Shown here one piece after another: positions 1-64,000 of a stretch of 64,000 nt of DNA. The DNA is from Fimbriiglobus ruber (GTDB taxonomy: Bacteria > Planctomycetota > Planctomycetia > Gemmatales > Gemmataceae), in assembly GCF_002197845.1 (NCBI RefSeq), contig NZ_NIDE01000005.1, positions 558,001-622,000 on the forward strand. The letters are read 5' to 3'. Every line of letters begins with the position of its first letter. Positions within the stretch are counted from its first letter, which is position 1. Under the pieces are notes generated by a model that had not been told where the DNA came from, did not search any database, and worked only from the letters and a program-made list of their open reading frames with translations. Position numbers and translations under genes: made by a program.

Positions 1-2
1 AC

Positions 3-818
<816 letters not shown>

Positions 819-846
819 CGGTCCAAACCCCCAAGGAGAACCCATC

Positions 847-1824
847 ATGGTTGCATCGTTCCAATCTACCGTTAACATCTGGTCGGCCGCCGGCGTCGTC
901 GGCGAACTGGCCTTCGAAGGCCCCAACCGCGTCGCCCCGTACAACCTCTTTTCGAGCGGCACGCCGAACCTCGTCGGCAATGCGTTTACCGTCTCCAGCG
1001 GCGGCAACCCCGAACCGTCCGGCAACAGCGCCGTCGCCGGCACCGCCACCGTCGGCGGATCGGGCGTGTTCGGCGGCATCCTGGTCAACCCCAAGGACTA
1101 CGCCTCCTACGGCACGACCAACGGCCCACTGAACCCGACCCTCGTACTTCCCGACTACTCGGTCGGTTTCCTCGCCACGATGGGCTACTGGTGGGTGAGC
1201 TTGCCCGGGCCCGCGAACGTCGGCGACCTGGTGACCTACGACCCGCTCACCGGCAACCTGAACAGCATCACCCCGACCACGAGCTTCACCGGCACGATCA
1301 GCACGACCACCCTCACGGTGTCCGCCGTGTCCGCCGGCCAACTCGCCGTCGGCCAGATCATCTCCGGTTCCGGTGTCACCCCGGGCACCCGGATCACGGC
1401 CCTGGGAACGGGCACGGGTTACACCGGCACGTACACGATCAGCGTCAGCCAGACCGTGAGCTCGGCCACCGCCATGACCGCAGCCAACCAGCCGGCCCCG
1501 GCGTTCGCCGCGTCCGCCGCCTACATCACCACCTCGACCGGCGTGGACACCTTGCACATCGCCACCCTCACCTCCGGCGAGGTTCTCCTCGGCCAGCAGG
1601 TGTTCGGCACCGGCGTGGCACCCAACACGGTCATCACCGCGTTCGGCAGTGGCACCGGCGGCACCGGCACCTACACGCTCAACACCAGCGGCCAGACGGT
1701 CGCCAGTTCGGGCAGCCCCGAGGCCATGACCGGCCCGTCCAACCTGTTCGTGCCGAACTGCGTGGTCGACCGGTTCACGACCAACACCACCGGCGGCCTC
1801 GCGGTCATCAAGCTGACGAACTAA
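847..1824 (+). CDS. Gp24-like structural cement protein with duplicated inserted domain
   Basis: A 325-residue protein preceded by an AAGGAGAA ribosome site. Residues 1-145 resemble the small structural cement (Gp24-type) proteins encoded just before the major capsid gene in many myophages, which stabilise the head surface. The rest holds two Thr/Gly/Ser-rich beta repeats of about 65 residues (near 148-212 and 226-296), each with a GQ..SG(S/T)GV.P.T.I.A.G.GTG..GTYT pattern. The repeats look like an inserted Ig/fibre-like surface domain duplicated in tandem. Cement role is from family and gene order; a display or adhesion role for the repeats is inference. Confidence 0.7.
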
Positions 1825-1853
1825 ATCACATCCAACACATAAGGAGACTCTTC

Positions 1854-2954
1854 ATGGAAACCATTACTCACTCCGCGTTGGATGGCCACAGCGTCCGACC
1901 CCTCGTGTTCAAGAACGTCGAGGACTACGACGACCTGCACCGCATCGGCCTCGGCGGGTTCGACGAGATCATGTCCGGCGGCCTGGCCGACCGGTTCGCG
2001 GCGGACTCGATCCAGACCGGCGTGACGACCGCGTCGATCCCCGTCCAACTCCAGTTCCTCCAGCAGTTCCTGCCCGGCTTCGTGTACGTCATGACCGCCG
2101 CCCGCAAGATCGACGAGCTGATCGGCATCAACACCGCCGGCAACTGGGAGGACGAAGAGGTCGTCCAGGGCGTCATCGAAAACACCGGGACCGCGGTGCC
2201 GTACGGCGACGAGACCAACGTCCCGCTGGCCAGCTGGAACGAGAACTGGGTGCCCCGCACGGTGGTCCGGTTCGAGCTCGGCATGCGGGTCGATTACCTC
2301 GAAGCCAAGCGTTCCGCGCGGATCATGGTGGACACCGCCGGCCGCAAGCGCGAGTCGTGCGGCCTGATCCTGGAGCAGCAGCGGAACATGGTGGGTTTCT
2401 ACGGGTACAACTCCGGGAACAACTACACCTACGGGTTCCTGAACGACCCGAACCTGCCCGCGTACAAGACCGTGGCCGCGTCCGGGACGGGCAGTTCGAC
2501 CCTGTGGTCGACCAAGAACTTCCAGGAGATCACCGCCGACCTGATCACCGCCTTCGCCCAACTCCAGACCCAGTCCCAGGACACGATCAACCCGGAAGAC
2601 GTGCCGACGACCCTGGCACTGGCGACGGCGGACTACCAGTACCTGTCCGTGACCACCGACTTCGGTCTGTCGGTCCGCGAGTGGCTCCGCCAGACGTACC
2701 CGAAGTGCCGGGTCGTGTCGGCCCCGCAACTGAACGGCGCGAACGGCGGTGCGAACGTGTTCTACATCTACGCCGACGCGGTGAGGGACCTGTCCTCGGA
2801 CGACGGCAAGACGTTCGCCCAGCTCGTCCCGGCCAAGTTCCAGGTGCTCGGCGTGCAGCAGCTCACGAAAGGCTACGAGGAGGACTACTCGAACGCCACC
2901 GCCGGCGTGATGGTGAAACGTCCGTGGGCCTGCGTTCGGTATAGCGGCATTTAA
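1854..2954 (+). CDS. Major capsid protein (DUF2184-type)
   Basis: 366 residues, started at the ATG at 1854 because AAGGAGA lies 5 bases upstream. The open frame continues far upstream only as a shadow of the cement gene. The sequence resembles DUF2184 phage major capsid proteins, an HK97-fold group. Its place between the cement protein and the DUF4054 head-tail gene is the conserved order. Expected to form the icosahedral head shell. It is intact, with no frame disturbance. Confidence 0.8.
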   Translation: METITHSALDGHSVRPLVFKNVEDYDDLHRIGLGGFDEIMSGGLADRFAADSIQTGVTTASIPVQLQFLQQFLPGFVYVMTAARKIDELIGINTAGNWEDEEVVQGVIENTGTAVPYGDETNVPLASWNENWVPRTVVRFELGMRVDYLEAKRSARIMVDTAGRKRESCGLILEQQRNMVGFYGYNSGNNYTYGFLNDPNLPAYKTVAASGTGSSTLWSTKNFQEITADLITAFAQLQTQSQDTINPEDVPTTLALATADYQYLSVTTDFGLSVREWLRQTYPKCRVVSAPQLNGANGGANVFYIYADAVRDLSSDDGKTFAQLVPAKFQVLGVQQLTKGYEEDYSNATAGVMVKRPWACVRYSGI

Positions 2955-2978
2955 TTCTCACAAACCGAAGGATCGCGT

Positions 2979-3374
2979 ATGCATCACATCTATTCAACGA
3001 TGGCCAACAACAACGAGTACGTCCGCTACAGCCAGCACGGCCCCAACGGGGTCAACGTGGCCGAGCGGTCGGTGCTGATCAAGGGCGGGGCGGGGGTGAA
3101 TAAAAAGCACCTCCAGACCCCGCTCGGCGTCCACACCGCCGTGGAAGACGCGGACATGGAGTGGCTGAAGGACGACTTCGCTTTCAAGCAGCACATGGCG
3201 AACGGGTACATCGTCGTGCAGAAGCATAAGACCGATCCCGAAGTGGCGGCCGCGGACATGGTGACTCATGACCGCAAGACCGACGCCTGCCCGATCGTCC
3301 CCCAGGATTTCAAGGACGATGCCAAGAAAGAGACTCTGAAGCCCGTGGTGAACAAGAAGGCTAAAGCGGCGTAA
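2979..3374 (+). CDS. Conserved phage hypothetical protein after the capsid gene
   Basis: 131 residues. The ATG at 2979 is preceded by GAAGGAT; an internal ATG at 3000 is the alternative. The protein is polar with a Lys/Ala-rich C-terminus and no membrane segment or recognised motif. Small proteins of this size commonly sit between the capsid gene and DUF4054 in DUF3383-sheath myophages, so a head-completion or vertex role is possible. No function can be read from the sequence. Confidence 0.6.
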   Translation: MHHIYSTMANNNEYVRYSQHGPNGVNVAERSVLIKGGAGVNKKHLQTPLGVHTAVEDADMEWLKDDFAFKQHMANGYIVVQKHKTDPEVAAADMVTHDRKTDACPIVPQDFKDDAKKETLKPVVNKKAKAA

Positions 3375-3385
3375 CGGAGGATCGG

Positions 3386-3831
3386 GTGGGCTGCATCAAC
3401 TACAACGATCCGGCCTTCCGGGCTCTCTTCTCCCTTATGCCAACACGGTCCTCTACCCGGCCACGATGGTTCAGGCGTTCTGGGACACGGCGACCGCGTA
3501 TGTCAGTAACCGCAAAGGCGGGTGCTACACGGGCGGCATGACCGCGGCCCAGCAGACGCTGGCTCTCAACCAGATGACGGCGCATCTCCTCTACCTGTCG
3601 GGGTTGATCCAGGCGGGCAACACGCCGGGGGTGATGACGGGCGCCACGATCGACAAAATCAGCGTCACCCTGGAACCACCGCCGGCCCCGAACGCGTGGC
3701 AGTATTGGCTGCAATCGAGCCCTTACGGTCAGCAACTGCTCGCGCTGTTACAGGTGGCTTCGGCGGGCGGCTTCTACGTCACGACAAGCGTTCCGGGGCA
3801 AGCCGGATTCCGGTTCGGGAACGGCTGGTAA
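3386..3831 (+). CDS. DUF4054 head-tail connector protein with apparent -1 frameshift
   Basis: The downstream frame (ATG at 3466, 121 residues) gives a clear DUF4054 core with VQAFWDTATAYVSN and LALNQMTAHLLYLSG. The expected N-terminus is in another frame: from GTG 3386 (AGGATCG upstream) it reads VGCINYNDPAFRALFS, then the homologous reading continues as PYANTVLYPATMVQAFW one base back at about 3432-3435, in a CTCCCTTAT context. One missing base, or a -1 shift, would give about 148 residues, usual for the family. If no shift occurs, an internal start at 3466 would make a truncated protein. DUF4054 proteins are head-tail connector components. Confidence 0.65.
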
Positions 3832-4379
3832 TGGAAGTCAAGCGCGGCAACCCCAAGGCGTTCGAGACGCTGGCCGCGAAACTGAAAGAACTCTCGGGAA
3901 TCGAAACGAAAGTCGGATGGTTCCCCTCAGCAACCTACGAGGACGGAACGCCTGTCGCCCTTGTGGCATCCGTTCAGGAATTCGGTCACGGTCCGATCCC
4001 ACCCCGCCCGTTCTTCCGGCCGACGATCGCTGCGGAAGAAAACAACTGGAAACAGTACGCCGCTCAAGGGGCAAAAGCCGTCCTGAAGGGTTCACTCACA
4101 GCGTTCGCAGTGATGGACGGACTCGGAGAACGAGCCCAGGAAGACGTAAAAGAAACGATCAACCAGATCACATCCCCGCCGCTCTCACCCATCACCTTGG
4201 AACTCCGCGCGATGAAGTACAAGAACCCGGCTCTGAAAATCACCGGCGCGACCGTCGGCGAAGCCGCCGCGCGTGTTCGCCAACCCGGCTACCAATTGGC
4301 AAGCGGAACACCAGACAAACCGTTAATCGACTCAAAGCTCATGATTACAACCCTGACGCATACGACCGAAACGAAATGA
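3831..4379 (+). CDS. Phage virion morphogenesis / HK97 gp10-like protein
   Basis: 182 residues. The start overlaps the previous stop (TAATG), which fixes it at 3831. It contains the EFGHG.IPPRPFFRPTI segment, characteristic of phage head-closure/tail-completion proteins of the gp10-like/virion-morphogenesis group. It sits between DUF4054 and a neck gene, where such a protein joins head and tail. Role assigned by motif and synteny. Confidence 0.65.
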   Translation: MEVKRGNPKAFETLAAKLKELSGIETKVGWFPSATYEDGTPVALVASVQEFGHGPIPPRPFFRPTIAAEENNWKQYAAQGAKAVLKGSLTAFAVMDGLGERAQEDVKETINQITSPPLSPITLELRAMKYKNPALKITGATVGEAAARVRQPGYQLASGTPDKPLIDSKLMITTLTHTTETK

Positions 4380-4753
4380 TTCCCGGCGCGAATATCTTGG
4401 GGATGGCCTTCCGCGTCCTCGGGAAGCAGTGTTTTCAGTATTACGCCTACCAGTCCCGCACCCCAAACGACGTCGGGCAATACGTCACCACGTATGCCCC
4501 GCCGGTCACGTTTTACGGGAGCGTCCAACCGGTCCCCCGCGACCTCTACGAGCGGTACGGCCTGGAGTTCCAGCGGAGCTACGTGAACGTCTACCTTCAG
4601 CGAAACGTCATCGACGTGGCTCGGGATGTGTCGGGTGATCAGATCGTGTTCAACGGCGCGACCTACCAGTGCGTCTCAAAAACCGCGTGGGACGCCATCG
4701 ACGGCTGGGACGCCGTTCTCTGCGTTCTGATTACGGAGCCGGCGGCGTGCTGA
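4376..4753 (+). CDS. Phage neck/collar protein, hypothetical
   Basis: 125 residues starting at ATG 4376, which overlaps the upstream stop (ATGA). A long upstream extension of the frame is only a shadow. Rich in Tyr and Val, with PVTFYGSVQPVPRDLYERYGLEFQRSY split around residues 45-70; this pattern recalls short neck or gateway proteins of contractile phages. Its 3' end overlaps the tail of the convergent superinfection-type gene by 23 bases. Specific role uncertain. Confidence 0.55.
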   Translation: MIPGANILGMAFRVLGKQCFQYYAYQSRTPNDVGQYVTTYAPPVTFYGSVQPVPRDLYERYGLEFQRSYVNVYLQRNVIDVARDVSGDQIVFNGATYQCVSKTAWDAIDGWDAVLCVLITEPAAC

Positions 4754-5039
4754 GGGACTTCTCCGCCTCGCGAAGGTAGAAGTCGTCTTTCGCTTGCCTC
4801 ACCCGGTTGCGGTATGCCATGTCATTTTTGCTCGGAGCGAGCGAGAGAAGAGCGGCAGCGATCCATCCGATGAGTGTCCACCCGGCCAGAAGATTGACCC
4901 AAAAACAGAGGGGCAGAGCGGCGCTCTTATTCCACGCGGCCAACAGAGTCGGCAGGAAATAGAAGGTCAGAATCAGCCACAGCTTCGGATCGCTCGCGAG
5001 CAAAGTGAGATCAGTGGTTAAAGAAGTGTCGGCATCCAT
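4731..5039 (-). CDS. Superinfection immunity-like membrane protein
   Basis: 102 residues on the strand opposite to the whole late operon. Two hydrophobic segments are visible (about residues 18-36 and 42-68); the second holds WVNLLAGWTLIGWIAAAL, close to the signature of the superinfection immunity (Imm-like, PF14373) family. Such proteins sit in the inner membrane and block DNA entry by related phages. AGGACTT lies upstream of the start on the minus strand. Independent transcription would allow expression during lysogeny. Assignment is by motif; immunity function is inferred. Confidence 0.6.
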   Translation of the reverse strand: MDADTSLTTDLTLLASDPKLWLILTFYFLPTLLAAWNKSAALPLCFWVNLLAGWTLIGWIAAALLSLAPSKNDMAYRNRVRQAKDDFYLREAEKSLSTPPAP

Positions 5040-5094
5040 AAGTCCTCCATCCGTTAAAGCCCGTTAAGCATAACAAATTGGGTAAGAATGTCAA

Positions 5095-5634
5095 ATGTTA
5101 GATAACCAACTGATATCCCTGGTTATCAGCACCATCATCGCCCAGGAAGCGGCTGCCGGGATTCCCGGAACCCCCCTCGCGCAGGCCTTCCAGCCGACGC
5201 AGCAAGGGGTGAACACCGTGCCGACCGTCTACCTCTACAAGGTCGGCGACAAGCGGTACGGGTTCCGCGGCGTGACCGACATCTGGAACGTCCAAACCAG
5301 TCAGATGGTCCACACGGAAACGCAGCAGTACGAAACCACCCTCCAGTTCAGCGCCCTGGCCACCCAAAACCCAGCGACGCCGTCCCAGTACACCGCGTCC
5401 GACATCCTGAATCTGGTCGCTTACATCGTGCAGAGCAGCGCGACTGTCGCGGCGTTGGAAGCTCAGGGAGTCGGGGTCGAGCGGGTGACGGACGTGCGGA
5501 ACCCGTACTTTTCCGATGATCGCGACCGCTTCGAGGCGTCCCCGAACTTCGACGTCGTCCTCACGCACAAGCAGATCATCACCACTACCACGCCGATCCT
5601 GCAAACCACCGAGATTCAAATCGCGACCGTGTGA
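5095..5634 (+). CDS. Phage neck terminator-like protein
   Basis: 179 residues directly upstream of the sheath gene. It contains PTVYLYKVGDKRYGF and a long beta-rich body, resembling the phage neck-terminator (gp12-like) domain proteins encoded just before DUF3383 sheath genes. Such proteins cap the tail and join it to the neck. No classical ribosome site is obvious before the ATG at 5095. Role mainly from position. Confidence 0.5.
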   Translation: MLDNQLISLVISTIIAQEAAAGIPGTPLAQAFQPTQQGVNTVPTVYLYKVGDKRYGFRGVTDIWNVQTSQMVHTETQQYETTLQFSALATQNPATPSQYTASDILNLVAYIVQSSATVAALEAQGVGVERVTDVRNPYFSDDRDRFEASPNFDVVLTHKQIITTTTPILQTTEIQIATV

Positions 5635-5670
5635 TCACGGACCAGCACCCGAAAAACACAGGAGAATCAA

Positions 5671-7197
5671 ATGCCTATCCCAATTTCAAACTACGTCGCG
5701 ATCACGTCCGGCATCGGCGCGGCCTCGAACGTCTCCACCCGCAACCTCGGGGCTCTCATCATCACGGGCAACGCGCTCGTCCCGACCGGTGTGGTCAAGA
5801 ACTTCACCTCGGCAGCAGACGTCGGCACGTACTTCGGCACCGGGTCGGAAGAATACGCCCGCGCCGAGTTTTATTTCGGGTGGGTGAGCAAGGACACTAC
5901 CGTCCCCCAACAGATCAGCTTCTGGTTCTGGAACGACGACGCAGCGACCGCCGACCTCATCTACGGCGCCAGCGCGACCTACGCACTCGCCACCTTCACC
6001 GCCATCACGTCCGGCGAACTCGACCTGACGATGGGCGGGTTCACCCACACGATCACGGGCATCAACCTCGGCTCGGCCGGCAGCCTCGCGGCGGTCGCGG
6101 CGGACATCCAGACGGCCATCCAGGCGTACAGCGCGGGTGGGGCCGCGTGGACGGGCGCGACCGTCGCCTATGATTCGACCAACAGCCGCTTCACGCTCAT
6201 CGGCGGGGCGACCGGGGCGGACACGATCGCCGTGACGACGGCCGTGAGCAACGACCTCGCCGGACCTTTAGGCTGGTTGACGGGAGCAATCCTCTCCAAC
6301 GGAACGGCGGCGCAGTCGATCGCCACCAACCTCAACGAATTGATCAGCGTCAGTAACAACTTCGGCTCGTTTACTACCACCTTCGCGCTGGCCCTGACGC
6401 TCTCCAACACCACGGCCGCCGCGACCTGGAACAACAGCCTCACCCCGAACATCCAGTTCATCTACTCGGTCAACGTCACCCCGGCGAACGCCTCGACGTG
6501 GAACGCGGCCCTGGCCAACATCGGTGGAGTTTCCCTCACCCTGCAATCCCCCGCTCCCGTTGCCACCGCGGAATACCCCGAGATGGCCCCGATGATGATC
6601 CTGGCCGCGACCGACTACACCCAGCGCAACAGCGTGCAGAACTATATGTTCCAGCAATTCGCCCTGACTCCCTCGGTCACGACCTCTGCATTCCAGCAAA
6701 CCTACGACGCCCTCCTGATCAATTACTACGGGCAGACCCAGACCGCCGGGCAGTTGCTTTCCTTCTACCAGCGCGGGGTCATGCTAGGACTCCCGGTCAA
6801 CCCGTCCGACCAGAACGTGTACGCCGACGAGATCTGGTTCAAGGACGCCCTCGGCGCGGCCCTGATGAATCTGCTCTTGGCCCTCTCCCAGGTTCCGGCC
6901 AATGCCGCCGGGCAGGTGCAGATCCTTTCCACCTTGCAGAGCATCATCAACCAGGCCCTGTTCAACGGCACCATTTCCGTCGGCAAGACCCTCTCGGTCA
7001 ATCAGCAGCTTTACATCGCCCAGGTGACCGGCAGTTCTACGGCCTGGAAGCAGGTCCAAAACATCGGTTACTGGGTGAACGTGGTCATCGAACCCTACGT
7101 CGTCGACGGGGTCACCGAATACAAGGCGGTCTACACATTAATATATTCCAAAGATGATGACATCAGACTGATTCAAGGCTCTGATATCTTGATTTAA
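5671..7197 (+). CDS. Tail sheath protein (DUF3383)
   Basis: 508 residues with CAGGAGAATCAA just upstream. The N-terminus (ISNYVAITSG followed by LGALIITGNALVPTG) and the closing region (YTLIYSKDDDIRLIQGSDILI split near 485-508) are typical of DUF3383 sheath proteins. This is the contractile sheath that marks the phage as a myovirus-type particle. Full length and intact. It is followed by an HNH gene inserted before the tube gene. Confidence 0.8.
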   Translation: MPIPISNYVAITSGIGAASNVSTRNLGALIITGNALVPTGVVKNFTSAADVGTYFGTGSEEYARAEFYFGWVSKDTTVPQQISFWFWNDDAATADLIYGASATYALATFTAITSGELDLTMGGFTHTITGINLGSAGSLAAVAADIQTAIQAYSAGGAAWTGATVAYDSTNSRFTLIGGATGADTIAVTTAVSNDLAGPLGWLTGAILSNGTAAQSIATNLNELISVSNNFGSFTTTFALALTLSNTTAAATWNNSLTPNIQFIYSVNVTPANASTWNAALANIGGVSLTLQSPAPVATAEYPEMAPMMILAATDYTQRNSVQNYMFQQFALTPSVTTSAFQQTYDALLINYYGQTQTAGQLLSFYQRGVMLGLPVNPSDQNVYADEIWFKDALGAALMNLLLALSQVPANAAGQVQILSTLQSIINQALFNGTISVGKTLSVNQQLYIAQVTGSSTAWKQVQNIGYWVNVVIEPYVVDGVTEYKAVYTLIYSKDDDIRLIQGSDILI

Positions 7198-7210
7198 TCA
7201 CCTCGGATCT

Positions 7211-7714
7211 ATGACCAGCAATTTAGTCACCTACGAAACTGCCTCAACTTTATTGAGTTATGAGCCTGAGACCGGACTCGTCCGTCGACGCAAAACGGGA
7301 AAGGTCGCTGGCACCCTGACGGACAATGGGTACATCCGCATCGTGATTCAGGGCAAAGAGCACAAGGCACATCGCCTTGCGTGGCTGTTAATGACTGGCA
7401 AATGGCCCATTCAGGTGGATCACATCAACGGTGCCCGCGCCGACAACCGGTGGATCAATTTGCGCGAGACCACCCAAGCCGAAAACACTCGGAATTGCAA
7501 ACTCTACAAGTCTTCAAAGTCTGGCGTCCCGGGGGTTCATTGGAACAAGGCAAAAAAGAGGTGGCAGGTTTACATCAGTGATCGAGGCGCAATGCTTCAT
7601 CTTGGATTTTTCGCGGAGTTTGATGCCGCAGTGGCGACTCGTAAGCAGGCGGAGCGGGCTCTAAATTATCACGAAAATCACGGCAGATCAGACACAATAG
7701 GAGTATCAGCATGA
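7211..7714 (+). CDS. Free-standing HNH homing endonuclease with AP2 domain
   Basis: 167 residues. Residues about 55-95 give an HNH fold (HRLAWLLMTGKWP..VDHINGARADNRWINLR, quoted in parts), and residues about 110-155 an AP2-type DNA-binding domain (SGVPGVHWNKAKKRWQVYI). HNH-AP2 proteins are phage-borne homing endonucleases that spread by cutting alleles lacking the insert. It lies between sheath and tube genes, and its stop overlaps the next start (7711), so it rides in the late operon. Codons are less GC-biased than in its neighbours, consistent with recent insertion. Confidence 0.85.
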   Translation: MTSNLVTYETASTLLSYEPETGLVRRRKTGKVAGTLTDNGYIRIVIQGKEHKAHRLAWLLMTGKWPIQVDHINGARADNRWINLRETTQAENTRNCKLYKSSKSGVPGVHWNKAKKRWQVYISDRGAMLHLGFFAEFDAAVATRKQAERALNYHENHGRSDTIGVSA

Positions 7715-8160
7715 GTAACGACATCACTGGCTTTGGCTCGGCGATCAGCCTCGTCGCGTCCAGCACTTTTCCGGTCGGCATCGCGATCACCCAACTGGCC
7801 GACGATTCCGATCCGTTCGACATGTCGAGCGTGAAGATCGCCGACACCGCGATGGGCGTGAACGGGGACCTCATCAAGTGGAGCCGGGCGATCGGTAAAC
7901 CGGTCACCATCAGCGTCATCCCGGGGTCGCTCGACGACATCAATCTGGCCACCCTCGCGGCCGCGAACAACGCCACTCAGGGGCAGGCGAATGCCCAGGA
8001 CGTCATTACGATCACCATCCTTTACCCCGACGGGAGTGTCATTACGTTCTCGAACGGGTTCCTCACGGATGCCCCGTTCGGTAGTTCGCTGGCGAGCAGT
8101 GGTCGTTTAAAAACAAAGACTTATGGCTTCATGTTCCAAGCCATCACGGGCACGGTGTAG
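7711..8160 (+). CDS. Tail tube protein
   Basis: 149 residues beginning SNDITGFGSAISLVASSTFP, beta-rich, with no membrane segment. Position directly after the sheath (apart from the inserted HNH gene) and before the tail-assembly chaperone identifies it as the inner tube subunit. The length fits tube proteins of this phage group (DUF3277-like). Start taken at 7711, with GGAGTATCAGC upstream. Confidence 0.6.
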   Translation: MSNDITGFGSAISLVASSTFPVGIAITQLADDSDPFDMSSVKIADTAMGVNGDLIKWSRAIGKPVTISVIPGSLDDINLATLAAANNATQGQANAQDVITITILYPDGSVITFSNGFLTDAPFGSSLASSGRLKTKTYGFMFQAITGTV

Positions 8161-8161
8161 C

Positions 8162-8614
8162 ATGGACCTCCGCGATCCGAAAGCGATTACCCTGACCGAC
8201 GGCGACGGCCGCGACCGGCCCTTCATCCTGTCCAAGATGCCGGCGTTCGAGGGCCTAGAAATCATGGCTCGATACCCCACCAGCCTCGCTATGGCGGCCG
8301 TCCCCAAACTTAGCGACTGGCCCGTAGTGGAAGACCTTCAGCGCAAAATCCTGAAGTACGCGGCCGTCGAGATCAACGGCAAGCCTGTCCCCTTGACCAC
8401 CCAGGCCCTGATCGACAACCACGTCGGCGACTGGGAGTGCCTGGCCAAGCTCCTCCTCGCGGAGGTGCAGTACAACAACAGTTTTTTTCGGAACGGGACG
8501 ATCTCCGATTTCTTCGCCGACATCATGCGGACGTCCCTCGCGAAGATCCAAGAAATCTTGACCCCCTCCTCGCCGCCGTCATCGACGCCAAACTCGCCAC
8601 CCTCCACGAACTGA
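8162..8614 (+). CDS. Tail assembly chaperone, short (unshifted) form
   Basis: 150 residues from ATG 8162; earlier ATGs in frame lie inside the tube gene. In zero frame it ends in a low-complexity Pro/Ser tail (TPSSPPSS...), which looks like reading in the wrong frame. By analogy with lambda gpG, this is the abundant unshifted chaperone that coats the tape measure during tail assembly. The longer gpGT-like form is described separately. Identification rests on location between tube and tape measure and on the overlapping second frame. Confidence 0.65.
   Translation: MDLRDPKAITLTDGDGRDRPFILSKMPAFEGLEIMARYPTSLAMAAVPKLSDWPVVEDLQRKILKYAAVEINGKPVPLTTQALIDNHVGDWECLAKLLLAEVQYNNSFFRNGTISDFFADIMRTSLAKIQEILTPSSPPSSTPNSPPSTN
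8561..8567 (+). other. Probable -1 ribosomal slippery site
   Basis: The zero-frame codons are ACC CCC TCC. Slipping back one base on the CCC codon within the C5 run keeps CCC pairing and leads straight into the T-like frame. It is not a textbook XXXYYYZ heptamer, so the exact slip codon is inferred from where the two coding frames meet. Confidence 0.45.
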
Positions 8615-8721
8615 GAACGGTGTACACCATTGAGGACGCGTGGCTCCTGTGGGAGGTCATCGCCGTTTCCGCGCATAACGAGTGGCTGGCGGCGGAACAC
8701 ACCCGGAAGGAACGGAAATGA
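8566..8721 (+). CDS. T-like extension of tail assembly chaperone made by -1 frameshift
   Basis: In the -1 frame after the C5 run at 8562-8566, the reading changes from Pro/Ser nonsense to LLAAVIDAKLATLHELRTVY and then IEDAWLLWEVIAVSAHNEWL, ending at 8721. The joined product (8162-8721) is about 186 residues, like lambda gpGT. The frame has no good start of its own, which argues for recoding. The stop overlaps the tape-measure ATG (ATGA at 8718). A -1 slip on a frameshift window before the tape-measure gene is a well-established feature of tailed phages. Confidence 0.7.
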   Translation, partial: LLAAVIDAKLATLHELRTVYTIEDAWLLWEVIAVSAHNEWLAAEHTRKERK

Positions 8722-10378
8722 CCATTCTCGATACCTTCCTTCTCGTCTTTAAGACCGACATCCCGAAGGAAGCCGGTGCCGACATCGCCAAACTCGACAA
8801 GCAACTCGACGAGATGGGCAAGAAGGGGAAGAAGCGGACCGAGGACGAAAACAAGCAGTACGAAGTCCTCAAGAAGCAGCGCAAGGAACTCCTCGACGCC
8901 ACCAAGCAGCAGCGGCAAGAGACCGACAAACTCGGGGATTCGTTCGCCGGGATGATCGAGAACGCCGTCGGGGCGGTCACCGCCTACGCCACGTTCGGGG
9001 CGCTGAAGACCGCCCTCATCGACGCCAACAAGCTAAACTCGTCACTGACGATTCTGGGCAAGACGTTCAGTCAAAGTCCGCGGGACATCAAGGCGTTCGG
9101 GCAAGCCCTTCAACTCTCGGGCGGCGACGCCCAGTCCCTGTACAACTTCGTGGCGGCCGAGGGCACCGATCTGGCGGGCAAGCGGCTCCCGTTCGACCTC
9201 AAGCGGGCCATCGAGAACATCCACACCAACGTCCAGAACGATCCGTCCTTCCTGACCAAGCTCTTGCAAGTCCCGGGCGGCGCGGGCCTCGCGCCCCTGG
9301 TCGCGTTGCCGGATGGCGAGTTCCGCAAGAAGCTCGACGAAGGGTTCGCCTTCGCCGGGTCGGACAAGGACTTCCAGGCCGCGCTTGCGAACGAGAAGTC
9401 GGCCTCCGAGAGAAACATCGCGTTCGGCAAGCTGGCGACCGAGGTCGACACGGACCTGGCGGGCGTCATCAAACGGTTGAATGCCGCCCTGACCCGGCTG
9501 GCGGAAACGTTTGAAGGGCACCCCGGTCGGACGGAAGCGGCGGGACTGTTGGGAGCGCTCGGCGGCTTGAAATTAGGGAAATGGCTATCTCGCGGCTTAT
9601 TCGGGCGGTTGCTGGGGGCGGGGCGGTTCCCGCAGCGTCCGAGGGACTGGCAGGAGCGGGTGGTATCGGTCTCGCATTCCCCGCGCTGGTCGCGGCGAGT
9701 TTTTACGAAGCATTCTTCGGCGATCCGGAAGCGCTGGGGGCGAAAATCGCCAATTCGTTCAAAGGCGGCGGGTCGGCATCTCCCGCCCCCGTCATCGGGG
9801 GTTCGTCCCGGGATCAAGTTCTGTCCTTCTGGCAGTCCCAAGGGTATAGCCCCGGCGCCGCTGCGGGATGGGCGGCAAACGCCCAGGCCGAGAGCAGCTT
9901 CAACCCGTCCGCCAGCAACGGCACTCATTTCGGGATTTACCAGTGGTCGGCGGCGCGGCGGGCGAAGATCAAGGACGCCCTCGGGATCGACGTGGCGACC
10001 GCCAGTCTTCAAGACCAACTACGGGCGGCCGCGTGGGAGGCAGGGAATATGGGCCTCGGGCCGAACGCCCTCCCCGACAATGCCGGGCAGTCTGCGGCGG
10101 CCATCAGCAACCGGTTCGAGGTTCCTTCGCTCACTGCCGGTGGCCTCGCTTCTGAAGCGGCGAAGCGGGCGGCGATCGCCAACAGCTACGGGGCGGTTCC
10201 CTCGATTTCCTCACTCGGAGCGTCCAGCCCGGGCCGGAACACCAATGTTAAAATCGACAACATCACCATTCAGACCCAGGCCAGCGACAGCGCCGGGATC
10301 GCCCGCGAGGTGGGCGTCGAGTTGAAGAACCAGATCCGCATGGCCATGAGCAATTTCGACGACGGAGTCACCGCCTAA
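8718..10378 (+). CDS. Tape measure protein with C-terminal lysozyme domain, apparent -1 frameshift
   Basis: The first frame (from ATG 8718) gives an N-terminal coiled coil rich in Lys/Glu and a hydrophobic segment. It goes out of frame at about 9613-9625 in a CTGGGGGCGGGGCGG context. The -1 frame then continues GGGAVPAASEGLAGAGG, a hydrophobic stretch, and a phage tail lysozyme domain (about FWQSQGYSPGAAAGWAANAQ, then ESSFNP, FGIYQWS). Joined, the protein is about 553 residues. It would set tail length and carry a cell-wall-cutting domain for DNA entry. The break could be decay, a sequence error in the G runs, or real recoding. Confidence 0.7.
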
Positions 10379-11040
10379 TGACCCTCCTGTCCGACATCAA
10401 CTTCGGCCTCGGGCTGCTCAGCTCGTTCGGGCAACAGGTCGACGTCGTCGGCATCTACGCCAACGGGGCGGACACGAACAACCCCACGGCGGCCGTCAGC
10501 AGCACGATCCTGAACTCCATCCTGGGCACCTCGAACGCCCCCGCGTTCGGGCAACTGTTCGCGAACGCCCGGCCCATGAAGGCGACCGTCCGCGAGACCT
10601 CGAAGGTCATGGAACACCCGGTCGAGACCGGGTCCGTGATCGCCGACCACCACGTCATCAACCCCGTGGAAATCGACCTCCCGCTGATCGTCAACTCGCA
10701 ATATTACGCCGCCACCTACAGCCAGATCCGCCAGGCGTTCGTGAACGCCACCGCCCTCTCGGTCAAGACCCGCGTCGGCATCTACTCCGATATGATCGTC
10801 GCCGACATGCCCCACGAGGAAGAGGCGGACATGTACGACGTCATCACTATCAACCTGCGGCTCAAGCAGGTCCTGTACGTCGTCCCGGGCGGGGGCCAAC
10901 TGGTCAACTTCCAGCCCGCCGACCCGCTGAACAGCAATACGCTCGCGGGCGGCTTGCAACAGGCCGTCGCCCTGGGCACGCAAGCGTCGAACGCGGCCGG
11001 GGCCGTCCTGAGCTACGTCAAACTGGGTAAATTCTTGTGA
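10378..11040 (+). CDS. Dit-like baseplate protein
   Basis: 220 residues, start overlapping the previous stop (TAATG). The central part (ETSKVMEHPVETGSVIADHH, then EIDLPLIV) is typical of the Dit-like N-terminal domain in myophage baseplate proteins encoded after the tape measure. Such proteins line the distal tail tube. Intact; the stop overlaps the plug gene start at 11040. Confidence 0.65.
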   Translation: MTLLSDINFGLGLLSSFGQQVDVVGIYANGADTNNPTAAVSSTILNSILGTSNAPAFGQLFANARPMKATVRETSKVMEHPVETGSVIADHHVINPVEIDLPLIVNSQYYAATYSQIRQAFVNATALSVKTRVGIYSDMIVADMPHEEEADMYDVITINLRLKQVLYVVPGGGQLVNFQPADPLNSNTLAGGLQQAVALGTQASNAAGAVLSYVKLGKFL

Positions 11041-11425
11041 TGAATGTTCCCCTCCAGGCCGTCCCGAACCAGACCCTGACGGTCATCCTCGACAACAACA
11101 CGTGGGCCGTCACGCTGAAGACCGTCGAGGACACCACCGTTGTCAGCCTGGTGCTGAACAACACCGACCTCCTCGATAGCGCCCGCGCCGTCGCCGGAGC
11201 GTTAATTATTCCCTCGCAGTACGAGGAGAGCGGCAACTTCCTCTTCCTCTCGTCGAACAACCAGTTGCCCTACTACACCCAGTTCGGGGTGACCCAGTCG
11301 CTCGTCTACGTCAGCGCGGCGGAACTGGCCGTCTTCCGGATGCCCCCGCTCCGCCGATCACGGCCGCCGACTTCAACCCGATTGCCGCACTCCCCTTGCG
11401 CTTCGCACCCCAGGGATATATGTGA
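11040..11425 (+). CDS. Baseplate plug protein, apparent -1 frameshift near its end
   Basis: ATG 11040 begins MNVPLQAVPNQTLTVILDNN and runs about 100 residues as a beta-rich domain typical of small baseplate plug proteins (Pam3 gp18-like). At about 11337-11341 (TTCCGGATG) the sensible reading moves back one base and continues DAPAPPITAADFNPIAALPL to a stop at 11423-11425, giving about 128 residues. Unshifted reading runs on as Arg/Pro/His-rich nonsense. The shifted stop overlaps the GTG of the hub gene, which supports the shifted reading. Confidence 0.6.
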
Positions 11426-12309
11426 CCAGCGCGTTCGATTCGCGGCTCGTCGAGGTCGACATCGTCCTGCCGGGCCAGACCTACACGTTCTCCGCCGACT
11501 CCCAGGGCTTCGCGATCCTCGCCTCGGGCATCAAGTTCGGCAACGCCAACATGAACACCTGCGAGTGTCGAATTTACAACCTCACCGCCGAGCTGCGGAA
11601 CACGATCTTGACCTTGGCCTCCCCACTCATCAACCCGCCCGCCAACAATCCTTCGGCGGGACCGCGAAAACCCGTGATCCTGAACCTCAAAGCGGGCCGC
11701 GAGTCGACCGGGACGTTCTTGCTTTACACCGGGAACGTCATCTCCTGCGAGGTCACCCAACCACCGGACATCGGGATCACGCTTCGGTCCCTGACCAACA
11801 ACTACAATACCGCCGTCATCCTGGGCTTCCAGCAGCCAGCCGTCACCCTCCTCTCGGAAATCGCCCAGCAGATCGCCATCCAGAACAAACTCTTCTTCGA
11901 CTTCGAGGCGACCGACCGACAGATCGACAACTACAACTTCACCGGCTCGCTTCAAACCAACCTCGCCAAGCTCAATCAGATGGGAGGAATTCAGGCCGGC
12001 GTCGACAACCAGACTCTCTGGGTCACCAACGCAGGATCGGCTCGGAAGAACACCGGCTATCTCATCTCCGAGGGCACCGGCATGGTCGGTATCCCGCAGG
12101 TATCCGATCAAGGCGTCACCGTCCGGGTGATGCTCACCAGCGCCATCCAGATCGGCGGGCAGGTCACGGTTCAGAGCATTACCAACCCCGCAGCTAACGG
12201 CACGTTCAAGGTGATGAAGATGGACTACGAGATTGCCAGCCGCGACCAGCCGTTCTGGTTCACCCTGCTCTGCTCCAACCTCGCCGTCTTCCAGGGCTCG
12301 GCCGGATGA
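11422..12309 (+). CDS. Baseplate hub protein
   Basis: 295 residues starting at GTG 11422. Beta-rich, with features of phage baseplate hub proteins (gp27/gp44-like) such as the SEIAQQIAIQNKLFFDFEAT segment, which recalls late-control hub domains. It follows plug and Dit-like genes and precedes the Gp138 spike, the normal order. Expected to form the central hub that holds the spike. Stop and next start overlap (12306-12309). Confidence 0.6.
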   Translation: MTSAFDSRLVEVDIVLPGQTYTFSADSQGFAILASGIKFGNANMNTCECRIYNLTAELRNTILTLASPLINPPANNPSAGPRKPVILNLKAGRESTGTFLLYTGNVISCEVTQPPDIGITLRSLTNNYNTAVILGFQQPAVTLLSEIAQQIAIQNKLFFDFEATDRQIDNYNFTGSLQTNLAKLNQMGGIQAGVDNQTLWVTNAGSARKNTGYLISEGTGMVGIPQVSDQGVTVRVMLTSAIQIGGQVTVQSITNPAANGTFKVMKMDYEIASRDQPFWFTLLCSNLAVFQGSAG

Positions 12310-13013
12310 CGGATTACGCTCCTCCTTCGCGAAACCCGGCCGACAACGACACGCTGACTGGGCTGTTGAAGCTGGTCCTGACCAAGGCCCTGCAAAACAC
12401 CGCCGACATGCTCCCGGCCCAGGTCATCGCCTACGACCGCACCTCGAACCGCGCCCAGGTACAACCGTTGATCGCGGTCGTCACCACGGCCAACCAGGTC
12501 GTGCAACGGGCGCAAGTCGCATCCGTCCCGGTCTTCCAGTACGGCGGCGGCGGGTTCGTCCTCAGTTTCCCCGTGATGACCGGGGATACGGGGTGGATCA
12601 AGGCCAACGACCGCGACATTTCACTATTCAAGCAGACGACCGCTGCCTCATCGCCGAACACCGCCCGGCTACACGACTTCGCCGACGCCATGTTCTTCCC
12701 CGACACCCTCCTGAACGGCGTCACGATCGCAACCGAGGACGCGGCCAACGCCGTCCTCCAGAACTTCGCCGGGACGGTCAAGGTGGCACTGTGGAGCGAC
12801 CTGATCAAAATCCTGGCCCCCAAAGGAGTCGGCATCAACGGCACGCCGGACGCGAATGCGATTCTCGACCTGCAAAGCACGACGCAGGCGTTCCTGCCGC
12901 CGCGGATGACCACGGTGGAGAAACTCGCCATCCCGTCGCCGAAAATTGGCATGACAGTCTACGACACGACTGAACTGGGGCTTTCCACCTACAACGGCAG
13001 CGCCTGGAGTTGA
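12306..13013 (+). CDS. Gp138-type membrane-puncturing spike
   Basis: 235 residues. Residues about 35-125 form an OB-fold region (VIAYDRTSNRAQVQPLI, then GFVLSFPVMTGDTGWIKAND) characteristic of the Gp138 N-terminal domain, the phage central spike that pierces the host outer membrane. A C-terminal repeat-like tail (PPRMTTVEKLAIPSPKIGMT) resembles short fibre or bubble-wrap type repeats. Start overlaps the hub stop. Confidence 0.75.
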   Translation: MTDYAPPSRNPADNDTLTGLLKLVLTKALQNTADMLPAQVIAYDRTSNRAQVQPLIAVVTTANQVVQRAQVASVPVFQYGGGGFVLSFPVMTGDTGWIKANDRDISLFKQTTAASSPNTARLHDFADAMFFPDTLLNGVTIATEDAANAVLQNFAGTVKVALWSDLIKILAPKGVGINGTPDANAILDLQSTTQAFLPPRMTTVEKLAIPSPKIGMTVYDTTELGLSTYNGSAWS

Positions 13014-13014
13014 C

Positions 13015-13362
13015 ATGGTCCAAACATTCGGCACGAACGGCGCAGGAGATATTTACTTGGGAGCCGACGGCAACCTCGCCGTCCTCTCCGGAATTCAGGC
13101 GATCGCGGGAGCCTGCGTCACCGCCTGCCGCACCCAACTCGGCGAGTGCGTCCTCCAGACCGGGGTCGGCCTGCCCAACTTCCAGACGGTGTGGGTCGGT
13201 GTCCCCGACTACGCTCTGTGGCAGTCCTACTTGCAAAACACCCTGCTCGCTGTCGAGGGGGTCACGGCGGTGCAGTCGGTCAACTTGACCGCACTGGACA
13301 ACGTGCTGCGCTTCACGGCGGAGATTCAAACGATTTACGGGAGCACGGTCGTCAATGGCTGA
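13015..13362 (+). CDS. Baseplate wedge protein (gp25/gp46-like)
   Basis: 115 residues directly upstream of baseplate J. Beta-rich, with TVWVGVPDYALWQSYLQNTL and VTAVQSVNLTALDNVLRFTA, fitting the gp25-like/gp46-like wedge proteins encoded before gpJ. It would connect wedge to hub. The 3' end overlaps the gpJ start by 8 bases, suggesting translational coupling. Confidence 0.55.
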   Translation: MVQTFGTNGAGDIYLGADGNLAVLSGIQAIAGACVTACRTQLGECVLQTGVGLPNFQTVWVGVPDYALWQSYLQNTLLAVEGVTAVQSVNLTALDNVLRFTAEIQTIYGSTVVNG

Positions 13363-14554
13363 TTACGAGTACATCGAGCCGACCGGCGTCGTCGTGCCCG
13401 ACACGTCCGGCCTCCTGACCGATGTCCAGTCCGAGTACCAAGCCGTGTTCGGGGCGGACCTCGTTGTCACCCCGGATACCCCTCAAGGGGTCTTGATCAC
13501 CGCCGAAACGCTCGCCCGGACCGAAGTCGTCGCCAACAACGCGGCGCTGTCGAATCAAATTAACCCGAACGTCGCCGGGGGCGTGTTTCTCGACGCCCTC
13601 ATGGCGCTCACGGGCATGCAGCGGACCGTCGCGACACCAACCGTCGTGTCCAACGTCACTCTCTCCGGGGTGTCGGGAACCGTCATCCCCGCCGGATCGC
13701 TGGCCGCCACATCTGCGGGCGACCAATTCCAGTCTGTGTCGACGGTCACTCTGAACAGCGGCGGAACAGCGACCGTCAACTTCCAATCCGTCGCCACCGG
13801 CCCGATTCCCTGCGCGGGGTCGGCACTCACGACCATCGTCTCCGCTGTCCTCGGCTGGGAAACGGTGACCAATAATCCCTCGGGAACCCCCGCCTCCGCC
13901 ACTACCCTCGGGACCGTCACCCAGTCCGACCAGGCCGCGCGGGCGCTGCGACAAAACACCCTCGCCTTCCAAGGGGTTTCGCTGGCCGAGGCCATTACCT
14001 CGGCCCTGTACAACGTCCAGGGAGTGACGAGCCTGACCTTCCAGGAGAACGTCGCGGCCACCACTCAGACGATCAACGGCATCTCGATGGTCGGGCACTC
14101 GATCTACGCTTGTATCGAGGGCGGGACGGACACCGCGGTCGCAGCCGCCCTGCTGGAGAACAAAAGCTCCGGGTGCGCGTGGAACGGGGGCACTTCGGTC
14201 AGCGTCGTCGAGCCGGCCAGCGGTCAGTCGTACACCGTCCTGTTCGACCGCCCGACGCAAATCGGCATTCTCATCAAGGTCACGACCACCAACGGCAACG
14301 AGGCGAACATCATCCAGGCGATCCTGGATTACGCGGCCGGGAATATTAACGGGTTGGCCGGGTTCGTCGTCGGGGCCGATGTCTCGCCGTTCGAGATCGC
14401 GGGTGCGATCATGAGCGAGTTCCCGGGGTATTACATCAGCCAGGTCGAGATTAGCCTTGTTAGCCCGGTCAGTTACACCACCAGCGTCATCGCCATCGGG
14501 GTCAACGCAATCGCCCAGACGCAGGCCTCGTACATCAGCGTGATCATTGCGTAG
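13355..14554 (+). CDS. Baseplate J-like protein
   Basis: 399 residues with the standard gpJ-like layout: N-terminal YEYIEPTGVVVPDTS, a helical segment around ETLARTEVVANNAALSNQIN, a beta insertion, then a C-terminal half with SLAEAITSALYNVQGVTSLT and FEIAGAIMSEFPGYYIS. Baseplate J forms the wedge periphery in contractile tails. Intact and full length. Confidence 0.85.
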   Translation: MADYEYIEPTGVVVPDTSGLLTDVQSEYQAVFGADLVVTPDTPQGVLITAETLARTEVVANNAALSNQINPNVAGGVFLDALMALTGMQRTVATPTVVSNVTLSGVSGTVIPAGSLAATSAGDQFQSVSTVTLNSGGTATVNFQSVATGPIPCAGSALTTIVSAVLGWETVTNNPSGTPASATTLGTVTQSDQAARALRQNTLAFQGVSLAEAITSALYNVQGVTSLTFQENVAATTQTINGISMVGHSIYACIEGGTDTAVAAALLENKSSGCAWNGGTSVSVVEPASGQSYTVLFDRPTQIGILIKVTTTNGNEANIIQAILDYAAGNINGLAGFVVGADVSPFEIAGAIMSEFPGYYISQVEISLVSPVSYTTSVIAIGVNAIAQTQASYISVIIA

Positions 14555-14559
14555 GGGAT

Positions 14560-15231
14560 ATGTCGCTCACAAATGACGAGGACACCGGAGCAATCCAGCA
14601 GTTCGATTTCTCGGTCGACCTCCTGCGGGCGATTCTGTGGCAGTACACAACCGCCACCAATCTCCAGGGGCTGCTCAATCAGAAGGCCGCCTGGTACGAC
14701 ACTAACCAGACGCAGTTCTGGGAAGACTGGTACACGAACGTCTTCGACCTCGCGACCGCGAACGACTTCGGCCTGAGCGTCTGGTCGATCATTCTTGGCC
14801 TTCCGCTATTCGTCAACACCGGCACGCCCACAGGCCCGGTCTTCGGGTTCGATGCCCAGACCGGGAACAACTTCGACAACGGCATCTTCGGCGGGAGTAC
14901 GAGCTACGACCTGCCCACCGAGACCAAGCGGATCGCCCTGCAACTGCGGTACTTCCAGCTGACGAGCAGCGGAACCGTGCCGGAGACCAACCGGATGCTC
15001 AAGTACGTCTTCCGGAACTTCGGGCAGGCGTGGCTGATTGACTACCACGACATGGCCCAGGCCTACGTGTTCAATTTCCCGGTCACGTTCGATCTGGAGT
15101 ACCTGTTCAACAACTACGACGTTCTGCCCCGCCCGGCGGGCGTTCAGTCCACCTGGATCGACGCCACGATGCTCTACTTCGGCTTTGCGACCGGAGACTT
15201 TAACTTCGACAACGGAATTTTTGGAGGCTAA
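14560..15231 (+). CDS. DUF2612 baseplate/tail protein
   Basis: 223 residues. Matches DUF2612 architecture: Trp/Tyr-rich N-terminus, LATANDFGLSVWSIILGLPL, a helical LRYFQLTSSGTVPETNRML segment and the closing NNYDVLPRPAGV motif. Two copies of FDNGIFGG (near residues 106 and 216) flank the C-terminal half. DUF2612 proteins follow gpJ in this phage group and probably link wedge to fibres. Confidence 0.75.
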   Translation: MSLTNDEDTGAIQQFDFSVDLLRAILWQYTTATNLQGLLNQKAAWYDTNQTQFWEDWYTNVFDLATANDFGLSVWSIILGLPLFVNTGTPTGPVFGFDAQTGNNFDNGIFGGSTSYDLPTETKRIALQLRYFQLTSSGTVPETNRMLKYVFRNFGQAWLIDYHDMAQAYVFNFPVTFDLEYLFNNYDVLPRPAGVQSTWIDATMLYFGFATGDFNFDNGIFGG

Positions 15232-15234
15232 CGC

Positions 15235-16698
15235 ATGCCCATCAACGGCTATTTCGACACCCCGTTCGCCGTCGGCGGCGACCTCAATACCATCCCCGAC
15301 GCCACCCAACCCAGCGGGACAGTCAGTTACGAGCAGGGCTTCCCGGTCGGGTACAGTACGCCGGTCTCTTCGGGCGGGTTCAACGTCCCCCGAACGGCGA
15401 TCAACCAGGCGCTGAACGATATCACCACGGCGATTCAGGCCTATCAGCAATTCGGCACGCCCCCCTTTATCACGACCACCATGAACGGCGGCACCCCATT
15501 CTCCTACGGGCAATACGCCCGCGTGGTGAACGCCGGCGTCGTCTACCAGTCACTGGTCGGCTCGAACACCGATACCCCGCCCTCCGCGAAGTGGGTCGTC
15601 GTCAACCCCGTGACTCAAATCCAAACCACTCAGACGATCACCGGTACGTCGCACACGTTCGCGACCGGCGATAGCGGGTATCTCACGCTCCGGTCCAACT
15701 CCGGGACGTTGATGACCGACACCCTGCCGGGCACCAGCCCCGGCGTTCTGAGCCAGGGATGGAGCGCTATCGCCGAGAATAATGACGCCTCCGCCCTCTA
15801 CGCCTTCTCCGTCGGCAGCGGGGCCGACCTCAACGGCAGCAGCACTGGCACCATCATCCTCGGCCCCGGCCAGCGCTGCTCGATTTTCTCCGACGGGTCG
15901 AATTACTGGACGAAGGATTTGCCCAGCCGAACCCGGCTCGGTGCCAATACGACCTTCTACGTCTCAACGACCGGCAGTGATGCCAACACCGGCCTGGCTT
16001 CCGGCACCCCGTGGGCGACGATCCAGCACGCGATCAACTTCGTCGCCAACAATCTCGACCTCGGCGGGTTCGGTGCTACGATCTCGGTCGCCGACGGCAC
16101 CTACACCGGCGGCGTTTCCGTGAGCCTTCCCTTCGTGGGCAGCACCAACGTGACCCTCCAGGGCAACACGACTACGCCGACGAACTGCATCCTTTCGACC
16201 TCCGGGGATTGCATTGCCGTGATCAAAGGGGCGATCTTGAACGTGACCGGGTTCAAGACCACGTCCAGCGGCGGCAACTGCATCTCGGCCTCGGGGGGCG
16301 GAATCGTCACCGTGGGCGCGGAGATGAATTTCGGGTCGGCGGCCTCCGGGTCGGCCCACCTCAATGCGTTCGACGGCGGCCGCATCTTCTGCTCGGACGG
16401 AGCCTACACCGTCTCGGGAGGGGCGAGTTGGCACTGGATCGCGATCCGCACGTCGCAAGTCTTCATCAACTCCTCCCTGACGGTCACCCTCTCCGGGACG
16501 CCCGCATTCGCGGCCGCCTTCGCACAGTCCTCCGACAACAGCTCGATTTACTGCGCGAGTCTGACCTTCTCGGGCTCCGCGACGGGCGTCCGTTACGTGG
16601 CCAACGCCAACGGCACCATCGACACCAACGGCGGCGGGGCGACCTATCTCCCCGGCAATTCGGCCGGCACCACCGCCAACGGCGGTCAATACATCTGA
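15235..16698 (+). CDS. Tail fibre / tail spike protein with beta-helix
   Basis: 487 residues. The N-terminal part (about 1-110) resembles a fibre attachment domain; residues about 130-220 carry a beta-sandwich; residues about 245-450 show a right-handed beta-helix pattern (STTGSDANTGLASGTPWATI, typical of pectate-lyase-like spikes, then repeated short strands). Probably a receptor-binding or polysaccharide-recognising fibre. Host target cannot be read. The ATG at 15235 is 3 bases after the DUF2612 stop. Confidence 0.65.
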   Translation: MPINGYFDTPFAVGGDLNTIPDATQPSGTVSYEQGFPVGYSTPVSSGGFNVPRTAINQALNDITTAIQAYQQFGTPPFITTTMNGGTPFSYGQYARVVNAGVVYQSLVGSNTDTPPSAKWVVVNPVTQIQTTQTITGTSHTFATGDSGYLTLRSNSGTLMTDTLPGTSPGVLSQGWSAIAENNDASALYAFSVGSGADLNGSSTGTIILGPGQRCSIFSDGSNYWTKDLPSRTRLGANTTFYVSTTGSDANTGLASGTPWATIQHAINFVANNLDLGGFGATISVADGTYTGGVSVSLPFVGSTNVTLQGNTTTPTNCILSTSGDCIAVIKGAILNVTGFKTTSSGGNCISASGGGIVTVGAEMNFGSAASGSAHLNAFDGGRIFCSDGAYTVSGGASWHWIAIRTSQVFINSSLTVTLSGTPAFAAAFAQSSDNSSIYCASLTFSGSATGVRYVANANGTIDTNGGGATYLPGNSAGTTANGGQYI

Positions 16699-16763
16699 CG
16701 GCCGTCACCGAGACCATCACCCCGTTCTGCACTCAGTAACCCATCCACCGAAAGGACTCGCCC

Positions 16764-17192
16764 ATGACCGGCACCAACCCGACTTTCGCAGGAGACCTCC
16801 TGGCTCTGATCTTCAACGCCACCACCATCGCCAACATCGCGATCAACGCCACCTCGTCCCCGATCACGAACGTGTACGTCTCGCTGCACACGGCCGACCC
16901 CACGAGCGGCACCCAGGCTACCAGCGAGGCGGCGTACACCAGCTACGCCCGCGTCGGCGTCGCCCGCACGTCCGGCGGGTGGACGGTCAGCACGAATACG
17001 GTGGTCCCGGTCGCCACGATCAGCTTCCCGGCCGCCACCGGCGGGAGCGAGACCGAATCGTACGCCGGCCTCGGCCAGTCCGCCAGCGGGGCCACCTTGT
17101 TGTTCTTCGCGGGGTCGATTTCGCCAACAATTTCAGTGAGTAACGGGGTCACGCCCCAACTTTCTACTTCGTCGCAATTGACTCTTTCGTAG
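16764..17192 (+). CDS. Phage tail fibre-associated protein
   Basis: 142 residues with AAAGGACTC upstream. ITNVYVSLHTADPTSGTQAT followed by YARVGVAR and a glycine-rich beta core is the pattern of small fibre or decoration proteins found after tail fibres. The related SLHTGRP motif recurs in the gene at 18281, suggesting two members of one family separated by an HNH insertion. Confidence 0.55.
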   Translation: MTGTNPTFAGDLLALIFNATTIANIAINATSSPITNVYVSLHTADPTSGTQATSEAAYTSYARVGVARTSGGWTVSTNTVVPVATISFPAATGGSETESYAGLGQSASGATLLFFAGSISPTISVSNGVTPQLSTSSQLTLS

Positions 17193-17266
17193 GCAACATA
17201 TTATTGCTTGTGGCCTTACGCCTATTGTAGTATATCTGCCAATCTAATTGGAGCAGATTACGGTAT

Positions 17267-18064
17267 ATGGTTGACAGGTCGAGATATATTAAGCAGACCG
17301 ACGAGGAAATCGTCACGGCGTATCAAACTCTGAAATCTGCGGCCAAGGTTGCCAAGCATTTCGGGATTGGCGGGACAACTGTCGAGCGAATACTCAAGCG
17401 GAATAAAGTGACGCGCGATGGCAGGTCGCATTACCTTACTACCGTCCGTGCCTACACCCCCGAACAAGAATTCGAAATCGTCGCCAAGTACAGGAACGGC
17501 ACTTGGGCTTCTGACCTGATTAAGGAATACGGCGGAAGCGCGTACTCAATCAATCAGGCGATAGATCGACATGGGGTTACGAAGCGACCAAACCCCTACC
17601 CCGATTTGACTTCTGACCAACTCGAAACGATCAAACGCCTTCACGCAGACGGCATGGGGCAAACTCAAATATCCATCGAAATCAGACGCTCACAAACCTT
17701 CGTGAGCCATGCCATGAAGAAGCACGGGATAGCTCCCCACCGCCCTATGAACTACACGCACGGCATGTGGAAAGGAGGTAAGCTCCAGTCGGGCAAATAT
17801 TTCGCCGTCCTGCTGGACCGGAATGACCCGTACTATGCGATGGCTCGGTCGGGTGGTTACGTCATGGAACACCGAATCGTCATGGCGCGCCACCTCGGTC
17901 GCCCACTAACACCCACGGAAACGGTCCACCACATCAACGGCGACTCGACTGACAACCGGATCGAAAACCTGCAACTCCGGCAAGGGAGGCACGGCAAAGG
18001 GGCCGTCGCCTACTGCGTCGATTGTGGTTCACACAACATCGATCACAAGCCATTACCAGAATAA
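17267..18064 (+). CDS. HNH endonuclease with HTH repeats, probably homing
   Basis: 265 residues. The N-terminal two-thirds holds repeated helix-turn-helix-like units (ETLKSAAKVAKHFG-like at about 15-45, IVAKYRNGTWASDLIKEYGG at about 70-90, IKRLHADGMGQTQISIEIRR at about 115-135), followed by an HNH domain near 205-250 (MEHRIVMARHLGRPL, then HHINGDSTDNRIENLQL). A C-terminal CVDC pair suggests zinc binding. Lower GC than flanks and insertion between two related fibre genes point to a mobile homing endonuclease. Confidence 0.8.
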   Translation: MVDRSRYIKQTDEEIVTAYQTLKSAAKVAKHFGIGGTTVERILKRNKVTRDGRSHYLTTVRAYTPEQEFEIVAKYRNGTWASDLIKEYGGSAYSINQAIDRHGVTKRPNPYPDLTSDQLETIKRLHADGMGQTQISIEIRRSQTFVSHAMKKHGIAPHRPMNYTHGMWKGGKLQSGKYFAVLLDRNDPYYAMARSGGYVMEHRIVMARHLGRPLTPTETVHHINGDSTDNRIENLQLRQGRHGKGAVAYCVDCGSHNIDHKPLPE

Positions 18065-18093
18065 CTAGCCACCCTCAAACTCAAGGAGCACCT

Positions 18094-18279
18094 ATGGACT
18101 TCGGACAAGCATTAGCGGCCGTGAAGGCCGGAGGAAAAGCCACCCGCCAGGAGTGGGCGGCCAACGGCGCCCACATCTTCCTGAACGAAGGGGCAATCCA
18201 ATGGCAATCGAACGACCATCCCCCGCAGGTCTACCACCCCAACGCCGGCGACATGCTGGCGGAAGACTGGCAGGCGTAG
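18094..18279 (+). CDS. Tad2-like (DUF2829) protein, candidate anti-Thoeris factor
   Basis: 61 residues from ATG 18094, with CAAGGAGCACCT just upstream fixing the start. MDFGQALAAVKAGGKATRQE, then W.ANGAHIFL and a closing AGDMLAEDW match the DUF2829 pattern. DUF2829 is the Tad2 family, phage proteins that bind and sequester the cyclic nucleotide signal made by Thoeris TIR proteins. It is shorter than most members, lacking much of the middle, so activity is uncertain. Family match is by motif; defence evasion is inferred. Confidence 0.65.
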   Translation: MDFGQALAAVKAGGKATRQEWAANGAHIFLNEGAIQWQSNDHPPQVYHPNAGDMLAEDWQA

Positions 18280-18280
18280 C

Positions 18281-18886
18281 ATGGTGACCGCGTACGTCTC
18301 CCTGCACACCGGCCGCCCCGACTCGCAGACCGATCAGGAAGTCTCCTACGAGGGTTACTCCCGCCTTCCAGTAGAGTTCTCCGACGACTTCGGGAACGTG
18401 AAACTGGACCTGTTCTTTCCGGCCGTTCTCAAGGATTCCGGGCAAACGCTGAACTACATCGCCATCGGGGCTCACGAGCGGGGTCAAGGCGGACTCTTCA
18501 TGCGCGTGCCCACCCTCCCGATGTTGCTCGACGCCGCGCCGCCCGAGCGACGCACCGAGCAATTCTGGATCGACAACGGCGTTCCGGCTCAGAACGCGGC
18601 CGACTACGTGCAAAAGCACGGCTCGTTCTGCCCTCACGTCGTGATCTGCAACACCGACCCCGTTGTCCTCCCGAAGGACCTGCACCCGATCGCACGGGTC
18701 GCTCGCAAGCTGTTCGACGCGGGCATGCTGGATGCGGCCGTGCTCCCGCCGAAACTGTACGAGGCCATCAACGACGAACTCCAACGCGCCGGCGTACCCG
18801 TCATCCCGGTCACCCGCACCGCCACGGCCACCATGACGGAATCGATCAGCAAGATGAAATCCCTTCGTGCGTACGGGGTGGAATGA
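18281..18886 (+). CDS. Phage fibre-region hypothetical protein
   Basis: 201 residues, one base after the Tad2-like stop. The N-terminus (AYVSLHTGRPDSQTDQEVSY, then YSRLPVEF) resembles the gene at 16764, suggesting shared ancestry. The middle and C-terminus (YVQKHGSFCPHVVICNTDPV, LFDAGMLDAAVLPPKLYEAI) are unrecognised. Likely a virion or fibre accessory protein by position; no enzymatic motif seen. Confidence 0.5.
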   Translation: MVTAYVSLHTGRPDSQTDQEVSYEGYSRLPVEFSDDFGNVKLDLFFPAVLKDSGQTLNYIAIGAHERGQGGLFMRVPTLPMLLDAAPPERRTEQFWIDNGVPAQNAADYVQKHGSFCPHVVICNTDPVVLPKDLHPIARVARKLFDAGMLDAAVLPPKLYEAINDELQRAGVPVIPVTRTATATMTESISKMKSLRAYGVE

Positions 18887-18887
18887 G

Positions 18888-19373
18888 ATGGCCTCCTGCA
18901 CCCTCTACACCTTCGATTCGACCGGCCACATCGGGGGCCGAAGCGGGGGCGTCATCGGCGCCCCGGTTCCCGCAGGCGGAATCCTCTCCGGGAACACTTT
19001 GACGACATCGCAGATGATCCCGGCCACCGTCACCGTGACCCAACCGGACGGGAGCACGTCGAGCTACGGCGCGGTCGTGGACAGCGGCTGGTCGTTCGTG
19101 TTGGACGCGAACGGGGCACCCACACACGACACCGAGGGGAACTTCGTGGTCGTCCCGCCCGCGTACGACCCCGGCAGGCCCAGTGTCGCAATCTACAATC
19201 TGCTGAGCGCCGTCAAGAGCGGCGTCCTCGACCCCAAAACCGACATCGATCCCGACACGATCAATGACGTGAACCGGTCACTCGCGGCCGCCGGTCTGCC
19301 GATCCTGCCCGGCACCACCCTGGTCCCCGCCCCCACGTACACCGCCGTCAGCCAGCCGATCCCCAACGGGTAA
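18888..19373 (+). CDS. Phage hypothetical protein, fibre region
   Basis: 161 residues from ATG 18888, one base after the upstream stop. Gly/Thr/Ser/Pro-rich, probably beta-structured, no signal peptide or membrane segment. The end (PILPGTTLVPAPTYTAVSQP) is a proline-rich tail. Likely a structural accessory of the fibre module; not recognised. Confidence 0.5.
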   Translation: MASCTLYTFDSTGHIGGRSGGVIGAPVPAGGILSGNTLTTSQMIPATVTVTQPDGSTSSYGAVVDSGWSFVLDANGAPTHDTEGNFVVVPPAYDPGRPSVAIYNLLSAVKSGVLDPKTDIDPDTINDVNRSLAAAGLPILPGTTLVPAPTYTAVSQPIPNG

Positions 19374-19376
19374 CTC

Positions 19377-21764
19377 GTGACCGTCATCGCCTCGATCCAG
19401 CCGTTCTCGATCGCGATCGGGTCGGGCAGCACGTCGGCCACCGCGACGATCACGACCGTTAACACTTCGAACGCGGTGGTGTTTTTTCAGGGTTTCAACA
19501 CCGCCTACACCAGTTTGTTGATCGAATTCGCCCTGGCGCGGGTGGCGCTCACAAATTCCACCACCGTCACCGCGACGATCAACAGCAGCGGGAACGCTTG
19601 CACGGTGTATGGGACCGTGGTCGAGTTCACGTCTGCGGCGATGGCGACATCGGTCCAAGCCGGCACCATCGCCCTGAGTTCGGTGGTGACCAGCGCGACC
19701 GCCACCATCAGCAGCGTCACGACCGCGGACGCGGCCGTGTTCTACCTGGGGCTTTCCGCATCCAGTTCCAGCTCCACCCAGGCGGATTACTGGACGACGC
19801 TGTCGCTCACCAACTCCACCACGGTCACGGCAGTAAAAGCCGCAGCGGGTGCGGCGATTACGGTGGGGTATGCGGTGGTGAATTTCGCCAGCGGACTAAT
19901 TAACTCCGTTCAGCCGCGGTCGGTGACTTTAACGACCGCGAACACCAGCGACACGGACACCATCACCAGCGTCGTGACCGCCAACGCGATGGTGGTGTAT
20001 GGCGGCTGCCAGGCGAACAACAATTCCCCCAGCGCGTTTTGCTACATCCCGCAGATCACCGGCAGCACGACGGTCACGCTCACGCGCGGCGGAACCAGCA
20101 CGGCTTCGCGCACCATGAATTACACCGTGGTCGAGTTCGCCAGCGGGGTGCTGAACAGCGTGCAGCGTGGCACGATTGCCATGCACAACGTGACCAGCAA
20201 TACCGCCACCATCACGTCCGTCAGCACGTCCCACGCCGTCGCGAATCTGAACAACTTCTCCAGTTCGCTGACCAGTGTCACGTCGTCGGAGCAATTCCCG
20301 GCCCTGGCACTGACCAATGCGACCACCGTCACCGCGACGGTTCAAGCCACCGCCAGCAGTATTACGGCAACCGCCGGGTACGAAGTCGTCGAATTCTCCA
20401 ACGCCAGCCCCGCCGCCACATGGACCGCCTCGGCCCTCTTGGCCGCATCGGGTTCCAAACTGGTCAATTCCACCCTTACCCTCACCGCTGCCGCATCCTT
20501 CACCGCCAGGGGCGGAAGCCTGGCCACGCGCTCCGTCACCATCGCGTCGGCCGGGTCATTTTCACCCAAGGGCGTCGCAGTCAAGAAGGCGACGGCGACA
20601 TGGGCCGGAATCGGAAGTTTTACCCCCAAGGGCGTCCCTCTCGCGAAGGGCATCGCCACCTGGGCCACTGGTGCCGTGTTCGCCGCCGTCGGTAGGGCGA
20701 CCAAGAAATCCACCGCGACATGGTCATCCGCCGCAGCGTTCGCGGGAATCGGGCGTCCGCTCGCAAAAACAACCGCCACCTGGACCGTGCAGGCGACCCT
20801 TGCTGCCAACGGACGGCGAGTGATCAGTGCGGTGGCGACGTGGTTCGCGGCCGGCACGGCCGGTTTTACCGGGAAATCCACCGCCACGGCCATCGGCACC
20901 TGGTCGCCGCATGTCGCATTCTCTGCAGTGGGACGATCGCTGGCTAAGACCACCTATTCCGTGTCTCCGGGCACGGTATTCAGTGCGGTCGGGCGACCCG
21001 TGGCGAACGCAATCGCCAGTTGGGCCTCGCACGCCTCCCTGGCGGCATCCGGTCTCGCGGTGCGGATCACCAGCTTTGCGATCACCGCCTTCAGCGTTTT
21101 ATCCGTCCACCCGGCGGGAACGCACAAGGCGACATTCGCCGGCAGCACCACCTTCTCGGCCACGGGCAACGCACTCAAGGTTTCCGCCGCGACGTGGACC
21201 GCTTCCGCGAACCTCGCTGCGGTCGGCCACAGCCTCAAGACGGGAACCGCCATCATCACCCCGCACGCGACCCTGGCCGCGACGGGAGCGAAACAGGAGA
21301 CCGGTACGGTCACGATCGGCGCGGCAGCAACTCTGGCAGCCTTCGGGACATCGCTCCGCAAAACCGTCCTTTCGATTACGGCCTCCTCAACAGTGTCCCC
21401 ACGCGGCGGGGCGCTGGTGACGCGCGGGGCAACGTGGACCGCCTCCTCGGCGCTCGTCGCCGACAGTGCCGCGACCAGAACCGGGACTGTCGCCTTTACC
21501 CCCGACGCCGTGCTAACCGCCAGCGGGAGTGCGCGAAAAACCGCAGCCGTCACGGTCCACGCCCGCACGTCCCTCACCGCCGCCGGAGGCTCTCGCTTCT
21601 TAGGTGCCGTCCAGATCCTGGCCCGTGCCACGGTCGCATTCGCCCGGCTGTTCCCACCGACACCCTGCCGCCGCATCCTCGACCCGAGCCTGAATAACCG
21701 AACCCTCACCGCCCGGGGCTTGTTCCGCATCCTGAAACCCAACTCGAACGGCCGCACCTTATGA
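19377..21764 (+). CDS. Large repeat protein, putative fibre/adhesin
   Basis: 795 residues from a GTG start 4 bases after the upstream stop. Residues 1-345 contain about four repeats of 80-90 residues, each with a TSVVTANA-like strand and ending in a YxVVxFxSG strand. Residues 350-760 contain some 19 short repeats of about 20 residues with consensus K.ATWT..A.LAA.G..L. The Ala/Thr/Ser-rich, charge-poor repeats look like an elongated surface fibre. No catalytic motif. Being 3' of the fibre genes, it may be a variable host-contact protein. Its last codons overlap the next start. Confidence 0.55.
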   Translation: MTVIASIQPFSIAIGSGSTSATATITTVNTSNAVVFFQGFNTAYTSLLIEFALARVALTNSTTVTATINSSGNACTVYGTVVEFTSAAMATSVQAGTIALSSVVTSATATISSVTTADAAVFYLGLSASSSSSTQADYWTTLSLTNSTTVTAVKAAAGAAITVGYAVVNFASGLINSVQPRSVTLTTANTSDTDTITSVVTANAMVVYGGCQANNNSPSAFCYIPQITGSTTVTLTRGGTSTASRTMNYTVVEFASGVLNSVQRGTIAMHNVTSNTATITSVSTSHAVANLNNFSSSLTSVTSSEQFPALALTNATTVTATVQATASSITATAGYEVVEFSNASPAATWTASALLAASGSKLVNSTLTLTAAASFTARGGSLATRSVTIASAGSFSPKGVAVKKATATWAGIGSFTPKGVPLAKGIATWATGAVFAAVGRATKKSTATWSSAAAFAGIGRPLAKTTATWTVQATLAANGRRVISAVATWFAAGTAGFTGKSTATAIGTWSPHVAFSAVGRSLAKTTYSVSPGTVFSAVGRPVANAIASWASHASLAASGLAVRITSFAITAFSVLSVHPAGTHKATFAGSTTFSATGNALKVSAATWTASANLAAVGHSLKTGTAIITPHATLAATGAKQETGTVTIGAAATLAAFGTSLRKTVLSITASSTVSPRGGALVTRGATWTASSALVADSAATRTGTVAFTPDAVLTASGSARKTAAVTVHARTSLTAAGGSRFLGAVQILARATVAFARLFPPTPCRRILDPSLNNRTLTARGLFRILKPNSNGRTL

Positions 21765-22057
21765 ACCCCGATGTCGTCTTGCAGCAAACCCCCGCCGAGA
21801 TCCTCGATTACACCATCGACTGGACGACCCGCGGCCTGGGCACGGATACCATCGCCACCAGTGTCTGGACCGTCTTCCCGACCGACATGAGCGCTGCGTC
21901 CCCCGCTCCGTCGTTCACAGGCACAACGACGACCGTGTGGCTTTCCCAAGGGACCGCGGGAACCTACTACGCCGTCACCAACACGATCACCACCGCCGGG
22001 GGCCGCGAGATGCAGGAGACGTTCGTCATCAACTGCGTCCCGCAGCGATTCATTTGA
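21761..22057 (+). CDS. Small Ig-like phage protein
   Basis: 98 residues, start overlapping the repeat-protein stop (ATGA). Pattern ILDYTIDWTTRGLGTDTIAT, then SVWTVFP and a closing beta-rich segment ITTAGGREMQETFVINC resembles the small phage proteins with one beta-sandwich often found between fibre and lysis genes. Function unknown. Confidence 0.5.
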   Translation: MNPDVVLQQTPAEILDYTIDWTTRGLGTDTIATSVWTVFPTDMSAASPAPSFTGTTTTVWLSQGTAGTYYAVTNTITTAGGREMQETFVINCVPQRFI

Positions 22058-22180
22058 CCCAAAGAATCCTTGCGGACACCGGTCGGTCGTGATTTACCCG
22101 CAATGAACCCGCAGGAGAGCCCTATGTCTACGAACCCCGAAGAACGCCCGCGCGGCGACGCCGTGAGCCGGTAAGTGCCG

Positions 22181-22393
22181 ATGGACCGAGAAACCGCCGA
22201 ACGCCTCACCCGGGTAGAAATCCTCCTCGAAGACACCAAGGCCGAGGTCAAGGTCCTGGAGGAGAAGCTGGAATACTACGACCGGCTGGCCCTCAAGTGG
22301 GGCGGGGCGTGCATGGGAGCGGTGGCACTGGGGGCTCTCATCAGCGGGCACTTCGACAAGATCTGTGAAAAATTATGGGCGTTCTTCCAATGA
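22181..22393 (+). CDS. Putative holin-like membrane protein
   Basis: 70 residues: an amphipathic, charged N-terminal coiled coil (RLTRVEILLEDTKAEVKVLE) and a C-terminal hydrophobic segment (GGACMGAVALGALISG). This resembles XhlA/haemolysin-like small phage proteins. A GTG at 22175 directly after a 16-codon ORF (22124-22174) is an alternative start. It opens the lysis block ending in the lysozyme. Holin role is inference. Confidence 0.5.
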   Translation: MDRETAERLTRVEILLEDTKAEVKVLEEKLEYYDRLALKWGGACMGAVALGALISGHFDKICEKLWAFFQ

Positions 22394-22563
22394 TCCGAAA
22401 ACTTATGTACGCACAACTGTCCGTGTTTCTCTTCTACGGGCTCGTGAGCGGGGCCGCAATCACCCTACTCATCCATTACAAGTGCCGGCAGGCCGAGGCG
22501 TCCGCGACGGCCGCCGTCCTCCTCCAGCTTTCACCCCGCGCCCTCAGCGAGGTGACGATATGA
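22375..22563 (+). CDS. Small single-span membrane protein in lysis block
   Basis: 62 residues. One hydrophobic span (about SVFLFYGLVSGAAITLLI) near residues 15-35, then a soluble Ala/Leu-rich tail. It overlaps the previous gene by 19 bases and the next by four (ATGA), so all are coupled. Could be a second holin or antiholin. Alternative ATG at 22390. Confidence 0.45.
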   Translation: MGVLPMIRKLMYAQLSVFLFYGLVSGAAITLLIHYKCRQAEASATAAVLLQLSPRALSEVTI

Positions 22564-22760
22564 CCGACCCGCTCATCGAGATGATGCGGGACGCCACCTG
22601 GAGGCCAGAAGCCGCCCTGGAGCATGAGGCCGACGAGTTGTGCGAACAGGCGTATTTCGCGCTGCCGTGGATCGGGCGACTCACCGAGGAGCAGCAGGAC
22701 CAAATCCTGCTCTTTGCCTTCTGCTACGCCGAACAGCGGTTGAAAAGGATTTTGACATGA
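22560..22760 (+). CDS. Small phage hypothetical protein
   Basis: 66 residues, acidic, starting at the ATGA overlap at 22560 and ending in an ATGA overlap with the lysozyme start. Helical, no membrane segment, no recognised motif (RLTEEQQDQILLFAFCYAEQ near the end). Kept as a gene because both ends are fixed by overlaps. Confidence 0.5.
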   Translation: MTDPLIEMMRDATWRPEAALEHEADELCEQAYFALPWIGRLTEEQQDQILLFAFCYAEQRLKRILT

Positions 22761-23206
22761 AAACGAGCCCCGCCGGAATCGCCTTCATTCAGAGCTTTGA
22801 AAAGCTTTGCCTCCAGCGCTACCAAGACTCCGTCGGTCTGTGGACGATCGGGTACGGGCACCGGATTCAACCGGGCGAGGCGTACCAACTGATTTCTCCC
22901 GAGCAGGCCGGGGCCATCTTCCTCCAAGACCTGTCGGTAGCTGAACGGGCCATCAACCAGGCCGTCGAAGTCCTCCTCTCCCAGAACGAATATGACGCCT
23001 GCGCGAGCCTTGCTTTTAACGTCGGTGCCGGGAACTTCGCTCGCAGCACCTTGGTGAAACTCCTGAACAGCGGGAACACGGCCCTCGCCGCCCAACAGTT
23101 CCTCCGCTGGGACTTCGCCGGGGGGAAGGAATCGCCCGGGCTCTGGGGCCGCCGCGTCGCCGAGAAGGTCATGTTTGAAGACGGGGTTTACACCAACCAT
23201 ACCTGA
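22757..23206 (+). CDS. Endolysin, T4-type lysozyme (GH24)
   Basis: 149 residues. Catalytic triad with T4 spacing is visible: Glu15 in SFEKLCL, Asp24 in RYQDSVG and Thr30 in LWTIGYGH. The C-terminal AQQFLRWDFAGGKESPGLWG, then RR is also typical. It cuts peptidoglycan glycosidic bonds for host lysis. No signal peptide, so it depends on a holin, consistent with the small membrane proteins upstream. Confidence 0.9.
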   Translation: MKTSPAGIAFIQSFEKLCLQRYQDSVGLWTIGYGHRIQPGEAYQLISPEQAGAIFLQDLSVAERAINQAVEVLLSQNEYDACASLAFNVGAGNFARSTLVKLLNSGNTALAAQQFLRWDFAGGKESPGLWGRRVAEKVMFEDGVYTNHT

Positions 23207-23277
23207 CACGAAACGCTTGCGCGAATCGTCGGACGGGAGCATACTGCGCGAGACAACCAACCAACCAAGGGGTACTT

Positions 23278-23652
23278 ATGAGCATACTCTCCAGTCTGGA
23301 AGCCTTTTTCAGCAGCACCGAAACCAAGATCGAGGACGTGCTGACACCCTTCGAGCATAGCCTCCTGAAGAAATTTCACCCCCTCTTTCAACAGATCGAA
23401 GCCACGCTGGGCACCCAGGGCCTCCAGATCGTCGATGACGCCGCGACCGGCCTCCTGACGACCGCTGCGACCGGCGGGAACATCGCTGCGGGGATCACCG
23501 CCGCCGCCACGCAAGCCCTCGGCCAGATCGAAAGCGACGCCAAAGCCGACGCGAAGAATGCTGTGTATGGCGTATTGGCCGCGACTGTGGCGTCTTTGCC
23601 CGCACCGGCAGAACCCGCCGCGCCTACCCCGGCACCGACTCCCGCCGTTTAA
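23278..23652 (+). CDS. Phage hypothetical protein with Pro/Ala-rich tail
   Basis: 124 residues with AAGGGG upstream of ATG 23278. A helical N-terminal domain (EDVLTPFEHSLLKKFHPLFQ), an Ala/Thr/Gly-rich middle that is only moderately hydrophobic, and a Pro-rich end (PAPAEPAAPTPAPTPAV). Position after lysozyme suggests a lysis or membrane accessory protein. Not recognised. Confidence 0.5.
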   Translation: MSILSSLEAFFSSTETKIEDVLTPFEHSLLKKFHPLFQQIEATLGTQGLQIVDDAATGLLTTAATGGNIAAGITAAATQALGQIESDAKADAKNAVYGVLAATVASLPAPAEPAAPTPAPTPAV

Positions 23653-23708
23653 TCTCCGGCCGCGGTGCTTTAGCGACCGCCGCGGCCGCCAATTTCACGC
23701 GAGGACGA

Positions 23709-23888
23709 ATGGCCGAAGTTCTTCCGCACCCAGACATGGACCGCGATTTCTCGCAGTTTCCGTTTTCGTTCGCAGACGGATACGTGGACATCCGAACCCG
23801 GAACGGCGAGCCCCTCACCCCGGCGATGGGCGTTTACCTCCTCGAACTTGCCAAGCAAATCCTTTTGAACGAAGCGCTGGAGGGATAA
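23709..23888 (+). CDS. Small phage hypothetical protein
   Basis: 59 residues, ATG at 23709 (AGGAC upstream). Acidic and soluble; contains FPFSFADGYVDIRTRNGEPL. The stop is immediately followed by the next ATG at 23889, indicating a coupled operon. No known domain. Confidence 0.45.
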   Translation: MAEVLPHPDMDRDFSQFPFSFADGYVDIRTRNGEPLTPAMGVYLLELAKQILLNEALEG

Positions 23889-24050
23889 ATGCTCGAACTG
23901 CTTGAGATCGCCTGCAAGCTGATCGGACTCGCCGAGTGGTTCAAAAGCTGGAAAGGAGCGCGGGATACGCGCAAGCAGCAACAGGCCGTCGCAGACGCCC
24001 CAACCACCAGGGAGGAACTCGATGCCCGTCTCAAAGACCATCAGTTTTAG
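23889..24050 (+). CDS. Small phage hypothetical protein overlapping a lipoprotein gene
   Basis: 53 residues: an N-terminal amphipathic helix (LELLEIACKLIGLAEWFKSW) and a charged C-terminal coil (RDTRKQQQAVADA, then TREELDARLKDHQF). Its last 29 bases overlap the next, out-of-frame lipoprotein gene. That arrangement recalls Rz/Rz1 spanin pairs, although the N-terminus is not a clear transmembrane helix. Confidence 0.45.
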   Translation: MLELLEIACKLIGLAEWFKSWKGARDTRKQQQAVADAPTTREELDARLKDHQF

Positions 24051-24228
24051 CCTACTCCTGCTGCTGTCCGCTTGCGCCCAGCCCAGTTGCCCCCGAATCG
24101 CCGTCAAACAATGGTCGCCCCGCGAGCAGGATCAAATCCGCGCCGCCCTCGATCTGCTCCCCGCAAACTCCATCCTGATCCCCGCGATCGAGGACTACGA
24201 GCGTCTCCGGCTCGAAGCCGCGCAGTAG
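24022..24228 (+). CDS. Phage lipoprotein, possible outer-membrane spanin or accessory
   Basis: 68 residues. Signal peptide with lipobox: TISFSLLLLLSAC, cleavage before Cys18, then AQPSCPRIAVKQWSPREQDQ. The gene starts inside the previous one in another frame, as Rz1 does inside Rz. The C-terminal LDLLPANSILIPAIEDYERL pattern also occurs in small phage lipoproteins near lysis genes. Spanin role is plausible but unproven; it is not proline-rich like classical Rz1. Confidence 0.5.
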   Translation: MPVSKTISFSLLLLLSACAQPSCPRIAVKQWSPREQDQIRAALDLLPANSILIPAIEDYERLRLEAAQ

Positions 24229-24232
24229 CGGC

Positions 24233-24415
24233 ATGAGCTACCGCCGGCGGATAGACATCAACGGGCGTCGAATTCAGCGCGAATTGCTCAGCGGGAAGGA
24301 CACAGTGCCGGGCGAGGAAACGGCCCGTCAGCTTGTCTTTCTCACCGTGACGGGAATTGCGATGGGAGCCTTGGGCCTCGCGGCAGTCGCGACTGTCATG
24401 GGCTTGGGGCAGTAG
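24233..24415 (+). CDS. Small membrane protein
   Basis: 60 residues. A basic N-terminus (SYRRRIDINGRRIQRELLSG) and a C-terminal transmembrane segment (LVFLTVTGIAMGALGLAAVA). Starts four bases after the lipoprotein stop. Last recognisable gene of the phage late region. Function unknown. Confidence 0.4.
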   Translation: MSYRRRIDINGRRIQRELLSGKDTVPGEETARQLVFLTVTGIAMGALGLAAVATVMGLGQ

Positions 24416-25082
24416 CAACCAGCCGCTGCCAATCGCACCGAAGCTCACCTTAAGCGCCCGTGAAAGCCAATTCGGAGCGCACCCCCAACACCTCCGGCTC
24501 CGCTCAGACTCAAGGATGACCCGCTAAAACGCCTTCTGCAGCGCCGCCGTCTCTGCCCCACCATCGGCGTGGGGACAGGACCGCATTTTAGCGCTATCGC
24601 GCTTGCGGCCCTGTAACCCCCACACCGACGGCGAGGCGACGACGACGGGAAGACCGACAGGGCGGAAAATGACGATGTAAAAAGATAAGACCGATGAACA
24701 GATGCCCCAGCCGCGCGAAAGCCGGCTGCGACTTTGTTGTTTCAAGTTATCACTCACCGCTCAAGTGCTGCGAATTGTCTACAGCGGTCGCGAGCTTGTC
24801 GTCGTCGAATCCGTCCCGATCGATGGGTCGATCAAGCAATGCACAGAGGAGGCAGCGAAGAAATGACACGGCGATTATCTCTTCAGAAATTTTAATGGCC
24901 AAGGCTGTCTGTTTGGCTGTAGCGACTGTAAATCGATGCCACAGAATGTGGCGGCAAGGGCAATTGCCAAGACGGCTCTTTCGGGAGGTATCGCACTGCT
25001 CCGGAGCTTTTTCAAAATGTACTTTAAACTTAATTGGTTTCCAATATCAACTGAATGTATGTTATTTTGGGGGATTACGTAT
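24416..25082. other. Intergenic stretch between phage lysis block and IS1595-type gene
   Basis: About 670 bases without a convincing gene. The GC-rich left part (to about 24700) resembles the phage; the right part from about 24990 becomes AT-rich, marking the switch to a different DNA source. Possible ORFs here are short and lack ribosome sites. No clear inverted repeats of an IS end were found. Confidence 0.4.
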
Positions 25083-25111
25083 TTGACAAACCCAATCACA
25101 TGATGTAGTAT
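25083..25111 (+). promoter_or_regulatory. Strong sigma70-type promoter for the transposase
   Basis: TTGACA at 25083-25088, 17-base spacer, TAGTAT at 25106-25111. The start codon at 25139 follows 27 bases later with GAGG as ribosome site. Seen directly; activity is inferred. Confidence 0.65.
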
Positions 25112-25138
25112 CGGCCTCATAAACTTAATGAGGTTGTT

Positions 25139-26050
25139 ATGTCAGTTCTTTCCGCCCCGCATTTTCACAACGAAGAAGCTGCAATCCTGCATCTTGAAAG
25201 CATCCTGTGGCCGAACGGAGCAAACTGCCCGCACTGTGGCAGCGTGGAACGGCTTAACAAGCTAAAGGGTAAGTCAGTACGTCCAGGGCTGTGGAAGTGC
25301 TATGCCTGCCGCAAACAATTCACTGTGAAGGTAGGAACCGTGTTCGAGTCCAGCCATGTTCCAGTACATAAATGGCTGCAAGCTGCATTTCTTATGGCAT
25401 CCAGCAAAAAGGGAATCAGCGCCCACCAGATTCACCGGACATTGGAAGTGCAATACAACACGGCATGGTTCATGGCACACAGGCTCCGTGAAGCAATGCG
25501 TGTGCTGAATATCGAGCCTATGGGCGGCGAAGGTTCCATTGTAGAAGCTGACGAAACCTTTGTGGGCGGTTTGGAAAAGAATAAACACGCAAGGGACAGG
25601 AAACACCAAGGTCGTGGTGCCGTTGGTAAAGAAGCCGTGTTTAGCCTCGTAGAACGCGGCGGCAGAGTCAGATCAACGCACGTTCCGTCAGTGAGCGCAG
25701 AAACACTCGGCAAGGTTATGCGTGAGCAATTATATACTGACACGCATTTGATGACGGACGATGCAAGGCAATATATTCCACTCGGCAAGCACTTCATGAT
25801 GCACGAAAGCGTCAATCATAGCATCGGTGAATACGTGCGTGGTGGAACGCATACCAACACTATTGAAGGCTATTTCTCAATTTTCAAGCGTGGGATGAAA
25901 GGCGTCTACCAGCATTGCAACGCAAAGCATCTGAAGCGGTATTTATGTGAATTTGATTTCCGTTATAACGAACGCGACACTACGGATGCGGAGCGCATGA
26001 TAACTGCATTACAAGGAATCAAAGGGAAAAGACTTACCTATCGGGCTTAA
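25139..26050 (+). CDS. IS1595-family transposase (ISXO2-like)
   Basis: 303 residues. N-terminal zinc ribbon (CPHCG near residue 31 and CYACRKQF near 60) and a DDE domain with VEADETFVGG, then MTDDARQY and HESVNHS, and a closing GGTHTNTIEGYFSIFKRGMK. This is the IS1595/ISXO2 transposase layout, full length. AT-richer than the phage genes to its left. Terminal inverted repeats of the element were not identified, so the IS is not delimited here. Confidence 0.85.
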   Translation: MSVLSAPHFHNEEAAILHLESILWPNGANCPHCGSVERLNKLKGKSVRPGLWKCYACRKQFTVKVGTVFESSHVPVHKWLQAAFLMASSKKGISAHQIHRTLEVQYNTAWFMAHRLREAMRVLNIEPMGGEGSIVEADETFVGGLEKNKHARDRKHQGRGAVGKEAVFSLVERGGRVRSTHVPSVSAETLGKVMREQLYTDTHLMTDDARQYIPLGKHFMMHESVNHSIGEYVRGGTHTNTIEGYFSIFKRGMKGVYQHCNAKHLKRYLCEFDFRYNERDTTDAERMITALQGIKGKRLTYRA

Positions 26051-26103
26051 ACTGGGCGCAATCAAAAGGTTAAATAGAATTAATCCGTTGCTTAGTTGCA
26101 ATC

Positions 26104-26128
26104 AATCCCTTTGCGTCAAGGGTTTCTT
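26104..26128 (+). terminator. Rho-independent terminator after transposase
   Basis: Hairpin CCCTT-tgcgt-CAAGGG followed by TTTCTTT, about 55 bases downstream of the transposase stop. Fits termination of the IS1595-type gene. Confidence 0.55.
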
Positions 26129-26174
26129 TATCATTTGGCTTTAAAATGATAGATATAACAAATGGAATGACGTT

Positions 26175-26191
26175 CATGCCCTGCGAAGGCC
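26175..26191. repeat. 17-bp direct repeat, copy 1
   Basis: CATGCCCTGCGAAGGCC occurs here and at 26762-26778. The second copy is the variable arm of the suppressor-type tRNA on the minus strand; this copy sits next to the other tRNA without a matching tRNA body, so it looks like a fragment of a lost or recombined class II tRNA. Confidence 0.6.
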
Positions 26192-26205
26192 GACATTCCC
26201 AAGGG

Positions 26206-26281
26206 TGGTGGACCCGACCCGACTCGAACGGGCACACGGGACTTAGTAGGAACCTGCTCTATCCAGTTGAGCTACGGGTCC
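26206..26281 (-). tRNA. tRNA with Arg-type body and odd anticodon arm (ACT by alignment)
   Basis: 76 bases ending in encoded CCA. Acceptor GGACCCG pairs perfectly with CGGGTCC; D-arm GCTC/GAGC; T-arm GCCCG-TTCGAGT-CGGGT. The body aligns with tRNA-Arg(UCU). The anticodon arm is GGTTC-CTACTAA-GTCCC, so stem positions 29-41 and 30-40 do not pair and the loop would give anticodon ACU. A stem of GGGAC would pair perfectly with GTCCC, so three substitutions on the 5' side could explain it. It may be decayed or recoded. Confidence 0.6.
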
Positions 26282-26293
26282 ACCGCCGACCTA

Positions 26294-26713
26294 CTAATTC
26301 AAAGATGAACTAGCAGGTATTTGTGTGGCGCTTTGTTTTGGCGCATATTCCACCAGATAGTATCTATCATTTGCCAAAGTGGCAACGCCGGCACCCTTCA
26401 ATCGGCTGAGTAAAGAAGATACGGAAGCGCGATTGTATTTGCCCCCCGACTGCGTAACTGCCTCATCAGCAATTAAGCCGTTTTCCTTGGCGTTTTGCAG
26501 ATAAGTCAACACATCATACTTAATAGGGATGCGTTGCTTGCGAGCCGTGGGGTTTTCATTGGCAGCAATAATATCTGCACCTTTAGCTTCGTATTTGCGA
26601 ATAGAAAACTCTAGGCCAGCCAGCTCGCCTTGCAGCTTGCTGATTTGCTCCTTTAGTTCGACCTGCCTGTCTCTAAGCGATTGCAAATACACTTTTCCTG
26701 ACATGCTACTCAT
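26294..26713 (-). CDS. Hypothetical protein with coiled coil and winged-helix-like C-terminus
   Basis: 139 residues. Start chosen at 26713 because GGAG lies 7 bases upstream on the minus strand; the longer frame runs into the adjacent tRNA. Residues about 5-45 form a coiled coil (SLRDRQVELKEQISKLQGEL); residues about 70-120 (YDVLTYLQNAKENGLIADEA, then SVSSLLSRLKGAGVATL and a DRYYL strand) look like a winged helix. Lies between two tRNA genes in an AT-richer island. Possibly a phage DNA-binding protein. Confidence 0.6.
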   Translation of the reverse strand: MSSMSGKVYLQSLRDRQVELKEQISKLQGELAGLEFSIRKYEAKGADIIAANENPTARKQRIPIKYDVLTYLQNAKENGLIADEAVTQSGGKYNRASVSSLLSRLKGAGVATLANDRYYLVEYAPKQSATQIPASSSLN

Positions 26714-26737
26714 GTTATAACTCCAGAATGACGTTTC

Positions 26738-26821
26738 TGCTCCTGACGGGAATCGAACCCGCATGCCCTGCGAAGGCCACTGTTTTAAAGACAGATGCGT
26801 CTACCATTCCGCCACAGGAGC
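26738..26821 (-). tRNA. Class II Leu-like tRNA with UUA anticodon (ochre-suppressor type)
   Basis: 84 bases with discriminator A, no encoded CCA. Acceptor GCTCCTG/CAGGAGC is perfect; 3-bp class II D-stem with AATGGTAGA loop; long variable arm GGCCTTCGCAGGGC; T-arm GCGGG-TTCGATT-CCCGT. The anticodon arm reads TCTGT-CTTTAAA-ACAGT with one T-T mismatch at the base. With T33 fixed, positions 34-36 are TTA, which pairs with the stop codon UAA. The normal Leu(UAA) tRNA has loop TTTAAAA instead. Suppressor activity is inferred from the anticodon. Confidence 0.7.
26762..26778. repeat. 17-bp direct repeat, copy 2
   Basis: CATGCCCTGCGAAGGCC, identical to 26175-26191. Here it forms the variable arm region of the UUA-anticodon tRNA. 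Confidence 0.6.
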
Positions 26822-26867
26822 AGGCGCATTATAACATATATATTCTGACAAGCAATAGGGCATCAAT

Positions 26868-27029
26868 ATGAAAAAGCGTAAGAATGACTCCGTTACGCAA
26901 CGAACAAAGTTCATAGAAACAGCCCGCGCTCTAGGCTGTGAAGACAATGGAGACCGCTTTGACGCTGTTGTGAAAAAGCTGGCCGAACAGCCGCCACAGC
27001 CGCGCAAGCCCAAGAAGGGCAAGAAATGA
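26868..27029 (+). CDS. Small conserved phage protein
   Basis: 53 residues, very basic at both ends. The core TKFIETARALGCEDNGDRFD, then AVVKKLA is a pattern common in short proteins of proteobacterial phages and prophages, of unknown function. Stop overlaps the next start (ATGA at 27026). Lower GC than the flanks. Confidence 0.6.
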   Translation: MKKRKNDSVTQRTKFIETARALGCEDNGDRFDAVVKKLAEQPPQPRKPKKGKK

Positions 27030-27331
27030 TGCGCTGGTGCTTGATATTATTGCCGCTGCTCCTAACAGGATGCCTCGAAGATAAAGTGGCGATTCTATCT
27101 GAATGCCGATTGAAATACGACCAAGATGGAGCGGGTCAGCAAGGCGTGATGCTTTGCATGAGTGCTAAGGGTTATGAATTTGAATCAGCATGGCTGTCGC
27201 CCCACGATTACACCGCCCCTAATAAAAAATGCTGGACTGGAAATGGGTCGTCACCGCTTCCGGTAAATCCTTCTTATGTGTTTTCTGATTGTTATAGCAA
27301 AAGATCGCTATGGAGCGTATTTAGCCATTAA
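27026..27331 (+). CDS. Small lipoprotein
   Basis: 101 residues. Signal peptide with lipobox MMRWCLILLPLLLTGC (Cys16). The mature part is polar with several Cys and unrecognised. Coupled to the preceding gene by a four-base overlap. In phages such lipoproteins may act in lysis or superinfection exclusion; no evidence here decides. Confidence 0.55.
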   Translation: MMRWCLILLPLLLTGCLEDKVAILSECRLKYDQDGAGQQGVMLCMSAKGYEFESAWLSPHDYTAPNKKCWTGNGSSPLPVNPSYVFSDCYSKRSLWSVFSH

Positions 27332-27564
27332 CTAGATATTGTGGTGGGTTTGCAATCTACGCAATCCCCATATTTTGATATAAACAATAAACCTGGGCAA
27401 TGGTTCTCTTACGGCCCGGCACAGAATCCGGCACAGAATAGGTAGCAATCGGCACGGAATGGCGCTAAAATATGGAAAGTCGCGGCAACTTTCGGCTGCC
27501 TCATATGCGGCGGAAAATCAGTGAGAATCGGTGGTTATGGCGGAGTGGTCAGTTTCGGACCTCA

Positions 27565-27609
27565 CGACTGAAAATCGCTAGGTCCCCGGTTCAAGCCCGG
27601 GACTGCCCA
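27565..27609 (+). other. tRNA-Phe-like 3' fragment, probable attachment-site remnant
   Basis: From the anticodon arm onward this matches a tRNA: CGACTGAAAATCGCT (loop CTGAAAA, GAA anticodon), variable AGGTC, T-arm CCCGG-TTCAAGC-CCGGG, 3' acceptor strand ACTGCCC plus A. The 3' anticodon stem TCGCT needs AGCGA, but upstream bases give CACGA, and no 5' strand GGGCAGT is present, so the tRNA is incomplete. Displaced tRNA 3' ends mark integrated-element boundaries, and a tyrosine recombinase starts 150 bases to the right. Confidence 0.55.
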
Positions 27610-27759
27610 CTGGAAATTCAAGCGTTTTGTGTCGATTCGAGATACTCTGAACTCTGCCTAAGTCTGGCAGTGCCAGAGTAAAACCCTCGGGGAGCCTGCC
27701 AGCTACCCCGAGGGCCGAGCGGCCTTCCGGCACACCCGTGCTCCCGGAGGGTCGCGACG

Positions 27760-28992
27760 ATGTCGAAGAAGAACGGGCCGGAACCTTTTTTTCGGCCGAA
27801 AAAAAATCGCTGGTACGTCGAGGTCGGCGGTAAGCACGTGAACCTCGGCCCGGACGAGGCGCAGGCTCGCGTCCGCTGGCACCAGATCATGGCGGGCACG
27901 CCCGCTTCCTCCCTCATCCCCGGCCAACTACCCGACGGCGTCCTGGTCTGTCGCGTCATCGACCTGTTCGTCGGCTGGTCGCACAAGCACCGTCCCGGCC
28001 GCACGGCCGAGTGGTACCAGAAGCACCTCCAATCGTTCCTGGATTCGCTGCCCGATGCCGCCACTTTGACCGTCGACCAACTCCGGCGGTTGCACGTCAC
28101 CAACTGGATCGATGCCCACGGCAACTGGGGAGCAAACCACCGCCGCGGTGCCATCACCGCCGTCCAGCGGGCGTTCACGTGGGCGGAGCGCGAGGGGCAC
28201 ATCGCCAAGAGTCCCGTCCGGGGGATCGAAAAACCGCCCGCCAAACGCCGCGAGCAGGTCCTGACGATCGAGGAATTTCAGTCCCTCTTAGCCCGCATCA
28301 AAGACCCGTGCTTCCGCGACGTCCTCGAATTTTGCTGGGAGACCGGATGCCGGGTGCAGGAGATCCGTCTCATCGAAGGTCGGCATCTCCGGTTCGACCG
28401 CGGCCGCGTCGAATTTCCCCCGGAGGAAGCCAAGGGCAAAAAACGCTGGCGGTTTATTTACCTGACCCCGCGGGCCGAGGAAATCGTCCGCGCCCTGGTC
28501 GCCCGTCACAAAGTCGGGGTCATTTTCCGCAATACCGACGGCAAACCGTGGGACGCCCAGAACTTCAACAACCGCTTCTGCCGGCTCCAGCACCGGTTCG
28601 GCCGCGAGGAACTGAAGCGGAGGGGGTTCGTGCTCGATCCCGCACGGGTGGCGGAATTCGCTGAGACGCTACACCCGAAGAAAAAGGTGGCGGGAAAAAC
28701 ATTTCCGAAGGCGCCCAACGAGTTGCTCCGCGAAGCCCGCAAGAAACTTACCATCAAGGCGGCGAAGAAACTCGGGACAAAATACGCCCTGACGACCATC
28801 CGCCACAGCTTCGCCACCCGGTTACTCGAAGCCGGGGTCGACCACATCACCGTCGCCGCCCTCATGGGGCACGTCGACGCCACCATGTTGAGCCGCGTTT
28901 ACAGCCACGTGGGGGAGAAGACCGACTTCCTGCGCGTCGAACTGCTCAGGGCTTCAGGCGCATGTGCCGCAGGACAGGTTGGGGCGGCTTGA
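27760..28992 (+). CDS. Tyrosine recombinase / integrase
   Basis: 410 residues. N-terminal arm-type and core SAM-like domain (about 60-155), then the catalytic domain with Arg197 in TGCRVQEIR, Arg348 in LTTIRHSFATRLLEAG, a conserved GH in LMGHVDATML and Tyr in RVYSHVGE. The usual His of the HxxR box is Thr here. There is an insertion of about 40 residues (EFAETLHPKKKVAGKTFPKA) before box II, seen in planctomycete integrases. Next to a tRNA 3' fragment and convergent with an excisionase-like gene. It would integrate or excise an element at the tRNA site. Confidence 0.85.
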   Translation: MSKKNGPEPFFRPKKNRWYVEVGGKHVNLGPDEAQARVRWHQIMAGTPASSLIPGQLPDGVLVCRVIDLFVGWSHKHRPGRTAEWYQKHLQSFLDSLPDAATLTVDQLRRLHVTNWIDAHGNWGANHRRGAITAVQRAFTWAEREGHIAKSPVRGIEKPPAKRREQVLTIEEFQSLLARIKDPCFRDVLEFCWETGCRVQEIRLIEGRHLRFDRGRVEFPPEEAKGKKRWRFIYLTPRAEEIVRALVARHKVGVIFRNTDGKPWDAQNFNNRFCRLQHRFGREELKRRGFVLDPARVAEFAETLHPKKKVAGKTFPKAPNELLREARKKLTIKAAKKLGTKYALTTIRHSFATRLLEAGVDHITVAALMGHVDATMLSRVYSHVGEKTDFLRVELLRASGACAAGQVGAA

Positions 28993-29203
28993 CCGGTTTC
29001 GGGGCCGGAGCGACCGTGGGCTCCGGCTTCCCGACCTTGAACCCCGCCATCACGCCGTCCAAATCCTCGACCTCGATCAAAATTTTCCCGCGCTTCCCCT
29101 TCGCACCGACCCGGAAGTGCGGAAGCGTCCCATCGGCTATCCACTGGTACACGAGGCTCTCGCTGATACAAGCCCGGGCCGCGGCTTCCTTCACGGTTAA
29201 CAC
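28946..29203 (-). CDS. Excisionase-like HTH protein
   Basis: 85 residues. Residues 1-50 are a MerR/excisionase-type HTH (LTVKEAAARACISESLVYQW, then DGTLPHFRVG), followed by a Pro-rich tail (PTVAPAPKPVKPPQPVL). Its 3' end overlaps the 3' end of the integrase by 47 bases on the opposite strand. Int/Xis pairing suggests it directs excision of the element. An ATG with GAAAGGAC upstream supports the start. Confidence 0.7.
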   Translation of the reverse strand: MLTVKEAAARACISESLVYQWIADGTLPHFRVGAKGKRGKILIEVEDLDGVMAGFKVGKPEPTVAPAPKPVKPPQPVLRHMRLKP

Positions 29204-29358
29204 GGTACACCGTCCTTTCTCTTCCGCCTTCGCGGTCGATCTGGGTGCTTGGAAATTCGGGATTTAGAAAATGGGGACGCTCAGACCGGGTTTGAACCTG
29301 GTCATCGGCGTGCGGAGGTTTAAAGACGTTAGGGGTTAGCCAGACCGGTGACGGCCAG

Positions 29359-29748
29359 TTATCGAGTAGAGTTAGTCGCGTTCAGCTTTCGGCAGGCCGC
29401 GACGGACGCGACAAGGACGGCATGCGCCAAGTCGTTGGACACGATGAAGTATTTTGCTTTCAAGTGAGAAAGAACCGAGCCAAAGTGATCAGTGAGTCGA
29501 ACGTGCAGTCCGTCGCGGTCTTCGGTCATCTGCCAATCGAGGCTATTTTTCTGGCACCAAGAGCGTGCCATCGTGAAAACGGCGTTTAAGTCGGTTGGAA
29601 CAAAGGTTGAAAAATTGGTCTTCTCTGGATCGCTAAAGCCGTAGACCCTGCCTGGTTCATCAGGCGATACTGGCGAGTCCCAAGCGATATCGCTCCACCC
29701 CAAGCACGTTTGACAAAACTCAAGGGCAATCGCCGCAAGGACTGTCAC
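29359..29748 (-). CDS. Hypothetical protein
   Basis: 129 residues, start GTG at 29748 overlapping the stop of the preceding gene (GTGA). Contains VPTDLNAVFTMARSWCQKNS and an alpha/beta-looking C-terminus, no recognised domain. Last gene of the minus-strand operon damaged by ISs. Function unknown. Confidence 0.5.
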   Translation of the reverse strand: MTVLAAIALEFCQTCLGWSDIAWDSPVSPDEPGRVYGFSDPEKTNFSTFVPTDLNAVFTMARSWCQKNSLDWQMTEDRDGLHVRLTDHFGSVLSHLKAKYFIVSNDLAHAVLVASVAACRKLNATNSTR

Positions 29749-29903
29749 GCCCTTCCCCGCCGGCCTTCCTCAACGACTGCCGCCTCACATCGTTCGCCTC
29801 GCCTTTGCATGAAGTCGGAGAAGAGCATCACCGAACCGCACATTGCCGCGATAAGGGCAGCCATTGCAAGAAGGCTGTCGCGGTTGCTGGGAGTGGAGGT
29901 CAT
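29745..29903 (-). CDS. Small membrane protein
   Basis: 52 residues: TSTPSNRDSLLAMAALIAAM, continuing CGSVMLFSDFMQRR, gives one transmembrane segment, then a basic tail. Start overlaps the stop of the gene upstream on the minus strand (ATGA at 29900-29903) and its stop overlaps the next start, so it is inside the operon. Phage or element membrane protein of unknown role. Confidence 0.5.
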   Translation of the reverse strand: MTSTPSNRDSLLAMAALIAAMCGSVMLFSDFMQRRGERCEAAVVEEGRRGRA

Positions 29904-30241
29904 GGCTTTGGAGCTTCTATATGGGTTGTCGCTTTTTCAAGATATGCAATTACCGTTCCCCAAGCAGCTACCCACTTTTTTCCCATTTCTTCGAGCGGCG
30001 ATCCGTGGTTATATGCTTCTTGTTTCTTGCGTTTTGCATATTTTATCAACTGCTGTAGACGCTCTTGGTCAACGATTTCCCTCTCCGTTGCTGTCGCCTT
30101 TGCCTTATAGCCGGCTGCGTAGCCCTTCGCGTAAGCATCCCCAACAGGATCATTGTCGGTGACGTCGGTGATCTCATCCAATTGTTCCTTGGCCGATACT
30201 TCCCAAACCTCGCCAGCTTCTGGTTGATACTCGGAGTTTAC

Positions 30242-31947
30242 CTAGGCTGATCGGAAGTTGGGCTTGTCGCGGATTATTCGCGCGATTCTACTTCCGGGAA
30301 CTGTTTCCCGCTTGTCGGGCACGAGGCTCGCATGGCAACCGCAACGGCATTCCACACCCCGCCCCGGATTCTGATCCCCAAACTGGTCCGCTCGCGGGAC
30401 GCCTGGAAAGCGAAAGCGGCCGCCCGCAAAGCCGAACAGAAAGCCTTGACCATCCGCGTCCGGGATCTCGTCGCGTCCCGCCAACGTCATCGTCAGCGGG
30501 CCGAGGACCTGCAACAGCGGGTCGACCACCTGCAACAACGGGTCGACCACCTCGAACAGGAAGTCGCCCGGTATCGCCCGGATGGGGCCGACGCGGGCGA
30601 TGTCGCGCCCCCCAAAAAGATTTGTCCCCCCGCGGCGGCCAATACCCCGTCGCCGTCATCGGTCTCGCCGTCGCCCTCGTCCGGCAGGCCGGGTTGTCGT
30701 TCCGCGGAACGGCCGCCGCGCTGGCCGTCGTGGCCGCCGCCGGGCCGACCGCCCTGGACACCGACCGGACGCCGTGCCCGACCACCGTCCGGTCGTGGGT
30801 CGTCCGACTCGGGTACGCCCACCTCACGCGCCCCCTGGCCCACGACCACTCGTGGGCGTGGCTGATCGACCACACCCTCCAGATCGGTCACCAGAAATTG
30901 TTCGCCATCTTTGGCATCCCACTCGATCAGGTGCCGTTCGGGGTCCGCCCCCTCCCGTTGGCTGATGTGCATCTCCTGGCCCTGGTTCCGATGGCCACCA
31001 CGAACCGCGCGCAGGTCGCCACCGCGCTGGCCGACGCGGTCGCCCGGACCGGGCCGCCGCGGCAGATCGTGTCCGACGGGGCGACCGAATGGCGGGCCGG
31101 CATTCAGGACTTCCGGGTCCGGTATCCGGACACCGTCGGGGTGGCGGACGTGACCCACGTCGCGGCTAACCTGCTCAAGCACTACTGGGAGGGCGATCCC
31201 CAGTGGGCGGCGTTCACCCGCCAGATGGCGGCCACCGCGGCGGCGATTCGCCAGACCCGGTCGGCGCACCTGATGGCCCCAACGTTGCGGGCTCGGGGAC
31301 GGTACCTGAGTGTGGCCGCGTTCGTCCGGTTCGGCCCGTTCGTTCTGCGGAAGTTGCAGGCCGCGGAACCGGATGCGGACGTGGTGGCGCACTACGGGTG
31401 GGTGGCCGGGTACGCGGCGGCGCTGCCGGTCTGGGCCGACCAACACGCGCTGGCCCAGGCGACCGTCCGGGTGGTCCGGGTCGAGGGGTTCGGCGCCCGG
31501 ACCCCGGCCCTGGTCGCCGAGGCGTGGGAACCGTTGGCGACCCGCGACCATCCGACCACGGAACGCTTGCGGAACCGGTTGCGGGCGTACGTCGGTCGGG
31601 AGACCCGGGCGGCCCACCCGGGCGAACGGCTGGTCGGGAGTACGGAGATCGTGGAATCCGCGTTCGGGGTTCTCAAGCGCTTGTCCGGGGACCAATCGGC
31701 CAGTGGGTTGACGGGGTTGAGCGTGGGGTTGGGGGCCATGATCGGGACGACTACCCCGGAGCAGATCCAGGGCGACCTCGAGCGGGTTCCCGAGAAGGTC
31801 GTTCAGACGTGGGCGAAACAGATGTTCGGGTCGACGGTCCAGTGGCTACGGCGGAAGTTCCTCGGGACCGACTCGGCCCCGGGAAAAACCGTACCAGATC
31901 CGGGATGAACCCGAAACCACGGCCAGCCTGACTTCCGATCAGCCTAG
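30242..31947 (+). mobile_element. Insertion sequence with 17-bp terminal repeats and 7-bp target duplication
   Basis: Ends carry CTAGGCTGATCGGAAGT as perfect inverted repeats, and the element is flanked by AGTTTAC at 30235-30241 and 31948-31954. Length 1706 bp. It holds one transposase on the + strand, read with a -1 shift. It is inserted in the gene described at 29900-34152. Family not recognised with certainty. Confidence 0.85.
30332..31908 (+). CDS. Transposase, DDE type, needing -1 frameshift
   Basis: First frame from ATG 30332 gives a basic N-terminus and a heptad coiled coil (RAEDLQQRVDHLQQRVDHLE). Near 30613-30622 (CCCCCCAAAAAG then a second C6 run) the -1 frame continues SPRGGQYPVAVIGLAVALVR and runs to 31908; joined length about 525 residues. 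Catalytic acidic residues are suggested in QIVSDGATEW, VADVTHVAAN and GSTEIVESAFGVLK. The family looks planctomycete-typical. Shift may be programmed, as in many ISs, on C AAA AAG, or a missing base. Confidence 0.7.
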
Positions 31948-32368
31948 AGTTTACCCTTATTGTGCCACTACCAAGCAAAGTGCAATCCGGCTGTTCGCGC
32001 GTGGCAAGTATCTCTTTGATGACCCGCTCCGACTTCTCCACACCGAGGAAATCCCCTTTATCAAGAATCTCTCTCGCCTCTACAGCCTCACCCGACACCG
32101 GCTCCGTTGTGCAGAGGTAGGGGCGGAGAAACCGCATAGCGGCGTAGGAAACCTGCCAAGCCATCGCGACGGCATCGTTGTGTTTTATGTATCGCTCCGA
32201 AAGCGATCCGTCGTCGTTTTGCCTCATGATGAAATCGGACTCAACAAAGTCAGTCATCGCCTTTGCCACAGCATTTCGCAAAGCATACTCATCGACGTTC
32301 AGAGCTTCATTCTTGTAAACAGGGGGATGCGGAGGGCACTTCGTACCAACCTCCGCACCTGATGCACC

Positions 32369-34003
32369 GTAGCTGTCTATTCTGTACGTACGGGAACGGC
32401 CTGAGAATTTCCCAGTTCAGACGCGTGCCCGCTTCTACGAGGTAGCCATTTCGACCTTGGGAAAGATGCGATCCAGGATCGAGTCTTCCGGGCGTGGAAT
32501 CTTCAGTTTGATCAGGAGATCTTCGAAGCAACTTCGCCCTGCCTCCATCCACCGCGTCACTTCCGCGATCACGCTCGCCAACGTCCACTCCGTCAAGTAC
32601 AACCGCAGCGATTCCAGTACGCTCATCAGGATCGTCCGCCGCCGCGCGCCGGCCGGGGTCTTACTCGTCCGACCCGTCTTCCGCGCGTCCGCCGAACCCC
32701 GGAGGGTCCGCTCGGCTTCGTTGTTCGTCCCCGCGACCGGGGCCGTTGCACCGTTCGGTTGCGTCACCGCCGGGGCCGTTACGAACGGGAACAATTCCTT
32801 GGCCAGCATCAACCGCATCAGTTCATTGACCAGCAGGCGGTAGTCATTCCGGCATCCGTCGCCCGGCGGTTCGTCGGCCAGCCACTGGGCCGAACACAGG
32901 TCGTACACCCGCTGTTCCAGACCCTCGACCCGGGCGGTCCGGCCGGCATCGCTCAACCGGCCGTCGTCCCGTGCCCGGCACGCCGCCCGGTAGATCTCCA
33001 GCAACCGGTCGGTGAACGTCCGGTAGCCCTCGTGGTCGGGTTCCTGCAGGGTCAGCTTAATCGCCTTGCGGAGGAGGTGCGCCCAGCACTTTTGCGCGAT
33101 CGTGAAAGTCGCGTACACGGCCGCGTCGTCGCTCACCAGAACACCCTCGAACGTCTCCGGATCGAGAATGGTCTTGAGCGTCCCGGCATCCTTGTGAACC
33201 CCGAACAGCAACACCCGGGCCTGTTCGGACAGGAATGCCCACACGCTGTTCAGACTCCACCGGGTCTCGTCCGCGTGGACGACGGCCGCGTGGGCCAACA
33301 GGGTACACAGGGTGTCGAACTCCTTCTCCCAGTGCCGCGACAACTGGCGGAGCAAGGCGTCGGCTTGGGACTTCGGCAGCCGGAGTTGTTGGAAGAACGT
33401 CAGCACCTGGCACACTTTGTCGAACGACAGGCCGACGCCATGGACCAGGAATGCGATCGCGACGACGATCTCGACCGCGAATTCACTGCGGCCGAACACC
33501 CCGGGGATCTGACCGTACTGGTTCTTGGGTCCGCGATAGATCTCGTACGCGACCAGGACCGCACGCCCGCTCTCGAACCGCCACACCGGGCGGACGTGAG
33601 ACCGGCGGCAGTCGGCGGGCGGGATGCCGGCCGGGAACACCTTCTCGGTGCGTTCCGCGCGAGCGATCTTGTCCGCGGTCGTGACCCGCCCGTGTCGCTT
33701 CGGCTTCTTCCTTTTCTGGGGCTTGTTCGAACGGGCGTGTTGTCGTTGCTCTTCGGCCCGCATGGAGAACGGTTGATCGAGTTTGGCGGTCGGCGGGGTG
33801 GGGAGGTGTTGCTCAAGTTCGCGGATGCGTTGGCGAGCGGCCAGGAGTTCGGCTTGGAGGGACACGATCAGGTCGACCAGGTGTTCGGGTGACACCTTGC
33901 CCTGCCGAACGTCCTGTTTGAGCTGCTCATCCCCCATGACGGAAAATTAGCGGCCACGGGCACATCCGGAAAGGCCCCTCAGCTGTACAGAATAGACAGC
34001 TAC
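32369..34003 (-). mobile_element. IS66-family insertion sequence with 8-bp target duplication
   Basis: Terminal inverted repeats GTAGCTGTCTATTCTGTAC (19 bp) at both ends, flanked by GATGCACC at 32361-32368 and 34004-34011. Length 1635 bp with a single transposase on the minus strand and no accessory genes. The 8-bp duplication is standard for IS66. It lies in the same target gene as the IS at 30242. Confidence 0.9.
32435..33937 (-). CDS. IS66-family transposase
   Basis: 500 residues. N-terminal coiled coil (LVSLQAELLAARQRIRELEQ), a Cys/His-poor linker, then the DDE core with AAVVHADETRWSLNSVWAFL, LVSDDAAVYATF and a final GTNNEAERTLRGSADARKTG glutamate motif, typical of IS66 TnpC-type proteins. 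Appears intact; terminal repeats and target duplication are also perfect, so it may be active. Large opposite-strand ORFs across it are shadows. Confidence 0.9.
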   Translation of the reverse strand: MGDEQLKQDVRQGKVSPEHLVDLIVSLQAELLAARQRIRELEQHLPTPPTAKLDQPFSMRAEEQRQHARSNKPQKRKKPKRHGRVTTADKIARAERTEKVFPAGIPPADCRRSHVRPVWRFESGRAVLVAYEIYRGPKNQYGQIPGVFGRSEFAVEIVVAIAFLVHGVGLSFDKVCQVLTFFQQLRLPKSQADALLRQLSRHWEKEFDTLCTLLAHAAVVHADETRWSLNSVWAFLSEQARVLLFGVHKDAGTLKTILDPETFEGVLVSDDAAVYATFTIAQKCWAHLLRKAIKLTLQEPDHEGYRTFTDRLLEIYRAACRARDDGRLSDAGRTARVEGLEQRVYDLCSAQWLADEPPGDGCRNDYRLLVNELMRLMLAKELFPFVTAPAVTQPNGATAPVAGTNNEAERTLRGSADARKTGRTSKTPAGARRRTILMSVLESLRLYLTEWTLASVIAEVTRWMEAGRSCFEDLLIKLKIPRPEDSILDRIFPKVEMATS

Positions 34004-34581
34004 GATGCACCACGCTCCTCATCCTTACGGGCAGAGACATCCCCCATAGCGAAAAATGCGTCGATTAACTTACGCTGCCCCACGATAGGCGTAGTGTCGC
34101 GTATTTCCTTAAGAAGGCTGATGGCCATATCAATTGGCAGTTCGACGTTCATGCGATTTTCCTCAATCGGGCGGCTGTCTTGTTAAAGGCGCCGGGGTTG
34201 CTGGCGATTAGTTCGCCGTACACGTCAAACACGATAGGCGCGAACATCGCTGCCGCGTCCTTCATGCTGTCCAGGCCGGAATGTGTGCAGAAAAGCGCCA
34301 CGTCGCCTTTGATTTGGCCAGCGAACTCATCTGCCGAACCGAACAGGTAACTCACGTGCTTCGGCTTATTGACTAGCAGGGAGGCGATGAAAGACGACGA
34401 CCATATGGGATTCGCCTCGATGCAATAGACTCGCTCGGCATACATCCCCATGTGGAGGGCCAACAGGCCGATCCCCCCGCCGATCTCCACCACCGTCTTT
34501 CCTCCGATCAAAGGAGCAAGAGACGCAGCTATCATCGCGGCGGTTTCGTCATCTGTGACTGTCAAGATGCCCGCGGACTCA

Positions 34582-35532
34582 GAGCCTGTCTGGGAAGTAC
34601 TATTTTGATGCAACTCTATATTTAAATGGGGGATAACACTTTTTGGGGTCCATGCGATTGAGGATCAATTGAATCGACCGCACTTTAACCATAGATTCAC
34701 TAGAACTAGTATTTCGTTCGTAGTCCCGACTTAGCCTGCGGGCGCGACCGAGCCACCCGAAGGTCCGCTCCCCCACCCACCGCTTGGGCAACAGGACGAA
34801 CCCCTTCGCCCCGTCCGGCCGGCGGACGATGACGAGTTCCCATCTGAGTTCCGGATGACCGTCCTTCCACCCGTTCAGGGCATGGTTGTGGTACTTCCCG
34901 TCGGCCCATACGACCTTCAACCGCGGGTACGCCTCACGGTCCAACGATTCGAGCACGGACGGGGCCGCGGCCGCATCGTCGACGTGCCCGGCGGTGACCG
35001 CCACGGTCATCAACAACCCGAGCGTGTCGACCACGATCGACCGCTTCCGGCCCTGGATTTTCTTGCCCGCGTCATACCCGTTCCCACCCGCATGCTCGGT
35101 CCCCTTGACCGACTGACTATCGATGCTCGCGGCGCTCGGGGTCGGCTCGTGACTCGGAGCATGGACCTCCCGATACCCCTCCCGGAGGACATCCAGGAGG
35201 TGTTGCCAGGTGCCGTCATCCCGCCACTGGCGAAGTATTCGTACACCGTACTCTTGGCCGGGAAATCGTGCGGGAGCAGGGACCACTGGCACCCGGTCCG
35301 GTTCACGTACAGGATCGCGTTCATCACCTCCCGGAGGTCGACCGACCGGGGCCGCCCTCCGAACCGGGCGGCGGGCAGAAGGGGCTCGATGGTCTCCCAT
35401 TGGACATCGGTCAAATCCGTCAGATACGGTTTACGAACGGGCGCGTCCATGACCTCGCTCCTGAATGATGAAGGAGCGACTAACTTAAAGGAATCTCACG
35501 ACTTACAGCAAGGGCACTTTTCGGACAGCCTC
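34582..35532 (-). mobile_element. IS5-family insertion sequence, 3-bp target duplication
   Basis: Imperfect terminal repeats GAGCCTGTCTGGGAAGT and GAGGCTGTCCGAAAAGT face inward; TCA flanks at 34579-34581 and 35533-35535. Length 951 bp. Carries one transposase read with a -1 shift. Excision restores the methyltransferase-like gene exactly, which supports these borders. Confidence 0.8.
34600..35450 (-). CDS. IS5-family transposase needing -1 frameshift
   Basis: First frame from 35450: [40 protein letters not shown] and [20 protein letters not shown]; near 35232 it must step back one base to read [20 protein letters not shown] and the DDE core with [20 protein letters not shown] and [20 protein letters not shown]. 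Joined length about 283 residues, usual for the IS427 group, many of which use two frames. No strong slippery heptamer is visible, so error or decay is possible too. Confidence 0.75.
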
Positions 35533-35772
35533 TCAATGCCGTGACGCTTCGTATAATCCTGCAACTGGTCGGAGCCATCAAAGGCTTCGTATGCCTCGTT
35601 TAGCAATTCCTTCAGCGGCTTCTCAATCAGCGAATGTGGCATCTCACCTCACTCCCAGCCCCTTTGCGTTGCGGACAGCAGAAAGTCTGCGGACACTCGC
35701 CGACCGCAACGCACAGAAGCCATGAAATGAAAATGATGAGGTGCCCGCATGGGATCGAGACGTAGCAGGGAT

Positions 35773-36285
35773 TTAAGCTTCGCGCAACAACTTTTCGGGG
35801 TCGGCGTTCTTCGACCCGTGGTCGAGCCGAGCCAGGCACCCGATCAGCGCCGCTTCGAGGATCGCCCGGCGCTCCAGATTCAGTTCAGCAATGCTTTTCA
35901 ACATCATGCTGAACTTCTCGCTATTCCCTTTATTCCAAGCGGCCTTGTTCTTCGCCGCATCCCGGACGCATTGGGTCAAGAGCGTGTCGGGCTTGAAGTC
36001 CTTGAGCCAGTCCGGGGAGTGGGGCAACTGGCGGATCAGTTTCGCCAATTCCGCCGTTGTTTGCTTGCGGCCAGCGGCCTCCAGCAGGCCGGTGAGTTGG
36101 GCCAGCGTCGTTTCACATTGCGCCTGGAACTCGACCGGGTTGATCGGCGCCACCTTGAGGAGAATAACCGGTTCCTCCTGCAAGGGGCAGCCGCATGTGG
36201 GGCATTTGAATTTCATGGCTTGATACCGATGGTTGAGGGGGAAATTCGACAAAATGACCCGCCACGTTCGGCGGCCATCAATCAC
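35773..36285 (-). CDS. Zinc-ribbon-like hypothetical protein
   Basis: 170 residues if started at GTG 36285, which overlaps the preceding stop (GTGA); the ATG at 36216 (MKFKCPTCGCPLQEEPVILL) is an alternative that puts a CPTCGC zinc-binding pair at the N-terminus. The rest is helical (LTGLLEAAGRKQTTAELAKL). Part of a minus-strand chain of small element genes. Function unknown. Confidence 0.5.
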   Translation of the reverse strand: MIDGRRTWRVILSNFPLNHRYQAMKFKCPTCGCPLQEEPVILLKVAPINPVEFQAQCETTLAQLTGLLEAAGRKQTTAELAKLIRQLPHSPDWLKDFKPDTLLTQCVRDAAKNKAAWNKGNSEKFSMMLKSIAELNLERRAILEAALIGCLARLDHGSKNADPEKLLREA

Positions 36286-36443
36286 ATTTCTCGTCCACCG
36301 TCCCGTTCCTTCGACTTGTCGTGGTCGTCGCTTTCTTTCGCCACGCCTTCGTTAATTTGTTTGCGGGCGGCGTAGTCTTTCGACCATTCGGCGAAGAGTG
36401 CGCGGACTTGTTCCGGGGTGAGCGGTGGTTCGTTTTTGTCCAC
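36282..36443 (-). CDS. Small hypothetical protein
   Basis: 53 residues from GTG 36443. Helical and highly charged: LTPEQVRALFAEWSKDYAAR followed by a Lys/Asp-rich tail. Its stop overlaps the start of the zinc-ribbon-like gene, supporting translation as part of the operon. Not recognised. Confidence 0.45.
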   Translation of the reverse strand: MDKNEPPLTPEQVRALFAEWSKDYAARKQINEGVAKESDDHDKSKERDGGREM

Positions 36444-36457
36444 GGAAGTGTTCTCCC

Positions 36458-36682
36458 CTATTGGGTGTTCTCGTCTTCAGAAGACTCGTCGGCGGTTTGA
36501 CGAGCCGCATTTTTGGGTACATTGGGCTTTGCCGACATCGCCGGAATCAGGATGTGCTCCGCAATCAGCCGCGCGGCCTCCGGGTTGACCCGAAGGTGTG
36601 CGAGGACGCGCTGAAAACAGAACCACGCCAACACCACGTAAAAGGCTGTCGTCGCCAGGAACGTTAAAAGAATCGCGATCAT
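36458..36682 (-). CDS. Small membrane protein
   Basis: 74 residues, start at ATG 36682 overlapping the upstream stop (ATGA). N-terminal transmembrane segment IAILLTFLATTAFYVVLAWF, then a soluble helix (NPEAARLIAEHILIP) and an acidic end. The longer open frame upstream overlaps the preceding gene. Element-encoded, role unknown. Confidence 0.5.
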   Translation of the reverse strand: MIAILLTFLATTAFYVVLAWFCFQRVLAHLRVNPEAARLIAEHILIPAMSAKPNVPKNAARQTADESSEDENTQ

Positions 36683-36822
36683 GACTTGGGCTCCCCGTCC
36701 GGCGCGTCGTCGGTAGCTGGCTCGTCGTCGTATTGCTGTCGCACCTCGTCCATATCCGCCACCAATTTGCGATCCAAATCGTCGAGGCCATCGAGGTCGT
36801 CCGGGTGCTTGTCGGGTGCCAT
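36679..36822 (-). CDS. Small acidic protein
   Basis: 47 residues beginning MAPDKHPDDLDGLDDLDRKL, very Asp-rich. The ATG at 36822 follows TCCGGAGAATAAT on the minus strand. Four-base overlap with the next membrane protein gene. No known domain. Confidence 0.4.
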   Translation of the reverse strand: MAPDKHPDDLDGLDDLDRKLVADMDEVRQQYDDEPATDDAPDGEPKS

Positions 36823-36906
36823 CCATTATTCTCCGGTTGCGTAGTTTCAGACGAAAAAGCCCGGCATCGCTGCCGGATTCGATATGGGCGACTCAGTAAG
36901 TCCGGA

Positions 36907-37377
36907 CTAAATCATCCCGCACTGCTGGAGTTTCAAATCCAACGCGTTGACTTCGTGGCACAACGCTTCGCAAATGGTCGAGAAGGTCAAAGCGTTGAGG
37001 CCGCCGATCAGCGCGGAATAACTAGCCACGAGACGGGCCTTCCCGAACTCGGTGTCGTAGGTATGCCACGAGTGGAGTGTTCCACGCCCGTTTCTGGCCA
37101 GGAGGTGGTATGCCAAATCTCCCGGTGCATTGCGGGTTGAAATTTCCCCGGCACTGAGCACGGAAAACACGACCAGGCCGCTTGCTTTCGAAATCACGAC
37201 GTTCACTTTGCGGATTCCGACCACCGAGTCCTTGAAGTGCAAGACGATCCCCCAGTCACCGAGCCGCTCGTCGATCCCCCAACCGAGTTGCGAACAGAGG
37301 GATTCGATGTGGAACAACGAGAACTCATCCTTAACGGCATCAGCCAGCCGATTGAAAACATTTTCGAGCAGGCCCAT
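36907..37377 (-). CDS. Hypothetical alpha/beta protein
   Basis: 156 residues. Start placed at 37377 because GGGAGA lies 5 bases upstream; an earlier ATG at 37404 lacks one. Begins MGLLENVFNRLADAVKDEFS, then a beta-rich middle (GIVLHFKDSVVGIRKVNVVI) and a helical end (NALTFSTICEALCHEVNALD). Not recognised; the fold could resemble secretion-chaperone-type proteins, but this is a guess. Confidence 0.5.
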   Translation of the reverse strand: MGLLENVFNRLADAVKDEFSLFHIESLCSQLGWGIDERLGDWGIVLHFKDSVVGIRKVNVVISKASGLVVFSVLSAGEISTRNAPGDLAYHLLARNGRGTLHSWHTYDTEFGKARLVASYSALIGGLNALTFSTICEALCHEVNALDLKLQQCGMI

Positions 37378-37526
37378 GAGGCTCTCCCGATTGAGAAAAG
37401 GCAAGAATTAGCCATCTGATTTGCTACAGCAGAAAACCCTGACAAACCCCAGAAAAGCAGCGATATTCGCTGTCGCTAGGAATTTATCAGGGCTTCAGGC
37501 ACGTCCGCCCGATCGGGCGACTCGGC

Positions 37527-37802
37527 TCAGCGGAAGAATATCTTGGCGACTTCCGCAAGGAACCCGGCGTTTCGTCGCAGATTTTCTTTTCTCGCCAGCT
37601 CCATCTGTGCCTTCAGCCGTTCCTGCTCCAGTTTGACCATTTCTTTCCGTTCCCAGGCTTCCGGGTTCTTCCGCAGGAGTTCCTTGTCCTCCCATTCTGC
37701 CTGCCATTTCTTGAGGACCGGTATTATCCGCGGCAGACAGAAGAGGAAGACGACGAACAGAACGCACGCGATTTGCGCGATGCCTTGGAGAATCTCGACC
37801 AT
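37527..37802 (-). CDS. Membrane-anchored coiled-coil protein
   Basis: 91 residues. Residues about 5-30 span the membrane (GIAQIACVLFVVFLFCLPRI), followed by a long charged coiled coil (EMVKLEQERLKAQMELARKE). GGAGTGGGAAA precedes the start on the minus strand. Such small anchored coils occur in conjugative elements and phage spanin-like modules. Role unknown. Confidence 0.5.
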   Translation of the reverse strand: MVEILQGIAQIACVLFVVFLFCLPRIIPVLKKWQAEWEDKELLRKNPEAWERKEMVKLEQERLKAQMELARKENLRRNAGFLAEVAKIFFR

Positions 37803-37927
37803 TTTCCCACTCCTTCACATCCACAGAAAAAACACCCGGAGGCACAATGCCGTCGGGTAAAAAGCGGGCTCATCTAGACACGCGGTTTTGATGAGCCTTG
37901 TTTCACAGTGCGCAACCGTCCCCAGGC

Positions 37928-38050
37928 CTAACCCGAGGCGGAGTTGCGCGTTTTGATGTTGTTGGCCGAGCTAGCGAGCCGCTGCACAAATGTGGCGATA
38001 TAGCTGAGCAGGGCGTGAAGAACCTTCACAACGCCTGATTGAATCGACAT
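37928..38050 (-). CDS. Possible small protein
   Basis: 40 residues from ATG 38050 (MSIQSGVVKVLHALLSYIAT), amphipathic and weakly hydrophobic. It sits in the gap between two better supported genes and has only a weak GGAT before the start. Kept as a low-confidence candidate. Confidence 0.3.
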   Translation of the reverse strand: MSIQSGVVKVLHALLSYIATFVQRLASSANNIKTRNSASG

Positions 38051-38064
38051 CGATCCAGGAGGCT

Positions 38065-38379
38065 TTACATCTCGCGCCCGTGATCCTGCTCGACCTCGGG
38101 CGGTTTCATCCCCTCGATGGGAAGGCCTTGCTGCGGGTCTTCTTGACCCTGGTGCGGGTACATCACGAACCCGTCGTACCCCCGGAACATCCCCGCTGCC
38201 AACTCGTGGGCACCTTGCTTGCCCAGGTGCGACAACTCATCGCCGACATCGGCCAAGATCTTGCTCAACGACAGGCCGGGGGCGATTGTCTGAATCCCTT
38301 CCTTGATCGCTTCGATGGCACCCATAGAGGGTTCGCCTTCTTTGAGTTGATCGAGGAACTCACGCGTTTTCTTGGACAC
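38065..38379 (-). CDS. Hypothetical protein next to coupling protein
   Basis: 104 residues. Contains EFLDQLKEGEPSMGAIEAIK, then KILADVGDELSHLGKQGAHE and a polar Pro/Gln-rich end. It starts 9 bases after the stop of the VirD4-like gene on the same strand, so the two are probably co-transcribed. Function unknown; possible accessory of the transfer apparatus. Confidence 0.5.
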   Translation of the reverse strand: MSKKTREFLDQLKEGEPSMGAIEAIKEGIQTIAPGLSLSKILADVGDELSHLGKQGAHELAAGMFRGYDGFVMYPHQGQEDPQQGLPIEGMKPPEVEQDHGREM

Positions 38380-38388
38380 AGCCCCACC

Positions 38389-40107
38389 TTATTTGGTGAT
38401 TAGGTCTACCAAGGCCGCCGTGATTAACGCGGCGAGGATGGTCACGGAGATAAAAAGGCACGCAGTATCGAAGATGGCTTTCCAAAGGCGAATGCCCTGG
38501 TCGGCTCGGAAATCGTTCTCGTAGTGGCGGGCGAGCCACGTTGCGATGGGAGGAACACCCGGCGTGAAAGTAATGGCCAGGCGTTCAGGTAAGGCAATGA
38601 CTTCAGACGGCTGGAGAAGGCTTCTTCCGTGTTGAGCCCAGTTGTAGTTTGTATTTGACGAATAACTGAAGTTGCTGCCTTGCTGCGAGTGCTGCGTGGA
38701 ACGGCCCGAACTCGAACCGCCACTTTCGACCAGGATCGTTTCTTGGCCAAGCCGTTTGCTGACGTACTCTGCGGTTTCCGGGTCATTGACGCCGAAAAAC
38801 ACCTGCGTGACATTGCTCAGGAGCGTCTGCTCTTGGCCTTTCGGCCAACAAACCTTTAGCTGCCCCAGGCTCTGGTACAGGAACAGTAACCTGATGCCGT
38901 AACCCCGGAATTTATCGACGGCATCATCGAGTTGTTCCATATGCCCGAGGCTTGCGGCTTCGTCGAGAATGAACCGGACTTTACGCTGGTCTTGCAGCCC
39001 TCCCTTAATGACCGCCCGGAGCAACGATCCGATCCACAGGCGAAGGAGCGACGATTGTGCCCGCTGGTGCTCGGGCGGAAGAACCAGGTAGATCGTCATC
39101 TTTCCCGAGAGCAGTTCCGACGGATTAAAACTGCTACGTTTCGTGCTGTCGGCGATCGCGAGCGTATCCAGGAACTTGAGGTGCCGGTTTGTCGTCGTGA
39201 TTGTCGAACCGAGTTCCTTGTCTTTGTAATGGGTCAACTGGTTGCCGTAGCGAGCCAGCATTCCCTCCCAGGCCTCGGATTCGCACATGACCCGCATCGC
39301 GTCCTGCATCGCGTCAGGCTTCGTCAGGATGCGACGGACGGTTTGGAAGGACTTCTTGCCATCTTCGCCGTGCGCCAACACCATAGCTATCATCGCGGTG
39401 ATCCACAATTCAGCCGAATCTGACCAGTGCGCGTCTTTATCTTCTCCAGTCCTCAGCACCATCGCGGCAGCCAGATCCCGGCAATCGTCGAGTGCGGTGC
39501 GGGAGTCTTTATCGATCCAGTCGAGCGGGTTAAAAGTGTCTTTGCCACCGACGACATTGAACGGGTCAAGCACCGCGACTCGGTGGCCCATCCGCTGACG
39601 GGCGGCGGCCGTTTCACGCACCAACTCACCTTTAAAATCAACTATTGCCATCGAATCCGGGCAAGTGAGCAGGTGGGGCAAGACGAGGGAACTCGTTTTG
39701 CCCACGCCTGTCGGCGCGAAGCCGGCTATGTGAACCGCTTTTGTTAGTTGGACGAGGTGCCGGGACTTTTTACGTTGGCAAGAAGCGAGAAATCGCCTCA
39801 CGGCTTGTTTCGCGGGCAAACGCCGACTGAACAATGCTTTAACGCCCTCGCGTTTCCCGATCTTCTCCTCGGTGTGGCCGAGGATCACCCCGCTACCCTC
39901 TGGGGCATCGAGCATATGCGGCATGTCGGCCGTGATCGCATAGCGGGATGTCCCGTGGGCACTGAGCTTCGGTTTTTTCTTGCGTGCCATCCCGAGCGCG
40001 AGCCCGAGGGCGACCACCCATCCGTACGGGATGACGGCGACGGCCAAGACAGCGATGTACGCCGCCATCAGCACCGTCGCCATCAGGATCAAGCGGAGCA
40101 ATTTCAT
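38389..40107 (-). CDS. VirD4/TraG-type coupling ATPase
   Basis: 572 residues. N-terminal membrane helices (about 5-40), an AAA-type domain with Walker A GFAPTGVGKTSSLVLPHLL near residue 130, MAIVDFKGELVRETA, Walker B region KVRFILDEAASLGHME and a late GYGIRLLFLYQSLGQLK motif. These are hallmarks of type IV coupling proteins, which bring DNA to a conjugative pore. A Ser-rich stretch near residues 472-490 and C-terminal transmembrane segments follow. No relaxase or mating-pair genes are visible in the window, so the element is mobilisable at most, or remains are elsewhere. Confidence 0.8.
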   Translation of the reverse strand: MKLLRLILMATVLMAAYIAVLAVAVIPYGWVVALGLALGMARKKKPKLSAHGTSRYAITADMPHMLDAPEGSGVILGHTEEKIGKREGVKALFSRRLPAKQAVRRFLASCQRKKSRHLVQLTKAVHIAGFAPTGVGKTSSLVLPHLLTCPDSMAIVDFKGELVRETAAARQRMGHRVAVLDPFNVVGGKDTFNPLDWIDKDSRTALDDCRDLAAAMVLRTGEDKDAHWSDSAELWITAMIAMVLAHGEDGKKSFQTVRRILTKPDAMQDAMRVMCESEAWEGMLARYGNQLTHYKDKELGSTITTTNRHLKFLDTLAIADSTKRSSFNPSELLSGKMTIYLVLPPEHQRAQSSLLRLWIGSLLRAVIKGGLQDQRKVRFILDEAASLGHMEQLDDAVDKFRGYGIRLLFLYQSLGQLKVCWPKGQEQTLLSNVTQVFFGVNDPETAEYVSKRLGQETILVESGGSSSGRSTQHSQQGSNFSYSSNTNYNWAQHGRSLLQPSEVIALPERLAITFTPGVPPIATWLARHYENDFRADQGIRLWKAIFDTACLFISVTILAALITAALVDLITK

Positions 40108-40144
40108 TGTCGTTTCCCTTGTTTCAAGACATGGCCGAGGTAAC

Positions 40145-40957
40145 TCATCCCTTCTTGGACAGGTCGTGGCAGATCTTTTGGAACGTCGTTATCGAGGTTC
40201 CTTTTTCGTTTTCGCGCTTGGCCAGTTTCACCAGGTCGTTCAGCGTTTCGATGAATTCGTCGAAGGTCACGCCCGCGCCGCTGACCAAGACGGTCGAGGA
40301 TTTGCCGGGGACGGGGCATTTGATCCGCGTCACTTTTTGGGTGCCCGTGGCGGCTGGCTTTCGCATCTTCCGGCTCTTCGCTTCGATTTCGGCGACGGGC
40401 ATTTTCGAGAGGTACATCTGGAGAAGGCCGAGCTGATTGCATTCGGGCTGTAGGCTGATCGAGTACCAATTTTTAAGGCCGATGTGTCCTTCCTCGGCCG
40501 CTTTCATCACTTCCGGAATCGTTTTCCATAGTGACAATAGTTTGGTAATAAGGCTCTGGTCGCGGTCAATTTTTTCGGCGAGTTCTTTCGCGGTGCCGTT
40601 GCCTTGCTCCATCCACTCTTTGCACGCCAGGGCTTGTTCGTAGACCGTAAGCGAGATGGAGTGCATCGCTGAAATAAGCTGCATTTCCTTAATTTCCGCG
40701 GGGCTGACTTCGTGGTCGACGCAGATCACGTCGAATTCAAATTCGGGGTTTTCGAGCATCATCCCCCGGAAACGGCACTCGCCATCAATAAGATAGTCGC
40801 TCGTCAGAATGATGAGCGGGTGCATTTGGCGCTTCATCACCGAGCGGGCCAAGGCGCGGAGCGTTTCTTCGGCCGGGAAGGTCTTGCGCACTTGGGGGTT
40901 CGTCTTTAGGTCTTTGGCGCGTCGCTTCTCGACCTTACGGAAAGTCGGTACAACCAT
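40145..40957 (-). CDS. ParB/Spo0J-like DNA-binding protein
   Basis: 270 residues, GAGGAAAACCC before ATG 40957. An N-terminal ParB-like NTPase core (KTNPQVRKTFPAEETLRALA, then HPLIILTSDYLIDGECRFRG) and a central HTH (GTAKELAEKIDRDQSLITKL). No ParA is visible nearby, so it may act as a regulator or loading factor rather than in partition. It lies upstream of the VirD4-like gene on the same strand. Confidence 0.7.
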   Translation of the reverse strand: MVVPTFRKVEKRRAKDLKTNPQVRKTFPAEETLRALARSVMKRQMHPLIILTSDYLIDGECRFRGMMLENPEFEFDVICVDHEVSPAEIKEMQLISAMHSISLTVYEQALACKEWMEQGNGTAKELAEKIDRDQSLITKLLSLWKTIPEVMKAAEEGHIGLKNWYSISLQPECNQLGLLQMYLSKMPVAEIEAKSRKMRKPAATGTQKVTRIKCPVPGKSSTVLVSGAGVTFDEFIETLNDLVKLAKRENEKGTSITTFQKICHDLSKKG

Positions 40958-41371
40958 GGGTTTTCCTCGTTATCAAAGCTAAACGTGACTCATCAATCGG
41001 TGGGCAATAGGGCATCGGGGGATCGAACCCCGTCTTTCAGCACTGCCGTCCGGCATGCCCGACGCAGCGAATGTCTCGCTGCCAGACCTTCTCCCACTAC
41101 CTGATTCCGTGCCGGGCTCTCGCATCCCGGATTTCTCGCGGGCGGCACAGGGGGAGGGTTTGATTTGTCAAAGAGCAGGCGCGCGGGTATCCAGGACCGA
41201 ACCTCTGGAAGGATCGGCCTGATTTGCTAAAAAGAATTTCGCTGTTCTTAAGCTGATTGCCGCAGTGAGAGGTCTTTTGATCTCACTCTGACAAATTACA
41301 TTGCAGACCGAAAGCTGGATACGAAGCTTGCTAGCAAGTACCAAGCAACCTGCACGAACGAGAGCCCCAAG
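40958..41371. other. Divergent intergenic region between ParB-like and XRE-type genes
   Basis: About 410 bases with several hairpins, including the tRNA-like one and GCAGCGA...TCGCTGC near 41064-41082, and an AT-richer right half leading into the regulator. As the divergent promoter region of a ParB-like gene and an HTH regulator, it is the likely place for operators or parS-like sites, none of which I can identify. Confidence 0.4.
41010..41060 (-). other. tRNA-like hairpin in intergenic region
   Basis: On the minus strand a canonical T-arm CGGGG-TTCGATC-CCCCG (41016-41032) is closed by GGGCAT/ATGCCC (41055-41060 with 41010-41015). The stretch between is too short for full D and anticodon arms. 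It could be a displaced tRNA 3' end or an unrelated structured RNA. Only the T-arm is convincing. Confidence 0.35.
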
Positions 41372-42244
41372 ATGGCAGAAAAGCTAGATTCACGCACAGT
41401 TGTGCTTCATTCGGAAACGCTTAGACAACGCAAAATTGATCTGGGCTTTTCAAATCAAACTCTTGCTACGAAAGCGAAGGTATCCCTAAGGACAATCACA
41501 AATGCCATGAATAATATTCCTATTCATTTAGAATCATACAACCGAATTGCCGAAGCTTTGGACTATAAAAGTGAAGATAAAAGTCTATTAATTCTCAACC
41601 CTTCTGCTTCATCATTATCACAGAATTTTGCAATTAAAGTCGGTATCGTTATCACAGGCAATTTGAAATCGTTTGCCGAATCGCAAAAGGCCAGTTATTT
41701 CCTTGAACTCCTAAAGAATTTGGTTGATGCGAGCGATGGGAAAATTCAACTAACTGGATTCGGAGAAGGGAGCGTAATTGTATATATTCAAATGGAGGAA
41801 AACGATGTCTTGAAACTCGTAAAAATGTTTCCGAATTTTCACGAATACTCTCGTGAAGCAATTCGCAGAATGCCATACGGTGAGGCCTATTTTGGGGGAG
41901 AAGGTAGGGATAACGAAGCGGCGGTCAAGATAAGTGAAATATTAGAAGTCGCCGATTCTGTGCGAGAGTTGCGGATCGCTGCCATCAATGATCTCGATGA
42001 AGATATTCAAGACGATACTCAGCCTGGTCCTGAACCAAAACCTCGATTTCCGCAAACTACCATCGAAAACCTATTGTTACTGCCTCTCGATCTTGACGCA
42101 TTGCGTGCACATTATGCCAAATTTGGCTCTCATTTGATGATGCGGGATTACGCTTTCTTAGGGCAGCTACCGCCCAGTAAGGAGAGGGATTTTTTGCGCA
42201 ATGCTCTCTGGGATTTTTTTGAAGCGTCCGGAGAGGGCATATAG
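41372..42244 (+). CDS. XRE-type HTH regulator with planctomycete-type extension
   Basis: 290 residues. HTH at about 12-45 (LRQRKIDLGFSNQTLATKAK, then SLRTITNAMNNI). The middle (residues about 75-160) has IQLTGFGEGSVIVYIQMEEN and VLKLVKMFPNF, a pattern seen after effector domains in planctomycete signalling/STAND-like proteins. The gene is clearly AT-richer than its surroundings, suggesting transfer. Divergent from ParB-like gene; probably a regulator of the element. Confidence 0.6.
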   Translation: MAEKLDSRTVVLHSETLRQRKIDLGFSNQTLATKAKVSLRTITNAMNNIPIHLESYNRIAEALDYKSEDKSLLILNPSASSLSQNFAIKVGIVITGNLKSFAESQKASYFLELLKNLVDASDGKIQLTGFGEGSVIVYIQMEENDVLKLVKMFPNFHEYSREAIRRMPYGEAYFGGEGRDNEAAVKISEILEVADSVRELRIAAINDLDEDIQDDTQPGPEPKPRFPQTTIENLLLLPLDLDALRAHYAKFGSHLMMRDYAFLGQLPPSKERDFLRNALWDFFEASGEGI

Positions 42245-42302
42245 AGTGTTCTTGACCGGCGATCGTTTAGCATTCCAGCCTTTTATTGATATCGCTAAGT
42301 TG

Positions 42303-42331
42303 TTGACACCCCTCTTTTCCTGAGCTAATCC
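42303..42331 (+). promoter_or_regulatory. Putative promoter before the 42400 gene
   Basis: TTGACA at 42303-42308, 17-base spacer, TAATCC at 42326-42331. It lies about 70 bases upstream of the gene at 42400. Confidence 0.45.
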
Positions 42332-42350
42332 TTTCGCGCTCGCCCATGCT

Positions 42351-42385
42351 CTTTCAGGGTCGTGGGCGGGCGTTAACCCTGAAAG
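42351..42385 (+). promoter_or_regulatory. Inverted repeat upstream of the 42400 gene
   Basis: CTTTCAGGGT and ACCCTGAAAG (10 bp arms, 15-base loop) just downstream of the promoter candidate and 14 bases before the start codon. Could be an operator for the neighbouring XRE protein or a leader hairpin. No T-run follows, so it is not an obvious terminator. Confidence 0.5.
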
Positions 42386-42399
42386 AAAGGATTCGCACC

Positions 42400-43134
42400 A
42401 TGGCACGCACACGAGGAAAGAAAGCCGAAGCAGAAACACTTCCAGCCGGAGCCACCGACTTTACTCCCGCAGACTTTGATCCCGAAATGCAGCAACAGGC
42501 CGGTGATATCGTCCACGCGGTTGCAGAATCAACCCGCATCGAACCGGATGCCTACACTCCACCCGCTACTGCCTCGGGCGACCCTGGCACTGTCCGTGAG
42601 GGTGGATTCTCAAGCCAGCATGCGCCCGAAGGACGCACTTTCGCCCCGGGCCACATCGCCAACCCGTCTTCTACCCGCCGAAGCTATTCGGAATCGGTGA
42701 ATGCCCGCCGCCAAGCTGCACTCCCGGATAAGCTGTCCGTGGCCGCTGGCGACATGAAGGTCCGGCTCGTGGACAAGGGTGATAACGCCGCCGGCATCGG
42801 CATCCGTGTCGAATTCCCGGAAGGCAGTACGAACCGCCCCACCCCCGATGAGAAAGAGGTCATCCGCCGCCACATCAAAGGCGAGGAAGGCGAACAAACC
42901 GGGTTCAACTGGAACGGCTCAATGGGCATGTGGCATAAGCCCATCGCCCGCCCGGGTGAACATGCGGATGACGTCCCGAGTGCCCGCGCGATTGCCATCC
43001 GGTTGGATGCCGAGAACCGTGTCGAGTCGCTTGCTGAAGCATTACGCGAACATGCCGCCGACCCTCTCAGCTATGCCCAGATGGTTCGCCGGCGACGCGA
43101 GGAAGCGGCCGAAGGCCAGCGGGTTCCTGACTGA
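42400..43134 (+). CDS. Conserved hypothetical element protein
   Basis: 244 residues from ATG 42400 with AAAGGATT upstream. The N-terminal half is low complexity; the C-terminal half (residues about 105-215: KLSVAAGDMKVRLVDKGDNA, GIGIRVEFPEG, EEGEQTGFNWNGSMGMWHKP) forms a compact domain. Ends in a charged helix. The pattern resembles proteins on planctomycete mobile elements, but no function is known. Followed by a strong terminator. Confidence 0.55.
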   Translation: MARTRGKKAEAETLPAGATDFTPADFDPEMQQQAGDIVHAVAESTRIEPDAYTPPATASGDPGTVREGGFSSQHAPEGRTFAPGHIANPSSTRRSYSESVNARRQAALPDKLSVAAGDMKVRLVDKGDNAAGIGIRVEFPEGSTNRPTPDEKEVIRRHIKGEEGEQTGFNWNGSMGMWHKPIARPGEHADDVPSARAIAIRLDAENRVESLAEALREHAADPLSYAQMVRRRREEAAEGQRVPD

Positions 43135-43145
43135 CATAACGAGAA

Positions 43146-43168
43146 AGCCCCGGTTCATCACCGGGGCT
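43146..43168 (+). terminator. Rho-independent terminator
   Basis: AGCCCCGGT-tcatc-ACCGGGGCT followed by GTTTCTT, 12 bases after the stop of the 42400 gene. The perfect 9-bp stem is symmetric and may also serve the convergent gene at 43204. Confidence 0.75.
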
Positions 43169-43203
43169 GTTTCTTCCTGCCTCTTATTATCACTTCGCTT
43201 TTG

Positions 43204-43389
43204 CTATTCGTGGTTTTCATGTCGGTGGGCGATCACTTCCCGGACGAGGGCAATTTTCGCCTCAGCCAAAGTCAGCCTCGTGTCCATCCTTTCCAGCACG
43301 TCGTGAGAATCACGCACGAGGACAGCTGCCCATTCAGACATCGCCATCATTTTCCGCTGGGACAGATCGGTTTCGGTTGCAGCAACCAT
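43204..43389 (-). CDS. Small helical protein
   Basis: 61 residues from ATG 43389 (TTAGGAATTACC upstream). Entirely helical: RKMMAMSEWAAVLVRDSHDV and LAEAKIALVREVIAHRHENH. The convergent terminator at 43146-43168 supports it as a transcript end. Function unknown. Confidence 0.45.
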   Translation of the reverse strand: MVAATETDLSQRKMMAMSEWAAVLVRDSHDVLERMDTRLTLAEAKIALVREVIAHRHENHE

Positions 43390-43671
43390 GGTAATTCCTA
43401 AGTGCGGGTTAGGGATGGGCGGCTCATACCGATTATGCAACGGATGTGCCGGACGAAGCCGAGAGTGAGGAGGAAGTGATGAGAGCCGAGCGGCTATTCC
43501 CTAACGGTTCCCCTCTGGTCGGGCAAGTAGTTTCCACCACGCTGCTGGCCTTTTTTCCTTTGGCAACGGACATCGACTTCAGAGCCCTGGCTGCGGAATG
43601 ATAGCTGCTTGTGAATTGCTTAGTTACCCATGCCGAATTCGATCCGCCAAACACCACTCCCGGAGCCAGCG

Positions 43672-44316
43672 ATGCCTTTGAATTCCCTCCACGACCTTTA
43701 CGTGGACGAACTGAAAGACCTGTACAGTGCCGAAAACCAACTCCTCAAAGCCCTCCCGAAGATGGCCAAAAAGGCTTCGGCACCAGAACTTAAGACCGCC
43801 TTCACGGAACACCTGGAAGTCACCCGCAAACAGGTCGAACGGCTGGAACAGATTTTCACCGAACTCGGGGTCAGCCCCAAGGGCAAGAAATGCAAGGCGA
43901 TGGAAGGGCTGGTGGAAGAAGGCAAGGAAGTGCTCGAAGAGGATGGTAAACCGGAAGTGATCGACGCAGCCCTGATCGCTTGCGCCCAGCGGGTAGAGCA
44001 TTACGAGATGGCCGGGTACGGTTGCGTACGGACGTTCGCCAAGCTCCTCGGATATGAAGATGCGGAGGAGCTGCTCCAGGCGACACTCGATGAAGAGGGC
44101 GAGGCCGACCAGAAGCTGACCGAACTGGCCGAGACGGTCATCAACGTCGAAGCGGAAGAGGCCGGCGATGAAGGCGATGAAGAACGGGAAGAACACGAAG
44201 AAGAAGGTGAGGGCACCGAAGAAGAGGAAGAATCTCCGGCACCGAAATCCGTGGGCAGTAACGGGGTGGCTGCGAAAGCTAGCCCCGCCAAGCCAAAGCC
44301 GCCCGGCAAAAAATAG
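43672..44316 (+). CDS. DUF892 (YciE/YciF-like) ferritin-like stress protein
   Basis: 214 residues from ATG 43672 with CCGGAGCC upstream. Residues 1-160 match the DUF892 four-helix bundle (LHDLYVDELKDLYSAENQLL, then VEHYEMAGYGCVRTFAKLLG) with conserved Glu and His metal-ligand positions. An acidic Glu-rich stretch and a Lys/Pro tail follow. Family members respond to general stress and may bind di-iron. It lies in a block of similar stress genes. Confidence 0.85.
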   Translation: MPLNSLHDLYVDELKDLYSAENQLLKALPKMAKKASAPELKTAFTEHLEVTRKQVERLEQIFTELGVSPKGKKCKAMEGLVEEGKEVLEEDGKPEVIDAALIACAQRVEHYEMAGYGCVRTFAKLLGYEDAEELLQATLDEEGEADQKLTELAETVINVEAEEAGDEGDEEREEHEEEGEGTEEEEESPAPKSVGSNGVAAKASPAKPKPPGKK

Positions 44317-44340
44317 TCCATAAGCCGAAAACCAACCACG

Positions 44341-44365
44341 CCAGCAGCCCATATAGGGTTGCTGG
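44341..44365 (+). terminator. Hairpin after DUF892 gene
   Basis: CCAGCAGCCC-atata-GGGTTGCTGG, 25 bases after the stop, followed by a weak T-rich stretch (CGTTTATCGTTT). Likely terminator for the + strand gene. Confidence 0.5.
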
Positions 44366-44390
44366 CGTTTATCGTTTCCATCAACAAAAA

Positions 44391-44411
44391 GCCCCCGGCG
44401 TCGCCGAGGGC
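44391..44411 (-). terminator. Rho-independent terminator for the RRM gene
   Basis: On the minus strand GCCCTCGGC-gac-GCCGGGGGC then TTTTTG. The single G-T pair is a mismatch on the other strand, so this terminator serves the minus-strand RNA-binding protein gene. Confidence 0.65.
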
Positions 44412-44438
44412 CGTCGACAATTTCACCGTTCAATCGGC

Positions 44439-44738
44439 TTAGTAGCGGTTTCCGCCACCATAGCCCCGGCTCCCACCGCTGGTGGACCGCGGCTTGTCTT
44501 CACGCGGCTTCGCTTCGTTCACGGTCAGCGTGCGGCCTTGGAATTCCCGCTCGTTCAACTGCTCGATGGCGTTCTCGGCCCCGTTGCTCATCTCCACGAA
44601 CGCGAAGCCCCGGCTCCGGCCCGTTTCCCGGTCGGTTACCAAGCTGGTGCTGGTCACTTCCCCGTATTCCCCGCACAGGGTCCGGAGGTCATCCGCGGTC
44701 GTGCCAAAAGCCAGGTTCCCGACGTATAGCTTCTTCAA
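44439..44738 (-). CDS. RRM-domain RNA-binding protein
   Basis: 99 residues. One RRM with RNP-2 KKLYVGNL near the start and RNP-1 RSRGFAFVEM near residue 42; the C-terminus is Gly/Arg-rich (STSGGSRGYGGGNRY). Bacterial single-RRM proteins of this type are often cold-inducible RNA chaperones. GAAGGTGATT precedes the start. It ends in its own terminator. Confidence 0.9.
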   Translation of the reverse strand: MKKLYVGNLAFGTTADDLRTLCGEYGEVTSTSLVTDRETGRSRGFAFVEMSNGAENAIEQLNEREFQGRTLTVNEAKPREDKPRSTSGGSRGYGGGNRY

Positions 44739-45033
44739 GAATCACCTTCCGGCGACCAAAAACGGTCGCCGATGGACACAAAGCAGTCCCGGCCGGCAAG
44801 ATGCCAGCGGAACGGACGCGCGAACGAGGCCAGGTAATACGAACCTGTCCCATCAGCAGCACTTGAATGAACAATCTGGGGTATGCAGTCGAAGGGGAGG
44901 CTCAGGGTCGCGATACCAAGACAGGTCAAACGGGAGCGGAGATTAAGTTCGGCGTCTCGGGTGCGGGTCCTGCCACACCCACAGTCATTATCGGCAGACG
45001 GAGAGCGGTTTGCGAGCGAAATTTAAATAAAAA
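44739..45033. other. Intergenic region without a convincing gene
   Basis: About 300 bases. The upstream side of the RRM gene is AT-poor and shows no consensus promoter. Short ORFs here are shadows or lack ribosome sites. A long 5' leader of the RRM mRNA, as in cold-shock genes, is possible but not shown. Confidence 0.35.
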
Positions 45034-45053
45034 GCTCCAGTTTTCACCGGAGC
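45034..45053 (-). terminator. Rho-independent terminator for the DUF2383 gene
   Basis: On the minus strand GCTCCGGT-gaaa-ACTGGAGC followed by TTTTTATTT, about 40 bases beyond the stop of the gene at 45095. Confidence 0.7.
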
Positions 45054-45094
45054 CATGTCGTCTCTAGATATTTCTAGCAAAGCCGTGGTTGAAA

Positions 45095-45538
45095 TTAGCT
45101 CTTGGCCAGTCCTTCTAGCTCCGTGATGTGCCGCCGGCAGTTGGGCAGGAACTCCGACCGGAACATTACCTTGCATTCCTGATTCACATCGGCATTGGCG
45201 ATGGCCGCTTCGTACTCGCTGATGCCGTGTTCTTCGCCTTTCTTAAGGGCAGAGATCACGGTGTCCGGGCCGATCACCTTTGCAGTACCCGTGACGGCGC
45301 CGGCGAAAGTGCCCCACGTCCCGGAGCTAGTCGTCGGCTCGCCCCCGAATTGCGTAACGCGGTGCTTAAGCGTGCTGACTGCGTGGACGTGTTCATCCCG
45401 GATGCGGCGGAGGTCCGATGCACCGGGTTTGCCCGCGAACTTCTCAATGGCTTGCTCGTAGGTCTCGACGGCCGAGATTTCGCCTTTAAGGAGTTGGTTA
45501 AGGGCATCGACGTCGCAGTTCTTGGCTGTCTTTTGCAT
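45095..45538 (-). CDS. DUF2383 / PA2169-family four-helix bundle protein
   Basis: 147 residues. CDVDALNQLLKGEISAVETY and RRIRDEHVHAVSTLKHRVTQ carry the conserved Glu and His residues of this ferritin-like family, followed by a small Gly/Thr linker and a second helix pair with HGISEYEAAIANADVNQECK. Probably a stress-related metal-binding protein. AGGAGGCGACATG gives a strong ribosome site at the start. Confidence 0.85.
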   Translation of the reverse strand: MQKTAKNCDVDALNQLLKGEISAVETYEQAIEKFAGKPGASDLRRIRDEHVHAVSTLKHRVTQFGGEPTTSSGTWGTFAGAVTGTAKVIGPDTVISALKKGEEHGISEYEAAIANADVNQECKVMFRSEFLPNCRRHITELEGLAKS

Positions 45539-45763
45539 GTCGCCTCCTTGATGTTCGTCTCGATTTTGTGAACAGTCGGATCAATTGCAAGCGTCATGCC
45601 GAATTGGGCGTCGCCGCGATGCGGCCGTGCTGATCCGGGGTTCCGTGCCTGCGGCACCGGCTTCGCCGCCCTCCCATCACTGACGCGGGATTCCCGATCG
45701 GCCCGCGAAATGCTATCTAGCCTGCCGAAGTCCCCTCCCTTTACATCCTTAACGGAGCCCACG

Positions 45764-45976
45764 ATGCCAGTTATTTCCTTACCTGATCGGTACGCAAGCG
45801 TACGGTTTGACCGATACCCCATCGAGGCTGTAGCAGCGGTCGATGAAGATGAAGTTGACGATGACGACGAGCTAGACGATGACGAACTCGAAGACGACGA
45901 ATTGGACGATGACGAACTCGACGATGAGGACGAGGAAGAAGAGGACACTGAAGAAGACGAAGAACCCGTGGGTTAA
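45764..45976 (+). CDS. Small highly acidic protein
   Basis: 70 residues from ATG 45764 with CGGAGCCC upstream. After a short N-terminus (PVISLPDRYASVRFDRYPIE) residues 26-70 are almost only Asp and Glu with hydrophobic Leu/Val spaced between, in repeats of about four to five residues encoded by tandem GACGAC-type codons. Long opposite-strand Ser-rich ORF is a shadow. Function unknown; may be a disordered charge protein. Confidence 0.5.
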   Translation: MPVISLPDRYASVRFDRYPIEAVAAVDEDEVDDDDELDDDELEDDELDDDELDDEDEEEEDTEEDEEPVG

Positions 45977-46004
45977 ATCGCCACGGGAAACTCCCCGGTG
46001 TCAT

Positions 46005-46676
46005 TTAACTATCTTCGCTGGCAAATGGCGAATCCCGGTAGTGGGCAAGAAGGTCCGCCGGGTCGTCGTAAATACGAATCGCCCCGCGGAGGTCCGGGTC
46101 GCCCCACCCACCGCAGCGGACGGCGACGACCCGGATGCCGGCCTTCAATGATGCCTCCACGTCGTAAGGCGTATCCCCGAGCAGGATGACCCGTTCCGGG
46201 GGATGGCCAAGGCGGCCGAGGGCGGAATGGACGATGTCCGGATCGGGCTTCGAGTTTTCGGCATCGTCCGAAGAAGTGCTTGCCTTGATGAACTCGTCCA
46301 CCCCACAGACGCGCAGGAGTGCGCCCAGTTCATCCTTCTTGGAGGAGCTTGCGACCGCTAGTTCCAACCCATCCTGTTTCATACGGGAGAGTAATTTCTT
46401 CACACCTGGGAACGCTCGGAGCGTCGGAAGATATTCCTTCCGGAAAATCTCACCCCGCCGTTTACTGACCGCTTGTCCCTTGGCCGAGTCGCCCTCAATG
46501 CCCGCTACCTCGGGCAAAAGTTTGTCGCCGCCCTTGCCGATCTTTCGGCGGACATCGGCGTACTCAACGGATATGCCAGCCTCGGCCAGCGCCTTAACCC
46601 ACGAGTGGGCGTGGGCATCGTTGCTGTCGAGGAGCGTACCGTCAACATCGAGCAGCACACCTGAAGGCCGTTGCAT
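46005..46676 (-). CDS. HAD-superfamily hydrolase (phosphoglucomutase/phosphatase-like)
   Basis: 223 residues. Motif I LLDVDGTLLDSNDAHAHSW (nucleophile Asp near residue 10), motif II ELAVASSSKK, motif III with KPDPDIVHSALGRLG, motif IV VILLGDTPYDVEASLKAGI. Cap domain of the beta-phosphoglucomutase type. Substrate is unknown. Standard chromosomal enzyme, complete. Confidence 0.9.
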   Translation of the reverse strand: MQRPSGVLLDVDGTLLDSNDAHAHSWVKALAEAGISVEYADVRRKIGKGGDKLLPEVAGIEGDSAKGQAVSKRRGEIFRKEYLPTLRAFPGVKKLLSRMKQDGLELAVASSSKKDELGALLRVCGVDEFIKASTSSDDAENSKPDPDIVHSALGRLGHPPERVILLGDTPYDVEASLKAGIRVVAVRCGGWGDPDLRGAIRIYDDPADLLAHYRDSPFASEDS

Positions 46677-46696
46677 TATTCACTCCGGGAAAACGA

Positions 46697-46722
46697 AAGG
46701 CCCCGGTTGGAACCGGAGCCTT
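46697..46722 (-). terminator. Rho-independent terminator
   Basis: On the minus strand AAGGCTCCGGTT-cc-AACCGGGGCCTT followed by TCG. The wobble pair favours the minus strand, so it would end the small gene at 46722. Confidence 0.5.
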
Positions 46723-46904
46723 CAAGTTACGTTTGTTCCTGCCTTACCTAACCAGACACCCAGGCTTGGAGATGCGGTGCAAACGGTGCGCCCTTGGATC
46801 CGCAATGACATTCCGCCGGCTTGGGGATGGAAAACGTGAATGAGGACGGCGAAGACAAGCCAAAGGGCCATGAACAGCCAGGAAACTGCTTGACCGAAGA
46901 TCAA
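46722..46904 (-). CDS. Possible small membrane protein
   Basis: 60 residues if started at TTG 46904, 49 if at ATG 46871. One transmembrane segment (SWLFMALWLVFAVLIHVFHP). Its stop abuts a minus-strand terminator, which supports transcription. No clear ribosome site. Low-confidence gene. Confidence 0.35.
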   Translation of the reverse strand: MIFGQAVSWLFMALWLVFAVLIHVFHPQAGGMSLRIQGRTVCTASPSLGVWLGKAGTNVT

Positions 46905-46971
46905 AAAGGACGCAGAGTCCTCGAACGCAGGGGCAATGAAGCCCGGCTATTGGACGACGGAGATCAAGAAG

Positions 46972-47628
46972 ATGGAAGCAACAAATAGCACATCAATCGA
47001 GATAGGGACTGTTCCTACGATCGGTGACTTCATCAGGCGGCGCAGGACTGCGCTTGGCATGACCCAATCGGAATTATGCCGAAAGCTCGGGAAGCATCAG
47101 GTCTGGGCTTCCCAACGAGAATGTGGCCACATGCCCGTGCGGAGTGAGGATGTGCCGAGTTTGGCGGATGCACTCCAGATAGATGCGATGGAACTGCGGA
47201 CCATGGCAGGCATTCAGTATCAGCCAGCGGAACCCAAAGCAGAGGTAATCGCCACAGTCGTCGGCATCGTGACCGAAGAAACTGTGACAGACCATGTACT
47301 CCGTTGGCAAGTGGGTGACGACTCCATGCCGATCGATGATTTGAGCCGTGAAGATTTGCTCGGTGCCGTTAGATCACTGTTCGAGGCCAACGGGAAGTTG
47401 CGGGCCGAGTTCGACATGGCGATGGGCGAAATAGCCAACATGTATGAGCGGAAGATTAGCTCGCTGCATCACATCCTAGCTGCCCAAGTCGAATTGGAAA
47501 TTCGTGATGCGGTGCGGGACAAGATGGAGACGATCCTCGAGGCGGTGATGGCCGAGGTGGAGCGTCGGTCTCCAATGGCGGTGGAAATGGGAAAAGATAG
47601 CAAGGAGAGCACAAACAATGGACATTAA
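46972..47628 (+). CDS. XRE-family regulator opening a small-gene array
   Basis: 218 residues from ATG 46972 (GGAG 9 bases upstream; ATG 46936 is also possible). HTH at about 20-70 (FIRRRRTALGMTQSELCRKL, then EDVPSLADALQIDAMELR). The C-terminal half is helical and could oligomerise (LRAEFDMAMGEIANMYERKI). Overlaps the next gene by 11 bases. Likely the regulator of the following array. Confidence 0.65.
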   Translation: MEATNSTSIEIGTVPTIGDFIRRRRTALGMTQSELCRKLGKHQVWASQRECGHMPVRSEDVPSLADALQIDAMELRTMAGIQYQPAEPKAEVIATVVGIVTEETVTDHVLRWQVGDDSMPIDDLSREDLLGAVRSLFEANGKLRAEFDMAMGEIANMYERKISSLHHILAAQVELEIRDAVRDKMETILEAVMAEVERRSPMAVEMGKDSKESTNNGH

Positions 47629-48271
47629 CACAATTACAATGGACCCGCACGCCGCATGGCTGAAGGCCCATAACTACAAAGAACGATTGGCACAGATGAA
47701 ACCCAGCCTCAGTAACGCTTCGATTCGTGCAGAATACGAGACAGCGCTCAAGGGTTTTGAGGCGCTCGCCAAGGGCACGAAGCTCATCGATCTGGACGAT
47801 GTGATGGCGAACTGCCCGCTGGACTCCAAGGCAAGGCCGAAGATGGCAATCGCTCGCCACGACCGGAAGCAGGTAAAGTTCGAGTGGAATTGGTTCACGT
47901 CTAAAGCAAGATTCCACACTGACTTAGACCGGGAATCCAGTCCACGGGAATCTCTCATCGTGCGGGTAAACATGAACCGAGAGCATTCGCAGGTTGACTC
48001 TCAGGGGCAACGTCTGCGAATGGTCAAGGGATATGGACTTGTCCCGATGATCCCGCTGGACGTGCGCCCGAAGCCAGGCATCCCGGAGAACGCCTGCATC
48101 CTCTGGGAGGTGGAGCAGTGGGCGGATCACCGTTTAGATGTCGCGCCCGATATTGACCCCTATCTCCTCAAGCACATCACGGGTTCGCTCTACGCGGTCA
48201 TCGCGGAGTGGGACTTGACGGAATTGGAAAGGTCGATCTTGCGCGGCAGGATAACAAGTATCCTACGTTAA
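47618..48271 (+). CDS. Hypothetical protein
   Basis: 217 residues overlapping the XRE gene end. Soluble alpha/beta; segments SLSNASIRAEYETALKGFEA and ENACILWEVEQWADHRLDVA look structured. No known domain. Coupled to the regulator, so it may act with it, for example as a partner or an effector. Confidence 0.45.
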   Translation: MDINTITMDPHAAWLKAHNYKERLAQMKPSLSNASIRAEYETALKGFEALAKGTKLIDLDDVMANCPLDSKARPKMAIARHDRKQVKFEWNWFTSKARFHTDLDRESSPRESLIVRVNMNREHSQVDSQGQRLRMVKGYGLVPMIPLDVRPKPGIPENACILWEVEQWADHRLDVAPDIDPYLLKHITGSLYAVIAEWDLTELERSILRGRITSILR

Positions 48272-48278
48272 CCGGATC

Positions 48279-48476
48279 ATGACCCCCACCGAACTCCGCA
48301 ACCTAGGTGACAAGCACGGAAGAGGATGGCAAACCCGCCTCGCCCGTGCGGTGCCGGTCGATGTCCGCACTGTCCGCCGCTATTTGTCGGGAAAGGTCGC
48401 GATCAGACCGGTTATTGCCATGCGGATTCGACAGGTGTTTGCGGAATGGCTGAAGAGCAAGAAGTCAGAACGTTAA
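48279..48476 (+). CDS. Small HTH DNA-binding protein
   Basis: 65 residues. TELRNLGDKHGRGWQTRLAR followed by VPVDVRTVRRYLSGKVAIRP gives a compact HTH. It resembles the 64-residue protein at 60234 in order of motifs (TRRYLSG / IIRYWLSGERKIRP), so the two arrays share a regulator type. Phage- or satellite-like. Confidence 0.6.
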   Translation: MTPTELRNLGDKHGRGWQTRLARAVPVDVRTVRRYLSGKVAIRPVIAMRIRQVFAEWLKSKKSER

Positions 48477-48513
48477 CAGACAGCAACAGTCTTATGAATG
48501 CAAAGGAGGAAGA

Positions 48514-48690
48514 ATGAAGTTTACGGCAATAATGGCTATGGCGGTTGTTGGATTTGATTGCATCGAGAAAGCAAGTGGGTCTCAATCGCAGGTGCTATTT
48601 GCTCCAGGATATACCTGGTTATGGTGGCTCGTAGCAGCGGCCTGGTTAATTAACGCGTTGGCCATGTGTTTCGCAACGGTCGAGCTATGA
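48514..48690 (+). CDS. Small membrane protein
   Basis: 58 residues with AAAGGAGGAAGA upstream. C-terminal transmembrane segment (YTWLWWLVAAAWLINALAM). Stop overlaps the next start (ATGA at 48687). Function unknown. Confidence 0.45.
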   Translation: MKFTAIMAMAVVGFDCIEKASGSQSQVLFAPGYTWLWWLVAAAWLINALAMCFATVEL

Positions 48691-49040
48691 CTGCCGACCT
48701 CAACCAACAACTCGGCGCCACCATCCGCCAGAACCGCGTCTTACTCGGCCTGTCGCAGGAAGCCCTGGGCAAAAGAATCGGCGTGACCTTCCAGCAAATC
48801 CAGAAGTACGAAAAGGGAAAGAACCAAGTCAGCTTAACCACGCTCGTGAGGCTTGCTGAGGCCTTCGAGACCACAGTCGGGGAGTTGGTTGAATCGGCAC
48901 TCGGCAAGGAGAAGCCAGAGAGTGGCGGCCTGTCCAACCGGCAGATGCTGGAACTGCAGAAGCGGCTGGCGAAGCTGAAGCCCCACCAGTTACGTGGGAT
49001 AAAGTTGTTGGTGCATAATTTGGTCGATGAAACTGATTAA
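48687..49040 (+). CDS. XRE-family HTH protein
   Basis: 117 residues. Classical XRE HTH (LGATIRQNRVLLGLSQEALG, then RIGVTFQQIQKYEKGKN and TLVRLAEAFE), with a C-terminal helical region. Coupled to the upstream membrane protein gene by overlap. A second regulator within the same array. Confidence 0.75.
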   Translation: MTADLNQQLGATIRQNRVLLGLSQEALGKRIGVTFQQIQKYEKGKNQVSLTTLVRLAEAFETTVGELVESALGKEKPESGGLSNRQMLELQKRLAKLKPHQLRGIKLLVHNLVDETD

Positions 49041-49069
49041 CAACCGCCCGATGGGCGGAAGGAGGAAGA

Positions 49070-49240
49070 ATGCGAGATTTTATTATAGATCTTGCGATAG
49101 GAGTAATTATAGGCGTATCAGCACTGGGCATGTTGGCCCATGTCGTAGTTAATGAGAACGACAACCTTTGCGAAAAACAGGGATGGGTAGGTGAGGCATG
49201 TCAGTGCCGGATTCTTGACAAGAACTGGGAAAAACCATGA
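49070..49240 (+). CDS. Small membrane-anchored protein
   Basis: 56 residues with GGAGGAAGA directly upstream. N-terminal transmembrane helix (FIIDLAIGVIIGVSALGMLA), then a polar tail with three Cys (NDNLCEKQGWVGEACQCRIL). Stop overlaps the next start. Unknown role; Cys spacing suggests a disulfide or metal site. Confidence 0.45.
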   Translation: MRDFIIDLAIGVIIGVSALGMLAHVVVNENDNLCEKQGWVGEACQCRILDKNWEKP

Positions 49241-49440
49241 CCTCTCTTCTCCTATGCTGGTATTCCTTGGGTTGGGCAACTTGCGGGATTAACTTCATCG
49301 CGATGCCCGCTACGTTACGCGCTCCTTTTGTTGTTTGCATCCTGGCGTGGCTAGTGTTGATAGTAATCGCGGTTGCGGTTTGTTTGCCAATAATACCCAC
49401 AGTTAACCCGTCGAAACAGTATCTCTGGAGGCGGAAATGA
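49237..49440 (+). CDS. Small membrane protein
   Basis: 67 residues, almost entirely hydrophobic with two segments (SLLLCWYSLGWATCGINFIA and VVCILAWLVLIVIAVAVCLP). Overlaps both neighbours by four bases (ATGA). Part of the tight array. Confidence 0.4.
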   Translation: MTSLLLCWYSLGWATCGINFIAMPATLRAPFVVCILAWLVLIVIAVAVCLPIIPTVNPSKQYLWRRK

Positions 49441-49754
49441 CCGCCCCGGACAGCAAGCTCATCGAGACGGTGGCTAAAGCAATCCACAAAAAACGCCAGG
49501 AACTTGGTTTTGGTGGGCATGCTACATGGGAGTATGAACCGGATTCGATTCACTTCGTGCATCGCGAAACTGCTATCGCCGCACTGGATTCCTGCCACGC
49601 CGAGGAACTGATTGAGGCGTTGCAGATTTTGTTGGAGGCGGTGCGAATGGATCTCGGCTTATTCCCCGATCAGCTGCACAAAAAGAGTGCTATCGGGAGG
49701 GTGGAGATTGTCCTCGCCAAGTTGGACGGCAAGCCGTCGGGAGGCGCCAGGTGA
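49437..49754 (+). CDS. Small helical hypothetical protein
   Basis: 105 residues, start overlapping the previous stop. Helical: SKLIETVAKAIHKKRQELGF and ELIEALQILLEAVRMDLGLF. No recognised domain; stop overlaps the J-domain gene start. Confidence 0.45.
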   Translation: MTAPDSKLIETVAKAIHKKRQELGFGGHATWEYEPDSIHFVHRETAIAALDSCHAEELIEALQILLEAVRMDLGLFPDQLHKKSAIGRVEIVLAKLDGKPSGGAR

Positions 49755-50329
49755 CCGCCCAGGCCTTTCCTCTCACTTGGCCCGATTCCTGGCCTCGAAC
49801 CACTTCCCCGGCCAAAAGCCAGTTCAAGACGAGCCTCACCGCCGCGATTGACAACGTCCAGGGATCACTCAAGCGGTTCTCTGCCGACAGCGGCAAGAAG
49901 GTCGAAAACGTCCTCGTATCCAGCAACGTCTCCCTGATGGAGCGGAACCCGAAAGATGCCGGCGTGGCAGTTTACTTCACCTGGGACGGCATCTCGACCT
50001 GCATCGCGGTGGACCGATACCAACGCATCGAAGAGAACCTTCAGGCTATCCACCATGTCATCGAAGCGGAGCGAACCAAGCTCCGGCATGGCGGCTTGAA
50101 TCTGGTCCGAGCGGCGTTTCGCGGGTATGCCGCGTTGCCACCACCGAATTCTGGATTGTCGAACCCGTGGGAGGTATTGGGCGTAAAGGAAGGCGCAACG
50201 ACCTCCGAAATTGAAGCCGCTTTCCGCGAGAAGGCGAAAAAGGCGCATCCCGATCACCAGAGCGGTAGCAACGAGCAGATGGCCAAACTTAATGCCGCGA
50301 GGGCAGAGTTGCTCAGGAGGAAGGCATGA
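49751..50329 (+). CDS. J-domain protein
   Basis: 192 residues from GTG 49751. Residues about 135-185 are a J-domain (NPWEVLGVKEGATTSEIEAA, then FREKAKKAHPDHQSGS with the HPD motif). The N-terminal half is unrecognised and may be a client-binding domain. J-domain proteins recruit Hsp70 (DnaK), here possibly for an element-specific purpose. Overlaps both neighbours. Confidence 0.75.
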   Translation: MTAQAFPLTWPDSWPRTTSPAKSQFKTSLTAAIDNVQGSLKRFSADSGKKVENVLVSSNVSLMERNPKDAGVAVYFTWDGISTCIAVDRYQRIEENLQAIHHVIEAERTKLRHGGLNLVRAAFRGYAALPPPNSGLSNPWEVLGVKEGATTSEIEAAFREKAKKAHPDHQSGSNEQMAKLNAARAELLRRKA

Positions 50330-50463
50330 TTTTCACCTGGACAATGCTCTGCGCGAGATCCAAAGGACTGCTCGACAGAGGAGACATTTACGCATCCATC
50401 TTGGTTTGCTCCGTTGTGATCGATGCATGTCTTTTGACAATCGCACTGCTCGCGCTCATTTAG
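50326..50463 (+). CDS. Small membrane protein
   Basis: 45 residues with a C-terminal hydrophobic segment (SILVCSVVIDACLLTIALLA). Start overlaps the J-domain stop (ATGA). Function unknown. Confidence 0.4.
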   Translation: MIFTWTMLCARSKGLLDRGDIYASILVCSVVIDACLLTIALLALI

Positions 50464-50480
50464 TTGAAAGGATAACGCCC

Positions 50481-50870
50481 ATGACCGACAAACCCCTCAA
50501 CTGTATAGGCATCGACACGGCGAAACAGCAGTTCGGAATACACGACTTCCGCGACTATACGACCACGAATTCATCCGCACAACCCGTGGAATTCAGGATG
50601 GAACCGTTGTCCAAAGCACTTGAGTTGCTGAAGGCTATGCCTCCCGAAGAAGAGAGAATCGACCACGCATGCGTTGGGAAAGATTACCTGAAGATGCTGG
50701 AGAGAAACTGCGCCAGAGCTCATGAACCGCCCGTCTACGGGGAGGAGGGTGGGATGCTTGGGCTTCTCGGCGGAACGAGATTCATCCTCGACGAAGAACT
50801 GCCACCGGACGTGTGCGAGTTCCGGAACAAGGACGAGAAGGTGCTGAGAACGCTGAGGTTGAAGCCGTGA
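50481..50870 (+). CDS. Hypothetical protein
   Basis: 129 residues, GAAAGGATAACGCCC upstream. Soluble; contains KPLNCIGIDTAKQQFGIHDF and ILDEELPPDVCEFRNKDEKV. No domain recognised. Next start overlaps its stop (GTGA). Confidence 0.45.
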   Translation: MTDKPLNCIGIDTAKQQFGIHDFRDYTTTNSSAQPVEFRMEPLSKALELLKAMPPEEERIDHACVGKDYLKMLERNCARAHEPPVYGEEGGMLGLLGGTRFILDEELPPDVCEFRNKDEKVLRTLRLKP

Positions 50871-51097
50871 CCGACCGCATTCCCATCACCCGGGCGTCCC
50901 AGCTCGCTGTACTTAACCTCGAAGATATGGTGGATGCTTACCGCGATGGGTACGAAGGCAGTCACGAGCCGGGAAACAACCGGACGTTCTCGTTTTGGCA
51001 TGGCTGGAGATTCGGAGCGGTGGATGGTAGGCATCAAAAGAGTGACGCAGCACAAATCGCTCTTGCCCACGATGTGGTTGAGAAGGGAGCTTTATGA
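50867..51097 (+). CDS. Hypothetical protein
   Basis: 76 residues from GTG 50867, overlapping the previous stop. TRASQLAVLNLEDMVDAYRD followed by FSFWHGWRFGAVDGRHQKSD looks like a small helical domain. Not recognised. Confidence 0.4.
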   Translation: MTDRIPITRASQLAVLNLEDMVDAYRDGYEGSHEPGNNRTFSFWHGWRFGAVDGRHQKSDAAQIALAHDVVEKGAL

Positions 51098-51309
51098 CCG
51101 ATGACCCCCAATCACTGGCCGTGGAAAACGCACTTTTACGCGGAAGCCTTTTTCTGACCGCGCGCTCCCTTAAGAACTACCTCGACGCGAAACATCTCCC
51201 GACTGAATCCGGGCTGCAACTGACGGTTCCCGAAGCGATTCGAGAGAAGGCGGCAGACGCACTCGCCAGGGCAGACGGCATGCTGCGGGATAAGGGTCGG
51301 GGACGGTGA
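51094..51309 (+). CDS. Hypothetical protein
   Basis: 71 residues, start overlapping the previous stop. Helical: LAVENALLRGSLFLTARSLK and PEAIREKAADALARADGMLR. Not recognised; fits the small-gene array. Confidence 0.4.
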   Translation: MTDDPQSLAVENALLRGSLFLTARSLKNYLDAKHLPTESGLQLTVPEAIREKAADALARADGMLRDKGRGR

Positions 51310-51581
51310 CGTTGGCTTTCACATCGCTCGGTAAGTCGCCGCTCTTGGGGAAAGCTGGAATCGATCAGGCCATCTCGTTTAAACGCCAACTCCGATCCGT
51401 GCTGCCGTTCATCGACGGGGCTTCGGCCATGATCGTTACGGATGCCGACCGGCAAACGTGTGAAGTGAGGGCGGTTTACGACCGGGGGGATAAATACGCG
51501 GTGGCGTGGGCGGAAAAAGCTGCTGAAGTTTCACCGGAAATATGGGGGACGATGGCGAAAAGAAGAAGGGAAAGGGAGTAA
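51306..51581 (+). CDS. Hypothetical protein
   Basis: 91 residues from GTG 51306 overlapping the previous stop. Alpha/beta (VLPFIDGASAMIVTDADRQT, KYAVAWAEKAAEVSPEIWGT). Last well supported gene of the array. Function unknown. Confidence 0.45.
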   Translation: MTLAFTSLGKSPLLGKAGIDQAISFKRQLRSVLPFIDGASAMIVTDADRQTCEVRAVYDRGDKYAVAWAEKAAEVSPEIWGTMAKRRRERE

Positions 51582-51762
51582 GGAGTTGGGCGTCCCGGCC
51601 TTTAGCCGTCGCGTCCTGTGCGGGTTTCGTCGCTACGCGACCGCTTCGCGCCGCTCCGGCCGCTGACGCGGAGTTTTACGGCACGGCAGTTGCCTATGGT
51701 TCTCTTGCCGGAAACCTGGGATTCACGGGTTAGGTTAAACTGTTACCCTTGGGTTAATAAAC

Positions 51763-51879
51763 ATGACTACCGACACCGATTTACAGCGCATGATGGACGA
51801 CGGTTGCCCGAATTTCCAGATCGAGGATTTCCAGCCGTATAACCTTGCTGAACTCCTGGCCAAGTTTGAAATCGTTTAG
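51763..51879 (+). CDS. Possible 38-residue protein
   Basis: Begins MTTDTDLQRMMDDGCPNFQI and ends QPYNLAELLAKFEIV. No strong ribosome site. Short and unproven, but free of overlaps and with sensible composition. Confidence 0.3.
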   Translation: MTTDTDLQRMMDDGCPNFQIEDFQPYNLAELLAKFEIV

Positions 51880-51920
51880 AAATCCAGCAAGTAATCGTAT
51901 CCAATCGTAGACAATGACCG

Positions 51921-51965
51921 GAGCCTACGCGAACCCGCTAATCAAGCGGAAACTCGCGTAGGCTC
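51921..51965 (+). terminator. Terminator-like inverted repeat closing the array
   Basis: GAGCCTACGCGA and TCGCGTAGGCTC (12-bp arms) with an inner CCGC/GCGG stem, then TGATTCATTT. It separates the small-gene array from the hydrolase gene. Confidence 0.6.
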
Positions 51966-51993
51966 TGATTCATTTACCAGGGCGGAGGCCGTG

Positions 51994-53436
51994 ATGTCTC
52001 GATTCACCCGCAGGGAGGCAATAGCCCTGACGGCCGGCCTAGCCCTGACACAGCCAACCCAAGCGGGCGCACGCAATAATACGGCCCTTGTCCGGCTATC
52101 CGTCTTGGAGGACGAGGTATTCGCACCAACAGAAGTTGGGAACTTGGTTGCTCGGCCATACGACAAGATCACCCGTGTCGGTGAACTCGGGCGTGTGCCA
52201 GCTTCCGAGTTCGCAGGGGCGGATTTTCTCACGTACTTCAAGGATTCCATCAGCGAACATGCGACACGGCTCGGAAATTCCCCGGTCGTGATTATGGTTC
52301 ACGGCTTCATGGCAGACCCACGCGAGGACATCCGCCCCGAGGCACCCCAGCGAACCAACAACCCCCACGACTTTTGTTACCACTACTCGGCCGGCCCAGG
52401 CCCTTACTGGCGGCACACCGCAAGCTGGCCGCGCGGGCTGGGCTTCACCGAAGGTGACGACGGTACTGCAGGGCTGGGAATCGCGTTCGGCTGGAACAGC
52501 ACTCCTGATCTCGTCACCCAAGGACTCGGGGCAACGCTCACGGCCGCCCGCAAAAAACTTTCCCGGGCGGACCTGCTCACGGTGCCGATCGACCTTCTAG
52601 AACTTGCTTCTACGACACCCGCGATCGTGGCGGCGGCCAAGGCGATACCCGTGCCCATGAGCATCGAACGGGTGCGTCAAGGGATCGAACGCCTGGATGA
52701 ACTCCTCACCGCCGTGGAAGAACCCCTGGCCAAATTGGGGGACCGTCTTCCGGACCTCTACCGGCAGCCGTACCAGCGAGCCGATCTCGCGGCCTGGGTG
52801 CTGGTCAACGTCGTTCGGGCCGTATCGTTCGCCCTTCCGGGCCGTACCGTCGACTTGTTCTGCCACAGCCTCGGCTCCCGTGTGGTCATTCAGGCGCTTC
52901 ATCAGATGGCGGTGGAAGCCCACAAGCCCGGCAAGGGCGAGTTGAAGGCATTGTTGGGTCGCATCGGCCGAATCATCATCGTGGGCGGCGCGGAGTACAC
53001 CACACCAACGAAGCAGATGCTCGCCGAAGTCCGAAAGGTCGGCCCGGCGCCATCGTTCTACAACTTCATGGCGCGCCGGGATCGCATCCTCGCGTTGCTG
53101 GCGCAACGGTTCCATCCCGTCGATCTCAGGTTGCGGCGCGTCGTGGGGCTCTACGGGCTCACGCCCGGGGAACAAGACCCGAATTGGCTGGACCTACAAA
53201 TCGACTCCAATTCCGATGCGACACATCCTCTCAACGACTGGCTGCGGCCGCGCGGGATGTCGGTCTCGGGAGCCCACCTGACGGGCGTACTGAACCACTG
53301 GCATTACTTCACGGACGAGAAGAACATGCAGGTGTTCAAGGCGATCCTGCGGGACCGAAAGGCGTGGGACATCGCGCGGCTCCGCAAGGAGGGGATTCCC
53401 GAACGGGAGGGTGTCATTTGGCCGTCCGAGGGATAA
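51994..53436 (+). CDS. Tat-exported alpha/beta hydrolase (lipase/esterase-like)
   Basis: 480 residues, GGCGGAGGCC upstream; ATG 51994 follows a GTG at 51991. N-terminal twin-arginine signal (SRFTRREAIALTAGLALTQP). An oxyanion strand VVIMVHGFMADP near residue 100 and a nucleophile elbow LFCHSLGSRVV with Ser in CHSLGS. Acid and His later in the chain are not assigned with certainty. Probably a secreted lipase or esterase; substrate unknown. Confidence 0.75.
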   Translation: MSRFTRREAIALTAGLALTQPTQAGARNNTALVRLSVLEDEVFAPTEVGNLVARPYDKITRVGELGRVPASEFAGADFLTYFKDSISEHATRLGNSPVVIMVHGFMADPREDIRPEAPQRTNNPHDFCYHYSAGPGPYWRHTASWPRGLGFTEGDDGTAGLGIAFGWNSTPDLVTQGLGATLTAARKKLSRADLLTVPIDLLELASTTPAIVAAAKAIPVPMSIERVRQGIERLDELLTAVEEPLAKLGDRLPDLYRQPYQRADLAAWVLVNVVRAVSFALPGRTVDLFCHSLGSRVVIQALHQMAVEAHKPGKGELKALLGRIGRIIIVGGAEYTTPTKQMLAEVRKVGPAPSFYNFMARRDRILALLAQRFHPVDLRLRRVVGLYGLTPGEQDPNWLDLQIDSNSDATHPLNDWLRPRGMSVSGAHLTGVLNHWHYFTDEKNMQVFKAILRDRKAWDIARLRKEGIPEREGVIWPSEG

Positions 53437-53625
53437 TTCCGCTGTTGCCGTCCATCCCACCCGATGAATCTTTACCCGGCTGCGGCCGATTCGAATGGCT
53501 GGCAGGCATTTTGCCGAAGTGTGATCGCACCGGATTTACGAAATGTCGTTCCGAATAAATAAGTTCCTGTATAACTGTTGGGCCGCCTTAAAGTTCGAGA
53601 TTCGACAACCCAGAGATTAAACGCG

Positions 53626-53910
53626 ATGATTGAGAAAGTCTATGTCGTAGGGGCGTATGTCTCGAACGAAGACCCGCTCCTTCGGGTTCACGCTTTTATC
53701 CCGCTGGTAACGGAACACAAAACCCTCGAAGAAGCCGTCGCCGCAGTCGAAGTTGACTACCGGAAAAGTCACGCCCCCGCGACCGACATCACCTTCGTGG
53801 TGTACCGCTCCGAAAAGGGCGACGCCATCGTCGAAGTGAACCGTGGGGGTCCGTTCAACGACGACGGCTTCTACAAAATCGCCCTGGTTGAAGTTGAGCG
53901 GGATCAATAA
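53626..53910 (+). CDS. Hypothetical protein
   Basis: 94 residues from ATG 53626. Alpha/beta: EKVYVVGAYVSNEDPLLRVH and LEEAVAAVEVDYRKSHAPAT. Not recognised; small soluble protein. Confidence 0.5.
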   Translation: MIEKVYVVGAYVSNEDPLLRVHAFIPLVTEHKTLEEAVAAVEVDYRKSHAPATDITFVVYRSEKGDAIVEVNRGGPFNDDGFYKIALVEVERDQ

Positions 53911-53948
53911 CGGCGCTCCGAGTTTTTGTCATCTCAGTCCCTCGGATC

Positions 53949-54824
53949 TCAGCCGATGGCTTCAGCGCCCGCTGTCGGCAGAATCGCCCGTCCCGCGAGA
54001 CGGGCGGTCACCTTGGTCACTTCGGCACCGAATACGAGTACCAGCGCCGAGAAGTAGATCCAGACCAGAAAGGCCATGAGTGAAGCCGCCGCGCCGAAAC
54101 CCGCCAGCGATCCCGTGTGTTTCAAATAAATCCCGATCAGGTACTTCCCAACAGTAAACAAGATCGTTGTCAAAACAGCCCCCATTCCCACATCGCGCCA
54201 GTTCAGGATGGCGTTCGGAAGGAATTTGAAGATCATTGCAAACAGGAGCGTTTCGGCAGCGAAAAGAGCCGCCAAATTCGCGACCTCGGTGATCACTTTC
54301 GCTCCCGGGACCGATTCCGCGGCATATCGACCGACCGCCTCGGTTGCCGTTGTTAGGATCAACGACGCCAGCATTAAAAAGCCGATCCCGATACCCATCC
54401 CGAGCGACGTGAGGCGGGCGAGGGCGAAAGTGCGCAACGGATTGCCCGGCTTCGGCCGAACCTTCCAGACGTCGTTCAATGCCTCTTGCATCTCGACGAA
54501 CACGCCCGTCGCCCCGATGACGAGTGTGACCAGGCTAATCGTGATCGCAAGCACCCCGGTCCCAGGCCCCCGCGAGTTCGCAACGATCTCTTCGACCGCG
54601 GCCGCGGCTTGTTCCCCCACAAGCCCAGTGAGCTTTCCGGCCACCTCTCCGCGTGCCGCCTCTGAGCCGTACACGGCCCCGGCGATCAGCAGGGCGATCA
54701 CCAGGAGCGGGGCGAGCGATAATGCTGTGAAGAACGCAAGGGCGGCGGCGATGCGGGGCGCCCGGTCGTCCAACCACGCCTCGCCAGCTTCATAAACCAC
54801 CGTCCAAATGACAAGCAATTTCAT
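53949..54824 (-). CDS. YihY/BrkB-family membrane protein
   Basis: 291 residues with six hydrophobic segments and the family signature (APRIAAALAFFTALSLAPLL, AVEEIVANSRGPGTGVLAIT, WKVRPKPG near the middle, then FGAAASLMAFLVWIYFSALV). BrkB/YihY proteins are inner-membrane proteins once called ribonuclease BN; their function is unclear. Complete. Confidence 0.9.
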   Translation of the reverse strand: MKLLVIWTVVYEAGEAWLDDRAPRIAAALAFFTALSLAPLLVIALLIAGAVYGSEAARGEVAGKLTGLVGEQAAAAVEEIVANSRGPGTGVLAITISLVTLVIGATGVFVEMQEALNDVWKVRPKPGNPLRTFALARLTSLGMGIGIGFLMLASLILTTATEAVGRYAAESVPGAKVITEVANLAALFAAETLLFAMIFKFLPNAILNWRDVGMGAVLTTILFTVGKYLIGIYLKHTGSLAGFGAAASLMAFLVWIYFSALVLVFGAEVTKVTARLAGRAILPTAGAEAIG

Positions 54825-54906
54825 TCTGATCTCGCACGGGGCGATATTCGGTTGGCCGTAGAAAATTCAGATTCGCTGCCGTGCGAGCGGAGGTTCCAGG
54901 TCGTCC

Positions 54907-55386
54907 CTAAACCACGTCCATTTTCACTGGTAATCCCGCACACCACGCAATCACCGCATCCAGTTCGTTCGCGGCCGTTGCCAAGTCCTCAACAGTCTTG
55001 CGGGTCATCGGCCCGGCTTCTTGCCGCGTCGCGATCCGATCCGCCATGCGGTAGACCTTCGCCATCACATGCACCGGGCTTCCTGTGGTAGCTCGTCCGA
55101 ACACGGCTCGGAGTACCTTGCACCACACGGCCAGCCGATCTGGTACGCTTTGGGACGTCTCCGGGAATTCTTTCGTCCGGTACTTCTTGCTGTAGTCGTT
55201 CCAGGCGTCCTGGAACTGGTCATGGGCCTTTTGGCGCGCCCGCAGGTCAACGAGGGCGTCCGGCCGGCGTTCCGGGTCTGTGCAGTGGTTCTCCCACCGG
55301 GCTTGCAAGTCCAGGATTGTCATCAGTTCGGTCGCCTGCTCGGGAGAGAGAGTTTCGGCGGCACGTTCGGTCATCGGCATCGTCAT
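54907..55386 (-). CDS. Hypothetical protein
   Basis: 159 residues, helical: TELMTILDLQARWENHCTDP and DLRARQKAHDQFQDAWNDYS. Start could also be ATG at 55377. No recognised domain. Confidence 0.5.
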   Translation of the reverse strand: MTMPMTERAAETLSPEQATELMTILDLQARWENHCTDPERRPDALVDLRARQKAHDQFQDAWNDYSKKYRTKEFPETSQSVPDRLAVWCKVLRAVFGRATTGSPVHVMAKVYRMADRIATRQEAGPMTRKTVEDLATAANELDAVIAWCAGLPVKMDVV

Positions 55387-55897
55387 GGCCCAAGGTAGAA
55401 ATGAAGCACGGTCCTTCCATTTCGCGGGACTATAGCGAAGCGTGGGAAAATGAGAAAGGTCGGTCGCTGGGGCCGAAAGTTAGGAAGTAAAAGTGACAAG
55501 CAGGAACTACCGCGACGAGCAACGAGAAGAAAATAAATCGCTGAAATTTACTGTGAATCTAGGGGTAAGTGATCGTCGCGGCTTTTGGCACGCTGGCTGC
55601 TCTAACTTCTCGTGCCGAACACCAAGTTGGGCGAGGTTCCCCGAGCCCGCTTTGCACATTACCCAACCTATCCCCAATCTTATCCACGAAAGCCGGTGGC
55701 TTCGGTCACCGGCTTCACCTTTTTACACAATCCAGCATCAAGCCCTCAAGTTTCGGCAGGTGTTATTCCTTTTAGCGATCGGAACCGTCACGGCATCAGG
55801 AATGCATCTCATGTCCCGGCCGGGACGATTGATTATGTTGCTCGGCTTTATTCTCCAATAACTTTGGTTGTCGAGGCCGAATTCCCGAGGGTTTATT
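55387..55897. other. Intergenic region
   Basis: About 510 bases. Contains the terminator at 55690-55715, a possible promoter region for the response regulator, and low-complexity AT-rich stretches. Small ORFs here lack ribosome sites. Confidence 0.4.
55690..55715 (+). terminator. Rho-independent terminator-like hairpin
   Basis: AAGCCGGTG-gcttcggt-CACCGGCTT then CACCTTTTTAC. No plus-strand gene ends close upstream, so what it terminates is unclear. Confidence 0.5.
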
Positions 55898-56332
55898 GTG
55901 GACACGATCCCAAGGGGGCAGTGCGGGCCGGCGGAACTCCCACCCTTACGCGTTCTTTGCGTCGATGACAATCACGACGTGGCGGATTCCGAGGTCGATT
56001 TGCTGCAAGTCCTCGGGTTTGATGCGCGCGCATGCTACGACGGTGCGAGTGCTCTTCGTGAAGCGGCCAGATTCCGTCCGTGCGTCTGCCTAATTGATCT
56101 CAACATGCCGGGCATGGACGGCGACGCGTTAGCGTGTCGTTTACGAGAGCAGGAGGGCGGACCTCCGCCATTTCTCGTGGCCGTGACAGCGCGGTCGGAT
56201 ACGGAGAGCCGGAGGCGGGTACACGATGCGGGACTGAAACCCCACCTCGTCAAGCCGGTCGATCCGAGGGAATTGGTCGCCGTCATCAAGGGTGCATGGG
56301 AAGCATGTTACGCGGCAGACGCCCTGATCTGA
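55898..56332 (+). CDS. Stand-alone response regulator
   Basis: 144 residues from GTG 55898 (CCGAGGG upstream). Receiver fold: LPPLRVLCVDDNHDVADSEV, phospho-acceptor Asp67 in LIDLNMPGMDG, VAVTARSDTESRRRV and HLVKPVDPRELVAV. No output domain; likely signals to another protein. Convergent with the hybrid kinase gene. Confidence 0.85.
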   Translation: MDTIPRGQCGPAELPPLRVLCVDDNHDVADSEVDLLQVLGFDARACYDGASALREAARFRPCVCLIDLNMPGMDGDALACRLREQEGGPPPFLVAVTARSDTESRRRVHDAGLKPHLVKPVDPRELVAVIKGAWEACYAADALI

Positions 56333-56357
56333 GGGGTGTCCGCAACTGTTTCCGTTG

Positions 56358-58247
56358 TCATTTCCGGTCCAGTTCGACCAGGAGCTGTTCCAGGTCTTGT
56401 AAGTCGACCGGTTTGATCAAATGCCCATCGCAACCGGCTTCCCGTGATCGCTGCTTATCGTCGTCCTGTCCCCAACCCGTCTGCGCGATGATCGTAATGC
56501 CTTTACCCCAGGGCTGTTCGCGGATGCGCCGGGTCGCTTCCAGACCGTTCAGCCGGGGCATGCCGACGTCCATCAGGATCACCTCGGGCCGTAACGCCTC
56601 CGCCTGCTCCACCGCTGCCAGCCCGTCGTTCGCGGTCCCGACCTTGTTGCCCATCAGTCCCAACATCATCGCAAGGCTTTCGGCACCGTCCCGGTTGTCG
56701 TCCACCACCAGGATATGACGCTTCGGCCTCGCCGCCGCTTGACCGGCAGCGGGTGACGCAACCGGGAAAGCGGGTCGGTCAACGAGAACCGGCAAGGTGA
56801 CGGTGAACGCACTTCCTTTTCCCTGCCCCTCGCTCGCCACCGTCACCGTCCCGCCGTGCATCTCGACCAGCCCCTTGACCAAAGCGAGTCCGATGCCCAG
56901 GCCACCGGTACTGCGCTCGACGCTCCGGTCGACTTGGGAAAACATGTCGAAGATGTGCCCAAGCGACTCCGCCGGAATGCCAATACCCGTGTCCCGAACG
57001 GTGACCGCTACGTCCGTACCCCGCCGCTCGGTGGACAGCCAGATTTGGCCTCCCCGTTCCGTGTACTTGGCGCTGTTGGTCAACAGGTTACTGAATACCT
57101 GGGCCAGACGGGTCAGGTCGGCGTCAAGGTAAACCGGGGAGCCGGGCATCGAGACGGTCAGGTCGTGCCCCGCGTCGTCGATCTGCGGACGAGCCGTCTC
57201 CACGGCGCTGGCGATCACATCGGCCAGCAGGACGCGGGAGCGGCGTAACTCCATTTTGTTCTGGTTGATGCGGGAGACGTCCAGCAAGTCGTCCACCAGG
57301 CGGACCATGTGCGAGAGTTGCCGGTCCATCATTTCGCGCACGCGGTCGCGGGAGGCCCGGTCGTCCGCCATCCTCAGCACTTGAAGGCCGTTGCGGATGG
57401 GGGCGAGAGGGTTGCGAAGCTCATGCGCCAGTAATGCAATAAATTCGTCCTTCTTTCGATCGACTTCCCGGAGCGCCTCATCCGCACGCTTGCGCTCCGT
57501 AATATCGCGGGCCACCTTCGACGCGGCAATCACATTCCCATCGCCGCCGCGGACCGGAGAAACAGTGATGGAGATATCGATCAGCCGCCCACTCTTTGTC
57601 CGACGCACCGTTTCAAAGGGTTCGACTCGTTCCCCCTGACGGATACGGGCAATAATACTGCGCTCCTCGTCCAGACGCTCCGCCGGGATGATGAGCGTAA
57701 TCGAGCGCCCGACCGCCTCCCCGGCCGTGTACTCGAACAACCGCTCGGCACCGGCATTCCACGACTGGATGACACCGTCTAGCGACTTGCTGATGATTGC
57801 GTCTTCGGACGAATCGACGATGGCGGCCAGTCGGGCGCGATCCTCTTCGCCCCGCTTCTGATCGGTCACGTTCCGAAAGTAGACGGCGATGCCCTCGTCC
57901 GACGGGTACGTGCGGACCTCATACCACCGGTCATGATCTGGGAAGAACGCGGTCACCGTCCGCTCTTGATGTCGGTCCATCGCGTCGCGGTAAACGTGCT
58001 CGAATTCACTGCCGTACAGCCCGGGGTACTGTTCCCAGATATTGTGACCCAGCAAATCGCCTGGTTGACGCCCGAGCAGGGTGTAGGACTGCCGGTTGGC
58101 GTAAGTAAACCGCCATGAGCGGTCGAGGGCGAAGAACGCATCGGTGATGCTTTCGAGGATCTCCCGTGCCCTCTTCCCACCCTCGCTGAGGAGCGTCTCC
58201 TCGCTACGAACATCCCTGGCTCTGCTTATCGGGGCTTGGTCACTCAT
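56358..58247 (-). CDS. Hybrid sensor histidine kinase with PAS domains and receiver
   Basis: 629 residues from ATG 58247. Two PAS domains (about 25-140: ITDAFFALDRSWRFTYANRQ; about 145-265: IISKSLDGVIQSWNAGAERL), a HisKA with His275 in LLAHELRNPLAPI, an ATPase region with NLLTNSAKYTERGG and DTGIGIPAESLGHIFDMF and RSTGGLGIGLALVKGLVE, and a C-terminal receiver with Asp560 in VILMDVGMPRLNG. A typical sensor kinase with phosphorelay potential. It may pair with the response regulator at 55898. Confidence 0.9.
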   Translation of the reverse strand: MSDQAPISRARDVRSEETLLSEGGKRAREILESITDAFFALDRSWRFTYANRQSYTLLGRQPGDLLGHNIWEQYPGLYGSEFEHVYRDAMDRHQERTVTAFFPDHDRWYEVRTYPSDEGIAVYFRNVTDQKRGEEDRARLAAIVDSSEDAIISKSLDGVIQSWNAGAERLFEYTAGEAVGRSITLIIPAERLDEERSIIARIRQGERVEPFETVRRTKSGRLIDISITVSPVRGGDGNVIAASKVARDITERKRADEALREVDRKKDEFIALLAHELRNPLAPIRNGLQVLRMADDRASRDRVREMMDRQLSHMVRLVDDLLDVSRINQNKMELRRSRVLLADVIASAVETARPQIDDAGHDLTVSMPGSPVYLDADLTRLAQVFSNLLTNSAKYTERGGQIWLSTERRGTDVAVTVRDTGIGIPAESLGHIFDMFSQVDRSVERSTGGLGIGLALVKGLVEMHGGTVTVASEGQGKGSAFTVTLPVLVDRPAFPVASPAAGQAAARPKRHILVVDDNRDGAESLAMMLGLMGNKVGTANDGLAAVEQAEALRPEVILMDVGMPRLNGLEATRRIREQPWGKGITIIAQTGWGQDDDKQRSREAGCDGHLIKPVDLQDLEQLLVELDRK

Positions 58248-58449
58248 GTGGTTCACTTTCGCTCGGTACACGACCGCGCAAATCCGGCCCACAGAATCGA
58301 TTGTGCAGACAAATCGGTGGTGTCATCTTACTACCAGCGGCGAGGCACTCCCCCGATATTTCGATTCCCGCGAGCTGTATGGGCGGCACGCGGCTTTCTG
58401 TACATTATTACAGTTCGCCGCGTTGGCGGACCACCGAAGGAGAATGCCG

Positions 58450-58695
58450 ATGTCCACCAAGAAGACCGAAACCACGGCTGCCAAAGACCCTGCCGACTGG
58501 GTGACCGGGGACGAGCCGATGACCGGACCACAAGAATCCTACCTGAACACGCTCGCACAGGAAGCGGGAACGGAAGTGCCTGCCGACCTGACAAAAGCCG
58601 AGGCCTCCGAGAAGATCGAAGAGTTGCAGGAGGAGACGGGAAGAGGGACGCCGAAAACCCGCAAGCGGGCGGCCAAGAAGTCGGCCGGAGCGTGA
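58450..58695 (+). CDS. DUF3072 protein
   Basis: 81 residues, start chosen at 58450 because GGAG lies 8 bases upstream. DPADWVTGDEPMTGPQESYL, then TLAQEAGTEVPADLTKAEAS and EKIEELQEETGRG are the DUF3072 pattern. Basic Lys/Arg/Ala C-terminus may bind nucleic acid. Function unknown in general. Confidence 0.85.
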   Translation: MSTKKTETTAAKDPADWVTGDEPMTGPQESYLNTLAQEAGTEVPADLTKAEASEKIEELQEETGRGTPKTRKRAAKKSAGA

Positions 58696-58708
58696 AGTCA
58701 ATGAACGA

Positions 58709-58744
58709 AGCCGGGGCTCAGGCACGAATGCTTGAACCCCGGCT
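58709..58744 (+). terminator. Rho-independent terminator
   Basis: AGCCGGGG ... CCCCGGCT with an inner stem, then GTGTTTTTATC, just after the DUF3072 stop. Confidence 0.75.
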
Positions 58745-58978
58745 GTGTTTTTATCGGGCTGTGCCTGCTGACCGTCCGAATCGCCTCTCCCCACGACCCG
58801 GACGATCACCATTCGTTGCCCGATGATGAAGAGATAAGCAGAGGCTGTGCCATCGGCGTGCAATCTCGCCTGATTCGCGTAATCACCGAGTTTTACAGGG
58901 GTTTTGGCTTCTCATTCCGAACTTGCGCAGAGATATCTCTTTCATCGAGCGATTCATCGTGAGGCAGAAACTGCTTAT

Positions 58979-59167
58979 TCAGGCATCAAGTGGCGGCCAC
59001 TCCGCTTCCAATCCTTCGTTCTCGATCTTCTCCATCGTTTTTGTGGTGATTCCATACTTTGCAGCTACTTGCTTGCGCGAAGTATCCACATCCAACCCGG
59101 TGTCTTGGGCTGCGACTAAAGCGGCAAATGCCTCGCGCCTTTGCTTAACCTGAATTTTGTCGGCCAT
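58979..59167 (-). CDS. Small HTH-like protein
   Basis: 62 residues: IQVKQRREAFAALVAAQDTG, VDTSRKQVAAKYGITTKTME forms an HTH-like turn, ending in WPPLDA. Could be a DNA-binding or antitoxin-like protein. AAAGAAAG before the start. Confidence 0.45.
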   Translation of the reverse strand: MADKIQVKQRREAFAALVAAQDTGLDVDTSRKQVAAKYGITTKTMEKIENEGLEAEWPPLDA

Positions 59168-59252
59168 TTGTGTTTCTTTCTTTGGATGGGGATCACGGTG
59201 GGGAGCAATCGGTAACCAGGCACCACAGTTCGCGACATCGGCGGCCTGCCAC

Positions 59253-59702
59253 TTACACTATGGTAGGCGGCCGACGCAGCCGTGCCCCAAGTAAGACACC
59301 CACAATTCCGACGAATGGGTTGGCGACAGCCACCCACGCCGGTTGCTTTGCCTTCATCATCGCGTCCATGTTCCCAACCTCGCCAGTACGCGCCACCGCT
59401 GGGGTCTCTGCAGCCATCAGGACAGGAATCGCCGACAGGATCCCGATTACCAAAACCACCCCAGCCAGCACCTTCGGGGGAGTCGCTCTCCGGGCGATCA
59501 GGGCGCACACGTACCCAGCGAGGACCGCCGCCGCCAACCCGAGCGCGAAGCTGAGCACAATCCACAGCAACGACGGCTCGTAGGTGTCCGGACGGAACGA
59601 CAAATCCTGGCCCAAAAGCAGATACAGCCCGGTGAAGGCAAGGAAGATCGTGGCGAACATGACCACGTATCCGAGCACCACGCTGATGATCGCGCGTCCC
59701 AC
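59253..59702 (-). CDS. Small polytopic membrane protein
   Basis: 149 residues if started at GTG 59702; an ATG at 59816 gives a longer, poorly conserved N-terminus. Four transmembrane segments: RAIISVVLGYVVMFATIFLA, SLLWIVLSFALGLAAAVLAG, KVLAGVVLVIGILSAIPVLM and AVANPFVGIVGVLLGA. Function unknown. Confidence 0.5.
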   Translation of the reverse strand: MGRAIISVVLGYVVMFATIFLAFTGLYLLLGQDLSFRPDTYEPSLLWIVLSFALGLAAAVLAGYVCALIARRATPPKVLAGVVLVIGILSAIPVLMAAETPAVARTGEVGNMDAMMKAKQPAWVAVANPFVGIVGVLLGARLRRPPTIV

Positions 59703-59871
59703 AGCCGCCCCCTGGATGGAATTACCGTTGTGCGAGTAAATCGAGAAGAGGGTAGCTGGCAGTGGGACGAAGTGCAATGTGCGTTGCTGCGCAGGGGTCG
59801 CAGAAAGTTGTTGCACGAAGCGGCAATTAGTGCCACTCTACGCCGCGCACGGGCAATGTAGCCTCGTGTAA

Positions 59872-60237
59872 ATGAACGGAAGTGGCGATATGGGAAGATT
59901 TGAACTTGAGCAGGCAATAAAGGAGGTCGATGTGGCAATCTCCGTCATGAAAGACCGTCATCGGCAGGAGCTTGCCCCGGAAGAAGCAAAACGCCGCGAG
60001 CTAAAACACCAGCTTGGCGTTCTGTACTCAGGCATCAACATTGGAGATATTCTGGAAGACGCCAAGGGGCGGAAAGTGCTGGTGACTTCGGTGTTCGCCA
60101 CATGGCATGGCTCATGGGAAACACGAGGGCAGAACATTCTGAAAGACGGAAGCAGGGGCGAGTTCAGAGAAGTCCACAATTACCAAGGATTCAGGAAAAT
60201 TGCAGACCAAGGGACGAGGGAATCGGACAACGCATGA
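59872..60237 (+). CDS. Hypothetical protein
   Basis: 121 residues. N-terminal helical coiled coil (LEQAIKEVDVAISVMKDRHR), then a beta domain (SGINIGDILEDAKGRKVLVT). ATG 59890 is an alternative start. Its stop overlaps the next gene. First gene of the second small-gene array. Confidence 0.45.
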   Translation: MNGSGDMGRFELEQAIKEVDVAISVMKDRHRQELAPEEAKRRELKHQLGVLYSGINIGDILEDAKGRKVLVTSVFATWHGSWETRGQNILKDGSRGEFREVHNYQGFRKIADQGTRESDNA

Positions 60238-60428
60238 CCGCCGACGAACTCCGCGACCTTATGACGGAGTACGGCTGGACGCAGCGCGACCTCGCCCGCC
60301 TCCTTCCCCTACTCACGCCCAAGAGCACCCGCATCATTCGGTACTGGTTATCTGGGGAGCGAAAGATACGCCCTCTTGTGGCAGAGCGAATCCGGTCTCT
60401 GGCTGCTGAGGTGGGGAGGGCACCATGA
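60234..60428 (+). CDS. Small HTH DNA-binding protein
   Basis: 64 residues, start overlapping the previous stop (ATGA). DELRDLMTEYGWTQRDLARL then TPKSTRIIRYWLSGERKIRP is an HTH, similar to the protein at 48279. Likely the regulator of this array. Confidence 0.6.
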   Translation: MTADELRDLMTEYGWTQRDLARLLPLLTPKSTRIIRYWLSGERKIRPLVAERIRSLAAEVGRAP

Positions 60429-60577
60429 CTAATCTCCGTGATTTACCCGTGAGCCAGCTTCGGCTATTGGCCAAGCACCTTTTGTGGAAGTGTGACCGGT
60501 TCCATGCCGCGGCGAGGTGGTTGCTCCTGATCTGCTGCCTTGAAGCCGTTGTAATTGTGTGCCTGATTCTGCGATGA
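60425..60577 (+). CDS. Small membrane protein
   Basis: 50 residues, start overlapping the previous stop (ATGA). C-terminal transmembrane segment (AARWLLLICCLEAVVIVCLI). Unknown role. Confidence 0.4.
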   Translation: MTNLRDLPVSQLRLLAKHLLWKCDRFHAAARWLLLICCLEAVVIVCLILR

Positions 60578-60795
60578 CTTCCTCTTCAGTTCTCTCCAGC
60601 ACGCAACAAATCAGCCTTTCTCCAGCGGAAGTTGAACGCGGCGTCATCCGGCGTGCGCTTCGCCAAGCAGAAAAGCCGCTTTCCGCAAGCGGAAGCCTTC
60701 AGCTTTTCCACTTGCCCCGGAAGCCTATGCCGCGTTCCAGCACTTCCTCGAAAGGCTCGATTGGCGAGCCGGAAACAGAAGGAGAAAGAGCATGA
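60574..60795 (+). CDS. Hypothetical protein
   Basis: 73 residues, start overlapping the previous stop and stop overlapping the next start. Low complexity with Ser, Arg and Pro. Reading frame is open and coupled, but the composition makes it only moderately convincing. Confidence 0.35.
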   Translation: MTSSSVLSSTQQISLSPAEVERGVIRRALRQAEKPLSASGSLQLFHLPRKPMPRSSTSSKGSIGEPETEGERA

Positions 60796-61055
60796 CAAAC
60801 GGACCAGCACACAAAATTCGTATCGGCTCACTGCAATCAACGATCTGGCGAAACCTCGCAGAGCGAGGCAACTGGTACAGCGTCAAGCTCACACGCGGTT
60901 TCAAAACCGAAGAAGGCTGGCGCGAGACGGATAACCTTGGCAGCGACGATTTGCTCCCAGCGGCGAAGCTGCTCGACCTTGCTCACACCTGGATATTGCA
61001 CCAGCTCGCGGCAGATTCCAAAGGCCGCAAGGAATCCCAGCAAAACGTGAAGTAA
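60792..61055 (+). CDS. Conserved hypothetical protein of planctomycete small-gene arrays
   Basis: 87 residues. Core KIRIGSLQSTIWRN, WYSVKLTRGFKTEEGWRETD and DLLPAAKLLDLAHTWILHQL looks like a compact alpha/beta fold found in planctomycete proteins. Start overlaps the previous stop. Function unknown. Confidence 0.6.
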   Translation: MTNGPAHKIRIGSLQSTIWRNLAERGNWYSVKLTRGFKTEEGWRETDNLGSDDLLPAAKLLDLAHTWILHQLAADSKGRKESQQNVK

Positions 61056-61113
61056 CTCAACCGGGCGGGGCCATGACGGTCTCGCCCACAAACTAACAGA
61101 AGAAAGGAATCTT

Positions 61114-61503
61114 ATGGGTCTAGATATGTATTTGCAGGGAGAAGCGTTTTTCACTTTTGAACATCCAAATCGCTCACTTAAGCCATTTCCGAAGCAGAGT
61201 GAAATGTACCAACTCGGCTACTGGCGGAAGCACCCCAACCTCCACGGCTTCATCGTCGAGACATTTGCCAATGCAGTGGACGACTGCAAAGAAATCGAGC
61301 TGACAGCTTCTGATCTTAGGCGAATTGTGCAGGCAATAAAGGAGCGTCAACTCCCGGAGACAACAGGCTTCTTTTTCGGAAAAAGCGATCCTACTCCCGA
61401 GCAAACCGGAGAGGACATCAAGATTTTCGAGGCCGCCATCGTCTGGTTAGAGAGCCAAGAACTGGCCGTCTGGCGATCGGTCAGCTATCGCGCAAGCTGG
61501 TAA
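61114..61503 (+). CDS. Phage-type conserved hypothetical protein
   Basis: 129 residues beginning MGLDMYLQG, a start shared by a phage-type family. YQLGYWRKHPNLHGFIVETF and LPETTGFFFGKS are typical blocks. AAAGGAATC precedes the ATG. Function not known. Confidence 0.6.
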   Translation: MGLDMYLQGEAFFTFEHPNRSLKPFPKQSEMYQLGYWRKHPNLHGFIVETFANAVDDCKEIELTASDLRRIVQAIKERQLPETTGFFFGKSDPTPEQTGEDIKIFEAAIVWLESQELAVWRSVSYRASW

Positions 61504-61579
61504 TCAACCGTGCGGCTCAGGGATGGGTCGCCCACCATTGAAAGGAATCAACCATGATCCGAGAGGAAACACCAGCCTT

Positions 61580-61687
61580 ATGACCCGCCCGGTCCAAGTT
61601 ACTCCTCAGGACATCGCCAACGCCACCCGTCGTTCCGAAGCCTCGATTCGCTTCCAGAGGGTGGGCGACGTGATTTCGGTCAAGTGA
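61580..61687 (+). CDS. Possible small protein
   Basis: 35 residues: MTRPVQVTPQDIANATRRSE then ASIRFQRVGDVISVK. No ribosome site beyond GAGAGGAAAC 13 bases upstream. Overlaps the convergent hemerythrin gene by 8 bases. Low confidence. Confidence 0.25.
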   Translation: MTRPVQVTPQDIANATRRSEASIRFQRVGDVISVK

Positions 61688-62240
61688 CCCGCTTCGGCAA
61701 CTTGGGAGCCTTCCGCTTGGCGGCTTGAGCGGGGGAATCACCCTTGCCCTTTACGGCCTTGACCATGACCTCTTCACCAACCGGCGGCACGCCGTCGGCC
61801 AGCAGCTTTTCCTTGCGAGCCTTCATCTTCTCCCTGAGGGCTTCAAAGTCGATCTTCACCCCCTTGGCCTTGGGGAGCATCTTGTTTTCTTCTTCCTTGA
61901 TGTGGTGTCGGACGTTCTCGGACAGCACGTGGAACTTCGCGTCGAAATGACTTTCCGAGCCGTCCATCGCGTCGAGTTCCGCGATCAGGAGTTTGGCCAC
62001 GTGATGCTCCTCGTCCGCCTCGTTCATGATCTCCTTGCCGATCGGCTTGCGGACGGCCGGGTAGAATATCTCCTCTTCAATCGCCGCGTGAACCTTCAGT
62101 TCGGTGAGCGCCGCGCGGACAATCTTCTTCTTGGCAGCCCGGTTCGTGGCTTTCGCGAACTGGTCGAAGAGTTCCTTAACCCGCGCGTGGTCTTCTTTCA
62201 GCAGGGAGACGGCCGGGTTGGACTTCAGGAAATCGAGCAT
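61680..62240 (-). CDS. Hemerythrin-domain protein
   Basis: 186 residues. Hemerythrin ligands are visible: LLKEDHARVKELFDQF, VHAAIEEEIFYPAVR, DEEHHVAKLLIAELD and NVRHHIKEEENKMLPKAK, giving a di-iron four-helix bundle. A basic tail follows. Likely an oxygen- or iron-related stress protein. Confidence 0.9.
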   Translation of the reverse strand: MLDFLKSNPAVSLLKEDHARVKELFDQFAKATNRAAKKKIVRAALTELKVHAAIEEEIFYPAVRKPIGKEIMNEADEEHHVAKLLIAELDAMDGSESHFDAKFHVLSENVRHHIKEEENKMLPKAKGVKIDFEALREKMKARKEKLLADGVPPVGEEVMVKAVKGKGDSPAQAAKRKAPKLPKRVT

Positions 62241-62298
62241 AAGGCTTCTACCTCATTGGGAGCGGCTGAAGCAACGTGCCGGAGCTGGAAGCAAGGCA

Positions 62299-62751
62299 CT
62301 ATTTCGCGCCGCTTTTGGCGTGGCCGAAAACACGCGAAAGCAACCGCTTCAGGATCGAGCGGTCGTCCTCGGCGTGAGGTCGAACTAACCCGTCCAACTG
62401 ATCCACTACTTCGTGCGAATCGACGGGTTTGGTGAACTGAAGGTCGAACCCCGCATCGACCGCCTTTTCGAGGTGGCCATAGTCCCCATACGCAGTCATG
62501 GTGGCAAAAATAGGCGGATTGTCAGCGAACTTCTCCCGTATTTGTCGGGCAAGCTCGTATCCGTCCATGCCGGGCATGTTGATGTCGAGGAGGCAGGCTT
62601 CGGGGTGGAACGTCTCGCACATCGCCAGGGCGCTGGGGCCGTCGAAGCAAGACCTGACATCCAGCCCGGAGAAACTAAGCAACTGGGCCATCGTCTCCGC
62701 CGAGTCGCAATTGTCGTCCACGACCAGGACGCGGTATTTCTTGTCAGACAT
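62299..62751 (-). CDS. Stand-alone response regulator
   Basis: 150 residues from ATG 62751 (GGGAG upstream). KYRVLVVDDNCDSAETMAQL, Asp56 in LLDINMPGMDG, FATMTAYGDYGHLEKAV and LQFTKPVDSHEVVDQL. Only a receiver. Resembles the regulator at 55898, so both may be partners of the hybrid kinase. Confidence 0.85.
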   Translation of the reverse strand: MSDKKYRVLVVDDNCDSAETMAQLLSFSGLDVRSCFDGPSALAMCETFHPEACLLDINMPGMDGYELARQIREKFADNPPIFATMTAYGDYGHLEKAVDAGFDLQFTKPVDSHEVVDQLDGLVRPHAEDDRSILKRLLSRVFGHAKSGAK

Positions 62752-62806
62752 AATGGCTCCCAGGAAGATGGATGCGTTTGGGAGCAAATCACGTACCGAA
62801 GGGTGG

Positions 62807-63454
62807 TTAGCTCCGGCCAGTCAGGAGGTCGATCACCCAGCATCCCCTCACGTGAAATCCCGGTTCGCGGCAGTGTCCCAGTACTTGGTCGTCGCAGCAA
62901 TTGGCGTCCTGGAGGGCGTCGGCCAGGATCGGCATCAGGGAGAAATCCTGGGATTCGTACATTTGCGTGGCCAAGGCGATGGCTGTGGAGGTGAGCCATG
63001 TGGGGTCGAAGATAACGGGGCGGAAAGGATTACCGAAGATGTCGCGGATTAAGTTAATTTGGGCTTTTTCTTCAACTTTTGTATCAGAGGCCCGAGCAGC
63101 GTGGGAAGCAACTGCCACGGCGTTGATGACGAAGCTGCTTTTCGGCGTAAGGGTGAGGATCCTGTAAGCTGCCATTCCAGGGTGGTGGTCGATGTCCCCG
63201 ACGTAAAACTGGTCGGGGTCGCCGGCCGCTTCCCTGGCGGCGCGGAAAACGTCATAGTATTCCTTCTCGTCGACCGGTTGCTCGATGTGGCGTTCGATCA
63301 TTTCCACGGCCATTCGGCTGGCTGGCTCCAGGATTAGTGGCCAGATTCGTCGGCAGCAATGGGTGGAAAACAGCATCAGCTTCCGATTGCTGGTTTTTAG
63401 GAATTCCAGCATCGGGGTTGGATCGGCCGCAGGTAGCCACTCCTCTTCCGTCAC
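62807..63454 (-). CDS. Gemmata-type repeat-family protein
   Basis: 215 residues. EEEWLPAADPTPMLEFLKTS, FSTHCCRRIWPLILE, then IFGNPFRPVIFDPTWLTSTA, LMPILADALQDANCCDDQVL and HVRGCWVIDLLTG are the core blocks of a planctomycete-specific family of unknown function, often in tandem. Next to a paralogue at the right edge. Confidence 0.8.
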   Translation of the reverse strand: MTEEEWLPAADPTPMLEFLKTSNRKLMLFSTHCCRRIWPLILEPASRMAVEMIERHIEQPVDEKEYYDVFRAAREAAGDPDQFYVGDIDHHPGMAAYRILTLTPKSSFVINAVAVASHAARASDTKVEEKAQINLIRDIFGNPFRPVIFDPTWLTSTAIALATQMYESQDFSLMPILADALQDANCCDDQVLGHCREPGFHVRGCWVIDLLTGRS

Positions 63455-63457
63455 GGA

Positions 63458-64000
63458 TTAGCCCATCCCCAGCAAGAGGTCAATCGCCCAGCAGCCTCTC
63501 GCATGAACCTTTTCGGTGCGGCAGTGGTTCAGGAGGCCGGGGTCGTCGCAGCCTGATTCTTCTAAAGCGTCAGCGAGGGTCGGGAGCCGGTCGAAAGCGC
63601 GGTCGGCGTAAATGCCCTGGGCAACGGCGAGGACCGTGGGCGTCTGCCAAGAAGGATCGAGGGATACGGGATGGAAGGGATTCCCATAGATGCAGCGCAC
63701 GAGCTTGCAAAATGCTTCCAGCTCCGTGTGCCATCTGGCTCCGCCCGTGATGGCAAGTTCGGCCACGTCTTCCCACGCTGGCTTGGTTTTATTCGAGTCA
63801 TTGGGTATTTCCCAATTGCCGACATCTTTTCCGGCCACCCAAAAACAGGCACCCTTCCCGAAATAATGATGCAGGTCGAGGTTCCGCACATACTTTTGCG
63901 ACTCCCGGCACGCCGTCCGCGCCTCCGCCTCTGCCTCCGCCAGTTCAGCATCGGTGGCCGCACCGTCCGCAAATTGCTCGGCGACGAGTACCGCCCGGCG
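63458..64000 (-). CDS. Gemmata-type repeat-family protein, 5' end outside window
   Basis: 180 residues visible; the frame is open to the right edge. Upstream codons read RRAVLVAEQFADGAATDAEL, matching the family, so the true start is beyond 64000. YGNPFHPVSLDPSWQTPTVL, LPTLADALEESGCDDPGLLN and HARGCWAIDLLLGMG mirror the neighbour at 62807. Tandem duplication is likely. Confidence 0.8.
   Translation of the reverse strand, partial: RRAVLVAEQFADGAATDAELAEAEAEARTACRESQKYVRNLDLHHYFGKGACFWVAGKDVGNWEIPNDSNKTKPAWEDVAELAITGGARWHTELEAFCKLVRCIYGNPFHPVSLDPSWQTPTVLAVAQGIYADRAFDRLPTLADALEESGCDDPGLLNHCRTEKVHARGCWAIDLLLGMG

Follow-up and report, generated by a model that had tools for sequence, protein, structure and literature searches.

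INTRODUCTION

Natural suppressor tRNAs, including those of phages, exist for UAG, UGA, and UAA. In these tRNAs, an anticodon that matches a stop codon is combined with a body whose synthetase accepts a changed anticodon. The locus described here encodes a tRNA of this type, but it is part of a module that resides on transposons and also comprises a dedicated protein and an incomplete copy of the tRNA; its siblings are predicted to read glycine, proline, or lysine codons, and no recoded genes were seen. IS1595-family elements with passenger genes have the same transposase family, terminal repeats, and 8-bp target duplications (the latter in relatives of our element), but the passenger in our case is a conserved, predicted mis-decoding tRNA module. 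Type I toxin-antitoxin modules and the toxin-antitoxin genes of Tn3 transposons (PMC7157771) resemble it in a possible stable effector, in its possible control by an antisense RNA, and in the location on a transposon. Here, however, the place of the toxin protein or its mRNA would be taken by a tRNA. CreTA (PMC8501985, PMC9458426) would be similar in that an RNA effector acts on translation and that the antitoxin RNA originates from an incomplete, degenerate copy of a different RNA. However, CreT sequesters a tRNA and CreA guides Cascade, whereas here the effector itself would be a tRNA, and there is no CRISPR part. Each component, taken singly, is of a known kind, and the novelty is in their combination. 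No comparable module was found among the open-access papers searched, with subscription papers and preprints being largely outside the scope of that search.

We analysed a 64,000-nt stretch of DNA from Fimbriiglobus ruber, in its entirety referred to as the window. Directly established are a tRNA with a conserved fold and, across its relatives, anticodons other than those for leucine, a fixed order of this tRNA and a partner gene (P2), their location in complete transposons, and the co-variation of a partial tRNA copy with the tRNA of the same element.

THE HOST TRANSPOSON

The tRNA is an internal passenger of a complete IS1595-family transposon of 2.3 kb (25070..27369), which encloses all parts of the module. 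The transposon is bounded by terminal inverted repeats, GGGGATTACGTATTTGACAAACCCA on the left (25070..25094, plus strand) and the 25-bp GGGGATTGCGTAGATTGCAAACCCA on the right (27345..27369, minus strand), which match at 20 of 25 positions. The sequences directly before and after these repeats, TTATTTTG (25062-25069) and ATATTTTG (27370-27377), agree in 7 of 8 bp and represent a near-perfect target duplication. A transposase of 303 aa is encoded on the plus strand (25139..26050; PF12762, E 1.9e-38; PF12760, E 1.2e-13). Assignment to the IS1595 family is based on this DDE_Tnp_IS1595 transposase with its zinc ribbon, on the terminal repeats, and on the target duplication. Complete elements which contain the tRNA and have inverted repeats and target duplications were also found at other loci (TTTCTTTT in L045, GGAAAATG in L072), the duplication being 8/8 in both. 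An earlier note, made from the sequence alone, had placed the tRNA in an AT-rich mobile island, which is supported; the location of the tRNA inside a transposon and on the minus strand goes beyond that note.

The transposon is present in one copy in its genome (12.4 Mb). Among 58 relatives searched, a few have more distant transposases, the best match being 40% identical over most of the protein. The element has thus probably been acquired from elsewhere, rather than being part of the adjacent phage. That a phage owns the tRNA, as also suggested earlier, is not supported, as searches of phages and plasmids gave no close match to the locus and no P2. The same applies to a proposed link to phage stop-codon reassignment: the tRNA is inside the transposon, and the neighbouring ORFs use TAA freely (8/23 in the left block, 11/31 in the right block), so that nothing suggests a dependence of the phage on this tRNA.

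Two ORFs are encoded on the plus strand, upstream of the tRNA. P4 (26868..27029) is a small basic protein of 53 aa which is divergent from the tRNA, and relatives with about 40% identity occur in several other elements, there also in divergent orientation. It is followed by a lipoprotein-like ORF of about 100 aa (27026..27331) for which no known family was matched.

THE tRNA AND ITS PREDICTED DECODING

The tRNA gene is located at 26738..26821 on the minus strand. ARAGORN called a tRNA-Stop with anticodon tta (26737-26822), and the Rfam tRNA model matches 26738-26821 over its full length (58.3 bits, E 4e-11). The pattern for leucine-type UUA tRNAs has one match in the window, compared to 0 expected from shuffled sequences. 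The claim of a well-folded class II tRNA with a UUA anticodon, a candidate ochre suppressor, was thus confirmed, and the Rfam score is not that of a low-scoring pseudogene. The anticodon arm reads TCTGT-CTTTAAA-ACAGT. In the loop CUUUAAA, U33 is followed by UUA at positions 34-36, which is cognate to UAA, and by A37 and A38. The cloverleaf with a seven-base loop and a UUA anticodon is the structure required of an ochre suppressor. The leucine anticodon UAA would be obtained only in a shifted register that needs a C-C closing pair, and this register was not called. Pair 27-43 is a U-U mismatch; this pair is absent in 19 of the 24 tRNAs that were aligned, and four-base-pair anticodon stems are common in bacteria generally. 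Such stems have been reported to favour readthrough (PMC13092985).

Apart from the anticodon, the tRNA is of the leucine type. It has the leucine D arm (TGGCGGAATGGTAGACGC), G18G19, a long variable arm, and A73, which in the alignment are the features of class II tRNA-Leu (identity elements according to PMC9976931). Leucyl-tRNA synthetase (LeuRS) does not require the anticodon arm but recognises A73 and the tRNA core, and even variants devoid of the anticodon arm are charged (PMC9976931). Charging of the cassette tRNAs with leucine is therefore plausible. The tRNA of the window is a real tRNA and is predicted to decode UAA as leucine. Its gene does not encode the CCA end. Most cassette tRNAs have an encoded CCA, together with A73 and a decoding-competent loop.

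On the minus strand, a consensus -10 hexamer TATAAT (26828..26833) precedes the 5' end of the tRNA by 6 nt, and a -35-like TTGCTT (26850-26855) is found at a spacing of 16, both read directly from the sequence. Transcription may thus start at or very near the first base of the tRNA.

The cloverleaf is under selection: across 24 related tRNAs, 16 of 20 pairs were altered on both sides, and 95% of cells are paired, compared to 36-48% in slid controls.

A second tRNA, tRNA-X, is encoded on the same strand (26206..26281; ARAGORN; Rfam 44.9 bits). It belongs to class I, has an encoded CCA and an arginine-like D arm, and its loop CUACUAA gives the apparent anticodon ACU; two pairs of the anticodon stem are mismatched. 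Counterparts in L038, L040, L043, L044, L053, L059, and L075 have CGU, GGU, GCU, or ACC, several of them with similar mismatches. In cassettes from Rhodobacterales (L039, 1289-1402, and relatives), the second tRNA is replaced by a conserved structured RNA (..GCCGTGGAAAGCAATCTGAGGGAG..) and an ORF of 38 aa (MDN..KKVIYRPYITTKNGRKIWAKWYGKRAFRIEI).

DISTRIBUTION AND CONSERVATION OF THE CASSETTE

The pattern for leucine-type UUA tRNAs was found at 19 places in 84,980 genomes, mostly from Rhodobacterales and Sphingomonadales. An IS1595 transposase sequence is close to 16 of these 19 tRNAs (14 in the loci as first extracted, 2 more after these had been widened), and a relative of P2 accompanies most of them. 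Two leucine-type UUA tRNAs (L019, L022) adjoin an IS1595-type transposase in loci without P2, and the transposase of L022 belongs to a distant subgroup (27% identity); ochre-type tRNAs may thus have joined IS1595 elements more than once. Among 2.9 million viral contigs, 9 matched the pattern, and 3 of these have a true UUA tRNA according to ARAGORN. The viral matches L004-L007, L010, and L011 were discarded because they are Leu(UAA) in ARAGORN's register.

Profile searches with P2 covered viral contigs and genomes from Rhodobacterales (395), Sphingomonadales (351), Alphaproteobacteria (385), and Gammaproteobacteria (274). Genome searches after the first are samples of each group, and the counts refer to sequences, not to independent events. 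The search in the 274 Gammaproteobacteria, which had no positive control, gave no match. With the P2-based search included, the total is 26 cassettes.

In all 26 cassettes a leucine-type tRNA is directly upstream of P2. Their anticodons are UUA (19), UCC (2), UGG (2), UUU (1), and ACC (1), with one eight-base loop, and none is a leucine anticodon. The same holds for the 12 cassettes that were found by P2 alone, i.e. blind to the anticodon (UUA 7, UCC 2, UGG 2, ACC 1, Leu 0). What the cassettes have in common is thus not stop codons as such but a foreign anticodon on a leucine tRNA body. The UUU anticodon, cognate to a lysine codon, is that of a close relative with the same leucine body (L045, 1399-1484; loop CUUUUAA), and the eight-base loop is found in L049. 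All strong P2 relatives have a leucine-type tRNA of 83-89 nt just upstream. The weaker matches that were checked have no tRNA, except L050, whose P2 has diverged. A weak match to P2 in L077 is an open frame that contains a single internal TAG, and no tRNA is nearby.

These data bear on the possibility that a transposon passively captured a leucine tRNA with a chance mutation, and that the tRNA has no selected function. The single copy in this genome, the mismatched stem of tRNA-X, and the altered loops in L045 and L049 would be in line with it, but 26 of 26 strong P2 relatives have the tRNA in the same place across divergent hosts (P2 being down to about 23% identity), with compensatory changes. 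Because of this conserved architecture, we consider passive capture very improbable.

Most copies of the cassette are in plain IS1595 transposons. Other contexts are prophage integrases (L056, L058), a Type ISP restriction enzyme (L055), and a RhuM gene (L054). Such neighbours would fit a role in anti-phage defence or counter-defence, with the tRNA being released upon infection (abortive infection) or serving as a decoy for anticodon nucleases. We consider this quite unlikely given that plain transposons hold most copies, that there is no known sensor, and that PADLOC gave no convincing match. The best PADLOC match of P2 has an E-value of 0.0066 and was mainly to regulator models, which does not assign the locus to a known anti-phage defence system.

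THE PARTNER PROTEIN P2

P2 (26294..26713, minus strand) is a protein of 139 aa with an N-terminal coiled coil and a winged helix, and is the conserved partner of the tRNA. Its gene starts 23-25 nt after the tRNA, and this distance is 15-30 nt in nearly all cassettes. In an AlphaFold2 model (pLDDT 81), residues 4-51 form a long helix and residues 64-120 the winged helix. Pfam, PADLOC, PHROGs, and Foldseek returned generic winged helices only, with no specific family or fold and no known antitoxin or regulator. Profile matches in the PDB (TAL repeats, GCN4 fusions) were rejected as likely artefacts of composition. P2 is probably a winged-helix regulator of the module.

The most conserved stretch of P2 (VSSLLSRLK) is nearly invariant, whereas the variable-arm sequence, which is duplicated in the partial tRNA copy (see below), differs among elements. 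This argues against P2 being a reader of that sequence. The same contrast weakens an alternative according to which the tRNA has no translational role but is a structured 5' leader of P2, the copy serves P2 or another factor as a decoy or a DNA site, and the odd anticodon merely avoids interference with decoding. The short distance between the tRNA and P2 agrees with a leader, as does the better folding of the sense strand of the copy in one subtype (see below). A leader, however, would not account for the decoding-competent loop, A73, the mostly encoded CCA, and the strong covariation of the cloverleaf, and we regard this alternative as improbable.

A PARTIAL COPY OF THE tRNA

Near the far end of the cassette, and ahead of the transposase or integrase gene that converges on it if such a gene is present, is a partial copy of the tRNA (26164..26199, plus strand), seen as repeats of 17 nt and 15 nt. 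It combines a D block, variable-arm sequence, and the 3' end or trailer from the tRNA of the same element, but lacks the anticodon and T arms. Its plus strand is complementary to parts of the D arm, the variable arm, and the 3' trailer of the tRNA and is a candidate antisense RNA. A partial copy is present in 24 of the 26 cassettes; in one of the other two the contig ends too soon, and the other cassette has decayed. In L054, the copy is located after the RhuM gene, which lies inside the cassette.

The copy co-varies with its own tRNA. The longest run common to copy and variable arm has a mean of 13.2 nt for pairs from the same element, compared to 6.1 nt for other elements. As an example, the variable arm of L039 is CACCCTCCAAGGT where close relatives have CACCGTGCAAGGT, and the copy of L039 shows the same changes. 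The antisense copy has a pairing energy of -65.2 kcal/mol with its own tRNA, compared to -46.6 (sd 1.6) upon permutation, the own-tRNA value being reached in 0 of 5000 permutations; this strong pairing is largely due to its being a copy. The similarity could also be maintained by gene conversion. Pairing of the tRNA trailer with the tRNA's own D arm was not significant (p 0.18).

Which strand of the copy folds better depends on the subtype. In the hairpin subtype (15 cassettes), a hairpin with a UUCG, UGCG, CUUG, or GCAA loop on the antisense strand replaces the anticodon arm, and the antisense (transposase) strand folds better in 14 of 15 cases, with one tie. The antisense reading gives G-U pairs where the sense reading gives A-C, e.g. 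in L056 and L041. In the tRNA-X subtype, which includes the window, it is the sense strand that folds better (8/9), so that an antisense reading does not extend to all cassettes. The closing stem of the copy pairs better if both sides are taken from one element than if they come from different elements (p 0.019), which in itself does not tell the strand that is made.

Recurrent promoter-like sequences ahead of the copy on the transposase strand were confined to the hairpin subtype: a conserved TTCACC-N16-TACATT in Rhodobacterales and a perfect TATAAT in L056. Taken singly, the antisense promoter scores are barely above those of shuffled sequences. In the window, TATAAC (26154..26159, plus strand), immediately ahead of the candidate antisense RNA, could be a -10 hexamer, read by eye and without statistical support for this element. 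A search for an operator common to the tRNA promoter and the sequence past the copy gave nothing consistent.

POSSIBLE FUNCTION OF THE MODULE

The reading that we tentatively prefer, with somewhat less than even confidence, is that of a mis-decoding tRNA which is kept in check by a cognate antisense RNA, similar to an RNA-RNA toxin-antitoxin or regulatory unit on a transposon. The tRNA would be the effector of the conserved module, which is carried on IS1595-family transposons and occasionally lies beside the integrase, restriction, and RhuM genes mentioned above. LeuRS, being largely blind to the anticodon, would charge the tRNA with leucine, which would then be inserted at UAA here, and at glycine, proline, or lysine codons in relatives. 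The resulting readthrough or mistranslation would burden the cell. A short RNA made from the partial copy, on the transposase strand, would pair with the D region, the variable arm, and the 3' end of the tRNA and thereby block it, and P2 would probably regulate the module as a winged-helix protein. As tRNAs are stable and antisense RNAs mostly short-lived, a cell that loses the element would be left with an uncontrolled tRNA, as happens with RNA-RNA toxin-antitoxin modules.

With a little more reserve, we propose that this may be a mobile addiction or regulatory module of a new kind, made up of a leucine-charged mis-decoding tRNA (for UAA here and for glycine, proline, and lysine codons in relatives), an antisense RNA that arose from a partial duplicate of the tRNA gene and restrains that tRNA, and a coiled-coil winged-helix governor. 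Counting against addiction, the element is rare and occurs in a single copy, and there is no direct sign of addiction. The module is likened to toxin-antitoxin systems, as the best fit to its predicted parts, and is not classed as one.

Alternatively, regulated mis-decoding might control transposition, with the tRNA acting on translation of the element or host, readthrough or mistranslation being the signal, and with P2 and the copy tuning transposition, without addiction or toxicity. It would suit such a role that the module is the sole cargo of some elements and convergent to the transposase, and that the copy is in or near the 3' untranslated region of the transposase. However, the transposase genes have mixed stop codons (TAA, TAG, TGA) and no conserved extension, TAA is the stop codon of P2 in just a few cassettes, and the cassettes with sense anticodons would require another target. 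Control of transposition is therefore rather doubtful. Systematic UAA readthrough at transposase ends was rejected because of the mixed stop codons, and no internal UAA readthrough was found in the transposase, the split in L021 being a frameshift.

If the preferred reading of a mis-decoding tRNA under antisense control is true, a mobile genetic module would target translation fidelity itself, and one tRNA body would be re-aimed at different codons by anticodon change alone. With this system one could test directly why ochre suppressors found in nature are maintained in genomes with the standard code, most of the leucine-type ones found here being borne on transposons. It may also be a source of compact natural suppressor or missense tRNAs, perhaps with a cognate off-switch.

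FURTHER ELEMENTS IN THE WINDOW

Just outside the transposon is a degenerate tRNA-like sequence (27541-27612, plus strand; 22 bits) with a GAA loop. It adjoins a phage integrase gene (27760-28992) and is possibly an attachment site. The window also contains an IS66-family transposase (32435-33937, minus strand; Pfam E 1.6e-17).
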